DNA of 47,542 bases. Source: a virus. The translations under genes were made by a program, and so were the position numbers. The DNA lies in IMG/VR virus record IMGVR_UViG_3300043399_000487, positions 1 through 47,542 of that record. One strand, written 5' to 3'. The notes under the pieces are model-generated. The model made no database searches and was not told the origin of the DNA. It was given only the letters and a program-made list of their open reading frames with translations. Positions 1 to 47,542 of this stretch are shown here, in pieces (position 1 is the first letter of the stretch; the number at the start of each line of letters is the position of its first letter).

Positions 1-36
1 CCCCATAATCCAACATTATGCCGACCATGAAATTAG

Positions 37-117
37 CCTTTGACCGAAGCGCCCGCCGCACAGTTCTTCAAGCCGGGGAAGAAGTATTACGTAACCTTCA
101 CTGAAGCCCCGGACTAG
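37..117 (+). pseudogene. Possible 3' end of an upstream gene, frame not intact in the window
   Basis: The last codons before the TAG at 115-117 read APAAQFFKPGKKYYVTFTE, which has the look of the C-terminal end of a common small phage protein family ending in a KPG-x-x-YYV stretch. The same frame is closed by stops at 28-30 and 34-36, and the plausible upstream continuation (HEISL) lies in another frame. Either the frame is broken here or the resemblance is accidental. The window edge hides the rest of the gene. Confidence 0.25.
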
Positions 118-154
118 GCTTGTGGGTATTGCAATAGAGTAGCTGAAGTATGAG

Positions 155-190
155 AATGGCCTTCGAGTTCTTTCGAGGGCCATTTTCTTT
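155..190 (+). terminator. Rho-independent terminator
   Basis: A 12-nt arm (AATGGCCTTCGA, 155-166) pairs with TCGAGGGCCATT (173-184) across a 6-nt loop, with one mismatch or wobble, and runs straight into a T-rich tail. It closes the preceding transcription unit before the AAA ATPase operon. Confidence 0.8.
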
Positions 191-204
191 TGGTCTTTCG
201 GTTT

Positions 205-220
205 TTGAAATTGATTTCAA
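205..220. repeat. 16-bp dyad box, copy 1
   Basis: TTGAAATTGATTTCAA has perfectly complementary 7-nt arms around a central TG. It lies between the terminator and the Shine-Dalgarno site of the AAA ATPase gene. Confidence 0.75.
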
Positions 221-243
221 TTTTTGGTAACGGGAGAAATTTA

Positions 244-2712
244 ATGGACATTACGAGCAGTCACGCACACCGCCATTCCGAAAAAGATTTTTCGCGCAAG
301 TTTTCAACGTATGTTGATTCGGGGGCCGGTATTATACATGTCCGCACCCATGAGATCATCCGTGCCACGGTAGCGATTCGCAAGCAAGTAATTATCGATG
401 GAGGCACAGTTAAAGAATGGGATATCGTCAACGGGTTTCGTCAATTCACTAAGGACAATGTTGATAACCTGATCGTCGAAGGGGACGGTAACATAGACAT
501 AGGTAGCGCCTTCTCCTCCCCGTTGGACCATCTGCGCAATCCTACAGGGGAGGGAGTTTGTTACTTTGTCTATGTTAATCCTCACGTATTCATGGAGAAC
601 AATCCCACGCTGATGCAGTTGCTTTTAATGTACAGCCATGCGTTGCCGTCCACTAACGCGGTGGTAGTTCTTGTCACGCCAGACGCACCACTGCCTACAG
701 AAGTAGAGTCGAACATCCTATCGATAGCCTTTGAACCCCCCGGCCTCGGAGAGCTGCAAGCGTCACTATCTTGCATACTTGAAGGAGTCAGCGGTGACTT
801 TGACGGCGGGGTAACGCTCTCGGAGGAGGACATAGAAAAGGTTTGCTATGTCGGTGCCGGTATGTCAAAGAACCACTTCGAGATGTACGCTGCGCTATCT
901 ATCGTCGAGGCGGCACGAGATGGCAAGGATACCGTAACCTGTCAGGAGATTATCGACGGCGTATCAATCGGCAAGACGGATATCGTGAACTCTAACGACA
1001 TCCTAGAACTGTACCCCTCCACGGATATCAAGAATGTTGGCGGCTTGGAGAACTTGAAAGAATGGGTAGCCAAGCGCCGGGATTGCTACTCAGACGACGC
1101 AAAGGACTTTGGTATTGAGGCACCGAAGGGCGTAGTTCTGGTCGGCCCTCCGGGGTGCTTGCGCGGGGATGCGGAAGTAATCTATCGTCGCGGTGTTCGG
1201 AACAGCGGACGTAGTATTAGACTGGACGACCTCTATGAAAAGTTCAACGGCATTCCCTCCCCCAATAAGGGATGGGACACGACCATGCCTACGTATCTGC
1301 ATTCGCTAGACCCCGACGGCATCATGTTCTATAACCGGGTTATCTCTGTCACTAAGGCAGGGAAGAAACCCGTTATGAAACTCTCCTTGGTGTCCGGGGA
1401 GTCTCTCGTATTAACTGGCACTCATCCGGTAGGTATTCCGGGCGGTCGCTATGTACCAGTTGAGGGGTTAAAAGCAGGGGATCATGTGCTACTTCGCGGC
1501 TCTATGAAGCCGCAGGCTACCGGAGGTAGAAAACTGGATGCACGCCCACCACGCCGTGTCGAGAACGTCAAGTATCACCCGTACGGTAGCCCCCACGAAG
1601 ATAGTGAATACTATGCGTATAAGCGTATTGCCTATGCCCGTCTGGTCGTTGAGGCACACATGAATGGGTTGCCTGTGGATGAGTATGTTCATGCCCTCAA
1701 ACACAACGCTACCATGTCTGCGGGTTTTACCTTCCTCCCCCCGGAGATGGAGGTACACCACGTAAATGAAGATACGCTGGATGACGAACTCAGCAATTTG
1801 ATGGTATTGGACAAACCAGAGCATGCCCGAGAGCATAGCAAGCTGGAAAACTTCACCGTCGAGTACGTACGCATTGGCGAGGTAGCCTCAGTGGAAGACG
1901 CAGGTTCAGTAATGACCTACGACATACAGATGGACATGCCTGCTAATAACTTCGTCGCCAACGGTATCCTTGTGCATAACACAGGCAAGTCTCTCGTTGC
2001 CAAGGCTATCTCTTCCGAACTCGGCGTTCCTCTGGTTCGTTTGGATTTTGGCCGGGTATTCAACTCTCTCGTTGGGGCGTCAGAACAGCGCATGCGTACC
2101 GCCCTGAAGATGGTTGAAAGCATGTCCCCTTGCGTCCTCTTCTGCGACGAAATCGATAAGGGTCTCGGGGGCATCGGCGGGTCAGGGGATAGCGGAACCA
2201 GTAACCGCGTTTTGGGTTCCTTCCTTACTTGGCTCAACGACTGTACGCACCCGGTCTTTACGATGGTTACGGCGAACAACGTTACCGGCCTCCCTCCTGA
2301 GATGCTTCGCCGGGGCCGTTTCGATGCCATTTTCTCTACCTCCATGCCTACCCCTACTGAGCGTAGAGAAGTTCTACGAATTCACCTAAAGTTGCGGGGT
2401 AGGGATATTAAGGACTTTCCGGCGGACGAAGTTACCGAAGTTGTGAATCTATCCGATGGCTACGTCCCGGCAGAGATTGAGTCTGCGGTAAAGGATGCGC
2501 TAGTCGATGCGTACAGTGAGCAGGAGGAGATGACTATGGCGCATGTCAGGAAAGCATTGATTACAATGGTGCCTCTATCCAAAGCCTTCGCTCGTCAGAT
2601 TCAGGAGATGAACGAGTGGGCCAAGGCTAACGCCACCCCTGCAGGCAAGGATACTAGCACTCCGGTTAGTACTGGGAATGCACGCCGCGTTAGCACACGG
2701 AAAAGGGGCTAA
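244..2712 (+). CDS. Ycf46-like AAA+ ATPase, intein-containing precursor
   Basis: The precursor is 822 aa; after intein removal (residues 305-579) the mature protein is about 547 aa. The N-terminal ~250 residues resemble the N-terminal region of Ycf46-type ATPases (NP..MQLLLMY...VVLVTPD). The AAA+ core follows: Walker A GPPG/TGKS split exactly by the intein, Walker B VLFCDEIDK, sensor region VTANN and arginine finger RRGRF. The C-terminal helical domain ends in a basic Ser/Thr-rich tail. I chose ATG 244 because GGGAGAA sits just upstream; an in-frame TTG at 190 lies in the terminator tail. Ycf46-like ATPases often neighbour DUF1257 and DUF2997 proteins, as here, but the function of the set is unknown. 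The ATPase cannot bind nucleotide until the intein splices out. Confidence 0.9.
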   Translation: MDITSSHAHRHSEKDFSRKFSTYVDSGAGIIHVRTHEIIRATVAIRKQVIIDGGTVKEWDIVNGFRQFTKDNVDNLIVEGDGNIDIGSAFSSPLDHLRNPTGEGVCYFVYVNPHVFMENNPTLMQLLLMYSHALPSTNAVVVLVTPDAPLPTEVESNILSIAFEPPGLGELQASLSCILEGVSGDFDGGVTLSEEDIEKVCYVGAGMSKNHFEMYAALSIVEAARDGKDTVTCQEIIDGVSIGKTDIVNSNDILELYPSTDIKNVGGLENLKEWVAKRRDCYSDDAKDFGIEAPKGVVLVGPPGCLRGDAEVIYRRGVRNSGRSIRLDDLYEKFNGIPSPNKGWDTTMPTYLHSLDPDGIMFYNRVISVTKAGKKPVMKLSLVSGESLVLTGTHPVGIPGGRYVPVEGLKAGDHVLLRGSMKPQATGGRKLDARPPRRVENVKYHPYGSPHEDSEYYAYKRIAYARLVVEAHMNGLPVDEYVHALKHNATMSAGFTFLPPEMEVHHVNEDTLDDELSNLMVLDKPEHAREHSKLENFTVEYVRIGEVASVEDAGSVMTYDIQMDMPANNFVANGILVHNTGKSLVAKAISSELGVPLVRLDFGRVFNSLVGASEQRMRTALKMVESMSPCVLFCDEIDKGLGGIGGSGDSGTSNRVLGSFLTWLNDCTHPVFTMVTANNVTGLPPEMLRRGRFDAIFSTSMPTPTERREVLRIHLKLRGRDIKDFPADEVTEVVNLSDGYVPAEIESAVKDALVDAYSEQEEMTMAHVRKALITMVPLSKAFARQIQEMNEWAKANATPAGKDTSTPVSTGNARRVSTRKRG
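1156..1980 (+). mobile_element. Intein with in-frame HNH endonuclease, inserted in Walker A of the AAA ATPase
   Basis: The intein is 275 aa. It begins with Cys (CLRGDAEV), has a block B T-x-x-H motif (TGTHPV), and ends in block F/G YDIQMDMP...GILVHN followed by Thr as +1 extein residue. Between the splicing blocks is an HNH-type motif (HHVNEDTLDDELSNL, then AREH), so the homing endonuclease is fused in frame. Removing these codons joins GPPG to TGKS and restores a perfect P-loop. Boundaries are deduced from the conserved Cys, His-Asn and extein sequences and should be exact. Confidence 0.93.
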
Positions 2713-2714
2713 TC

Positions 2715-3389
2715 GTGGCAGTCGGGTACGGGGGTGACGCCCTCTTGGAAATTCTTTTTGGGGAATCTAGAAAAATGGAAACAACACAGAATGTGCAGAT
2801 CGGGTACGGCAAGGCAACTTTCGCACAGTCCTCGATAACGATTGCTGGCTTTATCGTTGATGCCCCCTTCGTACGTACGCTGGCTTCTAAGAAGGTTGCC
2901 AAGGCAGGCAGAACGATGCGTATCCCTGTCTCCGACCATCCAGATATCGACGGTTGGCTCTTCTCTGACCAGATACCTGCAGCGGACGGTACCATCTTCC
3001 TTATCCAGACCAGCAACAAGCGCAGGGGGGCTAGAGTGTCTGATGGCTCCGTTTTCGTCAGGGCACGGAAAGACGGGGCAGCGTTGCTGATTACCGCCCA
3101 TATCCCCCATGATTCTCGTTGCACTCTGCAGTCGCACAGCCATACTGTATTCTCAGGCTCCGGGGATATTCTTGGGTTAGATGACCTTGCGGAGGAGGGT
3201 ATCGAAATCCCAAAGCAGTACGCCTATGCCTACATGGACACGGAGGAGGTTGCAGAGTGCTACACGGTACATACGCTACGGCAGGCTAAGGTTGCTGCGC
3301 CAGCTTTCGAGGTACATGAATCTGCCGATGGTAGCGAGGTTAAGCTAACCGTAGCACGGGCGCAGCGCCGTATGCGCATAAGGCGGTGA
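2715..3389 (+). CDS. Hypothetical protein downstream of the AAA ATPase
   Basis: This 224-aa protein is unrecognised. It starts with GTG two bases after the ATPase stop, with AAAAGGGG as ribosome binding site; an in-frame ATG at 2775 is a possible alternative start. The sequence is mixed hydrophobic and polar without membrane segments or Cys clusters, and ends in a strongly basic tail (ARAQRRMRIRR). The tight spacing suggests cotranscription and translational coupling with the ATPase. It may be a client or partner of the cassette, but nothing in it identifies a fold. Confidence 0.7.
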   Translation: MAVGYGGDALLEILFGESRKMETTQNVQIGYGKATFAQSSITIAGFIVDAPFVRTLASKKVAKAGRTMRIPVSDHPDIDGWLFSDQIPAADGTIFLIQTSNKRRGARVSDGSVFVRARKDGAALLITAHIPHDSRCTLQSHSHTVFSGSGDILGLDDLAEEGIEIPKQYAYAYMDTEEVAECYTVHTLRQAKVAAPAFEVHESADGSEVKLTVARAQRRMRIRR

Positions 3390-3390
3390 C

Positions 3391-3419
3391 TTGACTTTTA
3401 ACAAAGAATTTGATAGACT
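3391..3419 (+). promoter_or_regulatory. Sigma70-type promoter for the DUF1257 gene
   Basis: TTGACT (3391-3396), a 17-bp spacer and TAGACT (3414-3419). The predicted start near 3426 gives a leader of about 30 nt. The spacer contains ACAAAGAATTTGATA (3401-3415), which recurs with one change at the promoter near 12739. Confidence 0.7.
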
Positions 3420-3455
3420 TAGCACACCCACAGTATAGAAAGAGAGGCACCCAAA

Positions 3456-3902
3456 ATATCACACACTACAGAAATTGCCGATATCGTTTTCACCGATGTA
3501 CAGGCCCTGACCGCCGCCGTCAATGAGCTTTCCGCGAATGGCGTTCGCTGCTCCCTAACCAAGGGCGGAACGCCTCGTGCTTTCTACTCCAATCAGGCGG
3601 GTATGAGCGCAGCAGACTACGTGCTTCGTCTTGAGGAATCGCCGTACGATATTGGGTTCTACATGGACAAAGCGAAGAAGGGTATGGTCGCCCGTACTGA
3701 TCTTTTCGCTGGTCGGGTCCAGAAAGTCCTCGGTGCTACAGCAACCGGTAATGAAAGCGCAGCGCAGGCCGCTATGGGTAAGCTGTACCAGACCTATGCA
3801 ATCCATGCGGCCACGCGCAAGGCTATTCAACAGGGTATGACAGTGCAACGGGTTAATGGCAAGGATGGCGCGGTACGCTTGGTCGTTGGCAACATCCGAT
3901 GA
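3456..3902 (+). CDS. DUF1257 (Ycf35-like) protein with an apparent AUA start
   Basis: The protein is 148 aa if translation begins at ATA 3456, giving (M)SHTTEIADIVFTDVQAL, the usual MSH opening of DUF1257 proteins. The frame is open from 3423 and contains no ATG, GTG or TTG before ATG 3603, which would delete the conserved N-terminal third. A GAGAGG ribosome binding site (3442-3447) lies 8 nt before ATA. Recognisable family features are FYSNQAG, the ADYVLRL...YDIGFY region and a C-terminal VQRVNGKDGAVRLVV. It forms a set with the Ycf46-like ATPase and DUF2997; the biochemical role is unknown. Its stop overlaps the next gene as ATGA. The odd start codon could be real, regulated initiation or a sequencing error. 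Confidence 0.85.
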   Translation: MSHTTEIADIVFTDVQALTAAVNELSANGVRCSLTKGGTPRAFYSNQAGMSAADYVLRLEESPYDIGFYMDKAKKGMVARTDLFAGRVQKVLGATATGNESAAQAAMGKLYQTYAIHAATRKAIQQGMTVQRVNGKDGAVRLVVGNIR

Positions 3903-4432
3903 AGCGCCTTGTTAGACAATTCTGGAAGAGCATTCCGGGGTATGAAGGGTTTTACTCTGTATCTCGTACGGGGAGTGTGCGTAGGGATAAGGCATATCGC
4001 TGTACGCAGGAGGGTCGTTTGCTGAAACAGAATACGCGACCGAACGGCTACCTATACGTAGAACTCAATCGAGAAGGGCAGGCCAAGAAGTTCAACACAC
4101 ATGCGCTAGTGGCCTTAGCTTTTATGGGGCCGACCCCTGAAGGCGAAGAGATACGACATTTAGACGGAAACCGTGCTAATCCTTCGCTTAGTAACCTGTC
4201 TTTTGGTACGCATAAAGAGAATGCACAGGATATGGTACTGCATGGGCATACCTACCTAGGTGAAGAACATCATTCGGCGGTATTGACGGATACTATGGTT
4301 TTGGAAATGCGTAGTCTTTTTGCTGCGGGATACACATCAGGATACCTAGCAGGTAACTTTGGTGTTAGCCGCACTACTGCATGGCAGGCAGCGTCAGGCA
4401 AAACATGGAAACATCTAAAGGAGGTAGCATGA
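3899..4432 (+). CDS. Free-standing HNH homing endonuclease (NUMOD4-like, HNH, HTH)
   Basis: This 177-aa protein has the classic modular layout. A NUMOD4-like segment (WKSIPGYEGFYSVSRTGSVRR) is followed by an HNH_3-type nuclease core (THALVALAF, IRHLDGNRANPSLSNLSFGT, with later NAQD) and a C-terminal helix-turn-helix (YLAGNFGVSRTTAWQAASGK). Such proteins cut DNA at specific sites and spread their own genes. It is wedged between the DUF1257 and DUF2997 genes, which normally lie together, with ATGA overlaps on both sides. The Shine-Dalgarno site AAAGGAGG of the DUF2997 gene lies at the end of this ORF. The insertion is therefore seamless and leaves the operon translatable. Confidence 0.93.
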   Translation: MKRLVRQFWKSIPGYEGFYSVSRTGSVRRDKAYRCTQEGRLLKQNTRPNGYLYVELNREGQAKKFNTHALVALAFMGPTPEGEEIRHLDGNRANPSLSNLSFGTHKENAQDMVLHGHTYLGEEHHSAVLTDTMVLEMRSLFAAGYTSGYLAGNFGVSRTTAWQAASGKTWKHLKEVA

Positions 4433-4629
4433 GTAAAAGTATAGTGATTGATATCACCCCCGCAGGCTCCGTGAAGATCGAAGCCAATGGGTTCAACGGC
4501 GTAGGTTGTGCGAAGGCTACAGAGATGATCGAGGTAGCTATCGGCGGGGTCGGGGCAAAGAAGAGTAAGAAGAAGCCGGAATACTTCGTCCCCGGTGGGC
4601 AGAGTAACCAAAACAAGAACGTATTCTGA
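4429..4629 (+). CDS. DUF2997 family protein
   Basis: This 66-aa protein opens MSKSIVIDITPAGSVKIEANGF, followed by GVGCAKATEMIEVAIGG and a Lys-rich stretch before EYFVPGG. That is the standard layout of DUF2997: a beta-rich start with a [V/I]-D-P-x-G-like element, a G-C-x-x-A helix and a short tail. The family is found beside DUF1257 and Ycf46-like ATPases in phages and bacteria and has no known activity. The ATG overlaps the HNH gene stop and is preceded by a very strong AAAGGAGG site. Confidence 0.85.
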   Translation: MSKSIVIDITPAGSVKIEANGFNGVGCAKATEMIEVAIGGVGAKKSKKKPEYFVPGGQSNQNKNVF

Positions 4630-4642
4630 GAGAGTTACCGAT

Positions 4643-5032
4643 ATGTCAAAAGAACTTGTAATTGATTTCAAAAACACGGGGGCCGTAGAAGCCCTGCACA
4701 TGGATGGTTTCGACCTAGGGTTCCTCGGTGACAAGACGGTATATCGTCAGACGGATATCGTTTTCGACGACGAGGTGCAGCTATGGGACTTAGTGTATCT
4801 CCAAGGCGGAGCGACACGATTCTACGATGCCGCCCTGCAAGGCTTCCCTTCCTACGAAATAGCCAGAGGCTACGAGGTGGCATGGCTCAATGATTGCCGT
4901 CTAATCGGGTGTGATCCAGTATCGGATACTGGATTGGCCGCTATGGTAGAGCTACGCGAGATAGGGGAGGAGCAGCAGGGTTTAGCGGCTAATACCCACG
5001 CCTGCGACAGGTACGAGTCGGTTTTTGCATAA
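4643..5032 (+). CDS. Hypothetical protein with DUF2997-like N-terminus
   Basis: This 129-aa protein starts MSKELVIDFKNTGAVEALHM, strikingly like the first 20 residues of the preceding DUF2997 protein, suggesting a diverged duplicate with an added C-terminal part (YRQTDIVFDDEVQLWDL onward). I see no motif for a catalytic function. It is preceded by GAGAGAG and forms the last gene of the Ycf46 cassette before the hairpin at 5037-5060. Confidence 0.75.
   Translation: MSKELVIDFKNTGAVEALHMDGFDLGFLGDKTVYRQTDIVFDDEVQLWDLVYLQGGATRFYDAALQGFPSYEIARGYEVAWLNDCRLIGCDPVSDTGLAAMVELREIGEEQQGLAANTHACDRYESVFA
4656..4671. repeat. 16-bp dyad box, copy 2 (one mismatch)
   Basis: TTGTAATTGATTTCAA, with T in place of the A/C at position 4. 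It lies inside the coding region just after the start of the DUF2997-like gene, encoding part of LVIDFKN. Confidence 0.5.
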
Positions 5033-5060
5033 AAAAGCCCCCAACCGTGAGGAAGGGGGC
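5031..5060 (-). terminator. Hairpin with A-tract upstream; terminator-like on the minus strand
   Basis: GCCCCC-AA-CC, a GTGA tetraloop, GG-AA-GGGGGC (5037-5060) forms a strong stem with a symmetric internal loop, preceded by six A. Read on the minus strand this is a stem followed by six T, a canonical intrinsic terminator. On the + strand there is no T tail, so there it may act as an RNA stability or processing hairpin at the end of the cassette. Confidence 0.55.
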
Positions 5061-5131
5061 GAAGGCCGATACGTCAATCCCTGCGTAACAGGAACAATTG
5101 GATTCTAATGGATAAGGTACTAGGGGTCAAT

Positions 5132-5692
5132 ATGTCTATAACCCACACAAAAAAGACTAGAGAAGCCTTGGACAGGCAGGCCCTAGCAAGAAACCTACTC
5201 AGGCTAGAGCCGCTAGGCGTCCTATCTAGAGAGATTTGCTATCAGTCAATACCTACTGACGAGGAAGACCCCGGACTGTTCGGGGCCAACGGCACTAAAA
5301 GCTGGGGCGTACTACCTCCCCGGCTTTTTTTCATTCCAAAATACTTCACACTGGTACATTGCTACGGCGATGATGCCTTCTACGAGAAGCACCCCGAGTA
5401 TGAAAAGGGTGGTTTATCCAAGGAGTGCTACGTAGTGGAGGACTTTCCCCGCTATCTGGCTAACTATTTTGCGATGGAGTCTACGTATCAGCGAGTAGGT
5501 CTGGTACCGAAAGTCATTGATCCGCTCTCCCTTGAGGCCAGACGCCCTCCCCCGGTGACACAAAAAGAACATAATGCAGCGCGGAAACACGCAAAAGAGC
5601 TAATAAAACAGCGCGTCGATGAGTACGAAAAGTTGCGAAAATCCCGTATACGTCTGGTAGAGGAAGGGGGTGATGATGGGCAGATTGCTTGA
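5132..5692 (+). CDS. Hypothetical protein upstream of the replication initiator
   Basis: This 186-aa protein starts at ATG 5132, which has TAGGGG six bases upstream; the in-frame ATG 5108 lacks a well-placed ribosome binding site. The C-terminal third (roughly residues 140-180) is highly charged and probably a long helix (HNAARKHAKELIKQRVDEYE). No known domain is recognised. It overlaps the start of the initiator-like gene, so the two are likely coupled and this may be a replication accessory protein. Confidence 0.7.
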   Translation: MSITHTKKTREALDRQALARNLLRLEPLGVLSREICYQSIPTDEEDPGLFGANGTKSWGVLPPRLFFIPKYFTLVHCYGDDAFYEKHPEYEKGGLSKECYVVEDFPRYLANYFAMESTYQRVGLVPKVIDPLSLEARRPPPVTQKEHNAARKHAKELIKQRVDEYEKLRKSRIRLVEEGGDDGQIA

Positions 5693-7061
5693 ACTACACA
5701 CTACCTGCCCAAAAATACGCTACAACTACACCGAGGTTGTTACTCTTTTACCCGCCACCTACCGTGAAAAAGTAACAGCAAACGAGGCTAAGAATAGGGC
5801 AAAAGGGGCCGCACTTCTTCTATGGTGTGTTACGCAATCAACGCATTTTATCGATTCGACCAGCGCAAACGTGTTGCAATTCATTATTGCGCGCACGTAT
5901 GGGTACGCGAAAGAGGGGGAGCTGATATCGATCAATCATTTTATTACCGGAGTGTTTGCATCGAAGGATGGGCGTTCGATTATCGCGCCAGCGGTTAAGG
6001 ACCGTGCTACCGTCTATAAAGCTTTGGGGGTATTGGAGGCGATAGGATTGGTAGAGCGCACACGCGTTACCATCAACTCTGCAGACGTTGTTTCAATTAT
6101 CTGTGTCAATGCCGATGCGGTTTTGGCACTTACCATGACGGAGAACGAGGCCAAAATGCTACGCGTCAGTAAGAAGCAAAAACAACTCAATACACTGGAA
6201 ATTGACGAGGAAGAGGGCGATTTCCTTATAAAAAGCACGTCCGCAAGGGTAGGTGGTTTTCCCACTAGCCGGGTAGGTGGAAAACCCACTACAGAATATA
6301 TAAATAAAGAAGATATAAAAAACCTTAGTTGCTCAGGTCTTCGCAACGCAAAAAGAATTACACGTTCTAGACGATTTGATATCGATTGCAAAGACACTGC
6401 AGAGGTTGCGATAGCTAAAGCAGTTGCTCGCGTTACTGAAAGAAGGAATGCCAAAGTACGCGGCGGCGCGGCGCGTGGCGGGTTCATATCGCTACAGGAA
6501 TTAAACGCTACATGGCAGGGTGCCATGATTACCGCGTATGGCTCCTGTACTGTTTCCGGCCTAACGCATAAGGAGTACGGTATTCTCAAGCGCGTAGCGA
6601 AGACGCATGTACTGGACCGTTCGTGGAAAGAATTCTGCGAATGGGTTATTGCTCATTGGGCCGCTATCAACAGGGAGAGCCGTAGCCTCGCAGACTACAA
6701 GAAAAAGCGTACTGGGGAGTGGTCCCTTAAAGATGAGGAAAAGATTTTCCTAGGTACGGACAGGCCAGATATTTTCCAGATGGCACGCAACTTCGTGAAG
6801 CTTATTAAACGCTTCTCCCAATACACGCTCACTGGAAGGACCGTAGTAGCCGAGGAGACCGCCGAGGTAGCCGAGTTGAAGCGGCAGGTATTGGAGACGC
6901 GTAAGGAAGCAGCCTTACATAAACAGATGCTGCAGAAAGCGCTTAACGCAAAGGAAGCACCTGTTACTACACTAAAGCCCCGCAAGTCAATTACACTCAT
7001 AGACCCGAAGAAGGATACGTTTTTCGATGAGTCGGATGACGAGTTACCGGAGTGGAGGTAA
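5676..7061 (+). CDS. Winged-helix replication initiator-like protein
   Basis: This protein of about 461 aa has an N-terminal winged-helix domain typical of lambda O / phage replication proteins (residues ~45-150: ISINHFITGVFA, DRATVYKALGVLEAIGLVERTRV). A Glu-rich linker and a basic central region (ITRSRRFDID) follow, then a helical C-terminal half with a coiled-coil-like stretch (AEVAELKRQVLETRKEAALHKQ). It is followed by a loader-like protein and DnaB helicase, the usual initiator-loader-helicase order. The mid-gene segment encodes two RVGG-x-PT repeats over iteron-like DNA next to an AT-rich stretch. GTG 5670 and ATG 5673 or 5676 are all possible starts; AGGAAGG favours 5673 or 5676. Confidence 0.75.
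   Translation: MGRLLELHTTCPKIRYNYTEVVTLLPATYREKVTANEAKNRAKGAALLLWCVTQSTHFIDSTSANVLQFIIARTYGYAKEGELISINHFITGVFASKDGRSIIAPAVKDRATVYKALGVLEAIGLVERTRVTINSADVVSIICVNADAVLALTMTENEAKMLRVSKKQKQLNTLEIDEEEGDFLIKSTSARVGGFPTSRVGGKPTTEYINKEDIKNLSCSGLRNAKRITRSRRFDIDCKDTAEVAIAKAVARVTERRNAKVRGGAARGGFISLQELNATWQGAMITAYGSCTVSGLTHKEYGILKRVAKTHVLDRSWKEFCEWVIAHWAAINRESRSLADYKKKRTGEWSLKDEEKIFLGTDRPDIFQMARNFVKLIKRFSQYTLTGRTVVAEETAEVAELKRQVLETRKEAALHKQMLQKALNAKEAPVTTLKPRKSITLIDPKKDTFFDESDDELPEWR
6247..6330. other. Putative replication origin inside the initiator gene
   Basis: Two direct repeats GGGTAGGTGG (6247-6256 and 6271-6280) are spaced by 24 nt. Each is followed by TTTT or AAAA and CCCAC, giving small inverted repeats. 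Immediately after comes an AT-rich tract (6291-6330) that looks like a DNA unwinding element. Iterons plus an AT-rich tract inside the initiator gene is the layout of the lambda origin within gene O. Confidence 0.5.
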
Positions 7062-7137
7062 TGGCGGTAGAGGACAGTGAATGTGTCAGGTCATTACGTA
7101 TGTTCTATTTCATGGAGGTGATATGGAAGACGCAGTA
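7060..7137 (+). CDS. Possible 25-aa coupling peptide
   Basis: ATG 7060 overlaps the initiator stop as TAATG and reads 25 codons to TAG 7135-7137, ending just inside the next gene. It has a good upstream GGAGG. It could be a translational relay between the initiator and loader-like genes, or chance. Confidence 0.2.
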
Positions 7138-7680
7138 GCAATCGCACGGTGCCGTAGCGCGGGGGTACCTAAAGAAGCCTTTAGCACTACGTTGGTTAAA
7201 GAGAAGTGCGAGGATATCCGCGCTTACTTAGTAGAGGAGGGCTACAAAGACAAATCCATAGTGGTACTGACGCCTTGTCACAAAGTAGATGACGCCGTTT
7301 TGCCTTTCTATGTACTGGCTAAAGAATTAGTACTACTTAACAAAAAAGTGTATTGCTGCAGGCTAGTGGATATCCACACGGCCTTATTCAAAGATACTGA
7401 AGAAGCAGAGCAGGTAATGCAGTCTCTGGAACGGGCGGACTTCATAGCCATTGACGGCTTCTACGAAAAAGACGATAGAGCTGGACCGTACTTTACCCCT
7501 TATGAAACCTCTTATTTTATTTCTTGGTTTATTCGCAACCACCAGAACGGAAGAGGGTTCTTACTGCATAGCCTACAGGAGATTGCCTTCGTGGGGGAAT
7601 GGTGGCCGCGCTCGTTCGTCGCGTACCTTGAAAAGCGCAGCCGCTCGTTTATCGTAGGGAAGAAAGGGGCTGCAGTATGA
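7123..7680 (+). CDS. Degenerate AAA-like protein, possible helicase loader
   Basis: This 185-aa protein starts at ATG 7123 after GGAGGTG. It lies exactly where DnaC-like loaders sit, between the initiator and the DnaB helicase. Its middle has alternating beta-strand and helix character with a Walker-B-like strand (ADFIAIDGF, residues ~108-116), but no Walker A motif is visible. The stretch around residues 130-165 looks like the later part of an AAA fold (FISWFIRNHQNGRGFLLHS, FVGEWWPRSFVAYLEKRS). I infer a nucleotide-independent loader or helicase partner; the sequence alone does not prove it. It overlaps the helicase start as ATGA. Confidence 0.6.
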   Translation: MEDAVAIARCRSAGVPKEAFSTTLVKEKCEDIRAYLVEEGYKDKSIVVLTPCHKVDDAVLPFYVLAKELVLLNKKVYCCRLVDIHTALFKDTEEAEQVMQSLERADFIAIDGFYEKDDRAGPYFTPYETSYFISWFIRNHQNGRGFLLHSLQEIAFVGEWWPRSFVAYLEKRSRSFIVGKKGAAV

Positions 7681-8987
7681 GCGATGGGCTAAAGCTTCTA
7701 GGTTCTATTATCGATAACGGGAGTGTCCATACACTACGCGACGTTTCCCGTGACTTACTTATCGATGACGAGATTGAGCTGTACGACCTTATGAGGTCGC
7801 ATTACAGGAGGTACGGTCGAATCCCGGCAATCACCACTGTTGAGGCAGAGCTGGGTATTGCTATTCCGGAGGCCGAGGAGACTACGGACTACTACATCGC
7901 AAAGGTGCATGACAGGAAGCTTTACAATGTAGTACGGGATCACTTCAATCAGTTGAAGGAGCATCTTCGCGCTAACAATATGGTGGCAGTAAAAGAAGTT
8001 ATCGAAGAGATGCGCATAGCTACTCGCATAGCCCACACTGATAACGATATCCGTACGCTAAGCGAGGCCGTACATGATGTGATGGACGAGTACGACTATG
8101 CTCACGAAAACCCCGGCATCTCTGGCGTTCCGACTGGGTGGCCTCGCTTCGATCTCAAGACAGGCGGGTACCAGCCGGGGGACTTGGTAACGTGGGTGGC
8201 CCGACCTTCAATGGGCAAGACGTACAACGTGCTTCACCAAGCGCGCATGGCATGGCAGCTTGGTTATAATGTTCTCGTGGTAACTATGGAGATGACCATT
8301 GAGCAGATAACACGCCGTCTTGCGGCGATGCACGCGGGAATCAACCCAGACTTTGTGCGTAAGGGAACTCTCTCTACGTATGCCTACCGCCGCCTGCAGG
8401 CACACGTAGGCGCGCTTGTTGGGGCCGAACGGTTCCGTATGTTCTCCGGGGGTTTGCGTAAGCGATGCAGCGATGTAGAGCTACTGATTCAGGAATACCG
8501 CCCCGATATTGTCTTCATCGATGGCGTGTATCTCATGCAGCCTGATAGCAAACGTTCCATGCAGAAGATAGAGAAAGTATCGGAAGTCTTTGATGACCTC
8601 AAGCAAATGACACTAGCCCACAATCTCCCAGTGGTCGTCACTACGCAGTTTAATCGGCAGGCCGGGAAGAAGGGCAAGGACGGTTCGCTTGAGAACATCG
8701 CCTTTACTGACGCTATCTCTACCCATAGTTCCTTGGTAGTCTCCCTAAGCGAAGACCCGGCGTCGGTACGTACGCTACCGAGTGGGGATAAACAATCGAC
8801 ACGTCGCTTGGCTACGTTTCTGAAAGGACGGGAAGGAGAGAGTGGTATCCATACCTTGAACTACTCTTTTACTCCAATGGACTTCTCGGAGGTAACGCAC
8901 ATAGATGGTGAGGTTGCAGATGAGGATGGCAATACCGCTGTAGTACCAGTAGAGGATAGAAACGCACAACTTGATAGGATGCTCTGA
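7677..8987 (+). CDS. Replicative DNA helicase, DnaB-like
   Basis: This 436-aa SF4 helicase has an N-terminal helical domain (residues ~1-130) followed by the RecA-like motor. Walker A is ARPSMGKTY (residues ~175-183, the DnaB variant), then VVTMEM, Walker B IVFIDGVYLM, and TTQFNR, the H3-like element. It would unwind the fork as a hexamer, fed by the preceding loader-like protein and the downstream primase. Length is close to bacterial DnaB and no intein interrupts it. Its stop overlaps the next start as TGATG. Confidence 0.93.
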   Translation: MSDGLKLLGSIIDNGSVHTLRDVSRDLLIDDEIELYDLMRSHYRRYGRIPAITTVEAELGIAIPEAEETTDYYIAKVHDRKLYNVVRDHFNQLKEHLRANNMVAVKEVIEEMRIATRIAHTDNDIRTLSEAVHDVMDEYDYAHENPGISGVPTGWPRFDLKTGGYQPGDLVTWVARPSMGKTYNVLHQARMAWQLGYNVLVVTMEMTIEQITRRLAAMHAGINPDFVRKGTLSTYAYRRLQAHVGALVGAERFRMFSGGLRKRCSDVELLIQEYRPDIVFIDGVYLMQPDSKRSMQKIEKVSEVFDDLKQMTLAHNLPVVVTTQFNRQAGKKGKDGSLENIAFTDAISTHSSLVVSLSEDPASVRTLPSGDKQSTRRLATFLKGREGESGIHTLNYSFTPMDFSEVTHIDGEVADEDGNTAVVPVEDRNAQLDRML

Positions 8988-9223
8988 TGTCTTTGAAATC
9001 AACTTCAAAAAAAGCGGAACCGGGTAGCGGGTTTGACTCTCACTTGGTTAGTATGGAAGAGGCATGGTGGATACGCGACCATCCTTTCAATACCCGATGT
9101 GTGCGGGTGAAACAAGGGATACGCCGTGTAACGGAACTAGAGGACCAGCTAGACAGAGAGAGAAAACAGCTTGAGTACGTAGTCGAAGATATGAACAAGG
9201 AGCGTCTAAATGCCAAGCATTGA
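8987..9223 (+). CDS. Small coiled-coil protein between helicase and polymerase
   Basis: This 78-aa protein has a Ser/Lys-rich start and a C-terminal heptad-like segment (RVTELEDQLDRERKQLEYVV), probably a short coiled coil. It overlaps the helicase at its start and the polymerase at its end by 14 nt, and its last codons carry the polymerase AAGGAG site. Function unknown; possibly a replisome adaptor. Confidence 0.7.
   Translation: MSLKSTSKKAEPGSGFDSHLVSMEEAWWIRDHPFNTRCVRVKQGIRRVTELEDQLDRERKQLEYVVEDMNKERLNAKH
8993..9008. repeat. 16-bp dyad box, copy 3 (one change)
   Basis: TTGAAATCAACTTCAA, at the 5' end of the small coiled-coil gene, two codons after its ATG. It differs from consensus by C for T in the right arm. 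Confidence 0.55.
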
Positions 9224-12200
9224 CCAGCGACATTGCGAAGGGTGTCCTCTACAGGGGCTTCTTAAACCTGCAGAGGCTATAGGCGATACTTCTGCCCCTT
9301 ACATGGTTGTTTCCGATGTACCTAGCCGCAATGCGTACTCAAAGGGCCGTCTGCTCTCGGAGAGTGCGGGTAAGGTTCTCAAGGAGGGCTTGCGTAGTGC
9401 CGAGTTTGACATAGGCGACTTCTACGTAGTGCCGCAGATACGGTGCCCCTTCGACGCGGACTCCTACGATACCAAACAAAAGCGCGATATCCAGCTACAT
9501 TGCCGGGAGCATTTGCTTGACGATCTGCACGAGTTCAAGCCGGAAGTAATCATCCCTCTTGGTGCCGAGGCTACCCGGCAGGTTGTTAATCGAGCAATCA
9601 AGATTACGAAGGTTCGCGGGGTTGCAGAACAGAGTGCGGAGCACGGCTGCACAGTCCTCCCGCTACTCAGTCCCTCGATGGTGTCCATGTACCCGCAACA
9701 CATGCCGGTATTCAAAGCAGACTGCGAGACCCTTGGGCGACTGATAGACCATGAGTACGATTCGCAGGCGGCAAGTGACGCCATCCTTGGCGACTATGAG
9801 ATTGTTGAAGACCTTGAGTTTCTGATAGAGCAAAACCCCAAGCTGGTTGTCTTCGACTTGGAAACCACTGGGCTTGAGTTCTTCCATACCGGCCCTGATG
9901 ATGCACGCGAGTACGATCCCGCGATTCACGGCAAGGACTTCGACCCTTCCGCCGCTATCCTTACCATGCAGTTCTGCATTCGACCGGGCGAAGCCTACAT
10001 GCTAGTGTGGGATCACCCGGAGGCACCTATCCCCATGCGCCGCAAGCGCAAGCTGATTAACCAGATCGCTAGGCTCCTATGCAGGCCGGGGGTAAAGGTT
10101 GTCGGGCAGAATCTCAAGTACGACTGCAACTACCTCAAAGAGCAGACAGGTATCCGTTTCAAGATTGGTGGCGACACGCTGATGATGGCGGCGCTGCTTG
10201 ACGAGAACATGATAAGCAAGAATCAGGATATTCTTGTCAAGCACTATGTCCCTGAGATGGCAGGGTACGCGGACCATTTCAACGCCACAGTGGATAAGTC
10301 CCGCATGTGGGAGGTACCACTTCCGAAGCTCTTGAACTATGGCTGCGGGGACGTTGATTCTTGCTACCGTCTTTACAAGCGCATGCTCAAAGAGGTGAAA
10401 GCAGACGAGAAGCTATTCAAGCACTATACCTATGTGTCCCTCCCCGGCTTGAACACATTCGCGGGGGTTGAGCAGTACGGCCTAGGTGTGGATTATGAGG
10501 CGTTAGCCTCCTTTGAAGCCCTCATGGAGGAGTCGGTGGCAGAGCAGAATGTCTCGCTTATGTCACAGGTTCCTAAGAGCATTAAACGTAAGCACGTTGA
10601 TGCAGGGCTGAAGTTCAGTAGGGCCGATTTCATACGCGATATCCTCTTCTACCACAAAGACGGCTTCCGGCTGAAGGCCAAGGTATTCACTAAGTCGACG
10701 GCCAAGCTCTCTGCGGACAGGCGCGTTCCTTCAACCTCCTCAAAGGACCATCTCCCGTACTTCTACGATGACTGTCCTTTCACGATGGAACTTTCACAGT
10801 ACGTGAAGGACTCCCGGCTGTTGGGCACGAACATCAAGGGGTTTCAGAAGAAATACATTCACGATGGACTGGTACGTCCAACCTACTCGTTGACCACTAC
10901 TGTCACAGGCCGTTCATCCTGTGTAAAGGACGATACCCCAATAAATACCTTGAGAGGTATCATTCGTGCAGACGCCATAGTTGAGGGGGATTACGTTTTC
11001 ACCCATAAAGGAAGGTGGCGTAAGGTAGTTGAGCTATTCAGAAAAGTACCAACGATGATGTACTCGTTGTACCTGTCGAATAAGAAAATTCTGACAGTTA
11101 CCGGAGAGCATCGGATTTTGCTTAATTCTGGGGAGTGGCGTACAGTACATTCTTTACTGGAAATAGGAGAAGGCAATGCCCTCGCCATGCAAAGCCCATC
11201 TAAAGGATCGCGTACTTACTCGCAGAGTGGCGAACACCTACCGAACGCAGCTACTAACAATACAGGAAGTAGCGGACCTTCACGGAGTCAATCACCTAAC
11301 GGCGCGGGTAATGATAGAACGCTGCCTATCACCGGAGGAGTTCAAGGCACTCAAGAGTACCCGATACCACAAGAGCAAACTGGCAGAGAAGAACCCGCAG
11401 TACGGGCGAGAGTGGGCGTCAGACTGCGAGGATGGACGAGGCTATCTAACCCGCTTAGTGAAAGGGAAGAGGTACTTCGTACATCGGATAGTCTTTGCGG
11501 CGTACCTCGGGATTCCTGTGGAGCTGCTACCGGAGAGTCTGGTAGTTCATCACATAGACGAGAAGCCGAAGAACAATACCCCGGACAACCTAGCGGGATC
11601 GACGGAGGCTGGGCACCAGAAGATACACGAACGGTACCAGACGCCGGGGGAGGACTTGCTATTGAAAAAGTTATCTGTGCGGGAGTGCATCGAGTATATG
11701 ACTTCCAAGTAGAAGAAGACCATAGCTACCTAGCCTGCGGGGTCTTTAATCACAATTCTGAAAATCCGAATGGTCAGAACTTCCCGAAGCGTGGAAAGAA
11801 CGCGAAGGCGTACCGTCGTATCTTTGTCCCACCTCCCGGCTACTACGTGCTTGAGGCAGACCTGTCGCAGGCAGAGCTTCGTATCGCAGCCGATATGGCG
11901 AACGACCGGGCGATGCTTGAGATTTACCGAACGGGCGGGGATATCCACACCGCAACCGCCTGTATCGCTCTTAACAAAACTATGGCGCAGTTCAAGCTAC
12001 TCCCCAAGGCCGAGCAGAAGGATTGGAGAACGAAGGCGAAGGCTATTAACTTCGGCTTCCTGTATGGCATGGGCTGGCGTAAGTTTATCGGGTACGCTAA
12101 GACGCAATACGGAGTAGTCTTTACCGAGGAGGAGGCTCAGTACATTCGTGATGCTTTCTTCGATAGATATTCTGCCCTCCCTGCGTGGCACGCGTCGATG

Positions 12201-12728
12201 CGCGAGTTTGCACATAAACATGGGTACGTCCGGTCGTACTCTGGCAGGATACGGCATCTACCCATGATCGATTCAGAAGAGCAGGGGGTACAGTCAGAAG
12301 CAGAAAGACAGGCTATAAACAGTCCGGTGCAAGAATTCGCCTCTTCACTGGGGGTAATGGCAATGGGCCGCTTGAGCGAAGAGATAGACCCGCAGTACCT
12401 AGCCCCTATCGCCTTCGTGCATGACGCTATCTACTGCTACGTTCCTTACAAGTACGCCGATTGGGGGGCTAGGACGCTAAAGCGGTACATGCAGACAAAC
12501 CCTCTCAAGGAGTGGTTTAATCTACATCTGAAGTGCCCCATCATCGCTGACGTTAGTATTGGTCTTAACCTTGGTGACACGTATGAACTCGAAGGCTTCT
12601 CTCTGGATGAGCCTTACGACTTCGGCAAGCTATGGAACGCGGAAGAGAACTCAGGCTTGCTGGTACCTAAGCAGTACGTACCTCCTCACGAGGGCAGGTT
12701 GCTTACTCCACCCTATACTACTGCGTAG
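9210..12728 (+). CDS. DNA polymerase, family A, with N-terminal UDG-like domain; intein-containing precursor
   Basis: The precursor is 1172 aa; the mature polymerase is about 893 aa. Residues 1-185 resemble family 4 uracil-DNA glycosylase: CEGCPL, two further Cys (PQIRCPF, LHCREHL) spaced for a 4Fe-4S cluster, and LLSPS near the end. The usual catalytic Glu segment is changed to VSDVPS. A 3'-5' exonuclease follows: Exo I VFDLETTG near 216, Exo II VVGQNLKYD, Exo III YGCGDVDS. The polymerase domain has TGRSS (intein site) joined to ENPNGQNFP, motif A EADLSQAELR, motif B KAINFGFLYG and motif C FVHDAIY. It is the phage replicative polymerase and must splice to be active. Loss of the UDG catalytic motif suggests a structural or uracil-sensing role for the N-terminal domain. 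Confidence 0.95.
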   Translation: MPSIDQRHCEGCPLQGLLKPAEAIGDTSAPYMVVSDVPSRNAYSKGRLLSESAGKVLKEGLRSAEFDIGDFYVVPQIRCPFDADSYDTKQKRDIQLHCREHLLDDLHEFKPEVIIPLGAEATRQVVNRAIKITKVRGVAEQSAEHGCTVLPLLSPSMVSMYPQHMPVFKADCETLGRLIDHEYDSQAASDAILGDYEIVEDLEFLIEQNPKLVVFDLETTGLEFFHTGPDDAREYDPAIHGKDFDPSAAILTMQFCIRPGEAYMLVWDHPEAPIPMRRKRKLINQIARLLCRPGVKVVGQNLKYDCNYLKEQTGIRFKIGGDTLMMAALLDENMISKNQDILVKHYVPEMAGYADHFNATVDKSRMWEVPLPKLLNYGCGDVDSCYRLYKRMLKEVKADEKLFKHYTYVSLPGLNTFAGVEQYGLGVDYEALASFEALMEESVAEQNVSLMSQVPKSIKRKHVDAGLKFSRADFIRDILFYHKDGFRLKAKVFTKSTAKLSADRRVPSTSSKDHLPYFYDDCPFTMELSQYVKDSRLLGTNIKGFQKKYIHDGLVRPTYSLTTTVTGRSSCVKDDTPINTLRGIIRADAIVEGDYVFTHKGRWRKVVELFRKVPTMMYSLYLSNKKILTVTGEHRILLNSGEWRTVHSLLEIGEGNALAMQSPSKGSRTYSQSGEHLPNAATNNTGSSGPSRSQSPNGAGNDRTLPITGGVQGTQEYPIPQEQTGREEPAVRARVGVRLRGWTRLSNPLSEREEVLRTSDSLCGVPRDSCGAATGESGSSSHRREAEEQYPGQPSGIDGGWAPEDTRTVPDAGGGLAIEKVICAGVHRVYDFQVEEDHSYLACGVFNHNSENPNGQNFPKRGKNAKAYRRIFVPPPGYYVLEADLSQAELRIAADMANDRAMLEIYRTGGDIHTATACIALNKTMAQFKLLPKAEQKDWRTKAKAINFGFLYGMGWRKFIGYAKTQYGVVFTEEEAQYIRDAFFDRYSALPAWHASMREFAHKHGYVRSYSGRIRHLPMIDSEEQGVQSEAERQAINSPVQEFASSLGVMAMGRLSEEIDPQYLAPIAFVHDAIYCYVPYKYADWGARTLKRYMQTNPLKEWFNLHLKCPIIADVSIGLNLGDTYELEGFSLDEPYDFGKLWNAEENSGLLVPKQYVPPHEGRLLTPPYTTA
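10920..11756 (+). mobile_element. Intein in DNA polymerase with no in-frame endonuclease domain
   Basis: The intein is 279 aa. It opens CVKDDTPINTLRG (Cys1), has block B TVTGEHRILL, and closes with VYDFQVEEDHSYLACGVFNHN split over blocks F and G (His-Asn end), with Ser as +1. Removal joins TGRSS to SENPNGQNFP, the conserved template-binding stretch before motif A. The middle ~160 residues in this frame are Ser/Gly/Arg/Glu-rich and look like filler. A complete HNH gene occupies the same DNA in another frame. Confidence 0.93.
11176..11712 (+). CDS. HNH homing endonuclease overprinted out of frame within the polymerase intein
   Basis: This 178-aa protein lies in a different frame from the polymerase. 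The ATG is preceded by AGGAGAAGG (11165-11173), an excellent ribosome binding site, and the same frame is closed by TAG at 11164, so it is not a frameshifted fusion. The N-terminal helix-turn-helix is LLTIQEVADLHGVNHLTARV. The nuclease core is FVHRIVFAAYLG, then VVHHIDEKPKNNTPDNLAGS and HQKIH, the His-Asn-His pattern of HNH_3 enzymes. The stop falls inside intein block F DNA, so its last ~17 codons overprint essential splicing residues. It would make a homing endonuclease from the polymerase mRNA, independent of splicing. Confidence 0.9.
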   Translation: MPSPCKAHLKDRVLTRRVANTYRTQLLTIQEVADLHGVNHLTARVMIERCLSPEEFKALKSTRYHKSKLAEKNPQYGREWASDCEDGRGYLTRLVKGKRYFVHRIVFAAYLGIPVELLPESLVVHHIDEKPKNNTPDNLAGSTEAGHQKIHERYQTPGEDLLLKKLSVRECIEYMTSK

Positions 12729-12738
12729 CACTGGGGGC

Positions 12739-12768
12739 TTGACAAAGAATCTGATACCGGGGTATAAT
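12739..12768 (+). promoter_or_regulatory. Strong sigma70-type promoter
   Basis: TTGACA (12739-12744), an 18-bp spacer and a perfect TATAAT (12763-12768). It lies directly after the polymerase stop and drives the 12814 gene and probably the primase-SSB group. Confidence 0.85.
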
Positions 12769-12778
12769 GTCGTATAGC

Positions 12779-12795
12779 TTGTAACCAGCTTACAA
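12779..12795. promoter_or_regulatory. Dyad just downstream of the promoter, possible operator
   Basis: TTGTAA-ccagc-TTACAA, a perfect 6+6 inverted repeat placed about +5 to +21 from the predicted start site. It could bind a repressor or form a small 5' hairpin. Confidence 0.4.
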
Positions 12796-12813
12796 CGTAA
12801 AAAGGAGAAAACC

Positions 12814-13233
12814 ATGTCCATAGGACGGATCAGAAGAGTACGCGGTGGGACGAGTCCCGTCGCGGTAGCGGACGTAACAGCAATGCGTGCGACTTTGCAA
12901 TCAATTGCAAAAATGCAGGCGACCATTGTGCAGCTTCAAGCAAATATCTCCCCTTTAGTGGAACAGCTTGAGGAACAGATGGTCAAGGCAAAGATGACCA
13001 CCCTTGAGTGTGCCGAAGCTATTGCTGCCATCACGCGGTCTGCGGGTAAGGCATCAACTACGATTGATGCAAAGAAGTTCTACGACGTAGTGGATGAAGA
13101 TGACTTCTTCGCGTGTGTGACAGTTGGGGTTACTAAGGCCAAGACAGTTCTGGGGCAAAAAGAGATCGACAAGATTTCTACTAAGGTACCCGGTACGGCA
13201 GGACCCCAGAAGCTGTCAATTGTGTTGAAGTAA
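12814..13233 (+). CDS. Hypothetical protein with coiled-coil segment
   Basis: This 139-aa protein is translated from a near-perfect AAAAAGGAG site under the strongest promoter seen in the left half, so it is probably abundant. It has a basic N-terminus (GRIRRVRGG), a helical and likely coiled-coil middle (QSIAKMQATIVQLQANI, EQLEEQMVKAKM) and a compact C-terminal part. No family recognised. Placement just before primase and SSB suggests a replication-linked role. Confidence 0.75.
   Translation: MSIGRIRRVRGGTSPVAVADVTAMRATLQSIAKMQATIVQLQANISPLVEQLEEQMVKAKMTTLECAEAIAAITRSAGKASTTIDAKKFYDVVDEDDFFACVTVGVTKAKTVLGQKEIDKISTKVPGTAGPQKLSIVLK
12895..12910. repeat. 16-bp dyad box, copy 4
   Basis: TTGCAATCAATTGCAA has perfectly complementary C-type arms. 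It lies inside the coding region about 80 nt after the ATG of the 12814 gene. Confidence 0.65.
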
Positions 13234-13234
13234 C

Positions 13235-14212
13235 ATGGACCGGCAGGAGATCAAAGAACTACTGCGCGAGGTTATTGGACCTAACGCAGTAGTAGCCGAT
13301 CATAATGGGTGGGTTAGTTTTTGCTGCCCTCTCGCCCCTTGGCGGCATGCCGGAGGGAAGGATACCTCGCCCAGTTCCGGTATATCTGTAAAGGATGGGG
13401 ACACAAGTGTCTTCCATTGCTGGTCCTGCGGATCAAAGGGGACAGTCCCTTGGCTGTTACGGCAGCTAGAAAAATACACAGGCGATTCTTTTTCCTCCAT
13501 AATCAGGGGTATTGAAAACGGTGAGTTCCTAGGAGGCTCACTACCTGAATGGGGGGATAAAGTGAAGAAGAGAACGCCTGATAGATACTTGGATGACACG
13601 TACATTGAGCTTTACGATAGTGCGGTAGGGCATTGGTACCTACGAGACAGAGGAATAACACGAGAGACGACAAAGGCGCTCGGGCTACTACTAGACCCTG
13701 AAGATAGTCACGGGGATGAGCGAATCCTGTTCCCTGTGTATAACAGGCATAAGCAGTTGCATGGGATTACAGGGAGAGCGGTACTGGATGACATAGAGCC
13801 GCGTATCCGTGACTATCATGGGCTGCAGAAGGCTAACGCACTACTCGGATTGCATCTTGTGGATACAACGGATAAGTATGTAATAGTCGTGGAGGGGCTA
13901 TTTGATTTCGCTATGGTCTTTCAATACGGATACTCCGTAGTAGCTACACTACACGCGGGGCTTACCGCAGTGCAGGCAGATAAGCTCCTTGATCTTGGGA
14001 TGCCTGTCGTTCTCATGTACGACAACGATACGGCAGGGAAGCAGGCGGTAAAGGCGGCTACTGCGGCGCTATTAGGTAAGTTGCCTTTGAGCGTCGTAAA
14101 GTACCCTGAGCGAGAGGCGCAGCGGGGAGGTAAGGTGATATGTCCAAAAGACCCAGCGACTTGCACAATGGACGAAGTGGATTGGATGGTAGGGCACGCA
14201 AGGATAGTGTAG
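13235..14212 (+). CDS. DNA primase, DnaG-type (CHC2 zinc finger plus TOPRIM)
   Basis: This 325-aa protein has an N-terminal zinc-binding domain (CCPLAPWRH, then FHCWSCGSKG; residues ~30-70) and a TOPRIM catalytic core with VIVVEGLFDFAM (catalytic Glu near 220) and MYDNDTAGKQA (the D-x-D pair near 265). It is shorter than bacterial DnaG and lacks a C-terminal helicase-binding domain, as in many phage primases. It would make primers for the replisome of DnaB helicase and family A polymerase. Confidence 0.92.
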   Translation: MDRQEIKELLREVIGPNAVVADHNGWVSFCCPLAPWRHAGGKDTSPSSGISVKDGDTSVFHCWSCGSKGTVPWLLRQLEKYTGDSFSSIIRGIENGEFLGGSLPEWGDKVKKRTPDRYLDDTYIELYDSAVGHWYLRDRGITRETTKALGLLLDPEDSHGDERILFPVYNRHKQLHGITGRAVLDDIEPRIRDYHGLQKANALLGLHLVDTTDKYVIVVEGLFDFAMVFQYGYSVVATLHAGLTAVQADKLLDLGMPVVLMYDNDTAGKQAVKAATAALLGKLPLSVVKYPEREAQRGGKVICPKDPATCTMDEVDWMVGHARIV

Positions 14213-14595
14213 CCTTGACCATAGATACAGACGTAGGTACTATCCAAAAACGATCAGAAGATCGTAAAGAGTTTTCCATTGCTAGCCATTATCTAGCGCC
14301 GTTAAGGCAGGGCGTCCCAGTGATGCTCGAAGTTGATGACCCCCGCTTACCTAAGCGTAAGCGCATCGAGAAACCTTTGCTGTTTCTCACACCTCAGTCA
14401 GTATGGGGCGTACCTTCGAGACTACTGGTTGTCTCCCTGCAAACGCACGGTTGTGAGGTAATCGACACGGCAGTGGAGATAAAACCCCTGATGCTTATGC
14501 GCATCGGGCTTAGTGCAGGCATGGCCGTAGCATTGGCTAAGGAGTTAAACCTAGTGTTTAAGAAAGGAAATCGACATGGCAGCAAAAGGACGTAA
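14140..14595 (+). CDS. Hypothetical protein overlapping the primase 3' end
   Basis: This 151-aa protein begins at ATG 14140 after GGGGAGG and overlaps the primase by 73 nt in another frame. The first ~25 residues may be constrained by that overlap. The remainder is beta-rich then ends in a hydrophobic helix and a basic tail (LNLVFKKGNRHGSKR). No domain recognised. It overlaps the SSB-like gene by 20 nt, so the three genes are translationally linked. Confidence 0.65.
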   Translation: MSKRPSDLHNGRSGLDGRARKDSVALTIDTDVGTIQKRSEDRKEFSIASHYLAPLRQGVPVMLEVDDPRLPKRKRIEKPLLFLTPQSVWGVPSRLLVVSLQTHGCEVIDTAVEIKPLMLMRIGLSAGMAVALAKELNLVFKKGNRHGSKRT

Positions 14596-15733
14596 GTCAA
14601 CCGCGTTCTATCGCGGGGACGCAGGCCGCGCCCGTGCGGACGAAGAGCTAACGAGACAGAAGGCACGTATGGAAGCCCGTAAGGAGCAAGGGCACCAGCC
14701 TTTTAGGTTTCGTGTAGCGGTGGGCGGTACAACGGAGTTCGTTATTCTGGACGATGCCCCTGATTTTTACCGTTTTGAACACAACATGAAGAACCCTCAA
14801 ACCGGTTTCTGGGATACCTTTACCGGTTGCACAAAGGAATGGGATAACTGCCCCGCTTGCGAGGCCACAGGGCGCGAGTCGTACTACGCTCTTTATCTAT
14901 CCGTTCTTGACTTCACGCAGTTCGAGACACGCGACGGGGTAAAGCATGAGTTCTCCCGCAAGCTGTTGGTTGTCAAGCCAGCGCAGCAGAAGAAGTTCAT
15001 CCGTGCGTACAACAAAGCAGAAAAGGAAGGGCGTACGCTACGCGGTGCCGTCTTCGAGGTTACGCGGGACGGGGACAAGGACTCTTCCATAGGGAACGAT
15101 ATTGAGTTTGTGGAGTACATGGAGGAGGACGATCTTACTGCCTATGTACGCTCGTGGAAGGATAAGGACGGTAAGAAGCAGACAGAAGATTGCTCCGTGC
15201 CTTTCGATTACGAGGCACTGTTTGAAGAACCGGATAGTGACAAGATTCGTGCGCTAGTTGGCGGGGAACCTGCACCGGGTAGCAGGGAGCACGACCGTAA
15301 GGCCCTCGGTGGCGGGGGTTCTAGGCGAGGCCGTGCAGCCCCTCCGGACGAGGAAGACGAGGAGGTGGCTCCCGCACGTGGACGTAAGGGGGCGACAAAA
15401 GGGTATGAGAAGCCGGAACGTTCCGAGCGTATGCGTAAATCCTCCCCGGTAGAGGAGGACGAGGACGAAGAGGACGATTCCCCGCCTGCACGCGGAGCCT
15501 CACGCTCACGTAGGGCGGCAGAGGACCCACCTGCGCGTGGGCGAGGCCGTGCATCCGTTGCAGACGAGGACGAGGAGGATACTGCTCCTTCTCGTAGTCG
15601 TAGAGGGGCCGCACGGGACGAGGAAGAGGCACCGCGAGGCCGTACCAGTCGCCGCGCCCCTGCAGAGGATGATGACGACGATGCACCACCTCCGGGTGCA
15701 GGGCGCAGGCTCCCTATTCGAGGCCGTCGCTAG
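14576..15733 (+). CDS. ssDNA-binding protein-like, with long charged disordered tail
   Basis: This 385-aa protein has residues ~40-225 forming a beta-rich domain containing GCTKEWDNCPACEATGR, a Cys cluster like the zinc site of gp32-type phage ssDNA-binding proteins, followed by YYALYLSVLDF. The last ~155 residues are low complexity, alternating acidic runs (DEEDEE, EEDEDEED) with Arg-Gly-rich blocks (ARGRG, SRRGR), and end basic (RGRR) rather than in the acidic tip usual for SSBs. Location between primase and helicase fits an SSB. Function is inferred; a terminator follows immediately. Confidence 0.75.
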   Translation: MAAKGRKSTAFYRGDAGRARADEELTRQKARMEARKEQGHQPFRFRVAVGGTTEFVILDDAPDFYRFEHNMKNPQTGFWDTFTGCTKEWDNCPACEATGRESYYALYLSVLDFTQFETRDGVKHEFSRKLLVVKPAQQKKFIRAYNKAEKEGRTLRGAVFEVTRDGDKDSSIGNDIEFVEYMEEDDLTAYVRSWKDKDGKKQTEDCSVPFDYEALFEEPDSDKIRALVGGEPAPGSREHDRKALGGGGSRRGRAAPPDEEDEEVAPARGRKGATKGYEKPERSERMRKSSPVEEDEDEEDDSPPARGASRSRRAAEDPPARGRGRASVADEDEEDTAPSRSRRGAARDEEEAPRGRTSRRAPAEDDDDDAPPPGAGRRLPIRGRR

Positions 15734-15739
15734 TATAAG

Positions 15740-15765
15740 AAGGAGGGGAGATTTCCCCTCCTTTT
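15740..15765 (+). terminator. Rho-independent terminator after the SSB-like gene
   Basis: AAGGAGGGGA pairs perfectly with TCCCCTCCTT across a GATT loop and continues into TTTT. It separates the primase-SSB unit from the helicase gene. Confidence 0.85.
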
Positions 15766-15780
15766 CGATTGGAGACTTAC

Positions 15781-17361
15781 ATGGTGGCTATTGTCGGTAG
15801 ATCGGTCTTCCTTCCTTACGGACAGGTAGATATAGCGTCGGTTAAAAGAGACCTGACAGTAAAGTCATTTGCTATGGGTAGTAAGGAACCTACGATAGTT
15901 ACTGCATACGAAGAATACGACGCGTATCTTGCGGTACCTAGACACTACGGTTTGCAATTGATTTCAAAATTAGGCATTAAGTATTCTGACCAGCGCACAG
16001 AAGGAGTAGCGGTAGCCTTTCCGCGAGAGGTGCGACATATCGGTGACTACGCGTACCAAGACGCCTTTGTTAAGGACATCCTACGAAGCTGCGCCCTTCA
16101 TTCCGACTTTATCGTGGAGGCGGCGACAGGCAAAGGTAAGACTGTCTGCGCACTCTCTGTCATACAGAAGCGAGGGCGTAACGCAATCGTATTGGTGGAT
16201 CAAGAGAACTTGCTTTTGCAATGGCAAAGTCAGGCAAAGGCCGTTCTAGGTCTATCCGATGCGCAGATTGGTATTGTGCAAGGCAAGCGCTGTGAGTACC
16301 AAGGAAAAGCCCTCGTTATCGCCATGATCCAGTCCCTAGTGCAGCGGGAGTACGACGAGGCTTTCTACGAGCACTTCGGTACTATGGTAGTGGACGAGGT
16401 ACATACCGCAGGCGCACCGACCTTTTCACAGACGTTGATGATGTTCCCTGCCGCTGTTAGGTTCGGTGTCTCTGCTACCGTTGATCGAAGGGATGCCTTG
16501 CAGCGGCTGCTCCATTGGAACCTAGGCAACGTTACCGTAGCCTTAATGGATAAGCACGATACTTCTTACGTTTATTACCTAGATTCCCCAACGGTGTATT
16601 CATGGTATGCCAACATATCACCGAAGACAGGGCGTATCCTGTCAGAGGTTGCCGAGGATACCAACCGGAATGAACTACTGGTAGAAGCAATTCAGTTTCT
16701 CTACGAGTCCGGACGTGACGTTTTGGTTATCAGTGACCGCATAGAACAGCTAGAAGACCTCATGGCTATGTGCTACTACTCCGGTATCGAAAAGGAGCAG
16801 ATGGGGCTATACTGTGGGTTCAAAAATGTATGGGTGTGGGAGAAGGACCCAAAGCCTCCCCGCAAGCCATTAGGCTACGAAAAAGGTACTCAATATACCC
16901 CAGTGCAGTTCCACCCTGTACGTAAGCGTATCCCTAAAAAAGAGTTAGAGCGCATAAAAGAAGAGGCTACAGTTATCTTTGCAACCTTTGGTATGTTTGC
17001 AAAAGGTGTAGATGTTCCACGCTTAGGCGGTGGCGTCGACTGTACCCCTAGGAGTAAGGCACAACAGGTTCATGGCCGAATCTTGCGTAAGCTGGAAAAT
17101 AAGTTTGTACCTATCTGGGTAACGATACGTGACTTCAATTCGTACCGTCTTGAGCACCAGTTTGTGCAGCGGCTAGCTGAATATGTTGAAAGTTCTGCGG
17201 AGATATATCAATGGAAAATAGGCAAAGGCGTACGTTCTCGGGACGTGCGGGTATTGCGGAAGCAAGTGCATCACAACATCAAGGAGTTAAAAGCCCTGAA
17301 CGTTACAACGCAACTCGACGGAAGGAATACGCTAGTAATCCCTCCTACGCCGAGAGAGTAA
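15781..17361 (+). CDS. SF2 DNA helicase, UvsW-like
   Basis: This 526-aa protein starts at ATG 15781 with GGAG upstream. Helicase motifs in order: a Q-region, Walker A AATGKGKTV (near 114), Walker B/motif II VVDEVHTAG (near 205), motif III FGVSAT, motif V-like FATFGMFAKGVDVPRLGG and motif VI QQVHGRILRK. This is the pattern of UvsW/RadD-type helicases, which process forks and recombination intermediates. The recombinase and resolvase genes lie just downstream. The C-terminal ~60 residues are basic and unassigned. Confidence 0.9.
   Translation: MVAIVGRSVFLPYGQVDIASVKRDLTVKSFAMGSKEPTIVTAYEEYDAYLAVPRHYGLQLISKLGIKYSDQRTEGVAVAFPREVRHIGDYAYQDAFVKDILRSCALHSDFIVEAATGKGKTVCALSVIQKRGRNAIVLVDQENLLLQWQSQAKAVLGLSDAQIGIVQGKRCEYQGKALVIAMIQSLVQREYDEAFYEHFGTMVVDEVHTAGAPTFSQTLMMFPAAVRFGVSATVDRRDALQRLLHWNLGNVTVALMDKHDTSYVYYLDSPTVYSWYANISPKTGRILSEVAEDTNRNELLVEAIQFLYESGRDVLVISDRIEQLEDLMAMCYYSGIEKEQMGLYCGFKNVWVWEKDPKPPRKPLGYEKGTQYTPVQFHPVRKRIPKKELERIKEEATVIFATFGMFAKGVDVPRLGGGVDCTPRSKAQQVHGRILRKLENKFVPIWVTIRDFNSYRLEHQFVQRLAEYVESSAEIYQWKIGKGVRSRDVRVLRKQVHHNIKELKALNVTTQLDGRNTLVIPPTPRE
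15952..15967. repeat. 16-bp dyad box, copy 5
   Basis: TTGCAATTGATTTCAA within the helicase gene, encoding part of GLQLISKL. Confidence 0.65.
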
Positions 17362-17756
17362 GAAAGGCGTCTCGGGATACTTACCGGCGCGATCACCCGC
17401 TAGAGCCTAGCAGGTTAGCTAACGGCTTACTGACCGCAGGGGTACTACGAGAGCTTTACACAGAGGAGATGGACCATCCGGTAAATATAGAGTCCTTCAC
17501 CGTGCCCGAAGCAGCTAGGGCGCTGGGGCGCTCGGAGATTGGGTTTAAGCGTTGGCTGTCTGATGGTATCGTGCCTCCTCCCATTCTTTTAGATACGGTA
17601 CGGAGATACCGGCACTACAGTGTAGGTGAGTTGATGGTAATTGCCCGTGTTTTGCGGGAGCATGAAGATGAGTTCAGGTATTTAACGGTGAAGCATACGC
17701 CTACTATACATACCCTATGGCAGGGAATGCAGGCGTATCGCGCAGTACATATCTAA
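17211..17756 (+). CDS. MerR-like helix-turn-helix DNA-binding protein
   Basis: This 181-aa protein starts at ATG 17211 after GGAG and overlaps the helicase end by 151 nt. The N-terminal part is very basic (RRKEYASNPSYAERVRKASR). The C-terminal half has a MerR/excisionase-type winged HTH: FTVPEAARALGRSEIGFKRW, then a turn, RRYRHYSVGEL and a helix. It is a candidate transcription regulator for this phage and a candidate binder of the dispersed 16-bp dyads, although nothing in the sequence proves that link. Confidence 0.7.
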   Translation: MENRQRRTFSGRAGIAEASASQHQGVKSPERYNATRRKEYASNPSYAERVRKASRDTYRRDHPLEPSRLANGLLTAGVLRELYTEEMDHPVNIESFTVPEAARALGRSEIGFKRWLSDGIVPPPILLDTVRRYRHYSVGELMVIARVLREHEDEFRYLTVKHTPTIHTLWQGMQAYRAVHI

Positions 17757-17766
17757 GGAGAGTGGC

Positions 17767-18090
17767 ATGGCAGAGACACGGAGTCGAAGAAGCAGGCCGG
17801 TACTGCAGACTACGCAGGAGGCCGTTATTGTAGTTACCTCGTCGGGGGTGGGTATAGGAGAGGAGAAGCGAAAGTCGTTGGAGGTACGGAAGTTCGAGAC
17901 AGAGCCAGCGTATGTACGCGTGAATGCTGGGGTGACAAAGAATCTAGGTAACTACGAGTCTTTGCGTGTGGATGTATCTCTTACCGTTCCTTGCTACGTA
18001 GAGGAGATAGAACAGGTGCAAACCCGTACCGCCGAACTTGTTGCTAAGATGCTTGACGATGAAGTTGAAGAATACTTAGGAAAGGAATAG
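17767..18090 (+). CDS. Hypothetical protein upstream of recA
   Basis: This 107-aa protein has AAGGAG as ribosome binding site. It has a basic start, a beta-rich middle (AYVRVNAGVTKNLGNYESL, RVDVSLTVPCYVEE) and an acidic helical end. No activity is recognisable. It ends 4 nt before recA and is probably cotranscribed; it could be a recombination mediator, but that is only contextual. Confidence 0.7.
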   Translation: MAETRSRRSRPVLQTTQEAVIVVTSSGVGIGEEKRKSLEVRKFETEPAYVRVNAGVTKNLGNYESLRVDVSLTVPCYVEEIEQVQTRTAELVAKMLDDEVEEYLGKE

Positions 18091-18094
18091 GGCG

Positions 18095-19237
18095 ATGGCT
18101 GAGCGTAGGGGTAGAACCAAAGTAACGAGTAGCGAGACCGCAGGGGAGCTGGGGCCTTTACTCAAGGAGATGGACAAGAGGTACGGTACCGGTGTTGTCA
18201 AAAAGGGGACGGATATCATTCAACCGGAGAGGATATCTACTGGCGTATTTCTTCTAGACTATTGTCTGCTTGGTGGTATCCCTACCAGCCGTGGCACCAT
18301 GCTACTAGGGCACAAGCACTCTGGGAAGACGACGGTAGCGTGCATCATCGCGGGTAATGCACAGCGTCAGTTTCCGGGCATGAAGGTAGCTTACGTAGAT
18401 ATCGAAGGTACGTTGGATACTGTTTGGGCGGAGAAGCACGGAGTTAATCTGGACGACCTTATCGTAGTTCATCCAGAGACCGGAGAAGCCGCCGCCGATA
18501 TCGTAGATGCTCTTGTGCGCACGAAAGAGATTTCTGTCGTTGTGATTGACTCCGTAGCCGCCTTGGCCCCTATGGCCGAGATTGAGGGGAGTGCAGAGGA
18601 TGCACATGTAGGTCTCCAAGCCCGTCTTATGGGTGGTCTGCTTCGTAAAACAACAGCAGGGATGATTGCGGAGCGTCGGCGTGGTCACATGGTTACGCCT
18701 ATCTATATTAACCAGTACCGTTCAAAGATTGGTGGCTTCCAGAAGTTCGGAGAGCCTCTTAGTGTTCCCGGAGGTAAGGCGCTTGGTTTCGCTAACTCCG
18801 TTGAGGTGGTAATTAAGAATAAAGAAACGGCAGGTAAGGATGCACACGGAATCGAGGTGATGGCCTTCAATGAGCATGCCTTTAAGATAGAGAAGAATAA
18901 GCTTAATGGAGGGAGCCGGGTAGGGGAGTTCCGGATGGTACGTACGTTTGACGAAGAGACTGGCCTTGATGAGGGGGCCATAGACGACGCCGCAACTATG
19001 CTAGCGTTTGCAAAAAAGTACGGTGCCTATGAGGGCGGCGGTAGTTCATGGACTCTACATTTCTGGGACGAGGAAAGAAAGTTCCGTGGAGTGGCCGACG
19101 CCGTTACCTCGCTATACCAAGATGGCGACCTCTACCAAAAGCTGCGGGACTACCTTATCTGGGAGAATGCTACCGGCCTTAAACAGACGGAGGAGTTCTG
19201 CGCACGATTTACCTCTCCCTACGGTATCGACGTATGA
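18095..19237 (+). CDS. recA: RecA/UvsX-like recombinase
   Basis: This 380-aa protein has a RecA core: Walker A GHKHSGKTT (near residue 72), DIEGTLD, Walker B VVVIDSVAAL, MAEIEGS, an L1/L2-like region RLMGGLLRKTT...YINQYR, and a GGKALGFANSVEV strand typical of RecA. It would form filaments on ssDNA and drive strand exchange for replication restart and repair. It is slightly longer than bacterial RecA and lacks the acidic C-terminal tail. Its stop overlaps the next start as ATGA. Confidence 0.93.
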   Translation: MAERRGRTKVTSSETAGELGPLLKEMDKRYGTGVVKKGTDIIQPERISTGVFLLDYCLLGGIPTSRGTMLLGHKHSGKTTVACIIAGNAQRQFPGMKVAYVDIEGTLDTVWAEKHGVNLDDLIVVHPETGEAAADIVDALVRTKEISVVVIDSVAALAPMAEIEGSAEDAHVGLQARLMGGLLRKTTAGMIAERRRGHMVTPIYINQYRSKIGGFQKFGEPLSVPGGKALGFANSVEVVIKNKETAGKDAHGIEVMAFNEHAFKIEKNKLNGGSRVGEFRMVRTFDEETGLDEGAIDDAATMLAFAKKYGAYEGGGSSWTLHFWDEERKFRGVADAVTSLYQDGDLYQKLRDYLIWENATGLKQTEEFCARFTSPYGIDV

Positions 19238-19596
19238 GCCTACGCGCTTTTATGAACCGCGATAAGGAGAAAGGTAACTCTTCTTACCGCCGTTCCCGTA
19301 AGCAGGAGCGGGAGATAGCGGAGCGTCTAGGGGGCAGGCGAACCGCTGCCTCCGGAAGCAAGGATGAAAAGGGCGATGTACGGGTAAAGGGCGTCGTCCG
19401 CATCGAGGCCAAAACTACCAAGCACAAAAGTTTCTCTGTCACTCTAGACATGATTCGGCAGATAGAGGACGCCGCTCTCGTGTCGGGGGAGATGCCGGTA
19501 ATTGCAATCGAATTCAACGACGGCAAAGGGAAGAGGCTTAAAGAGGTAGCAGTGGTTCCAATCTATGTATTAGACCTACTTAAAGGTGACGCATGA
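19234..19596 (+). CDS. PD-(D/E)XK nuclease, Hjc-like resolvase candidate
   Basis: This 120-aa protein has the compact layout of archaeal-type Hjc and VRR-like nucleases: SRKQEREIAERLGGRRTAA (conserved Glu helix), then GDVRVKGVVRIEAKTT (Asp and the E-x-K pair). A strand and helix complete the core. It is translationally coupled to recA upstream and the larger nuclease downstream, consistent with cutting recombination intermediates. A role in DNA degradation is an alternative. Confidence 0.78.
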   Translation: MSLRAFMNRDKEKGNSSYRRSRKQEREIAERLGGRRTAASGSKDEKGDVRVKGVVRIEAKTTKHKSFSVTLDMIRQIEDAALVSGEMPVIAIEFNDGKGKRLKEVAVVPIYVLDLLKGDA

Positions 19597-20516
19597 CTAC
19601 GCGCAGACGAGTATTAGACCGAACCTCAACTGTACCGGCAACCCGCGCCCTGCGCCGTCGCCGTGCGTTGGAGGTCCCCGACAGTACCGGAGACATTATT
19701 GCTCTATCAGACGGCGAAGACTTCGCTATCAACATTCTGAAGAAGAGTCCGGTATCTCTAAATGCTTTTCGGGAAGGGGAGTACCTGCACGTGTCCGACG
19801 TTCTAGGTAAGTGCATGCGTAAGATAGCTCTTGCTGAGAGATTTTCTGTGCCTATGCCCAGAGGGTTTATCCACGAGTCCCTAGCCCTGACCTTCGCACA
19901 AGGTACCGCTATCCATGATTACATTAAACAGCGTGTAGCCAAAGGGCATCCAGATAAGATGTTTGGGGAATGGAGCTGTCGGTGCGGCAATCTAAAGACG
20001 GAACCTGCGGTCCTCTCTAAGGTAGAGAAAAAAGTGTGTAAGCTTTGTGCCGGGCATCCTGTGCAGTACCATGAACTAGAGCTACGCGACGACGACCTAA
20101 AGCTAGTAGGTTCGCCGGATATCACACTTTACCTGCCAGACACCGGGGTGTATTATCCTATCGAAATCAAGTCGATGGCCCATAACGAGTGGACCGAGCT
20201 GACTAGGCCGAAACCGGATCACGTTATTCAGGTCCTTTTTTACTGGTACCTGCTACGTAAGTTGGGGTACCCGGTCCCTAACCAGATTAGCATCTTGTAT
20301 GCTACAAAAGGGTTCCTGTTCAAAACCCCCTACAAAGAGTTTTTAGTCTTCCCAGAGAAGGTGGTTTCGCGGCTAGACGACTACATTGCGGAAGCGCGCT
20401 CTTTGCGGGAAGCCAAAAGTAGTGGTGCTATCCCAGTACGCACCCAATGCACAGCGCCCACCGACCGGGATGCTAAAGAGTGCCACGTGTGCAATTTATG
20501 TTTTCAACATGACTAA
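19593..20516 (+). CDS. RecB/Cas4-like PD-(D/E)XK nuclease with Cys clusters
   Basis: This 307-aa protein has nuclease motifs GSPDITLYL and YPIEIKSM (D...E-x-K) followed by QVLFYWYLL, the Gln-containing helix of RecB-family nucleases. Two Cys pairs (CRCG and CKLC) lie before the core and a C-terminal CHVCNLC follows, suggesting a metal or Fe-S cluster as in Cas4/AddB-type enzymes. It probably acts as an exonuclease or structure-specific nuclease with RecA and the resolvases. ATGA overlap with the preceding gene. Confidence 0.85.
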   Translation: MTTRRRVLDRTSTVPATRALRRRRALEVPDSTGDIIALSDGEDFAINILKKSPVSLNAFREGEYLHVSDVLGKCMRKIALAERFSVPMPRGFIHESLALTFAQGTAIHDYIKQRVAKGHPDKMFGEWSCRCGNLKTEPAVLSKVEKKVCKLCAGHPVQYHELELRDDDLKLVGSPDITLYLPDTGVYYPIEIKSMAHNEWTELTRPKPDHVIQVLFYWYLLRKLGYPVPNQISILYATKGFLFKTPYKEFLVFPEKVVSRLDDYIAEARSLREAKSSGAIPVRTQCTAPTDRDAKECHVCNLCFQHD

Positions 20517-20525
20517 GGAGGGGTT

Positions 20526-20651
20526 ATGCACCTAAAGAATACCGTTGTAGCAGTAGCCAACGCCTGTTACCTGATAGGCGCACAGTGGCGCAACCGTCAG
20601 GCACTTAATACTTTTGCAGAGAAACAAGAGTCTGCCAAGGGTGTGCAATGA
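20526..20651 (+). CDS. Small 41-aa protein upstream of the RuvC-like gene
   Basis: ATG 20526 follows AAGGAGGGG and reads 41 codons to TGA, overlapping the next ATG. The N-terminal half is hydrophobic (NTVVAVANACYLIGAQW), possibly one short membrane helix, and the rest is polar. Unknown function; the excellent ribosome binding site and exact coupling support a real gene. Confidence 0.6.
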   Translation: MHLKNTVVAVANACYLIGAQWRNRQALNTFAEKQESAKGVQ

Positions 20652-21205
20652 AGGTAGTGGGTATCGATCCTAGTTTGACAAGTACCGGCTTGGCGTACCG
20701 CGAGGACGGAAAGGTAAAGGCATACTGTATCGGCAACGCGAAGCTTAGGGGACTACCTCGTGTAGCCTTTATTCGCAACGCCGTTGCCTCGGCTCTCGAC
20801 CGGTTCGCCCCCGACGTAGTGGCCTTTGAAGGGTATGCGCTAGGCTTCCGGGGGAAGAGCAACATTATTTTCGACATAGGGGAACTAGGTGGCGTTTTGA
20901 AGCTCTTGATATTAGAGCGCGGTATTGATATATTGCTCGTTCCCCCTACAAGTTTGAAACTATTTGCTACTGGTAGCGGGAGGCCGAAGGGTAAGGGTAA
21001 AGAACCCGTGATGCTTGCGCTAGAAAAACGTTTAGGCGTAAAGTTCTCGACAAGCGACCAGTACGACGCAGCCGGTCTGCTTGTTATGGGAGAGACTTAC
21101 CCTAGACGGAATAGTAAGGAAACCCTCCGGGGGCGCTCGGTGCCTCTTGCAGTCCATGAGAGGAAGGCGCTAAATGGTTGCAGTTTGTTAGCGTCAAGCG
21201 TTTGA
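20648..21205 (+). CDS. ruvC: RuvC-like Holliday junction resolvase
   Basis: This 185-aa protein has an RNase H-fold with the RuvC acidic residues: GIDPSLTSTG (first Asp), DVVAFEGYALG (Glu) and SDQYDAAGLLVMG (late Asp). Length matches RuvC. It would cut Holliday junctions before packaging. With the Hjc-like nuclease, the phage carries two candidate resolvases. Its stop codon lies inside a 16-bp dyad box. Confidence 0.88.
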   Translation: MKVVGIDPSLTSTGLAYREDGKVKAYCIGNAKLRGLPRVAFIRNAVASALDRFAPDVVAFEGYALGFRGKSNIIFDIGELGGVLKLLILERGIDILLVPPTSLKLFATGSGRPKGKGKEPVMLALEKRLGVKFSTSDQYDAAGLLVMGETYPRRNSKETLRGRSVPLAVHERKALNGCSLLASSV

Positions 21206-21217
21206 AATCAGTTGCAA
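21202..21217. repeat. 16-bp dyad box, copy 6 (one central change)
   Basis: TTGAAATCAGTTGCAA, containing the TGA stop of the ruvC-like gene and lying just upstream of a promoter. Confidence 0.65.
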
Positions 21218-21234
21218 AAGGATAAAACTGACAG

Positions 21235-21262
21235 TTGCATCATTTTGTAGTCGTAGTAATAT
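21235..21262 (+). promoter_or_regulatory. Candidate sigma70 promoter for the KAKGKT-repeat gene
   Basis: TTGCAT (21235-21240), 16-bp spacer, TAATAT (21257-21262). The leader of about 65 nt ends in AACGAAAGGTAGGTAC before the ATG. Confidence 0.5.
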
Positions 21263-21334
21263 AGCGACTCACGACGGAAACGGGTTCTTCCTCGTAGGGT
21301 TTCTTGGTTTATTTAACGAAAGGTAGGTACTATC

Positions 21335-22633
21335 ATGGCTAAAGCCGCTAAAGCAAAAGCAAAGTTCACGGTTGGTGACAACGTTACGTTTAAGGGTTAC
21401 GCAGATGACGTTCCTGAAAATGAACGCCTTCTGACCGAAGGCGACACGTACCACGTTGTCGACGTCAATGCCGAAGAAGACTCACTTGGGGTCGAGATCG
21501 ATAACCCTGACTTCAACGCGAAGAAAAAGGAATCTGAAAACAACCAGAAGATGCTGGTTGTCGATGTGTTCTTCGATGAGGTCGATATCGCTGCCGAAGA
21601 CGACGCCTCGGAAGAAGAGGCCGATGCCGAAGAGGAAGAAGCCCCGGCACCGAAGGCAAAAGGCAAGACCACTGCCAAGGCACCGGCCCCTGTTGCCAAG
21701 GGCAAGACGAAGGCCAAGGACGTTGAGGCAGAAGACGAGGCCGACGACGTGGAAGAGGACGGCGAAGAAGAAGCACCGGCTCCGAAGGCCAAAGGCAAGA
21801 CGGTAGCCAAGGCGGCTCCCGCTGCTAAGGGCAAGGCCACCGCCAAGGGCAAGGCAGCACCGGCTGCTAAGGGCAAAGCCAAGGCTGAAAAGAAGGCCAA
21901 GGAAGCGCCAGTTGAGGTTGATGAGTCCGAAACGTTGCCTGCACTGGAAGAGGAGGATGCAGAAATCGTTGAGCTGATTGACGGCGCGGACCTCGTTGAG
22001 CTTGCCTCCGAGCTGGTTGAAGACTCTGCCGCCCTTGACTACAAACTGGGTGGCGTCCTTTATCACCTGCGTTTGGGCAAGTCGTACCAAGACGTCGACA
22101 AGAAGTACGCGGTTAAGGGTGGATGGCAGTTGTTCATCGAAGAAAACCTCGGTGGTCTCGGATACCGCAAGGCGATGCACCTGATCGATATCTACTACAA
22201 GTTCAATCTGTACGGTATCGCAGCGGATAAGGTGCAGGAACTCGGTTGGACCAAGTGCAGCAAGATTGCGCAAGTGATGACCGATACAAATGCGGAAGAG
22301 CTTGTTGAGCTGGCTACGGAGTCGTCTGTCGCAGAATTGTCCGATACCATCAAGGAGTCGTACAAAGAAGTCGGCGGGGAGAAGGGTGAGAAGCGCCGTA
22401 AGGTGGCCTTCAAGTTCCGCCTCTGGGACGATCAAGCGGCAGGCGTTGAGCAGGTTATTGCCGAAGTGCAGGAAACGATGGGCTTCAAAGACCCGTCAGA
22501 TGCTTTCGAGCATATCGTGATGGAATGGGCGGCAGAGCACGGGTCTGAGCCGAAGACTAAGGCACCGGCCAAGACTGCGGCCAAGGCTACCGCCCCGGCC
22601 AAGGCCACGGCGAAGGTTCGCGGCAAGGCTTAA
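21335..22633 (+). CDS. Large repeat protein with Ala/Lys/Glu-rich disordered region
   Basis: This 432-aa protein opens MAKAAKAKAKFTVGDNVTFKGY, an SH3-like beta-rich domain (~residues 10-90). A disordered region (~90-195) follows, alternating acidic blocks with repeats of KAKGKT or AAKGKA. A helical domain (~200-400) contains LDYKLGGVLYHLRLGKSYQDV and the tail is again Ala/Lys-rich. Codon choice is visibly more G/C-ending than neighbours, with its own promoter and terminator, so high expression is likely. Function unknown; the basic repeats suggest histone-like nucleic-acid binding. Confidence 0.85.
   Translation: MAKAAKAKAKFTVGDNVTFKGYADDVPENERLLTEGDTYHVVDVNAEEDSLGVEIDNPDFNAKKKESENNQKMLVVDVFFDEVDIAAEDDASEEEADAEEEEAPAPKAKGKTTAKAPAPVAKGKTKAKDVEAEDEADDVEEDGEEEAPAPKAKGKTVAKAAPAAKGKATAKGKAAPAAKGKAKAEKKAKEAPVEVDESETLPALEEEDAEIVELIDGADLVELASELVEDSAALDYKLGGVLYHLRLGKSYQDVDKKYAVKGGWQLFIEENLGGLGYRKAMHLIDIYYKFNLYGIAADKVQELGWTKCSKIAQVMTDTNAEELVELATESSVAELSDTIKESYKEVGGEKGEKRRKVAFKFRLWDDQAAGVEQVIAEVQETMGFKDPSDAFEHIVMEWAAEHGSEPKTKAPAKTAAKATAPAKATAKVRGKA
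21641..21905 (+). repeat. In-frame KAKGKT/AAKGKA repeat tract
   Basis: Short repeated coding units (GCCAAGGGCAAG variants) specify APAPKAKGKT, APVAKGKTKAK, APAPKAKGKT and three AAKGKA-type units separated by an acidic block. This is likely the product of repeat expansion. Confidence 0.75.
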
Positions 22634-22660
22634 CAGCCTATCGAGGTAGTACCTGAGAGA

Positions 22661-22691
22661 GGGGCGTAGCCGTTGGTTACGTCCCTTTTTT
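22661..22691 (+). terminator. Rho-independent terminator
   Basis: GGGGCGTAGCC and GGTTACGTCCC form an 11-bp stem (two G-T wobbles) with a GTT loop, followed by six T. It ends the KAKGKT-repeat transcript. Confidence 0.9.
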
Positions 22692-22714
22692 GTTTTCTCT
22701 TTTCGGGTGGTGAA

Positions 22715-23419
22715 ATGACTAGACGAACACGAACCAGAACGAGTGCCACGCCATCGGCGGTACCGAATAAACTACATACCCGTGTGCAGCTTGAGTACCG
22801 GGACATTACCGAACTCAAGAACTACGAGTTCAACCCACGCGACAACGCCCCTGCTATTGAGTCCGTAGCTAACTCTATTCGTACCTTCGGCTTCTTGATC
22901 CCGGTTGTAGTCGATCTGGACAATGTACTCATCGCGGGGCATACACGCGTAGCTGCCGCTACTCAGCTAGGTATGCACGAGGTTCCAGTCGTACAGGTCG
23001 GGCACCTTACCGAGGATGAAATCAACGCGTTCCGGGTGATCGATAACAAGGTAGCCGAACTTGCTAAGTGGGACTTCGATTTGCTGGCCGGGGAAATCTC
23101 CAAACTGCAGGGGTCCGGTCTCACGCTTACCGACTTTGGCTGGTCGCGGGAAGAGATTGACTGTCTTACCGATGTAGTTGCCGACGACTGCCTTAATACC
23201 GAGGGTTTAGTCGACATGGGGGCGCGTGATCGTATCAGACGAACCGAGAGAAGGGCACCGGCTACCGCAAGATGCGTCATCGGTGAGCTTGTCTTCTTTC
23301 TACCAGCATCGGACTACCGCGAGTGGGTTAATGGTGTCCGCACACTCTGCGATTATAACGAGCAAGAAATCACTCTTGAGTTGCGCAGGCGTCTCGGTAT
23401 GCCTACCGGCACTAGATGA
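22715..23419 (+). CDS. ParB/Srx-domain protein
   Basis: This 234-aa protein starts at ATG 22715 after GGGTGGTG. A basic N-terminus is followed by a ParB-type domain (residues ~25-115): NPRDNAPAIESVANSI, FGFLIPVVVD, LIAGHTRVAAATQLGM, EVPVV. The GHTR-x-x-A box is the hallmark of the ParB nucleotide-binding fold. The HTH of true partition ParBs is not evident, so it belongs with phage ParB-like proteins of unknown function, often next to methyltransferases, as here. Confidence 0.85.
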   Translation: MTRRTRTRTSATPSAVPNKLHTRVQLEYRDITELKNYEFNPRDNAPAIESVANSIRTFGFLIPVVVDLDNVLIAGHTRVAAATQLGMHEVPVVQVGHLTEDEINAFRVIDNKVAELAKWDFDLLAGEISKLQGSGLTLTDFGWSREEIDCLTDVVADDCLNTEGLVDMGARDRIRRTERRAPATARCVIGELVFFLPASDYREWVNGVRTLCDYNEQEITLELRRRLGMPTGTR

Positions 23420-23462
23420 TTAACTCTGCGTGCTATCACTACTTCACCGCATGCAGGGTAAT

Positions 23463-23478
23463 TTGAAATCAATTGCAA
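23463..23478. repeat. 16-bp dyad box, copy 7
   Basis: TTGAAATCAATTGCAA, placed just before the AAAAAGG ribosome binding site of the ParB-methyltransferase gene. Confidence 0.75.
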
Positions 23479-23489
23479 AAAGGTAGACC

Positions 23490-24977
23490 ATGAAAAATAC
23501 GCTATTGACTAAACTTCGTAAGGACGAAGCAAATCCGCGCAAGCCGGATGTTGCACGCCTTGGCCTTCTACGCCTCTCCCTGTCCAAGCTAGGGTTCATC
23601 ATGCCGATGTACGCTACCAAAGACGGCATGCTCCTGTCAGGGCACCAACGCTTTACCGTGGCGACGGAGCTAGGCTTAAAGAAGGTTCCGGTAGAGACTA
23701 TCGACCTACCTGAGAAAGACATTCAGGGGGTTAACATCCTGTTCAACCGGGCGACGAATGATTTCAATGCGTTTGATACCGGCAGCAAGAGCAAGGAGCG
23801 ACTGAACCTTGATGAGGTTATTGCAGCGGCGGAGAACCTACCCGATTTCGAGGGGGAGGACTGGTACGCGATGGCCTGCAAGGAGTTGCCTATCGTAGAC
23901 TACGGCAAAGAAGATGGCGACAAGTACGACAAGAAGGCTACGGTTCTCGCTGATAGCGTCATGCGTATGAAGATTCGTATCCCAGTCGTGGTCTCAGAGT
24001 CGGGCAGGGTCGTCAATGGTATCCATCGTCTATTCGCAGCCAAAGAGGCCGGAGAGAAGACATGGCCTATCATCCATATCCCTGACGAAGTTGCCGATGT
24101 CGCGTTGAACTTCCTCAACTACCTGAGCATGGACTTCCACGTTGACAACGACTTCGCCAAGATGATGCGCTACTCTGCCTACCGCAGACCACAAAATAAC
24201 CGAGGCAATGTGCCAAAGGCGTATCGGTTCTGGGCCAACGGGAACCGCACATTGCTTGACCGCGATTCGTATAGCACAGAGTATTGGCGCACCTTCCGTG
24301 ACCTTCACGGGGGCGGTATTGTAGACTTTGGTGCAGGGCTTTGTAAGGTGCGTCCCTTCCTTGAGCAGCGCGGAATGCAGTGCAGCGACTTCGAGCCTTA
24401 CCGTATTGATCCGGAGGGCGAGGTGGGGTTTCCTTCCCCTGAGTACTCGCGTCTAAAGGCAGAGCAGTTCCTAGACGAGATCGCGGATAGGCGACCGTTT
24501 AGCTCTATATTTCTTGCCTCTGTTCTCAACTCTGTTCCGTTTCCCCAAGACCGTATGGCTATCCTTGCTATCGTCAATGCTCTATCCAGCAAGGACACGT
24601 GCATTTACGGCACCTGCCGGGACATTTCCGACTTCAACTATGAATACGGCGGAATTCGCAACGCTAACTACTTTGTGTTTGACACGGAGCCGGGAGTGCG
24701 GATCGGGGACGTTATGCGAAACCCAAAGGTACAGAAGTTCCATACGCAGGAGGAGGCGGATAACATGTTCGCCCGTTTGTGGAGGAAACGCGAATACTGG
24801 CCGGGCGGTAACGTATTCTACTTCAAGCTATCTGCCCCTAAAGGCGTTAATGTGGCGGTCCTAGCCCAAGCCCTTGCTATCGAGTTCGATCTACCTTACG
24901 CTGACGGCTCTACTATGGGGCTAGTAGCACAGGCAAAGAAGGCGTTCGGTGCGCGCCTTGGTATGAAGGTGCCATGA
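23490..24977 (+). CDS. Dual ParB-domain protein fused to a SAM methyltransferase-like domain
   Basis: This 495-aa protein has a first ParB-like segment ANPRKPDVARLGLLRLSLSK, MLLSGHQRFTVATELGL (residues ~15-75). A second spans ~145-195: IRIPVVVSESGRVVNGIHRLFAAKEAG. A class I methyltransferase-like domain follows from ~275: GGGIVDFGAGLCKVRPFLE (SAM-binding motif I), then CSDFEPYRID and IFLASVLNSVPF. The target is unknown. ParB-methyltransferase fusions in phages may modify DNA or other substrates. The CmoA-like protein two genes downstream may act with it, as an inference from position only. ATGA overlap with the next gene. Confidence 0.8.
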   Translation: MKNTLLTKLRKDEANPRKPDVARLGLLRLSLSKLGFIMPMYATKDGMLLSGHQRFTVATELGLKKVPVETIDLPEKDIQGVNILFNRATNDFNAFDTGSKSKERLNLDEVIAAAENLPDFEGEDWYAMACKELPIVDYGKEDGDKYDKKATVLADSVMRMKIRIPVVVSESGRVVNGIHRLFAAKEAGEKTWPIIHIPDEVADVALNFLNYLSMDFHVDNDFAKMMRYSAYRRPQNNRGNVPKAYRFWANGNRTLLDRDSYSTEYWRTFRDLHGGGIVDFGAGLCKVRPFLEQRGMQCSDFEPYRIDPEGEVGFPSPEYSRLKAEQFLDEIADRRPFSSIFLASVLNSVPFPQDRMAILAIVNALSSKDTCIYGTCRDISDFNYEYGGIRNANYFVFDTEPGVRIGDVMRNPKVQKFHTQEEADNMFARLWRKREYWPGGNVFYFKLSAPKGVNVAVLAQALAIEFDLPYADGSTMGLVAQAKKAFGARLGMKVP

Positions 24978-25219
24978 TGCACATAGCTAAAGGACAGCGG
25001 TACCGCCATTTCAAAGGGGATGAGTATGTGGTATTGGGGGTAGGTACCCACACGGAGACGCTAGAAAGTATGGTTATCTACACACTGGTGGATGTACCAT
25101 CCCGTAAAACGTGGGTGAGACCCCTGAGCCTATTTCGCTCTACGGCCCTAGACGGCGGGAAGGAGGTACAGAGATTTACTTTGCTGCCTTCGCTTGGTGA
25201 ATCTATAGCCGCCGTGTAG
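24974..25219 (+). CDS. DUF1653 family protein
   Basis: This 81-aa protein contains YRHFKGDEYVVLGVGTHTET, then MVIYTLVDVP, WVRPLSLF and a late RF, which matches DUF1653: a small beta-barrel family whose members are often annotated only by that signature. The role is unknown; it may bind a small ligand or partner. ATG 24974 or 24977 could start it; the former overlaps the upstream stop as ATGA. Confidence 0.85.
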   Translation: MMHIAKGQRYRHFKGDEYVVLGVGTHTETLESMVIYTLVDVPSRKTWVRPLSLFRSTALDGGKEVQRFTLLPSLGESIAAV

Positions 25220-25251
25220 AATGTGACGTATCACACTTTTTGGGGGTAGGT

Positions 25252-25998
25252 ATGAGTCTCGAACTTATGGAGGGGCGGGTAGTTCATTTCCCGCAGAGGC
25301 GTAGCGTGTTCGCCTTTGACGAGGAGGTAAGTCGCATATTCCCGGATATGGCTATGCGCAGTATCCCTATGTACGAAGAGGCACACAGGCTACATGTGTC
25401 TATGTTTGCCGCACGGATAGGGGCCGCAGCGGAGACTGTTTTCTATGATATCGGGGCCTCTTGTGGGCATTTCTTCAAAGCTATTTGCAATCGATTTCAT
25501 ATTGACCCGACGGTGGGCGATTCTCGTTTCTCCTGCACCGCTGTAGATAACTCCTTTCCCATGCTATCGCAGCTACACAAGGAGATGCCTTGGGTTCGCA
25601 TTATTGAGGCGGACGCCGCGTTTCTGCCAGACTTCTCGGAGCCTGCGGACTTCATTAGCATGTTCTACCTGCTGCAGTTTTTGCAGACAGATGAGCAGAA
25701 GATGAGTGCGTTGCAGTGGGCCTATCGGAACCTGAAAAAGGGCGGAGTATTGTTTTTGGGTCAGAAGAGCTTGACGACGGAAACGCACACTACGCTGTTT
25801 ACCGAAGAGTATTACAGGTTTCGTATGGATAACGGCTATACAATGGCCGAGATTCAGGCGAAGACGGAGGCCCTGAAAGGGTCCATGTGGCCGAGTAACC
25901 CTAGCTGGCTTGAGGACCTGTGCCTTGGCGCTGGGTTTATAGACTACGTAGAGACGACCCGGTGGCTCATGTTCTCTACCAGTATGTGTACTAAGTAG
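25252..25998 (+). CDS. CmoA-like class I SAM-dependent methyltransferase
   Basis: This 248-aa protein starts at ATG 25252 after GGGGGTAGG. Family features resembling CmoA (carboxy-SAM synthase for tRNA wobble uridine): FAFDEEVSRIFPDMAMRSIP, motif I YDIGASCGHF, AVDNSFPML, IEADAAF, LLQFLQTDEQ, GGVLFLGQK, and NGYTMAEI. Length matches CmoA. In my alignment from memory, the Arg of E. coli CmoA that holds the carboxylate (Arg199) is Thr here. So it may be an ordinary or differently specific methyltransferase rather than a true carboxy-SAM synthase. It lies near the ParB-methyltransferase fusion. Confidence 0.82.
   Translation: MSLELMEGRVVHFPQRRSVFAFDEEVSRIFPDMAMRSIPMYEEAHRLHVSMFAARIGAAAETVFYDIGASCGHFFKAICNRFHIDPTVGDSRFSCTAVDNSFPMLSQLHKEMPWVRIIEADAAFLPDFSEPADFISMFYLLQFLQTDEQKMSALQWAYRNLKKGGVLFLGQKSLTTETHTTLFTEEYYRFRMDNGYTMAEIQAKTEALKGSMWPSNPSWLEDLCLGAGFIDYVETTRWLMFSTSMCTK
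25485..25500. repeat. 16-bp dyad box, copy 8 (last base T)
   Basis: TTGCAATCGATTTCAT within the CmoA-like gene, encoding part of CNRFH. Confidence 0.55.
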
Positions 25999-26007
25999 GA
26001 GCCGATC

Positions 26008-26754
26008 ATGGAAGATACAGGAAGTGACGAACGTGGCCGTAGGATATCCCGTAGAAGTCGCACAGGATTTGCTTTCTCTAGTGCAAGCGTAAGCGCCTCT
26101 ACTTCTAGCGAGGGCGTGCGTGACCTTAATGAGGCAGTAACCGAACAGGCAACCACCCCAGTAGCCACTCTCCCCCCTGTGGCACAGACTGTCGCGGGGA
26201 CGCCCTCGGAGGAGTTCAATCCACGTGATCGACTCGCACAAGTACGTGCGCGTTCGGGGGAGTACGAGAAAGAATACCGTCTAGGTTTATTGCACCGTTT
26301 GATGATGCGGCGCATACCGATGGACGAAATAGCATCGCAGTTAGGCGTATCGCTGGCTACGGTCTACCGTGATAGGGAGGAGCTAAAGACTAGGCTACGT
26401 GGGGAGGCACGGGGTCTGGATATCGAGGAGATTATCGGAGACAGCAAAGGTTGGTATGACGAGGCGGGGGCTATGGCGATGCGTGCTGCTTCCAACTCCA
26501 ATGTACCCATGCCTATGCGTCTTGCTGCCATTCGTACCGCTCTCGCTGCTAGGAACGATATGCACCGCTTCTTCCAGACTGCGGGGGTTTATGATGTCCT
26601 CCGGTTTCGTATGGCGCAGGACGGTAGTGGAGTCTCTGACGTTAAGCGCCTTATGGAGAATACCGAGCGTGTTCTTAACGGGGATAAGATTGCGTTCAGT
26701 AACGCAATCAATGAGGTAATTGACTCTGGCGATACAGAGAGTCTTGAGCTATGA
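26008..26754 (+). CDS. terS: Terminase small subunit (putative)
   Basis: This 248-aa protein lies immediately upstream of, and coupled by ATGA to, the large terminase. A Ser/Thr-rich disordered N-terminus (~80 aa) precedes a helix-turn-helix (RRIPMDEIASQLGVSLATVY, residues ~108-127) suited to binding packaging-site DNA. A helical oligomerisation-like region and an acidic C-terminus follow. Identification rests on position, HTH and size; the sequence is not a textbook TerS. AGGAG precedes the ATG. Confidence 0.72.
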   Translation: MEDTGSDERGRRISRRSRTGFAFSSASVSASTSSEGVRDLNEAVTEQATTPVATLPPVAQTVAGTPSEEFNPRDRLAQVRARSGEYEKEYRLGLLHRLMMRRIPMDEIASQLGVSLATVYRDREELKTRLRGEARGLDIEEIIGDSKGWYDEAGAMAMRAASNSNVPMPMRLAAIRTALAARNDMHRFFQTAGVYDVLRFRMAQDGSGVSDVKRLMENTERVLNGDKIAFSNAINEVIDSGDTESLEL

Positions 26755-29700
26755 CCACACGTCGTGTACGTAGGGGTAGAAGGCCAATGCCGGGTATAGC
26801 CGCTGGGGTGAGTGAGCAGGCGGCTATGATGGTGCGGCAGGCCCGAGAGGCCATAGAGACCTGTGAGAACAAGCTGTTCGGGGAGATGTACGCTACCGCC
26901 CTTGAGAGGAAGGTGTATCACAACGATCATCATCTGTTCAACTTTATGAAACGGTTGAAGCACCCACCTGTAGCTATCGAAGTATTCCTTGATGACCCAG
27001 AGTACCTAGGGGCTACGGACATTGTGCTTTGGCCGGAAGTTCGCAAGGCCATTATTGAGATCAATCAGGAATGGTGGAAGGGGCCGGAGCATACGACATG
27101 CAACGCTGAGGCGATACTGATGGGTTCGACCTCTTCTGGTAAGTCTGAAATCTCCAAGATCACCACGCTGTACCATCTCTACCTTCTCTCCTGCATCGAT
27201 ACGCCCCAGACCTTATACGGACTGCCGCGCACTACCTCAATCGTCTTCGCTATCATGGCGGCAAAGCCTCACGTAACGAAGAAGGTTCTCTACGCCCCTA
27301 TGCGTAGTATCGTGGAGACAGTACCTTACTTCCAGAAGCATCTCAGGCCGAATAAGCTAGTTGAGTCTGAAATGATTTTTGATGAGCAGAACATTCGTGT
27401 AGTGCCGGGAGGCTCCGATGCAGACTCGATTCTAGGTGAAGCCATCATTGGCGGGATCGTGGATGAAATCAACTTTATGAACGTTGTCCTGAAATCCAAG
27501 AAGGCCGAAGTATCTACCGGACGCGCTGGCATGTTTGACCAAGCGCAGGTAGTCCACGGCACTATGGTAAGGCGGAAGAAAGGCCGGTTTATCTACCGGG
27601 GGCCGACGATAGGCATCGTATGTACCTCATCATCCACCCGGTACAAGGGTGACTTTACCGACAAGCGCAAACAGCAGGTAATAAAGAACAATGAGAAGAA
27701 CGTCTACATCTACGACAAGCCCCAGTATGAAGTGTGGCCGCAGGACCGGTATTGTGGGGAGAAGTTCCGCCTTCTTGTCGGTAACGATATTATCAGTGAT
27801 ACACGAATCCTCAAGGAGGGCGAGACATACCCTGAAGGGTCTTTGGTACTTGATATCCCTGTTGAGTACCTTAGCGATTTTCAGCGCGATCCTCATTCCG
27901 CTTTACGTGATGTATGTGGTCTGTCTACTAGCTCTATCAGCCCGTTCTTCAAGCGCCGTTTCAAGATTTACGAGGCGATTTCGCTGGGGGAGGAGATTGG
28001 CCTAGAGTCCTTCCTGCAACAGGACAATGTAATCCTTGGATTGAACGACATGCCACGGGTCAAGTTCGGGCACTATTGCGCGAACCCTTCTCGTCCCCGC
28101 TATGTGCATATCGACCTTTCAACCACGGGCGACAGGTGCGTCGCGCAAGGACAGCCCGTATTGATGGCTGACGGTAGGTATGTTCCTATCGAGTACGTCA
28201 GAGTAGGGGATACCGTTGTTACGCATGAAGGCGGGTACGAAGAGGTCACTAAGGTATTTGATAATGGGATAAAAGACGTACTAGACGTAGGTGTGTACGG
28301 ATGGCCTGATGCTCTTAGGGCAACGGCTACGCATAGCGTCTGGGCCGTCAGAAGAGAAAACATTTCCTACGTGGACGGTAGGCTAGTAAAACCCTCTGAT
28401 AGTATGTTTTCGGGTAGGTCGTCAAAGGCCGCGAAGACGCGCTATAGCTATGCCCCTGAGTTCGTAGAGCTAGGGTCACTACGTCCCGGAGACTTCCTAG
28501 TTACGCCTCGTAGAGAGACGCAGACCCACTCGAATATCTGTGGTATTCCGCTGACGTACGAGACCGGGTATATTGCCGGTCTATTCGCAGCAGAGGGGAG
28601 TTTTTATCACCATCACGGTACTGAGTACGTGCAGTTCTCCATCCACGAGAATGAAATAAAGATACGTAATACCCTTGAAGAGTACCTTCGTGACAATTTC
28701 GGGGTAGGGTTACGGGTATGCCGGGATGGGAAGTCTAAAGGCATTACGTTGCGCACTCGGAAGAGCGAGGCGCTTGTATCGTTCCTTCTTGCGGCGGTTG
28801 GGGAGTATTCACATGAGAAGCACCTAGACTGTGCCAGTATCGGTACGGCGCTGTTCCATGCAGGGGTAGCCCATGGGTACGTAGACGGCGACGGACACGT
28901 ACGCTATGACGAATCGGGAAGCCCGGTATATTTCCGAACTAAATCAGTAAGTAAAAAGATGGCTACTTCCTTCTACTGGCTACTCGTATCCAACGGGTTC
29001 ACTCCGTCTATGGGGGCGGAAGTCGCGTATATAGATAAGGTAGGCGTAGCGCATCGTACCTGCCACTACGTATCTCTATCCGGTAAGGAATCTCTTAAAG
29101 CCTTCACCACTTGGAACGCGCAGGCTATCGATGTACCGTGTTCCCAAATACTTGCCCTGAAGGATTACCTACTTTCTCCTATAACCCGTATGGAGAACGG
29201 CGGAGCTTCGCGTGTATTCGACCTTACCGTAGGGGATACCCATAGCTACGTCGTAGGAAATACAGCCGTTCATAACTGTGGTATCTCTATGGTCCGTTTT
29301 GACGGCATGGTAGATGTGGAGCGGTCGGGAGGTATCATTGAAAAACTCCCTCTAGCTTCAGTGGAGCTTGCTTGTTCCATCCAACCAGACTCTAATAACG
29401 AATTGCAGTTTGCCGAAGTACGTACGTGGGTCAAGCAGCTTCGAGATGTGTATGGCTACCCCATCAAGGCAGTAACGTACGACGGTATTTTCAGTATCGA
29501 GTCGATCCAGCAGTGGCGGAAGCAGGGGATGAAGACAGGGCACGTGTCTGTCGATAAGACTTCGGTACCGTACAAGCAGTTGCGGGATACGTTCAACGAT
29601 GGACGACTCCGTATGTTCTCACAAGATATACTTGTGTCCGAGTTGTTTGAGCTTGAGTACGACGAAAACAAAGACAAGATCGATCACCCTGTCAATGGCA

Positions 29701-29852
29701 GTAAAGACGTGGCTGATGCGGTATGCGGTGCGTACTACTCTATGCTGCAGCGCCGTACCTCATGGGCCAATATAGCTCATGAGGATGCGACTATTGACGC
29801 AGGGAATCGTGCCGAGTATGAGGATAGGTATGAATATGGAGGGAGAAACTAA
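26751..29852 (+). CDS. terL: Terminase large subunit, intein-containing precursor
   Basis: The precursor is 1033 aa; after removal of the intein (residues 463-842) the enzyme is about 653 aa. The ATPase domain has Walker A GSTSSGKS (near 125) and Walker B IIGGIVDEINF (near 237), followed by TSSSTRYKG, the coupling motif region. The RNase H-like nuclease has VHIDLSTTGDR (catalytic Asp, then the intein), AVTYDGIFSIESIQQW, and late DVADAVCGAYYSML. It packages DNA by ATP-driven translocation and cuts concatemers. The intein separates the nuclease Asp motif from CGISMVRFDG, so nuclease activity should depend on splicing. TAATG overlap with the next gene. Confidence 0.93.
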   Translation: MTTRRVRRGRRPMPGIAAGVSEQAAMMVRQAREAIETCENKLFGEMYATALERKVYHNDHHLFNFMKRLKHPPVAIEVFLDDPEYLGATDIVLWPEVRKAIIEINQEWWKGPEHTTCNAEAILMGSTSSGKSEISKITTLYHLYLLSCIDTPQTLYGLPRTTSIVFAIMAAKPHVTKKVLYAPMRSIVETVPYFQKHLRPNKLVESEMIFDEQNIRVVPGGSDADSILGEAIIGGIVDEINFMNVVLKSKKAEVSTGRAGMFDQAQVVHGTMVRRKKGRFIYRGPTIGIVCTSSSTRYKGDFTDKRKQQVIKNNEKNVYIYDKPQYEVWPQDRYCGEKFRLLVGNDIISDTRILKEGETYPEGSLVLDIPVEYLSDFQRDPHSALRDVCGLSTSSISPFFKRRFKIYEAISLGEEIGLESFLQQDNVILGLNDMPRVKFGHYCANPSRPRYVHIDLSTTGDRCVAQGQPVLMADGRYVPIEYVRVGDTVVTHEGGYEEVTKVFDNGIKDVLDVGVYGWPDALRATATHSVWAVRRENISYVDGRLVKPSDSMFSGRSSKAAKTRYSYAPEFVELGSLRPGDFLVTPRRETQTHSNICGIPLTYETGYIAGLFAAEGSFYHHHGTEYVQFSIHENEIKIRNTLEEYLRDNFGVGLRVCRDGKSKGITLRTRKSEALVSFLLAAVGEYSHEKHLDCASIGTALFHAGVAHGYVDGDGHVRYDESGSPVYFRTKSVSKKMATSFYWLLVSNGFTPSMGAEVAYIDKVGVAHRTCHYVSLSGKESLKAFTTWNAQAIDVPCSQILALKDYLLSPITRMENGGASRVFDLTVGDTHSYVVGNTAVHNCGISMVRFDGMVDVERSGGIIEKLPLASVELACSIQPDSNNELQFAEVRTWVKQLRDVYGYPIKAVTYDGIFSIESIQQWRKQGMKTGHVSVDKTSVPYKQLRDTFNDGRLRMFSQDILVSELFELEYDENKDKIDHPVNGSKDVADAVCGAYYSMLQRRTSWANIAHEDATIDAGNRAEYEDRYEYGGRN
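28137..29276 (+). mobile_element. Intein with in-frame LAGLIDADG endonuclease in TerL
   Basis: The intein is 380 aa. Cys1 CVAQGQPVLMADG; block B ATATHSVWAV; two LAGLIDADG-type helices YIAGLFAAEGSFY and VAHGYVDGDGHV; block F/G FDLTVGDTHSY then NTAVHN; +1 Cys. The endonuclease is fused in frame and appears complete, so this is probably a mobile, active intein. It is inserted three residues after STT of the nuclease HIDLSTTGDR motif. Confidence 0.94.
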
Positions 29853-30100
29853 TGACTGGTAAACTGAAGTATGTTGTATATCCGGGGTACGTTCGCAGTA
29901 AGACAGACGGGGATAGGCGCTACATTGACTCCCGGAATCTCATGCGCCTGTATAAGGTACGCCCTGACGAGTGTATGGTTATTCACGCAGACATGAACGA
30001 TGTCGAACGTCAGCAGCGGGAGAGTACGGCTAACCAATTGAAGTTACGCCCCCTTGTTCCTCTATACCACGGCAACTACGCGGCGAGACGTGAGGATTGA
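29852..30100 (+). CDS. Small conserved-looking phage protein after TerL
   Basis: This 82-aa protein contains YVVYPGYVRSKTDGDRRYID and LMRLYKV, a compact beta-rich start typical of small phage proteins of unknown role; the tail is basic. Coupled to TerL by TAATG. A -35 element (TTGACG) begins at its last codons. Confidence 0.7.
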   Translation: MTGKLKYVVYPGYVRSKTDGDRRYIDSRNLMRLYKVRPDECMVIHADMNDVERQQRESTANQLKLRPLVPLYHGNYAARRED

Positions 30101-30126
30101 CGAAGAAACTGCTAGAGGAGTAGAAT
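30097..30126 (+). promoter_or_regulatory. Sigma70-type promoter upstream of the thyX unit
   Basis: TTGACG (30097-30102), 18-bp spacer, TAGAAT (30121-30126). It precedes the small membrane protein and thyX genes. Confidence 0.65.
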
Positions 30127-30161
30127 GCAAGTTCTTCATTTATAACGAAAAAGGAGCACAC

Positions 30162-30446
30162 ATGGCCTATCCCTCATTCCTGCAGTACGTACTACTCGCC
30201 TACGTTGTACTTGCTCTAATCAAAACAGTTCTTTGCTGGTCGAGCGTCCATACGGCTGCCGTGACGTACTGCACTTTCGTTGGCCGGGAAAGGATGGGTA
30301 TGATCCCTTTCCTACTCGCCGCGATGGTTCCATTCGCCGTATTCTTCTCTGTACTCCCTTTGCTCGCCAGAGAGCGCTTACATTTTTTCCGGTGCTATAC
30401 CTCTTCTGAGGTGAAGAAAGAGGTAGTGGACGGGCTTTGCAATTGA
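30162..30446 (+). CDS. Small membrane protein
   Basis: This 94-aa protein starts at ATG 30162 after AAAAAGGAG. Two hydrophobic segments (YVLLAYVVLALIKTVLCW and MIPFLLAAMVPFAVFFSVL) flank a short polar loop, and a charged C-terminal tail follows. It could sit in the inner membrane; a holin role is possible from topology but there is no lysis neighbour. Its stop lies in a dyad box. Confidence 0.7.
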   Translation: MAYPSFLQYVLLAYVVLALIKTVLCWSSVHTAAVTYCTFVGRERMGMIPFLLAAMVPFAVFFSVLPLLARERLHFFRCYTSSEVKKEVVDGLCN

Positions 30447-30452
30447 TTTCAA
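30437..30452. repeat. 16-bp dyad box, copy 9
   Basis: TTGCAATTGATTTCAA, containing the TGA stop of the membrane protein gene and lying just upstream of the thyX ribosome binding site. Confidence 0.75.
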
Positions 30453-30468
30453 AATAAGGGGACGGGGA

Positions 30469-31227
30469 ATGCACATAGTACAGCCGACTTTTGAGATATA
30501 CGACGCTAACCGCGTTATGCGTAATATCGAACGCGGCGCACGTATCTGTTATAAGTCCGAGGACAAGATAGGGCCGGGCAGCGATGCCGCTATTATAGAG
30601 AAGATACTGACGCCAAAGCACGGGATTAAACACGAGTCCGTTCTTGAGCACGGCGTTATATCCGTCATAATGGTTTTCGACCGTGGGGTTTCCCATGAGG
30701 TCGTACGGCACCGAGTAGCTGCTTTTTCACAGGAAAGCACTCGGTACTGCAACTACAGTAAAGACAAGTACGGTAATAGAATCTCTGTCATTGCTCCTTT
30801 CTTCTTCGATCCCGAAGAGCCAGCGCTTCCCGTTCAGGCACCCACGTTCGTGCCTGACAGCACAAACAAGCGCGGGGTAGCTGCCTCCTACATCATGGCA
30901 ACTATGAATTCCTTCGACGTATGGGTAGTCTCTATGCTTACCGCTGAGTGGGCCTACACCACGCTTACGGGCACGTTTGGCCGTTCGGCGCAGGAAGCCC
31001 GCTCTGTACTGCCCAACAGTCTCAAGACAGAGATGGAGATTACCGCTAACGTAAGGGAGTGGCGGCATATTCTTACTCTGCGTACAGGCCGTGACGCCCA
31101 CCCTCAGATTAGGCAAGTTATGGTACCTCTAGGTCATGCCCTTGCCCAGCGCTGGCCTGTTCTTTTTGGTGAGTTCGCAGCGGCGACGCATGACTGTCCT
31201 GCAGTAGAAACTACTTCGGCAGCATGA
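30469..31227 (+). CDS. thyX: Flavin-dependent thymidylate synthase ThyX
   Basis: This 252-aa protein contains the ThyX signature RHRVAAFSQESTRY (near residue 79), preceded by EHGVISVIMVFDRGVSHE, with a later AQEARSVLPNSLKTEM segment. It makes dTMP from dUMP with FAD, NADPH and methylene-tetrahydrofolate, supporting phage DNA synthesis and avoiding net folate oxidation. It heads a nucleotide-metabolism block with dUTPase and a class II ribonucleotide reductase. Ribosome binding site AAGGGGACGGGG. Confidence 0.95.
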   Translation: MHIVQPTFEIYDANRVMRNIERGARICYKSEDKIGPGSDAAIIEKILTPKHGIKHESVLEHGVISVIMVFDRGVSHEVVRHRVAAFSQESTRYCNYSKDKYGNRISVIAPFFFDPEEPALPVQAPTFVPDSTNKRGVAASYIMATMNSFDVWVVSMLTAEWAYTTLTGTFGRSAQEARSVLPNSLKTEMEITANVREWRHILTLRTGRDAHPQIRQVMVPLGHALAQRWPVLFGEFAAATHDCPAVETTSAA

Positions 31228-31230
31228 GCG

Positions 31231-31452
31231 ATGCACTACTTAATAGAGGTAGTGCAACGGAATCGCGTCATAAAGGCGCTGATACGAACTCCTGACTATG
31301 ATCGGGCGTTAATGGTCTTTCAGGCGGCGAAGAAGCTAGCTCATAGGGAGACACGTTTTTTTAGGCATGACGACACGCATGGACGCGTGTTATTAAAGTT
31401 TGTAGTACGTGAGGTAAAGACACCTGTAAGGAGTATGTATGATCGTAACTAG
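31231..31452 (+). CDS. Hypothetical 73-aa protein
   Basis: The gene lies between thyX and the dUTPase-like gene, overlapping the latter by 14 nt. Sequence is basic with a helical stretch (YDRALMVFQAAKKLAHRE). Weak ribosome binding site, so probably translated by coupling to thyX. No family recognised. Confidence 0.6.
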   Translation: MHYLIEVVQRNRVIKALIRTPDYDRALMVFQAAKKLAHRETRFFRHDDTHGRVLLKFVVREVKTPVRSMYDRN

Positions 31453-31924
31453 GACAGAGTTGCTGGCCTTGTCACAGGATGGGTATCTGATAGATGCCCC
31501 GCTGGGGGACGCGACAGAGATGGGTATCCCAGCAAGGGTATCTTCCTTTGTTCTGAAGGAAAGGGCGTGGGCTGGTAACATCCCCTCCCCAAACAGAACC
31601 ACACGGATTAGGGCACACAGTATGGGACCTACAGGTATCATGGACCGGTACCCGTGTATGGCTGGCTACGAAATGCCCCCCGGAGAGATAGCATGGTTCT
31701 CTACTGGAATACAAACGTACCTGCCCGGTAACTTCCGCATGCGCTTTGTGCCAGCGATGGAGCTGCAAGCGTACGGTCTATTCTATATTGGTACCTCGGA
31801 GGTGGCACATATTGACCCCCACTCCGGCGTGTCTCTGCCTTTCCAGAATACCAACCAGAGGTATGCGCTGAGCCTACTCCCCGGCGATTTGCTAGGGTAC
31901 TTAGAGGTTCACAAGACTATTTGA
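31439..31924 (+). CDS. dUTPase/dCTP deaminase-like fold protein (putative)
   Basis: This 161-aa protein starts at ATG 31439 after AAGGAG. The pattern of strands and the segments EMPPGEIAWFSTGIQTYLP and IDPHSGVSLPFQ, then LLPGDLLGYLEV, resemble the beta-barrel core of the dCTP deaminase/dUTPase superfamily. The canonical Ser motif P-R-S-[GS] is not visible. It may be a diverged dCTP deaminase or a non-enzymatic paralogue; the adjacent true dUTPase supports the family guess. Confidence 0.5.
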   Translation: MIVTRTELLALSQDGYLIDAPLGDATEMGIPARVSSFVLKERAWAGNIPSPNRTTRIRAHSMGPTGIMDRYPCMAGYEMPPGEIAWFSTGIQTYLPGNFRMRFVPAMELQAYGLFYIGTSEVAHIDPHSGVSLPFQNTNQRYALSLLPGDLLGYLEVHKTI

Positions 31925-31936
31925 AGTTGATTGCAA
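31921..31936. repeat. 16-bp dyad box, copy 10 (one change)
   Basis: TTGAAGTTGATTGCAA, containing the stop codon of the upstream gene and ending at the AAAAGGAG site of the dUTPase gene. Confidence 0.65.
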
Positions 31937-31948
31937 AAAGGAGAAAGT

Positions 31949-32497
31949 ATGCTACAGGTGGAAATGAAGTTACTGGATGCTCGACTAGAAGGGCTTATGG
32001 GGTACGCGACTGCCCTCGCGGCAGGGCTTGATTTACGAGCTTGCGCTGTACAACGCATAGGTAGCGCCAGTAGGCAGGCGCTGGATAAGGATACACCCCA
32101 ATACACGCTATTTCCCGGAGAGAAAATTCTTGTAGGTACGGGAATAGTAGTGCATCTGGCAAGCCTCTCGTATGGCGGCTCCGATACGCCAGAGATGGTA
32201 CTGGCAGATGGTGGCGATGACACGGTGGCGGCTATGCTGCTACCACGGTCGGGGCTTGGCACTAAGCTAAGTCTGCGCCTCGCCAATACGGTAGGGTTAG
32301 TTGATGCGGACTATCAAGGCGAGATTATGCTGGCTCTTGAGAATGGCGGAGCTAACGAGTTTGTTATCACTGCGCTGGACCGCCTAGCCCAGATGGTTGT
32401 AGTGCCAGTATTGCGCCCCACCTATAAGGTGGTACAGGAGTTCGGTGCTACCTCAGAGCGGGGGACGGGAGGGTTTGGCAGTACGGGCATTCAGTAG
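31949..32497 (+). CDS. dut: dUTP pyrophosphatase
   Basis: This 182-aa protein starts at ATG 31949. All five dUTPase motifs are visible: AAGLDLRAC (I), LPRSGLGTK (II, here PRSGL), NTVGLVDADYQGEI (III), DRLAQMVVV (IV) and ERGTGGFGSTG (V, the flexible C-terminal arm that closes over the substrate). It hydrolyses dUTP to dUMP, feeding ThyX and keeping uracil out of DNA. An insertion after motif I (~30 residues) makes it longer than typical trimeric enzymes. A terminator follows. Confidence 0.95.
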   Translation: MLQVEMKLLDARLEGLMGYATALAAGLDLRACAVQRIGSASRQALDKDTPQYTLFPGEKILVGTGIVVHLASLSYGGSDTPEMVLADGGDDTVAAMLLPRSGLGTKLSLRLANTVGLVDADYQGEIMLALENGGANEFVITALDRLAQMVVVPVLRPTYKVVQEFGATSERGTGGFGSTGIQ

Positions 32498-32514
32498 GTA
32501 CGTGTGGTATATAC

Positions 32515-32538
32515 AAAAGGCTCCTAGTGGGCCTTTTT
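32515..32538 (+). terminator. Rho-independent terminator after dut
   Basis: AAAAGGC and GCCTTTTT flank TCCTAGTGG (which adds CC/GG pairs), giving a compact stem ending in a run of T. Confidence 0.8.
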
Positions 32539-32560
32539 CTTTGTAGACAAGGAGCTAAAA

Positions 32561-34495
32561 ATGAATAACAGTCTTCCCTCTGTGTATCAATCGTTCGTGG
32601 CAATCAGTCGGTACGCTCGTTGGTTAGATGAGGCTAAACGGCGCGAAATCTGGCCGGAGACCGCTATGCGCTATTGTACGTTTTTCAATGAGCGTACGGA
32701 TGGAGAGTTTGAATCCCTCTTTATGGATGAGCTACTTCCTGCTATCAGAGGACTTGAGACAATGCCCTCTATGCGTGCTTTGATGACGGCGGGGGAGGCT
32801 CTTGCACGGGAGAACCTCGCAGGCTACAACTGTGCATACCTAGCCATTAACCATAAGCGAAAATTCGCAGAAGCCCTCTACGTTCTTATGTGTGGTACGG
32901 GCGTGGGCTTCTCTTGTGAGCGGCAGGAAATCCACCAACTACCTACGATACCTGACACCCTTGTTGATTGCGATGACATCGTTGTTGTTGGTGACTCCAA
33001 AGAGGGATGGGCCAAAGCGTTTCGTAAGCTAGTCTCTTGCCTCTACGAGGGGGACATTCCGAAGATCGACTACGGTAACGTACGTCCTGCCGGGGCAAGG
33101 CTGAGAGTGTTCGGGGGTCGCGCCTCTGGACCGGAGCCGTTGAAGAAGCTTTTCCGGTATGTGGTTGCCTCCTTCCAGAAAGCCCGTGGGCGAAAGCTAA
33201 ACTCTCTTGAAGTGCATGACATCATGTGTGTCATTGGGGAAATTGTTGTTGTCGGCGGGGTGCGTCGTTCTGCGCTTATCTCCCTGTCAAACCTCTCTGA
33301 TCGTCGTATGCAAGAAGCGAAGACCGGGGACTGGCGTATGACGCAATCTCAACGCGAGCTTGCCAACAACTCAGTGGCGTACACAGAGAAGCCTGAAGTA
33401 GAGATTTTCATGGAGGAGTGGCTTTCACTGGTCAAGTCGAAGTCGGGTGAGCGTGGTATTTTCAACCGTGTTGCTGCACAGAAGCAGGCCGCACGTTGGG
33501 GGAGGCGTTCTAAGGATAAGCACTATGGGGTTAACCCGTGTGGTGAGATACTCCTACGCGATGCGCAGCTTTGCAACCTTACCGAAGTTGTTGTTCGCGC
33601 TGACGATACCCTACAGTCGCTTCGTAAAAAGGTGCGACTGGCTACGATTATGGGGACCTTCCAGTCTACACTAACGTCTTTCGGCTTTGTTGGGGATACT
33701 TGGGTTAAGAACACGGCAGAGGAGCGTCTGTTGGGCGTATCCCTCACGGGTATCTACGACAACGAAACTATGTCCGGGAAGCATGGTTTAGTGGTACTTA
33801 AAGGGTGGCTAAACGAGCTTCGTGACTACGCTCGTGAGGTTAATAAGGAGTGGGCGGAGAAACTTGGAATCCCGCCTTCTGCGGCTATTACCTGCGTCAA
33901 GCCTTCAGGTACTGTATCGCAGCTAACGGATGCGGCTAGCGGCATTCACCCACGGTACTCACAGTTTTACCTGCGTACGATTCGTCTAGATAAGAAGGAT
34001 GCACTGTACGCGTTTATGAAGGACTCCGGGGTGTATTGTGAGGATGAGAGGTCACGTCCTGAATCAACCGCCGTATTCTATTTCCCTACCGCCGCACCTA
34101 AAGGGGCGGTTACGCGGCATGACGTTAGCGCCCTTGACCATCTTCGCTTATGGTCTGTCTACCAGTACGAATGGTGCGAGCATAATCCTTCGATCACGGT
34201 GGATGTGGAGGAGAAAGACTGGTTTAAGGTAGGGGCTTGGGTGTATGAAAATTTCGACGCTGTGTGCGGTGTAACCTTCATGCCACGTACCGATCACGTA
34301 TATGAGCAAGCCCCTTACATAGAGATGACGGAGAAGGAGTATGATGAGTGGCTAGTAAAATACCCAATGCCTACTATCAATTGGGCCGACCTAGGCGCGT
34401 ATGAAGATGACGACAACACCACGAGTGCGCAGACACTAGCCTGTACGGGTAATGTATGCGACATGGTTGGGGTTGCACCCGCCAAGTCCATGTAG
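32561..34495 (+). CDS. nrdJ: Ribonucleotide reductase, class II (adenosylcobalamin-dependent)
   Basis: This 644-aa protein has YNCAYLAI (redox Cys), FSCERQEI, VVVGGVRRSALISL, NPCGEILLRDAQLCNLTE (active-site Cys and second redox Cys), KPSGTVSQLTDAASG, and a C-terminal C-x4-C pair (CTGNVC) for shuttle reduction. The single-chain layout without a separate radical subunit gene nearby and the motif set point to monomeric class II enzymes (RtpR-like). It makes deoxynucleotides regardless of oxygen, using B12 from the host. Slightly short for the family (Lactobacillus enzyme ~739 aa). Strong AAGGAG. A 245-nt gap follows. Confidence 0.93.
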   Translation: MNNSLPSVYQSFVAISRYARWLDEAKRREIWPETAMRYCTFFNERTDGEFESLFMDELLPAIRGLETMPSMRALMTAGEALARENLAGYNCAYLAINHKRKFAEALYVLMCGTGVGFSCERQEIHQLPTIPDTLVDCDDIVVVGDSKEGWAKAFRKLVSCLYEGDIPKIDYGNVRPAGARLRVFGGRASGPEPLKKLFRYVVASFQKARGRKLNSLEVHDIMCVIGEIVVVGGVRRSALISLSNLSDRRMQEAKTGDWRMTQSQRELANNSVAYTEKPEVEIFMEEWLSLVKSKSGERGIFNRVAAQKQAARWGRRSKDKHYGVNPCGEILLRDAQLCNLTEVVVRADDTLQSLRKKVRLATIMGTFQSTLTSFGFVGDTWVKNTAEERLLGVSLTGIYDNETMSGKHGLVVLKGWLNELRDYAREVNKEWAEKLGIPPSAAITCVKPSGTVSQLTDAASGIHPRYSQFYLRTIRLDKKDALYAFMKDSGVYCEDERSRPESTAVFYFPTAAPKGAVTRHDVSALDHLRLWSVYQYEWCEHNPSITVDVEEKDWFKVGAWVYENFDAVCGVTFMPRTDHVYEQAPYIEMTEKEYDEWLVKYPMPTINWADLGAYEDDDNTTSAQTLACTGNVCDMVGVAPAKSM

Positions 34496-34537
34496 TACTA
34501 TAGCCATTCCTGTCGTACCTTTCGTGTTGCACGGATT

Positions 34538-34562
34538 CCGTGGCGCTCCTGTGGTGCCACGG
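34538..34562 (+). other. Hairpin in the intergenic region after nrdJ
   Basis: CCGTGGC and GCCACGG form a 7-bp GC-rich stem with an 11-nt loop. Only a C/T mix follows, so it is a weak terminator or an mRNA-protecting structure. The rest of 34496-34739 is gene-free and T/C-rich with no clear tRNA or promoter. Confidence 0.5.
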
Positions 34563-34739
34563 CTCTTCCCCTAGTGCCATGAAAATCACCTAACCTAATA
34601 GCGAGTATGGTGACATCCCTGTCCTTTCTGTTACACCAACTTATGCCCTTTTCCGTGTTCCTTGCTTTTTTCCTGCTGGGGGCGGAAACTCGCGTACGCG
34701 TCTATTACGAAGGCGCTTTTTCCCTTTCTGGAGGTTTAT

Positions 34740-34994
34740 ATGCCTGATCGCACATGCTCTACCTGTTCCGCTTTTGACTCTCTGTACATACCACAACAAG
34801 GTGAAGGGGAGCAGGCATCCCCTGCACGCACTGTTACTATTTGCCGGGCCAAGTCTGCTACCGCCAGTCTCGTACCTACACCACAAGGAGTGCAGGCTAT
34901 GACGATATGGCCGCAGGTGGATGCCGCTCGGGATTTCTGCAGGGAATGGTCCCCCTCTACTGCTACTAGCGATATCGCTGCTATCGAGGCATAA
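34740..34994 (+). CDS. Small Cys-containing protein
   Basis: This 84-aa protein starts at ATG 34740 after GGAGG. A CSTC pair near the N-terminus plus later Cys (TICRAK, FCREW) could form a zinc site; DAARDFCREW ends the conserved-looking part. First gene of the right-arm block of small ORFs. Function unknown. Confidence 0.65.
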   Translation: MPDRTCSTCSAFDSLYIPQQGEGEQASPARTVTICRAKSATASLVPTPQGVQAMTIWPQVDAARDFCREWSPSTATSDIAAIEA

Positions 34995-35031
34995 TAGGTC
35001 TTCATTGCTTAACACACAACGGAGAACACTG

Positions 35032-35190
35032 ATGGCTAGACAGAAGAAGGCGGCACCCGTGAGTAACGTAAAGCACAATGCGAAAGCTCCGTGCAGCCAA
35101 GAGTTCAACATTATCGGTAAGTCTGGGGTGAAGAAAAAGACTTGGTGGAATGGGTACCGGTCCCCTGCACAGAGGGCAGCGGACGCGTAG
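35032..35190 (+). CDS. Small basic protein, 52 aa
   Basis: ATG 35032 follows ACACAACGGAGAACACTG. The N-terminal half is Lys-rich (MARQKKAAPVSNVKHNAK) and the end is WWNGYRSPAQRAADA. Probably nucleic-acid or protein binding by charge; no family recognised. The same ACACA-CGGAGA leader recurs before the 46248 gene. Confidence 0.6.
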   Translation: MARQKKAAPVSNVKHNAKAPCSQEFNIIGKSGVKKKTWWNGYRSPAQRAADA

Positions 35191-35202
35191 CTACTGGATG
35201 TT

Positions 35203-35224
35203 GCCCTCCCTTCGGTGGGAGGGT
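35203..35224 (+). other. GC-rich hairpin without U-tract
   Basis: GCCCTCCC-TTCGGT-GGGAGGGT, a stable stem immediately before a dyad box. No T run follows, so it is more likely an RNA-processing or stability element than a terminator. Confidence 0.6.
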
Positions 35225-35228
35225 AGCA

Positions 35229-35244
35229 TTGCAATCGATTTCAA
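35229..35244. repeat. 16-bp dyad box, copy 11
   Basis: TTGCAATCGATTTCAA between the hairpin and the AAAGGAG site of the 35264 gene. Confidence 0.75.
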
Positions 35245-35263
35245 AATCCATAAAGGAGAGGTC

Positions 35264-35599
35264 GTGAAAACAGAACATGTTATGTATGAACGGCGCGTAA
35301 CTGCGGAATCGGCAGAGGATGGAGAGTACGCCTCCTCTGATGAATTACAGTTGGTTGATGCCGCAAACGTACGTGAGGTTGTCGAATGGGCTGTTCGCCA
35401 GTATTGCGTTAGGCCCCGTGCTTTACATGATATAGAGCCTTGGTTCTGCACCGATGGCACTATCGAAGATCGTGAGTATTTCGAGGAGAGTATTGAGAAG
35501 TCGTACCTCCTGCATTTCCCCCGTCTTTCCCCTCGTGCATTGAAGCGTATCGATCAAATGTTTGCAATTGCGTGGAGGGAGAAACCTCGTGTTCTCTAG
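35264..35599 (+). CDS. Hypothetical acidic protein, 111 aa
   Basis: GTG 35264 follows AAAGGAGAGG at ideal spacing, and no in-frame ATG is as well placed. Acidic and helical (ANVREVVEWAVRQY, YFEESIEKSYLL). Its end overlaps the next gene. Unknown role. Confidence 0.65.
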   Translation: MKTEHVMYERRVTAESAEDGEYASSDELQLVDAANVREVVEWAVRQYCVRPRALHDIEPWFCTDGTIEDREYFEESIEKSYLLHFPRLSPRALKRIDQMFAIAWREKPRVL

Positions 35600-35879
35600 C
35601 CTCGACGGGCTACAGGTAGTCGACCGTGTTATCAAAACACGAGGAGCCTTTTATCAAGAAAAGTGGTACGTGCCCCACTTCTTCACTCGTGTGGCTAATC
35701 GGCACAGTAACTACCACGAACACGATCCTGACGGCAATCTTTGGTACATCTGCGTAGTCGCTGCCGACGAGCGAAGGGCCTTCCCTGACCTAGCGCACGT
35801 GGCTACAGTGGGTATCCGTACTGAAGGGAAAAAAGTTCTTTCGTGGGTACGCTCGTGTAGCTACCAGAAACGTCGCTGA
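35589..35879 (+). CDS. Hypothetical protein, 96 aa
   Basis: GTG 35589 is preceded by GGAGGGAG. The sequence is basic and aromatic (KWYVPHFFTRVANRHS, LWYICVVAADER), with a KVLSWVRSCSYQ end. It overlaps the upstream gene by 11 nt. No recognised family. Confidence 0.6.
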   Translation: MFSSLDGLQVVDRVIKTRGAFYQEKWYVPHFFTRVANRHSNYHEHDPDGNLWYICVVAADERRAFPDLAHVATVGIRTEGKKVLSWVRSCSYQKRR

Positions 35880-35910
35880 CCGCGTAGTCTACAGTTTCTC
35901 GCTTAACTTG

Positions 35911-35930
35911 TTCAATCCCATACAGGAGGA
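35911..35930 (+). promoter_or_regulatory. Right-arm leader element, copy a
   Basis: TTCAATCCCATACAGGAGGA, ending in the Shine-Dalgarno of the 35934 gene; a TACAGT -10-like hexamer lies about 18 nt upstream. Confidence 0.6.
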
Positions 35931-35933
35931 AAT

Positions 35934-36569
35934 ATGCTGCATAATCTATCGCTACTAAAAGAAGCGCAAGCACGCGCACTGGATATAGCAGAAGAAGAGA
36001 ATCGCATCTATCAGTCTTTGTCGGTGGAGCCTAGACGTGTAGGTTTTGGGGGTAGTACGATGCCTTGGGTGACGTACGAAGTATCTACCCTTGAAGAGGC
36101 ACTGGATATCTTCAAAGCGTGCGAGCCGGTACCTTGGGTAATGGCCCTAGCTGGCGGGTGTACGGTACTAGGCCCTGATGAGGTGATGGACGCCCGGTAT
36201 AACAAGCCCGGAAAATCGTACGCTGTCCGGTTCGTTGTCGAGGATGGCGCACCATACTTCGAGTGCCGACGCGGGGTAGGGTTTGGCAGCAGTGAGATGA
36301 TCTTTTACACCCGTGTATCGGGTACCGTCCTGAAGGTAGTGGTACGTATAGACACATGCCCTATTCAAGTCTTTCTGACTTGCGTTGATACGGCATCCCG
36401 CACGCCGTCTGTGAGGTACAGGAAAGACTACCCAGCGGTGCCGGGCGCTACTACCCTCAAGTGGGCTAGCGGGGATGAAAGCATGAGCGCGACATACTGG
36501 TACGGGTCTCTTGACGCTTTCTGGGCCTCGATGGGTACCTATGTGGATATCGCCGGATTGCCGTGCTAA
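35934..36569 (+). CDS. Hypothetical protein, 211 aa
   Basis: ATG 35934 after a perfect AGGAGGA. The first 30 residues are helical; the middle holds VSTLEEALDIFKA and RFVVEDGAPYFECRRGVG, suggesting a small alpha/beta domain. The largest protein but one in the right arm. No catalytic motif seen. Confidence 0.65.
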   Translation: MLHNLSLLKEAQARALDIAEEENRIYQSLSVEPRRVGFGGSTMPWVTYEVSTLEEALDIFKACEPVPWVMALAGGCTVLGPDEVMDARYNKPGKSYAVRFVVEDGAPYFECRRGVGFGSSEMIFYTRVSGTVLKVVVRIDTCPIQVFLTCVDTASRTPSVRYRKDYPAVPGATTLKWASGDESMSATYWYGSLDAFWASMGTYVDIAGLPC

Positions 36570-36585
36570 CTATGAAAGGTAACTG

Positions 36586-36603
36586 CCATTCCGTATTGGA
36601 GGC
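36586..36603 (+). promoter_or_regulatory. Right-arm leader element, copy b, not next to an obvious start
   Basis: CCATTCCGTATTGGAGGC matches the element, but the nearest good ATG (36625) is 22 nt away and has its own AAAGGGG. Either a very short unrecognised ORF follows or the element works as a promoter/leader rather than just a ribosome binding site. Confidence 0.5.
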
Positions 36604-36624
36604 TCTTGCTGGAAAGGGGTCTCT

Positions 36625-36693
36625 ATGTACATCATCTGGTTGTTTTTCCTTCTTTTATTGGTTAAATCGTTGATCGCTGGGTTTGGGGGGTAG
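36625..36693 (+). CDS. 22-aa hydrophobic peptide
   Basis: MYIIWLFFLLLLVKSLIAGF plus GG, one transmembrane segment, preceded by GGAAAGGGG and ending just before the next gene. Such micro-membrane proteins are common in phage early regions. Confidence 0.55.
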   Translation: MYIIWLFFLLLLVKSLIAGFGG

Positions 36694-36696
36694 ATC

Positions 36697-37032
36697 GTGT
36701 TTGATAAAGAGCTGTGGGGTATTGTAGGCGACGACAACCCTCATGTAGTGGCGCGTGTTGTATCTAACACGGTATGTGTGAGACCGGCCACGGGAAAGGG
36801 GTTCAGTGTAGTAATTCGTATCCCTTCTGGTTTCTTCTCGTACCTGCGGGATGTGGCTAAGGTAAGCAGCGATGAGCTGGCTAACAATCCACTACGCTTT
36901 TACTTGGAGGAGATGGACGGGAAGTGGTATTTCGGGTATTCACGTGTGGGGGAATACGATACAGATATGTGGCCTTACGCATCGTTGCCTCACTGGGCTA
37001 ATCGTAGTAGGGGTGTGCAGGAGGGGTTATGA
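36697..37032 (+). CDS. Hypothetical protein, 111 aa
   Basis: GTG 36697 after a run of six G that also codes the end of the membrane peptide. Alpha/beta sequence (HVVARVVSNTVCVRPATG, FYLEEMDGKWYFGYSR). ATGA overlap with the next gene suggests a two-gene unit. Confidence 0.6.
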   Translation: MFDKELWGIVGDDNPHVVARVVSNTVCVRPATGKGFSVVIRIPSGFFSYLRDVAKVSSDELANNPLRFYLEEMDGKWYFGYSRVGEYDTDMWPYASLPHWANRSRGVQEGL

Positions 37033-37421
37033 CTAGATTTCAGAAAATGTGCCGGGAGGTTGCTGATGTTATCGAGGCCGCTGGGTTCTCTGTATACCTG
37101 TCGGCTAATGGTGAGTACGGCATCTTTACAGATGCTAAGGAGAAAGTGGTCGTTTCCTTCAGCAACTTCTCAGTAGTGGCGCGCTTTTATGGTAGCTACC
37201 TGTCAAAACGTGTAGGTAGTGGGTGGGGTATTGACGATGTCTACCCCCTTACTGAGGAGAAAGTTCGAGATGTCTTTAAGGACGCGCACTGTCCCCCTGT
37301 GTGGGCAGTAGGTACTGAACGGGTTACGCTATGTACCCTGCGCCAGCATCTTGCGCGCTACGAGCTTAGCAGTGGCTTCGTAAAGCTAGGCGCGCAGGTG
37401 GAGGAGACAGAACGAGACTGA
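37029..37421 (+). CDS. Hypothetical protein, 130 aa
   Basis: ATG 37029 overlaps the upstream stop, with GGAGGGG before it. The N-terminal half resembles a beta-hairpin ligand or DNA fold (AAGFSVYLSANGEYGIF). Unknown role; not recognised. Confidence 0.65.
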   Translation: MTRFQKMCREVADVIEAAGFSVYLSANGEYGIFTDAKEKVVVSFSNFSVVARFYGSYLSKRVGSGWGIDDVYPLTEEKVRDVFKDAHCPPVWAVGTERVTLCTLRQHLARYELSSGFVKLGAQVEETERD

Positions 37422-37440
37422 TACGGTATTATGAAGTTTC

Positions 37441-37460
37441 TTTCAATCCATACAGGAGGT
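37441..37460 (+). promoter_or_regulatory. Right-arm leader element, copy c
   Basis: TTTCAATCCATACAGGAGGT ahead of GTG 37467; a TATTAT -10-like hexamer lies about 8 nt upstream. Confidence 0.6.
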
Positions 37461-37466
37461 TGCATC

Positions 37467-38297
37467 GTGACAAAACGTACATGCCCATTCACATACCCAC
37501 ATAGGTCTCGTCGTGCCAAGGTTGATTATATTTGTAGTATCGGTGGTTATTATTCTCGTGACGGTAGATTTCCTATCGAGTTTAACGTGGCCGCGTATGG
37601 GGCGAATTTCGACTTCGACCACGTGTGGGCTACGTATAGCCGAGAGTATATGCCTGCCAGCGTCGAAGAAAACCCTGCACTGGTAGATAGCTACAAAGCA
37701 CTGACCGAACGCCTGTTAGCTGAGTATGCCGACCGCCTGTTTGACACGGGCAAGGAAGACGCTGTCCGTTGCCTCTTTGACGACGAGGCATACACTAGCC
37801 TGTATGACGGGACTAACGTTGACTCTGCGTTCGCGCTGCATGGGCAATGTGGTAAGCATTTGGTTATCACACGCCTTTGTGGCTTACCCCTGAAGGGCAT
37901 TTCCGAGGAGGAATTGAGTGACATACTCATGCAGCAGATACTGCCTTCTGGGGAGTCCGTCTTCGATAAGGAGGTCCTGCAGAAAGATGCCTATTGGCAG
38001 ATTACTACCGACGAGCTGGCCACAATGTACCGCTACGTACGGGAGATGGAATACTTTTTCACGCCTGCTAGGGCAGCGGCTACGGTAGAGTGTGAAGGCG
38101 TTTCGTGGTTCTTTACTAGCATCGTCAACTGGGAATGGTTAGAGGAGCAGGAAAAAGTAGAGCAGCATATTGCGTTGGTAAGCTGCGCGCAGTGCCTACA
38201 CACATACCTTTCTGCGCGGGAAGGTACTGCGGTGATGTCCATGCTTGCGACACTCACGCGAGCTGCCGGTGTTAATGATAGCGAGCTACTGCAGTAG
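37467..38297 (+). CDS. Hypothetical protein, 276 aa
   Basis: GTG 37467 has AGGAGG at 7 nt; the in-frame ATG 37431 would put the leader element inside the gene. Acidic and helical, with ALTERLLAEYADRLF and ITTDELATMYRYVREMEYFF. The biggest product of the right arm. No known motif. Confidence 0.65.
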   Translation: MTKRTCPFTYPHRSRRAKVDYICSIGGYYSRDGRFPIEFNVAAYGANFDFDHVWATYSREYMPASVEENPALVDSYKALTERLLAEYADRLFDTGKEDAVRCLFDDEAYTSLYDGTNVDSAFALHGQCGKHLVITRLCGLPLKGISEEELSDILMQQILPSGESVFDKEVLQKDAYWQITTDELATMYRYVREMEYFFTPARAAATVECEGVSWFFTSIVNWEWLEEQEKVEQHIALVSCAQCLHTYLSAREGTAVMSMLATLTRAAGVNDSELLQ

Positions 38298-38353
38298 CAG
38301 GGGCGCTAGGTGGTAGTTGAAAGGGTATAGCTGCCTAGGTATCATTAGTTTCG

Positions 38354-38369
38354 TTGCAATCAATTTCAA
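38354..38369. repeat. 16-bp dyad box, copy 12
   Basis: TTGCAATCAATTTCAA, directly joined to and partly shared with the leader element that follows. Confidence 0.7.
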
Positions 38370-38384
38370 TTCCATATTGGAGGA
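38364..38384 (+). promoter_or_regulatory. Right-arm leader element, copy d
   Basis: The stretch from TTTCAATTCCATATTGGAGG onward leads to GTG 38392. Its first bases are also the right arm of a dyad box, so binding at the dyad could occlude this leader. Confidence 0.6.
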
Positions 38385-38391
38385 GGGTACT

Positions 38392-38670
38392 GTGAAGTCA
38401 TTTATCTACACATTCCACGAAAAGCGTAAGCAGCCTGCTTGCGTCTACACCGTTCGTATTTATCAGATCGTGCGCGGTGTCCCTGTCTTCAAGGGAGAGC
38501 TATCTGATACGTACGTCTCTGAGTTCCAGATTGTCTTGCTCTGCATGCAGGCGTTCAAGATGGTGCCGAAGAAGGCTTTCGAGACCAACCCTAATACTGG
38601 CGGGATGAAACTTTCGTACGCATCCGATGCTAAGTACGCTGGCTTCTTTCAGATTACAAGGGTGTCGTAA
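38392..38670 (+). CDS. Hypothetical protein, 92 aa
   Basis: GTG 38392 after GGAGGAGGG. Basic and beta-rich (FIYTFHEKRKQPACVYTVRI), with a C-terminal YAGFFQITRV. TAATG overlap with the next small gene. Unknown. Confidence 0.65.
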   Translation: MKSFIYTFHEKRKQPACVYTVRIYQIVRGVPVFKGELSDTYVSEFQIVLLCMQAFKMVPKKAFETNPNTGGMKLSYASDAKYAGFFQITRVS

Positions 38671-38867
38671 TGACGCACGATACATTTAGTGTGCATATCG
38701 ACACGATACGTGTAGGCGACGCGGTTGAGCGTGGCGGGGTGATGGTTACGGTATGCCGTAAAGACATCAAGTCTTCTGTTTTTATGGGCACAACTCTGTT
38801 TGGGGATAGCTACCGCTGCGGTACGCTTCTGGTTAAAAAGCAAGTTTCTGGTAGGAGGGTTTCGTAA
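38670..38867 (+). CDS. Hypothetical protein, 65 aa
   Basis: ATG 38670 overlaps the upstream TAA. Small beta-barrel-like composition (TIRVGDAVERGGVMVTVCRK) reminiscent of an SH3-like fold; basic end. Overlaps the next start as TAATG. Confidence 0.6.
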   Translation: MTHDTFSVHIDTIRVGDAVERGGVMVTVCRKDIKSSVFMGTTLFGDSYRCGTLLVKKQVSGRRVS

Positions 38868-39190
38868 TGGGCAAACAGTTTGACAACGTGGCTTGCCGGT
38901 ACGGTGCGCCTATGGGGCGTAGCTCTTACGGTACCGTGGAGAATACTGAGGGAAAGATTAGTCTTTTCCGTGTACTCTTGGATCAAGGTTACGATGACGG
39001 TGGGGCGTATTGGGGTTCTGCTACGAGCTACCGCGACCAACTCTACTGTGCTAGGTCTACTGCTAACTCAGAGTACGTACAGTTTGTCCGTGCCGAGTCG
39101 CGGGAAGCTGCGCGCAGGGAGCTAGGGATACCGCAGGACCTTCTGGCACGTCCTACAAAGGGGAAGAAACATGCTGATAGAATTCAGTAA
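38867..39190 (+). CDS. Hypothetical protein, 107 aa
   Basis: ATG 38867 with TAGGAGG upstream. Gly/Tyr-rich N-terminal half (CRYGAPMGRSSYGTV, YDDGGAYWGS), helical C-terminal half with basic tail. Third member of the tight 38392-39832 run of five coupled genes. Confidence 0.6.
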   Translation: MGKQFDNVACRYGAPMGRSSYGTVENTEGKISLFRVLLDQGYDDGGAYWGSATSYRDQLYCARSTANSEYVQFVRAESREAARRELGIPQDLLARPTKGKKHADRIQ

Positions 39191-39491
39191 ATCGCGTATT
39201 CTTGTACTGAAAGAGGCGACGGGTCGTAAGTATGGTAAAAAGGAGAGTTTGCTGTACTACGATATCAAGAAAGAGCTAGTGCGCCACGGGTACGACTGTA
39301 TTAAGAAACTCGCGTGGAAAGACGGGCATTTGGTGGATAACCACATGTACTACCTGCGGGATAGGAAGCAACGCTGGTTTCTGTCGGACCCCTCCTACGC
39401 TCTGCGCCTTCTAAGCGAAGAATTCGACAAAGCTGGCCTAGTCTATCTGTACGTCAATAGCGAAGAGAATGATTGGAGGAATTGCAAATGA
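39171..39491 (+). CDS. Hypothetical protein, 106 aa
   Basis: ATG 39171 overlaps the upstream gene by 20 nt, with GGGGAAG before it. Basic alpha/beta sequence (KKESLLYYDIKKELVRHGYD). No family recognised. Confidence 0.65.
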   Translation: MLIEFSKSRILVLKEATGRKYGKKESLLYYDIKKELVRHGYDCIKKLAWKDGHLVDNHMYYLRDRKQRWFLSDPSYALRLLSEEFDKAGLVYLYVNSEENDWRNCK

Positions 39492-39832
39492 AACCAGAAG
39501 TGAAAGTCTTTAGCAGAGAAGCACCTTGTACCAAGCTGGAAATTTGGAATTGCTTTAGGGCCGCTAAAGGCTTTGTGCGCATTCCGGCTATCATCGCACA
39601 GTCGCATATAGGTGCTAACGTTCCTCGCGTAATGGAAAAGGAGGGACGCCTGATTACTACCGAACAGAACGGTATTGAGTATTACGTACTGACGGTAACG
39701 GGGCAGGAGTGGCTGTACGAGGGCCTTCGCAGATACCTAAAGAATCACCCTGCGCATGCCGCACAGGTAAATCACCTACCCGCCTCGTGGGGGTATCAAA
39801 CAGGTACTGCTAGGTTGCGGCGCACTCGCTGA
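39488..39832 (+). CDS. Possible winged-helix protein, 114 aa
   Basis: ATG 39488 after GGAGG, coupled by ATGA. The segment NCFRAAKGFVRIPAIIAQ, then a turn and EKEGRLITTEQNGIEYYVLT resembles a winged helix with a beta wing; C-terminus basic (TARLRRTR). DNA binding is plausible, unproven. Confidence 0.6.
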   Translation: MKPEVKVFSREAPCTKLEIWNCFRAAKGFVRIPAIIAQSHIGANVPRVMEKEGRLITTEQNGIEYYVLTVTGQEWLYEGLRRYLKNHPAHAAQVNHLPASWGYQTGTARLRRTR

Positions 39833-39860
39833 TCGGATACCATAATATCTCGTACTTAAC

Positions 39861-39880
39861 TCATTCCACATTGGAGGAAA
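39861..39880 (+). promoter_or_regulatory. Right-arm leader element, copy e
   Basis: TCATTCCACATTGGAGGAAA ahead of ATG 39883; TAATAT -10-like hexamer about 14 nt upstream. Confidence 0.6.
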
Positions 39881-39882
39881 AA

Positions 39883-40335
39883 ATGAAAAGTGTTCATATC
39901 GTAGGTTGGGGCGACCTGAAGCAGTTCGGAATCAACTCTCTGACAGGCGAAGCGTGCGGATACAGTATGCGTCTGCTTTGCGATCTTAGCGAGGAAGGGG
40001 CGGACCTGATCCGGCGCTTCTTCGGAATGCCATACAATTCAAGCCTCTGCGAGCCGTGGAACTCTAAGGTCGATGCCGCCCCGACTACTGCGTCCATCAT
40101 GCTCCCGCGCGGTATCTTCGATGACCTGTGCCAGTACATCCTGTTCTCGCAGGATATGGAAGTGGCTATTAAATCCCCTGACGGAACTTGGAGTGGCTAC
40201 GCCGATTTCAGCCCCGCTGTTGAGTCAATGGTTACTACCGTAGCCAGCGACAAGAGCTGGTCGGTACGGCGCAACCCGCGTGTAGGCACCCCCGGTGATC
40301 GTAACCAGCACGCTTTTACTGGCCGCATTGAATAA
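39883..40335 (+). CDS. Hypothetical protein, 150 aa
   Basis: ATG 39883 after TTGGAGGAAA. Codons are more G/C-ending than neighbours, suggesting good expression. Contains LCDLSEEGADLIRRFFGM and IFDDLCQYILFSQDME; no catalytic motif recognised. Confidence 0.65.
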   Translation: MKSVHIVGWGDLKQFGINSLTGEACGYSMRLLCDLSEEGADLIRRFFGMPYNSSLCEPWNSKVDAAPTTASIMLPRGIFDDLCQYILFSQDMEVAIKSPDGTWSGYADFSPAVESMVTTVASDKSWSVRRNPRVGTPGDRNQHAFTGRIE

Positions 40336-40344
40336 GGAGAATAT

Positions 40345-40647
40345 ATGACGCACACTGTAGTACTACCTTCCAGTCTCGCCCACCTGACGCAGCTTCGCCT
40401 TAATGACCTAGTAGCTAAGGTGGCAAAGGTTACGCTCAAGGATACAACGCGTGTTCTCATGTCCTTAGAGCTGGTTTCCTCTTTCGTAGGGGTGGAGGCC
40501 GGGGATATTCTGGCTTTGGACTTTGATGTAACCAAGCCCACTGCGGACGAGGCTAACGCCTGTACGGATGCGTACGAAGAGCTGACGGCCTACGTGTACG
40601 AGCAGGAAGGCGCGGACTGGCTAAAGCGCATTCGCTCTGTCGATTGA
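40345..40647 (+). CDS. Hypothetical protein, 100 aa
   Basis: ATG 40345 after AAGGAG. Alpha/beta with SLAHLTQLRLNDLVAKVAKV and an acidic helical end. Its TGA lies inside a dyad box. Confidence 0.65.
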   Translation: MTHTVVLPSSLAHLTQLRLNDLVAKVAKVTLKDTTRVLMSLELVSSFVGVEAGDILALDFDVTKPTADEANACTDAYEELTAYVYEQEGADWLKRIRSVD

Positions 40648-40659
40648 AATTGATTTCAA
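40644..40659. repeat. 16-bp dyad box, copy 13
   Basis: TTGAAATTGATTTCAA, identical to copy 1, overlapping the upstream stop codon and touching the AAAAGGAG site of the next gene. Confidence 0.8.
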
Positions 40660-40672
40660 AAGGAGAACTATC

Positions 40673-40948
40673 GTGTATGAAATCTACTATGAACCGAAAG
40701 GTAATGTGTGGCGTATCCGTGTCACCGTCTATTACTTTCTGTTTTTCGCGCTCTCGACTACTGTGTGTGAGGCACAGCATGGGGAGGGGAAGGGTGCTCG
40801 CCTAGTTCCTATGAACTTCGGTACGTACGATCTGGCAAAGCGGCATACAACTGCAGTCGGTCTCGACAATATGTATGTGGAGCGCCGTCGCGTTGATCGC
40901 GCTGTATGGACAGAAAGTGCCGCGCATGTCCAGAGTATTGCGCACTAA
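40673..40948 (+). CDS. Hypothetical protein, 91 aa, possible membrane or secreted segment
   Basis: GTG 40673 after AAAAGGAG. A hydrophobic stretch (VTVYYFLFFALSTTVCEA, residues ~17-34) could be a signal or membrane segment; the rest is basic. Unknown. Confidence 0.55.
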   Translation: MYEIYYEPKGNVWRIRVTVYYFLFFALSTTVCEAQHGEGKGARLVPMNFGTYDLAKRHTTAVGLDNMYVERRRVDRAVWTESAAHVQSIAH

Positions 40949-41189
40949 GCGCCCACTGGGGCGGGTACGTCGTTCTCCTAGGCCATCCCTCTCTGAGGGG
41001 CGGGTAGCGAGCGTAACTCTGCGTATTGAAGCACCTATCGCTGAAGGATGCGTACCCGATGAGGAGCTAGCTTCGTGGGTGGGGGAGGCCATAGCACGAT
41101 ACCACCTGTGGCGTAGTGGATGGGTGGGAGTGATGATGCGTGGGAGGTTAAGGACTCCCGTAGTGGAGGTAGTATGCCCAGAAGAGTAG
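40926..41189 (+). CDS. Hypothetical basic protein, 87 aa
   Basis: ATG 40926 lies inside the previous gene with no clear ribosome binding site, so translation is probably coupled; GTG 40917 is an alternative. Starts Arg-rich (MSRVLRTKRPLGRVRRSPR). Overlaps the next gene by 16 nt. Confidence 0.5.
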   Translation: MSRVLRTKRPLGRVRRSPRPSLSEGRVASVTLRIEAPIAEGCVPDEELASWVGEAIARYHLWRSGWVGVMMRGRLRTPVVEVVCPEE

Positions 41190-41350
41190 TTAAGCTAGAC
41201 CTGACACGGCCCTACCATGAGTATATAGGGCCGGATGGTGAAACGCGCCTAGCTTCTCCTACCGTGGATTCTCTTCTACGTAAGCGCAAGCGCAAGGTGG
41301 AGGCCAAGGAGAACAAGCGTGTGGTCATTCGGCATACGCGTGGCTTATAG
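41174..41350 (+). CDS. Small basic protein, 58 aa
   Basis: ATG 41174 after GTGGAGGTAG. Very basic C-terminal half (LLRKRKRKVEAKENKR), suggesting nucleic-acid binding. No family recognised. Confidence 0.6.
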   Translation: MPRRVVKLDLTRPYHEYIGPDGETRLASPTVDSLLRKRKRKVEAKENKRVVIRHTRGL

Positions 41351-41391
41351 GTAGTGCCATGCAGGACTCAATACTAGGGAAGGTGGTAGCT

Positions 41392-41613
41392 ATGGCTGAT
41401 ATAACTCTTAGCGACGTAGGGCAAGCGGTGTCCGCACTTAACACAGCGATGCAAAAGCTCTACCGTGAATCGTTTGACGTATCCGCGCAGCAGGAGGAGC
41501 ATGTGAAAAAGTTCGCAAAGGATATGAAGGAGTTTGGCGAAAGGCAGCGTGATATTGCGCGGAAGCTGGTAGCCCTTGAGGACAATCTGCAGAAGCTACT
41601 GAAACGTTTCTGA
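41392..41613 (+). CDS. Small helical protein, 73 aa
   Basis: MADITLSDVGQAVSALNTAM then long amphipathic helices (HVKKFAKDMKEFGERQRDIA, ALEDNLQKLLKRF), likely a coiled coil. AAGGTGG precedes ATG 41392; an in-frame ATG at 41359 is the alternative start. Confidence 0.6.
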   Translation: MADITLSDVGQAVSALNTAMQKLYRESFDVSAQQEEHVKKFAKDMKEFGERQRDIARKLVALEDNLQKLLKRF

Positions 41614-41659
41614 TAGTTGTCTCGCATTTTGTGGGTAGGTATAGTTCGTATTGTCGTAT

Positions 41660-41675
41660 TTGCAATCAATTTCAT
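41660..41675. repeat. 16-bp dyad box, copy 14 (last base T)
   Basis: TTGCAATCAATTTCAT in the leader of the 41708 gene. Confidence 0.6.
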
Positions 41676-41707
41676 TTTTTATCAACGTAAAGAAAGGTAG
41701 GTGCAAC

Positions 41708-41938
41708 ATGGCCGCAGCAAAGAAAGTTTGGAAAGCTTCTGAAGGCAAGATCGGTAAGAACGCTGCCTTCACTGTCAGCGACAAAGGCATTCTTACACTG
41801 ACCGTCGATCTGAATGTCGAGATCGGGCCGTCTGCCTCGAAGAAGACGAATATCATTGCCACGTCTGCCGGGAATCAAGCCATTGACGGTGGTAACGGTG
41901 CCATCCTCGGCCTCAACGTGTATCGTAAGGCTGAGTAA
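41708..41938 (+). CDS. Small, probably highly expressed protein, 76 aa
   Basis: ATG 41708 after AGAAAGGTAGGTGC, nearly the same ribosome binding context as the KAKGKT-repeat gene. Codon use is similarly G/C-ending. Starts MAAAKKVWKASEGKIGKN, then beta-rich (GILTLTVDLNVEIG) with NIIATSAGNQAIDG. Unknown; composition fits an abundant small structural or DNA-associated protein. Confidence 0.7.
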   Translation: MAAAKKVWKASEGKIGKNAAFTVSDKGILTLTVDLNVEIGPSASKKTNIIATSAGNQAIDGGNGAILGLNVYRKAE

Positions 41939-41948
41939 GTAATACGGT

Positions 41949-41978
41949 GGGGAGGGAGTCATAGCCTGCGCCCTCCCC
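41949..41978 (+). other. Intergenic hairpin without U-tract
   Basis: GGGGAGGG and CCCTCCCC, 8-bp perfect stem, 14-nt loop, directly after the 41708 gene. No T run follows. Confidence 0.6.
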
Positions 41979-41987
41979 TCGTGACCC

Positions 41988-42016
41988 TTGCAGTAAGGTC
42001 AGTGCCTTACTAGAAT
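41988..42016 (+). promoter_or_regulatory. Sigma70-type promoter with dyad in the spacer
   Basis: TTGCAG (41988-41993), exactly 17 bp, TAGAAT (42011-42016). The spacer is filled by GTAAGG-tcagtg-CCTTAC (41993-42010), a perfect inverted repeat that could be a repressor operator. Confidence 0.65.
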
Positions 42017-42024
42017 GGTTACTC

Positions 42025-42045
42025 GTCAATTCCATATAGGAGAAG
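42025..42045 (+). promoter_or_regulatory. Right-arm leader element, copy f
   Basis: GTCAATTCCATATAGGAGAA and the following base lie between the promoter and ATG 42050; closest to the consensus. Confidence 0.65.
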
Positions 42046-42049
42046 TATC

Positions 42050-42268
42050 ATGCGCCTGTTCAAAGACCTCACTGGTAAAGGAACCTACGGGAGTGTAGCT
42101 AACGTAGATAAGCGTATGCGTGACATTTGTGAGAAGTTCGGTGAGGACTTCCGCTACGTCGTTATAGTCACTGACGAGGGGCGGTTTGCTCCGGTGGTTA
42201 TCGTCACTCAAAAGCAGCAGTACCTTGTGGGCACGCTTGCTTATCACGGTGTTTGCGTCACTTTTTAA
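42050..42268 (+). CDS. Hypothetical protein, 72 aa
   Basis: ATG 42050 after AGGAGAAG. Alternating strand/helix (RYVVIVTDEGRFAPVVIV) suggests a small alpha/beta domain. Unknown. Confidence 0.65.
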   Translation: MRLFKDLTGKGTYGSVANVDKRMRDICEKFGEDFRYVVIVTDEGRFAPVVIVTQKQQYLVGTLAYHGVCVTF

Positions 42269-42287
42269 TTCAATAGAGGAGATTCTT

Positions 42288-42515
42288 GTGATTACCAAAG
42301 AGATAGCCGTTACCCTGCATCATGGGCAGATTCTGCACCACAAGACGCTAAAGAACGCTGATAAGACGCCACTGCGTGTACGTATAAACGGGAAGACACA
42401 GACATGGAAAACGCGACCTGCCGACTTCCGTATTCCTGTTAAATACGGTTTTCGTGAATGTCTCTACATCGAGTGCATTGACGGTAATGGAAACTTTAAC
42501 GAGTGGGAGGTGTAG
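42288..42515 (+). CDS. Hypothetical protein, 75 aa
   Basis: GTG 42288 after GAGGAG. Basic, beta-rich (KTPLRVRINGKTQTWKTR, FRIPVKYGFRECLYIECID). Two bases separate it from the next gene. Unknown. Confidence 0.6.
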   Translation: MITKEIAVTLHHGQILHHKTLKNADKTPLRVRINGKTQTWKTRPADFRIPVKYGFRECLYIECIDGNGNFNEWEV

Positions 42516-42517
42516 AG

Positions 42518-42658
42518 ATGAGGTATGCCAGAATATGTATGCTACTGGCAGCTAGCCGATGCTATGCGGCTGGTCAGACGGTTGCACAGATTGCTGAAGG
42601 GGCAAAGAAGTCTCCTTCTACCATTCGACGGTGGCTTAGACAGGCGGGGGCATTGTGA
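42518..42658 (+). CDS. Small helix-turn-helix protein, 46 aa
   Basis: ATG 42518 after GGGAGG. The C-terminal half, QTVAQIAEGAKKSPSTIRRW then LRQAGA, is a resolvase/homeodomain-type HTH on its own. It could be a minimal DNA-binding regulator. GTGA overlap with the next gene. Confidence 0.6.
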   Translation: MRYARICMLLAASRCYAAGQTVAQIAEGAKKSPSTIRRWLRQAGAL

Positions 42659-43113
42659 GTCAGAACATTGCGCTTGAGGTAGCCAAGACCCTGAAGCGGG
42701 GGGACACGCTGTACCACAACATTATCGAGTTCGGCCTTGTGGAGGGAGAGAAGACGCCTGCCACGGCAACGGTTCGTGGGCGCGTTAAGATCGTTCCCGG
42801 CGTGGAAGGGTATCGTCTTCCTATTCACCAGAACTACGGTGCAGAGGTGGATACGGACATGACCAAGTTCGGTGCCGGTCTTTGGCGTACGACACCTGAG
42901 AAGATCGTACCGGCACGCCTTCACAGGACGCGCTCTGCCTCTACCCATACCATACCAGAGGAACCCGCGTCTGACAGCGAGGCACCCCCTGTTGCACGGG
43001 TGCGTAGGACACGGACCACTGCTACATGCCGGATCGTTGACGACAATGCTACCTTGCTGCAAAACGCACAGGATCAATTGCACTCGTTACGCGTGAGGAG
43101 AAGAAGGTCGTAG
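42655..43113 (+). CDS. Hypothetical protein, 152 aa
   Basis: GTG 42655 overlaps the HTH gene stop, with GGGGG upstream. Beta-rich first half (RGDTLYHNIIEFG, ATATVRGRVKIVPG), then a low-complexity Thr/Arg/Pro region and a basic end (VRRRRS). No family recognised. Confidence 0.65.
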   Translation: MSQNIALEVAKTLKRGDTLYHNIIEFGLVEGEKTPATATVRGRVKIVPGVEGYRLPIHQNYGAEVDTDMTKFGAGLWRTTPEKIVPARLHRTRSASTHTIPEEPASDSEAPPVARVRRTRTTATCRIVDDNATLLQNAQDQLHSLRVRRRRS

Positions 43114-43175
43114 GTGGATGTAGCAATCCACTCCCTGCACATTTATAGTTCGTTCATGGCATCGCTCTTGATGCC
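43114..43175 (+). other. Two short hairpins in the leader of the 43204 gene
   Basis: GTGGAT-gtagca-ATCCAC (43114-43131) and GGCATC-gctctt-GATGCC (43158-43175), both perfect 6-bp stems with 6-nt loops. They could stabilise or regulate the 43204 mRNA. Confidence 0.5.
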
Positions 43176-43203
43176 TCTCAACTGAATCTCATAAGGAGGC
43201 TGT

Positions 43204-43716
43204 ATGAACCAAACCACTGAAAAACGCGTTTCCCCCCGTAAATCCGCTGCCAAGGTTGCGCCTACGCCTGTCGAGGCGAAAGCCAAGCGCACGGCGGTAA
43301 CTGCCACGGCAAAGAAGAACCCACTGGCTGTAGCCGCAGGTCTCGTGCAGAAGTTTTACGTGTTCATCGAAGGGGCACGTCCTGTCTCTGGCCCTCGCCT
43401 TGCTGCGCATACCAACGCCGCGCTGCTCTTCCTCGGGCTTGCCGAAGGGCAGGAGGTGAAGAAAGAAGCGGTGCTCGCTATCTTCGGTACTCGCGCTGTA
43501 AAGTATCACCGTGACCTTGGCAACTTCAAGGCAACTGGCGACTGTCTCGTACTGACCACGAAGGGTGCGAACTTCTTCAAGAGTCGTGTGGATGCGGGTA
43601 AAGTCGACAGCACGCTCAACGCTGCTTTCCTCGCCGCATTTAAGCGCGGGAAGGCGAACGACGCTGCACAGATAAAGCCAAACCATCTGGAACAGGTTTG
43701 TATGGCAGTACGGTAG
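43204..43716 (+). CDS. Hypothetical protein, 170 aa, basic N-terminus
   Basis: ATG 43204 after AAGGAGG. Disordered Lys/Ala/Pro-rich first ~40 residues, then a folded helical domain (LAVAAGLVQKFYVFIEGA, HTNAALLFLGLAEGQEV, KGANFFKSRV). G/C-ending codons and a structured leader suggest strong expression. The N-terminal tail suggests DNA association; function unknown. Confidence 0.7.
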   Translation: MNQTTEKRVSPRKSAAKVAPTPVEAKAKRTAVTATAKKNPLAVAAGLVQKFYVFIEGARPVSGPRLAAHTNAALLFLGLAEGQEVKKEAVLAIFGTRAVKYHRDLGNFKATGDCLVLTTKGANFFKSRVDAGKVDSTLNAAFLAAFKRGKANDAAQIKPNHLEQVCMAVR

Positions 43717-43724
43717 TCATCTGT

Positions 43725-43746
43725 AGGGCGGGGCGCTAGTCGCCCT
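43725..43746 (+). other. Intergenic hairpin without U-tract
   Basis: AGGGCG and CGCCCT with a 10-nt loop just after the 43204 gene. The following ~200 nt to 43950 hold no convincing gene, a TACAGT-like -10 near 43890 and the next leader element. Confidence 0.5.
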
Positions 43747-43931
43747 GCTTCTCCTCATGCTGCCATGAACTACCTACTACTACAATACTCTGGAAGTAGG
43801 GATAACCGCCATTTTAATCGCCTAGAGCGCCGCTGGTAGGGGCGGGGTAGTAGAGAGTACCGCCGCCCTCCTGCATCGCGCCTAGACGGGATACAGTAGA
43901 GGAGGCTAATGTGCCCTACACGGTACTATCG

Positions 43932-43950
43932 CCCATTCTATATAGGAGAG
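43932..43950 (+). promoter_or_regulatory. Right-arm leader element, copy g
   Basis: CCCATTCTATATAGGAGAG, with TACTAT 4 nt upstream as -10-like hexamer, ahead of ATG 43957. Confidence 0.6.
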
Positions 43951-43956
43951 CCTGCA

Positions 43957-44163
43957 ATGACTAAACGAGATAAGGTAAAGAACGCCGCGCTGTCTTCTAC
44001 TTTCTTTTTCGACGGTGCTTATACGTTTCGTATGGATGCCTGCGAGGAGGATACGTTTCTCTACACGGACGAAGTAACTGATGTATCCTTGACTATGGCG
44101 TACGACGCGGTGGATATGGATAAGTGCAAATTCTTTCGTATCGTGGAGATCGCGTGGGATTAG
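43957..44163 (+). CDS. Hypothetical protein, 68 aa
   Basis: ATG 43957 is chosen over the in-frame ATG 43909 because the leader element with AGGAGAG lies between them. Acidic, with FFFDGAYTFRMDACEEDTF. Unknown. Confidence 0.6.
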   Translation: MTKRDKVKNAALSSTFFFDGAYTFRMDACEEDTFLYTDEVTDVSLTMAYDAVDMDKCKFFRIVEIAWD

Positions 44164-44178
44164 TGAAATCGATTGCAA
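44163..44178. repeat. 16-bp dyad box, copy 15 (first base G)
   Basis: GTGAAATCGATTGCAA, starting at the last base of the upstream stop codon. Confidence 0.65.
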
Positions 44179-44191
44179 ACTGAGGGTTCCA

Positions 44192-44220
44192 TTGGCTTAT
44201 GTGGTATGAAACACTATGTA
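44192..44220 (+). promoter_or_regulatory. Candidate sigma70 promoter
   Basis: TTGGCT (44192-44197), 17-bp spacer, TATGTA (44215-44220), followed at once by a leader element and the 44249 gene. Confidence 0.5.
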
Positions 44221-44224
44221 CTCG

Positions 44225-44244
44225 TTCATTTCATATAGGAGAAG
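44225..44244 (+). promoter_or_regulatory. Right-arm leader element, copy h
   Basis: TTCATTTCATATAGGAGAAG ahead of ATG 44249. Confidence 0.65.
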
Positions 44245-44248
44245 CGCC

Positions 44249-44428
44249 ATGTCTGTTCCCACACCTAAAATGTATTACATTGTTACGAAAACCCTAGCCG
44301 TGGCTATGCGCGAAGGAAGACGGTGCAATAAGGGTACGGTTTATGGTATCTACGCTGACCCAGTAAAAGCATTGACTGAGCAGTTTAACCGAGGACTCGC
44401 CCTCTGTACGGAGGTAGTAGAACAGTAG
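44249..44428 (+). CDS. Hypothetical protein, 59 aa
   Basis: ATG 44249 after AGGAGAAG. MYYIVTKTLAVAMREGRR, then GTVYGIYADPVKAL; small alpha/beta. Unknown. Confidence 0.6.
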   Translation: MSVPTPKMYYIVTKTLAVAMREGRRCNKGTVYGIYADPVKALTEQFNRGLALCTEVVEQ

Positions 44429-44440
44429 TTCTGCGGATTG

Positions 44441-44460
44441 ACGGGGCCGGGTGGTCCCGT
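44441..44460 (+). other. Intergenic hairpin without U-tract
   Basis: ACGGGGCC-GGGT-GGTCCCGT: 8-bp stem (one G-T) with a tetraloop, just upstream of a TACAAT -10-like hexamer. Confidence 0.55.
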
Positions 44461-44474
44461 TAGTCTACAATCTC

Positions 44475-44495
44475 TTTCATTCCGTAATGGAGAAA
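44475..44495 (+). promoter_or_regulatory. Right-arm leader element, copy i
   Basis: TTTCATTCCGTAATGGAGAA plus one base, ahead of ATG 44499; TACAAT lies about 6 nt upstream. Confidence 0.6.
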
Positions 44496-44498
44496 CAA

Positions 44499-44777
44499 AT
44501 GAAAACTGGTCAAGTCGCTGTCTTCCCACTTCGCTTCGTACGCGACTCGCTGAAGGCGAAAGGTAAAGGAACAGACTACCGCCTGTGGGAGCGCTTCGGG
44601 TACATGCACATGAAGCGCCTATCCCCTGCCGTTGTGTTTACAAAGAAAGACCTTAGTTTCGTGCATTGCGGCGCGCACCCTCTGGTAGCCTGCGTCGAGA
44701 TGTCCTACGATACGCGGTGGCGGAATGTTGGCTTCTGCTATATCAACAGCGTTGGGGCGCACGTGTATCCGGGGTAG
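44499..44777 (+). CDS. Hypothetical protein, 92 aa
   Basis: ATG 44499 after TGGAGAAA. Basic N-terminal half (FPLRFVRDSLKAKGKG), later Cys-containing segments (FVHCGAHPLVACVEM). Unknown. Confidence 0.6.
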   Translation: MKTGQVAVFPLRFVRDSLKAKGKGTDYRLWERFGYMHMKRLSPAVVFTKKDLSFVHCGAHPLVACVEMSYDTRWRNVGFCYINSVGAHVYPG

Positions 44778-44788
44778 GCCCGGTGAGT

Positions 44789-44818
44789 ATGGTACTCCGT
44801 CGCGTGGCGGCGTACCAT
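44789..44818 (+). other. Intergenic hairpin without U-tract
   Basis: ATGGTAC and GTACCAT enclose a CCG/CGG inner stem; the 3' arm overlaps a TACCAT -10-like hexamer, so folding or binding here could affect initiation of the next gene. Confidence 0.5.
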
Positions 44819-44823
44819 TAGTT

Positions 44824-44845
44824 CTCATTCATTCCGTATAGGAGG
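44824..44845 (+). promoter_or_regulatory. Right-arm leader element, copy j
   Basis: The core ATTCATTCCGTATAGGAGG, ahead of ATG 44850. Confidence 0.6.
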
Positions 44846-44849
44846 CAAT

Positions 44850-45086
44850 ATGGTGGAGTTCTCAGAAGACAGTACGCAGGTAGTCGTGAATGGCCGTAAG
44901 TACATCGCGGTGGATGGAGTACAAGGGCGCTGCGCTGGTTGCGCGTTTGTCGAAGGGCTTGGTTGTGCGCTGTGCGAGGCGGTTATCCGGCAAGACGGGC
45001 TTAAAGTTCTGGATATGTCTCGTTGCGGTAGCAAGCTGCGCGAGGATGGCCGGGATATCGTATGGCAACTGCCGAAAGGAAAATAG
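44850..45086 (+). CDS. Small Cys-rich protein, possible zinc binding, 78 aa
   Basis: ATG 44850 after AGGAGG. Cysteines in RCAGCAFVEGLGCALCEAV and SRCGSK form two C-x2-C pairs plus one, suggesting a zinc knuckle. No family recognised. Confidence 0.65.
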   Translation: MVEFSEDSTQVVVNGRKYIAVDGVQGRCAGCAFVEGLGCALCEAVIRQDGLKVLDMSRCGSKLREDGRDIVWQLPKGK

Positions 45087-45087
45087 T

Positions 45088-45552
45088 ATGTCGCGCCTGA
45101 AAATTACTGACGAGCATGTTAGGGCGCTGCGCGCCGGGGTGTCGCCCTTCCTTAACCATGCCACAAGCAAAGTGTATACGGAGGCAGGACTGTCCGCCAT
45201 GCGGTACCGCTGGGATGCGCTATGGTCCGCCTGCAAGTATGTGGAAGGGTTCAATGATCTGATTAGCGAAATCTATCGGTACGCGAACGACGACCATATC
45301 GATACCGTGCTACGCATGGTGGCTAAGGAGCGGGAGAGTGTGGAGGAGCACCGTGCGGCTATTGGTATCTGCGAGTTTCGACGAGGGGGTACGGTGATTA
45401 CAAGCGTACCCGTGTATTCGGGCGAAGACCTTACGGACGCCTCCGTGATGGAAAGGGCAAGACGTACCGCCGACATCCTCAACGTGACGATGGCAGGCAT
45501 GCTGCTTGGGGCGGAAAGCCGGTTTATTCCACTGATGCGAGGGGGAAAATAA
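45088..45552 (+). CDS. Hypothetical protein, 154 aa
   Basis: ATG 45088 follows GAAAGGAAA and lies right after the Cys-rich gene. Helical (TDEHVRALRAGVSPFLNHAT, LSAMRYRWDALWSACKYVEG, FNDLISEIYRYAN). Function unknown; the two genes probably form a unit. Confidence 0.65.
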   Translation: MSRLKITDEHVRALRAGVSPFLNHATSKVYTEAGLSAMRYRWDALWSACKYVEGFNDLISEIYRYANDDHIDTVLRMVAKERESVEEHRAAIGICEFRRGGTVITSVPVYSGEDLTDASVMERARRTADILNVTMAGMLLGAESRFIPLMRGGK

Positions 45553-45553
45553 C

Positions 45554-45823
45554 ATGTACGCTATGGAGAGTTACGACATTGCTGATCGCTTCCATAATGT
45601 TCTGCAGGAGCAGAATAGCAAGTTTGGGAAAGGGGCAGTGGTAGGGGTAGTGTGGGGCGATACTCCTCTACCTGAGAACATGACCAGTGGCCTTGTTATT
45701 TGCCAGTTGCAGTACGGCATGGTAGCGCGTGCCTTCCACGTAACACATACCCCTACCGGGTATATTCTGCGGTTCCTAGGGCGACGTAGGAAAGTGGTAG
45801 GGGACTACTTCATACCGTTTTGA
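45554..45823 (+). CDS. Hypothetical protein, 89 aa
   Basis: ATG 45554, one base after the upstream stop, with GAGGGGG before it. Beta-rich (GAVVGVVWGDTPLP, LVICQLQYGMVARAFHVT). Unknown. Confidence 0.65.
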   Translation: MYAMESYDIADRFHNVLQEQNSKFGKGAVVGVVWGDTPLPENMTSGLVICQLQYGMVARAFHVTHTPTGYILRFLGRRRKVVGDYFIPF

Positions 45824-45869
45824 GCTAGCCCACTATCGAAATAATCTTTATCCGTGAAAGAGGAGCACT

Positions 45870-46073
45870 ATGACACTTACTGAACTTGAGGCCCTAGCCT
45901 CTCTGCTACGAGCGAACGGGTACCCTGAAGACCGCCCGATACTTTTCAGTGACTGGTCTCGTCGGTCTTTTCCCGTTCTGGATATAGAGAGACCGGTAGA
46001 GCGTATCGTGTATGCGAGCCATCTGGGTACCGAAGACAAAATCTTCTACATCCCACTGGACACCGCACAGTAG
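45870..46073 (+). CDS. Hypothetical protein, 67 aa
   Basis: ATG 45870 after AAGAGGAG. TLTELEALASLLRANGYPED is a helix followed by FSDWSRRSFPVLDI. Acidic; unknown. Confidence 0.6.
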   Translation: MTLTELEALASLLRANGYPEDRPILFSDWSRRSFPVLDIERPVERIVYASHLGTEDKIFYIPLDTAQ

Positions 46074-46086
46074 CGTATTAAACCAT

Positions 46087-46142
46087 GAAAACGCCTGTTT
46101 TTGTCTTATTTGTGCGAAAACTGAGAAAATATGGGCGTTTTC
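46087..46142. repeat. Inverted repeat in an AT-rich intergenic region
   Basis: GAAAACGCC (46087-46095) and GGCGTTTTC (46134-46142), perfect 9-nt arms 38 nt apart, with further short matches (GAGAAAA, TTTTCTC) around. The 174-nt gap 46074-46247 has no gene. It also holds a dyad box and a TACAAT at 46204-46209. Confidence 0.55.
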
Positions 46143-46156
46143 TCTCTGTGAGAATT

Positions 46157-46172
46157 TTGAAATCGATTGCAA
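46157..46172. repeat. 16-bp dyad box, copy 16
   Basis: TTGAAATCGATTGCAA, in the intergenic region upstream of the 46248 gene. Confidence 0.75.
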
Positions 46173-46247
46173 TCTGGCGCTTTTCTCGCAGTATCTGGGG
46201 TAATACAATGGGTCTTTCCTAACACACACCACAACGGAGACACTGCA

Positions 46248-46499
46248 ATGCAACGACGCGAAATAACACTTGACCAATTGGCTGAGATGTACCGGCAGGC
46301 ATTTGACCATGTGGCGAATCCCGCAGACTGGCGGGGGCCTATTGACTGCTATGTTCCTTGGGAAGTCTCGAATATCTACGTGCAGGCTATTGAGTTTATG
46401 ACGGGAGTAGCCCCTGATTGTGAGTACATATCCCAGAATGCACGCACTCTGGCGCATATTACCTGCGTCGGGTATCGCAACGGCCCGTGCGGAGGGTGA
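46248..46499 (+). CDS. Hypothetical protein, 83 aa
   Basis: ATG 46248 after ACAACGGAGACACTGC, a leader shared with the 35032 gene. Helical (TLDQLAEMYRQAFDHVA), ending GYRNGPCGG. Unknown. Confidence 0.6.
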   Translation: MQRREITLDQLAEMYRQAFDHVANPADWRGPIDCYVPWEVSNIYVQAIEFMTGVAPDCEYISQNARTLAHITCVGYRNGPCGG

Positions 46500-46503
46500 C
46501 ATC

Positions 46504-46638
46504 ATGTGCCATTACAAACAGCAGTGTTCGGGTGACACGGGCAGGAATACCGATGCTCTCGTGGGCAGGGCTATTCTCTGGATGTTCGCCATCATAGGGT
46601 TTATTGATATTGCTACTGGGGGGCTATTGTGGCGCTAG
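46504..46638 (+). CDS. Small single-span membrane protein, 44 aa
   Basis: ATG 46504 after GGAGGG. Polar start with two Cys, then one transmembrane helix (AILWMFAIIGFIDIATGGLL). Unknown. Confidence 0.6.
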   Translation: MCHYKQQCSGDTGRNTDALVGRAILWMFAIIGFIDIATGGLLWR

Positions 46639-46988
46639 TTACTCGTTTCTTCCTTATTATAGGCGACAGGCGTTCGGTGGTTCTACGTCCCGTGTTGGAT
46701 AGTAACGGCGAAGTGGTTCTGTACAAAGCGATGGATGACGCGTTTGCTGCGGTATCCCGTGACGCGTACGACGGCATAGCGATGGTTCGTGATATCAGAG
46801 TGGAGGACACGGATAAAACGCTGACTCTCTCCCAGCTAGTGTATTACGGTAAAAGGAAAGGCACTGTTGTCGACCCTCTATACCGCTTGGACTTACCTGA
46901 CAATTTGCCCGTGTTCCGGGAGGCCGCAGTATTGAGCCGTCTGGAAAAAAGGAAGATACGCGTACGAAAAGGTACTGGCGTAAAGTAG
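46629..46988 (+). CDS. Hypothetical protein, 119 aa
   Basis: GTG 46629 lies inside the previous gene, after a run of G. Alpha/beta (TRFFLIIGDRRSVVLRPVL), basic C-terminus (RKIRVRKGTG). Unknown. Confidence 0.6.
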   Translation: MALVTRFFLIIGDRRSVVLRPVLDSNGEVVLYKAMDDAFAAVSRDAYDGIAMVRDIRVEDTDKTLTLSQLVYYGKRKGTVVDPLYRLDLPDNLPVFREAAVLSRLEKRKIRVRKGTGVK

Positions 46989-46998
46989 GGAGGAGGAG

Positions 46999-47235
46999 AT
47001 GGAAGCACCATACAGCATTCTGGTAGAAGACTTGGGGAACCATCAATACATGATAGTGTATGGCTTCCTTCGAGCGGTAGCACATAAACAAATGGGTGCT
47101 CCTTTGTCTTTACGGATTAGCCCAACGGGGCGGGTGGTAACACTCACGAACTATATAGTGGATGTCCGTACAAGAACCATATCCGATCTGGTGGGGGGCG
47201 GGAATGAAACTAGGAACAGCAGTGACACTATATAG
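46999..47235 (+). CDS. Hypothetical protein, 78 aa
   Basis: ATG 46999 after GGGAGGAGG. Beta-rich (YSILVEDLGNHQYMIVYGF, SLRISPTGRVVTL). Overlaps the next small gene. Unknown. Confidence 0.6.
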   Translation: MEAPYSILVEDLGNHQYMIVYGFLRAVAHKQMGAPLSLRISPTGRVVTLTNYIVDVRTRTISDLVGGGNETRNSSDTI

Positions 47236-47302
47236 GGTACTCCTATTAGCCATAGGTACCGTGCTTATAACCCAAGCAATTGTACGTACCCTCTTCTTCT
47301 GA
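47204..47302 (+). CDS. 32-aa membrane peptide
   Basis: ATG 47204 after GGTGGGGGGCGGGA; one hydrophobic helix (TLYRVLLLAIGTVLITQAIV). Overlaps the upstream gene by 32 nt. Confidence 0.5.
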   Translation: MKLGTAVTLYRVLLLAIGTVLITQAIVRTLFF

Positions 47303-47303
47303 A

Positions 47304-47319
47304 TTTCGGCGGGGGAGGT
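47304..47319 (+). repeat. 16-nt direct repeat, left copy
   Basis: TTTCGGCGGGGGAGGT, identical to 47440-47455. It contains a strong Shine-Dalgarno and precedes a short reading frame (GTG 47326, MTTYIAHRAYIVAYL). Confidence 0.7.
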
Positions 47320-47439
47320 TAATGAGTGACAACCTATATAGCACATAGAGCATATATAGTGGCATATCTATAAGACGACTATATAGACAACCTGTTCCTA
47401 CCATCGCTATCTATTCCCTAGTCTTACCCTGTACTGCCT

Positions 47440-47455
47440 TTTCGGCGGGGGAGGT
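47440..47455 (+). repeat. 16-nt direct repeat, right copy
   Basis: TTTCGGCGGGGGAGGT just before GTG 47457. Confidence 0.7.
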
Positions 47456-47456
47456 A

Positions 47457-47542
47457 GTGAATACATATATAGATAACAACATAAGAGACTATATAAGTGA
47501 CCTGCTCTACTGTATATGTATCGCCTACTTAATAGGTGTTAT
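47457..47542 (+). CDS. Start of a possible small membrane protein, truncated by the window
   Basis: GTG 47457, two bases after GGGGGAGGTA, stays open to the window end (MNTYIDNNIRDYISDLLYC, then ICIAYLIGV). The opening M-x-TYI resembles the short frame after the left repeat copy, so this may be a duplicated unit. Confidence 0.4.
   Translation, partial: MNTYIDNNIRDYISDLLYCICIAYLIGV

Follow-up and report, generated by a model that had tools for sequence, protein, structure and literature searches.

In the textbook picture of an intein, a single protein combines the functions of splicing and mobility. In mobile inteins with an in-frame HNH or LAGLIDADG endonuclease, a Hint domain occupies a conserved site of an essential gene, the endonuclease lies between blocks B and F, and empty as well as decayed alleles occur. 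A different arrangement was reportedly described by Dassa and co-workers in 2009 for fractured genes, in which a free-standing endonuclease gene separates the two halves of a split intein. HNH endonucleases of the I-HmuI type are encoded in group I introns of phage polA genes (phiL7, PPWS1, PhAPEC7, Dor1, and others), where they form a separate ORF within a self-splicing element. Finally, the ShiLan domain of an actinobacteriophage methylase is an out-of-frame HNH insert with a patchy distribution, which is open in the host frame and carries the HNH in another frame; it has neither a splicing domain nor a recognizable ribosome-binding site and is thought to be retained in the protein (PMC11855218). 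The ShiLan domain is the only out-of-frame HNH of such a kind in the literature we searched, and a 2025 preprint on the "non-canonical architecture" of actinobacteriophage inteins may describe related cases.

Here we analyze an intein in the family A DNA polymerase gene (polA) of a virus record of 47,542 bases, referred to as the window. It shares the Hint domain, the conserved site in an essential gene, the position of the endonuclease between blocks B and F, and the empty and decayed alleles with in-frame mobile inteins, but its endonuclease is encoded in the other frame, has its own start, and lies outside the spliced protein. With the ShiLan domain it has in common the open host frame, the HNH in another frame, and the patchy distribution; unlike that insertion, it contains a Hint domain, belongs to a conserved intein that would remove itself, and shows enriched Shine-Dalgarno (SD) sites. 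As in fractured genes, a separate endonuclease gene lies between the intein halves, but the host frame is open, so that one polypeptide would be made and spliced in cis. The intron-encoded polA enzymes belong to the same HTH-HNH family and are found at the same polA motif, but their carrier is an RNA intron and the exon frame is not kept. The polA element is a variant of the mobile intein, and a widespread one.

An intein and an HNH gene in two frames of polA

A preliminary description, made from the sequence of the window, had placed intein blocks A, B, F, and G in the polymerase frame, with no endonuclease domain there, and a complete HNH gene out of frame between them. The coordinates of both elements were confirmed and the domain matches agree (Table 1). 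The polymerase is encoded by one unbroken ORF and not by the two host ORFs of a split intein or fractured gene. Its N-terminal part (9210–9750) is a fused uracil-DNA-glycosylase (UDG) superfamily domain (Pfam UDG, 2e-11), which is likewise present in Pseudomonas phage SM1.

Table 1. Features of the polA locus in the window and of two terminase-intein loci in phage isolates
Feature	Coordinates	Strand	Description
polA	9210..12728	+	1172 aa, family A DNA polymerase with intein; Pfam DNA_pol_A 6e-57, PHROG 17
Intein	10920..11756	+	279 codons, polA frame; ...VTGRSS/intein/SENPNGQNFPK...; Pfam/TIGRFAM
N-terminal Hint half	10920..11174	+	Cys1 at 10920-10922; block B T-x-x-H at 11100-11111
polA-frame linker	11175..11651	+	Stop-free, unfolded in the model, overlaps the HNH gene
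C-terminal Hint half	11652..11756	+	Blocks F and G; His278-Asn279 at 11751-11756, Ser+1 at 11757; TIGR01443
AGGAG Shine-Dalgarno	11165..11169	+	6 nt before ATG 11176; overlaps in-frame TAG 11164-11166
HNH homing-endonuclease gene	11176..11712	+	178 codons, +1 relative to polA; HNH_3 5e-9, phrog_7545 2e-14
N-terminal helical/HTH region	11191..11379	+	HNH protein residues 6-68; predicted model
HNH nuclease core	11473..11628	+	Residues 100-151; Pfam HNH_3 100-148, family alignment
Zn-type HNH ORF, Gordonia phage Clown	L087:2317-3459		+1 frame, unannotated
Zn-type HNH ORF, Synechococcus phage S-EIVl	L088:2383-3378		+1 frame, unannotated

The intein matches Pfam Intein_splicing (6e-7), Hint_2, TIGR01443, and TIGR01445. 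A PDB profile search identified the splicing domain of PI-MtuI (1e-9), and the predicted fold matches the gp41-1 intein (E 1.5e-4), which makes it mini-intein-like. Its key residues are C1, T61-x-x-H64, and H278-N279, followed by Ser+1. Based on an alignment of 21 polA-intein members, C1, H64, H278, and N279 are invariant, T61 is nearly so, and the +1 extein residue is S or C. In the predicted model of the polA-frame product, both ends adopt a good Hint fold (pLDDT 88–96 for residues 1–80 and 71–94 for the C-terminal half), with an unstructured stretch in between (residues 85–243, pLDDT about 35). This linker showed neither a domain match nor a detectable fold, unlike the in-frame endonuclease of a canonical large intein. 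By its splicing residues, its Hint fold, and the empty alleles described below, the insert is a class-1-type intein, which is predicted to splice.

The overprinted ORF is by far the top match of the HNH family model within the window, and its last codons overlap block F, which runs from 11694. The model predicted with the family alignment shows a helical HTH region and a beta-beta-alpha core (pLDDT 87), in agreement with the N-terminal HTH and canonical HNH core named in the preliminary description; the HTH region also gave weak matches to HipB-type HTHs in a PDB profile search. His126, Asn138, His147, and His151 are invariant among the 22 members aligned. The best solved match of the model is I-HmuI (E = 0.019, at a low TM of 0.31), which is encoded in the polA intron of SPO1. 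The protein thus combines the HNH motif, the catalytic residues, and the DNA-binding domain of an HNH homing endonuclease and, judging from its position and its relatives, most likely cleaves the element-free allele near the insertion site. The ribosome-binding site claimed for the gene is present and overlaps an in-frame stop codon, and its duplex energy of –7.3 kcal/mol ranks in the top 8% among off-frame starts of the same gene.

The window harbors two more inteins, one in the Walker A (P-loop) region of an AAA-ATPase gene (154–2706) with an in-frame HNH_3 domain and one in a terminase-large-like gene (26748–29846) with an in-frame LAGLIDADG endonuclease. In contrast to the polA intein, both show many stops in their other frames. 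A free-standing NUMOD4-HNH endonuclease gene is located at 3857–4426.

Relatives at the same polA site

Searches of IMG/VR with a single protein, either the HNH or the intein of the window, returned almost nothing and no close copy, the protein search finding only distant HNHs, because the members of the family are merely 34–50% identical. Better results were obtained with DNA patterns placed at the junction between intein and polA. A scan for the intein end combined with the polA motif yielded 19 loci, and 7 further distinct inteins at the same site with an HNH in the +1 frame and a polymerase frame open throughout came from this junction scan. The first DNA patterns gave 12 overprinted members, a number that rose to 25 after patterns based on the distance between HNH motif and intein end had been added. 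Such patterns with a fixed gap to the HNH preselect the +1 phase; frame-neutral are the junction scan and a pattern of block F, HN, and xPNxQ, which matched 48 loci. After removal of duplicates, these comprised 32 intact +1 HNHs (a few clipped by contig ends), 3 decayed HNHs, 3 other long +1 endonucleases, 1 split locus, and 1 that was too short. None of the 48 loci carries an in-frame HNH, and inteins of that kind were found at the polA site only in RcKickapoo and L025.

Adding the window and another three loci obtained by the distance patterns brings the 32 intact copies to about 36 overprinted members, ∼35 of them beyond the window. All come from metagenomic contigs, with none in INPHARED and none in plasmids. 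Two loci matched by chance (L019/L026), and one match of the genome-contig scan was spurious (L039). The same phase in dozens of independent contigs and in the two isolates listed in Table 1 rules out a sequencing artefact by paired indels, the error that the preliminary description had wanted excluded. Two of the polymerases, L038 and L024, are unusually long (about 1530–1560 aa), and the C-terminal part of L038 contains an intein-like start (NCLDAETEALT), perhaps of a second polA intein. At a different polA site, the polymerase of Aeromonas phage HJ05 (L006) is interrupted between motifs by an ORF-bearing segment (3551–4218), probably an intron or an inserted gene.

Comparison of related polymerases, as suggested in the preliminary description, recovered intein-minus, overprinted HNH-plus, and decayed alleles. 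Intein-free alleles at the exact site are present in phage SM1 (L007, TRRTASRDPNGQNFPK), in L003 (TGRTSSEDPNGQNFPK), and in L004 (TGRSASRDPNGQNFPK). L009 has lost the HNH start and core to deletions whose lengths (3, 84, and 141 nt) are each divisible by three; the HNH is likewise decayed in L072 and L085, with an open polymerase frame. Since decayed copies keep the polA frame and lose the HNH, the former is indispensable and the latter dispensable, as expected of a selfish homing gene. Empty, overprinted, and decayed alleles are visible states of a presumed homing cycle. In L016/L022, a related gene is found at the same polA site, but there the host frame is broken, so that the endonuclease ORF separates the two parts of a split intein. 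The terminase-like loci L035/L037 show such a split arrangement, too.

Constraint on both frames

To determine how many stops the polA frame would contain by chance, the HNH codons were replaced synonymously according to the codon usage of the polA gene of the same phage. For the window, 9.4 stops are expected on average and none is seen; not one of 4000 redraws was stop-free, so that the chance of about 5 in 10,000 given in the preliminary description was, if anything, generous. Over 25 polA members, no stop was found against 216 expected, with a summed log10 P of about –72 that is indicative only, because the members share ancestry and their independence is overstated. Another 12 members, one of which (L084) is a near-duplicate of the already counted L034, again show 0 stops versus 96 expected. 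In comparison, 13 homologous HNHs located in introns or split genes contain 7–25 exon-frame stops each.

The HNH frame is under purifying selection as well, a point for which the preliminary description had called for a test. Among 12 members, codon position 3 of the HNH gene is the most variable in all 66 pairs, and mean amino acid identity is 46% for the HNH versus 24% for the linker frame. In addition to the invariant catalytic residues, Met1 is invariant and the N-terminus MSxSKxW is conserved in 22 members. Almost no polymorphism was found in near-identical pairs of members.

An overlap in the +1 phase is nearly free of cost, because the T of each polA-frame stop is the wobble base of an HNH codon and the change from NNT to NNC is always synonymous. 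HNH wobble T is absent before AA, AG, or GA (0/381), compared with 51% elsewhere in the same genes; the respective values are 55% and 53% for intron HNHs and 39% and 39% for exteins. The zero itself follows from the openness of the polA frame. The informative point is that C stands in for T at no cost to the HNH protein.

Origin, expression, and generality of the overprinted gene

The nearest HNHs outside the family belong to phage polA genes, where most of them reside in group I introns. The insertions are at TGRLSSSNP/NLQN or SDPNL/QN, i.e., 12–18 nt from the intein site, and the intron of SPO1 lies in between, at Asn675/Leu676 in E. coli numbering (PMC2814812). The group I intron calls (RF00028, five of six control loci) have E values of 2e-6 to 1.5e-4, below Rfam's cut-off. 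In the tree, a branch with 99/100 support divides the overprinted HNHs from those of the polA group I introns. Because the overprinted HNHs form one group behind this branch, the most likely scenario is a single old capture with subsequent co-spread, rather than a recent one-off event. Identity amounts to 25–30% for exteins, 45% for Hint domains, and 46% for HNHs, and Hint and HNH identities are correlated (r = 0.80); the higher conservation of the intein relative to the extein could partly reflect stronger constraint. The donor gene probably belonged to an HNH lineage targeting polA, the nearest relatives of which reside in group I introns within the same polA motif, and we infer that the gene moved from this lineage into the intein. 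The selection signatures in both frames and the family of homologues support the earlier proposal that an HNH gene entered the intein out of frame and that both frames were kept open.

Alternatively, the locus could descend from an ordinary in-frame HNH intein by two compensating frameshifts, real or erroneous, without capture of a separate gene. In-frame HNH inteins do exist at the same site in RcKickapoo and L025 and in the AAA-ATPase gene of this phage. Sequencing error is ruled out by the recurrence of the phase, and a real double frameshift is unlikely given that a separate start, an SD site, and an N-terminal HTH are present in the overprinted HNHs, which group with intron HNHs, whereas the HNH of RcKickapoo forms a very long, unrelated branch.

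In 16 of 21 members, the SD strength at the HNH start ranks within the best 20% of the ATG/GTG starts used as off-frame controls, while the sites of about five members are weak. Initiation from the gene's own ATG and SD sequence is plausible, and with the conserved start codon and the SD enrichment it is plausible that endonuclease synthesis is uncoupled from splicing, as the preliminary description had it. Programmed ribosomal frameshifting from the N-terminal half of the intein would instead produce a Hint-N/HNH fusion with no separate start. In L011, L020, L033, L038, and L062, the HNH frame is indeed open for a number of codons before the start, but we consider this mechanism quite improbable in view of the invariant start codon, the conserved N-terminus, the SD enrichment, and the little space left for a shift site in the window, L012, L015, L018, and L024, where an HNH-frame stop lies at most 3 codons from the start. 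It is hardly conceivable that the insert represents a group I intron and that its HNH gene leaves polA open by mere chance: the HNH relatives do reside in polA group I introns at nearly the same position, but no group I intron match and hence no RF00028 catalytic core was found in positions 9000–13000 of the window at E values up to 5, using a tool that detected five of six control loci, and the motifs for intein splicing do not vary among 21 members.

We therefore favor, with a probability of roughly 85%, a composite mobile intein that encodes two proteins in two frames and arose when an HNH gene of the intron lineage was captured out of frame and co-spread with its carrier. The polA frame would provide the Hint splicing domain with a linker of ∼155 unstructured residues and, given its conserved splicing residues, excise from the polymerase. 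The +1 frame would give rise to a separate HTH-HNH homing endonuclease, presumably initiated at its own ATG and SD sequence. Judging from the position of the insert, the most likely target of this enzyme is the TGRxSS-xxPNxQN motif of intein-free polA, and repair off the intein-bearing allele would copy intein and HNH gene together. The most likely history involves a single capture.

Overprinting also occurs with other endonucleases and in another gene. Three polA inteins (L017, L070, L078/L080) carry a different endonuclease in the +1 frame, which is DUF559-like in L017 (8e-5) and was assigned by inspection in the other two; 295–418 codons are overlapped, with 0 host-frame stops versus 12–31 expected. 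Zn-type HNHs are located in the +1 frame of the terminase inteins L050/L058, L055, and L067 and, among isolates, of Gordonia phage Clown and Synechococcus phage S-EIVl. The latter two match Intein_splicing at 3e-14 and 1e-11, respectively, and have no host-frame stop where 5.6 (Clown) and 19.6 (S-EIVl) are expected. On balance, we lean toward the view that overprinting is a major, overlooked way of carrying endonucleases in phage inteins and the usual one at the polA site in environmental phages. It would have at least three independent origins, counting HTH-HNH and DUF559/Vsr-like enzymes in polA and Zn-type HNHs in terminase genes, and always use the +1 phase, because synonymous NNT to NNC changes in the endonuclease gene remove any host-frame stop.

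With the two functions of an intein provided by separate proteins from overlapping frames, endonuclease dose, timing, and folding could be set apart from splicing. The polA element also suggests a route by which a homing gene and an intein may unite, namely, out-of-frame capture with no protein fusion, the host frame being opened by silent changes. One testable scheme thereby joins group I intron endonucleases, split inteins, ShiLan-type inserts, and mini-inteins. In addition, the overprinted inteins constitute a sizeable natural collection of long overlapping genes in phages (about 155–420 codons). Annotation overlooks the arrangement, as in the records of Clown and S-EIVl, where the terminase is the sole annotation at the locus. 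A selfish gene can thus divide the functions of splicing and spreading across two frames of one DNA.
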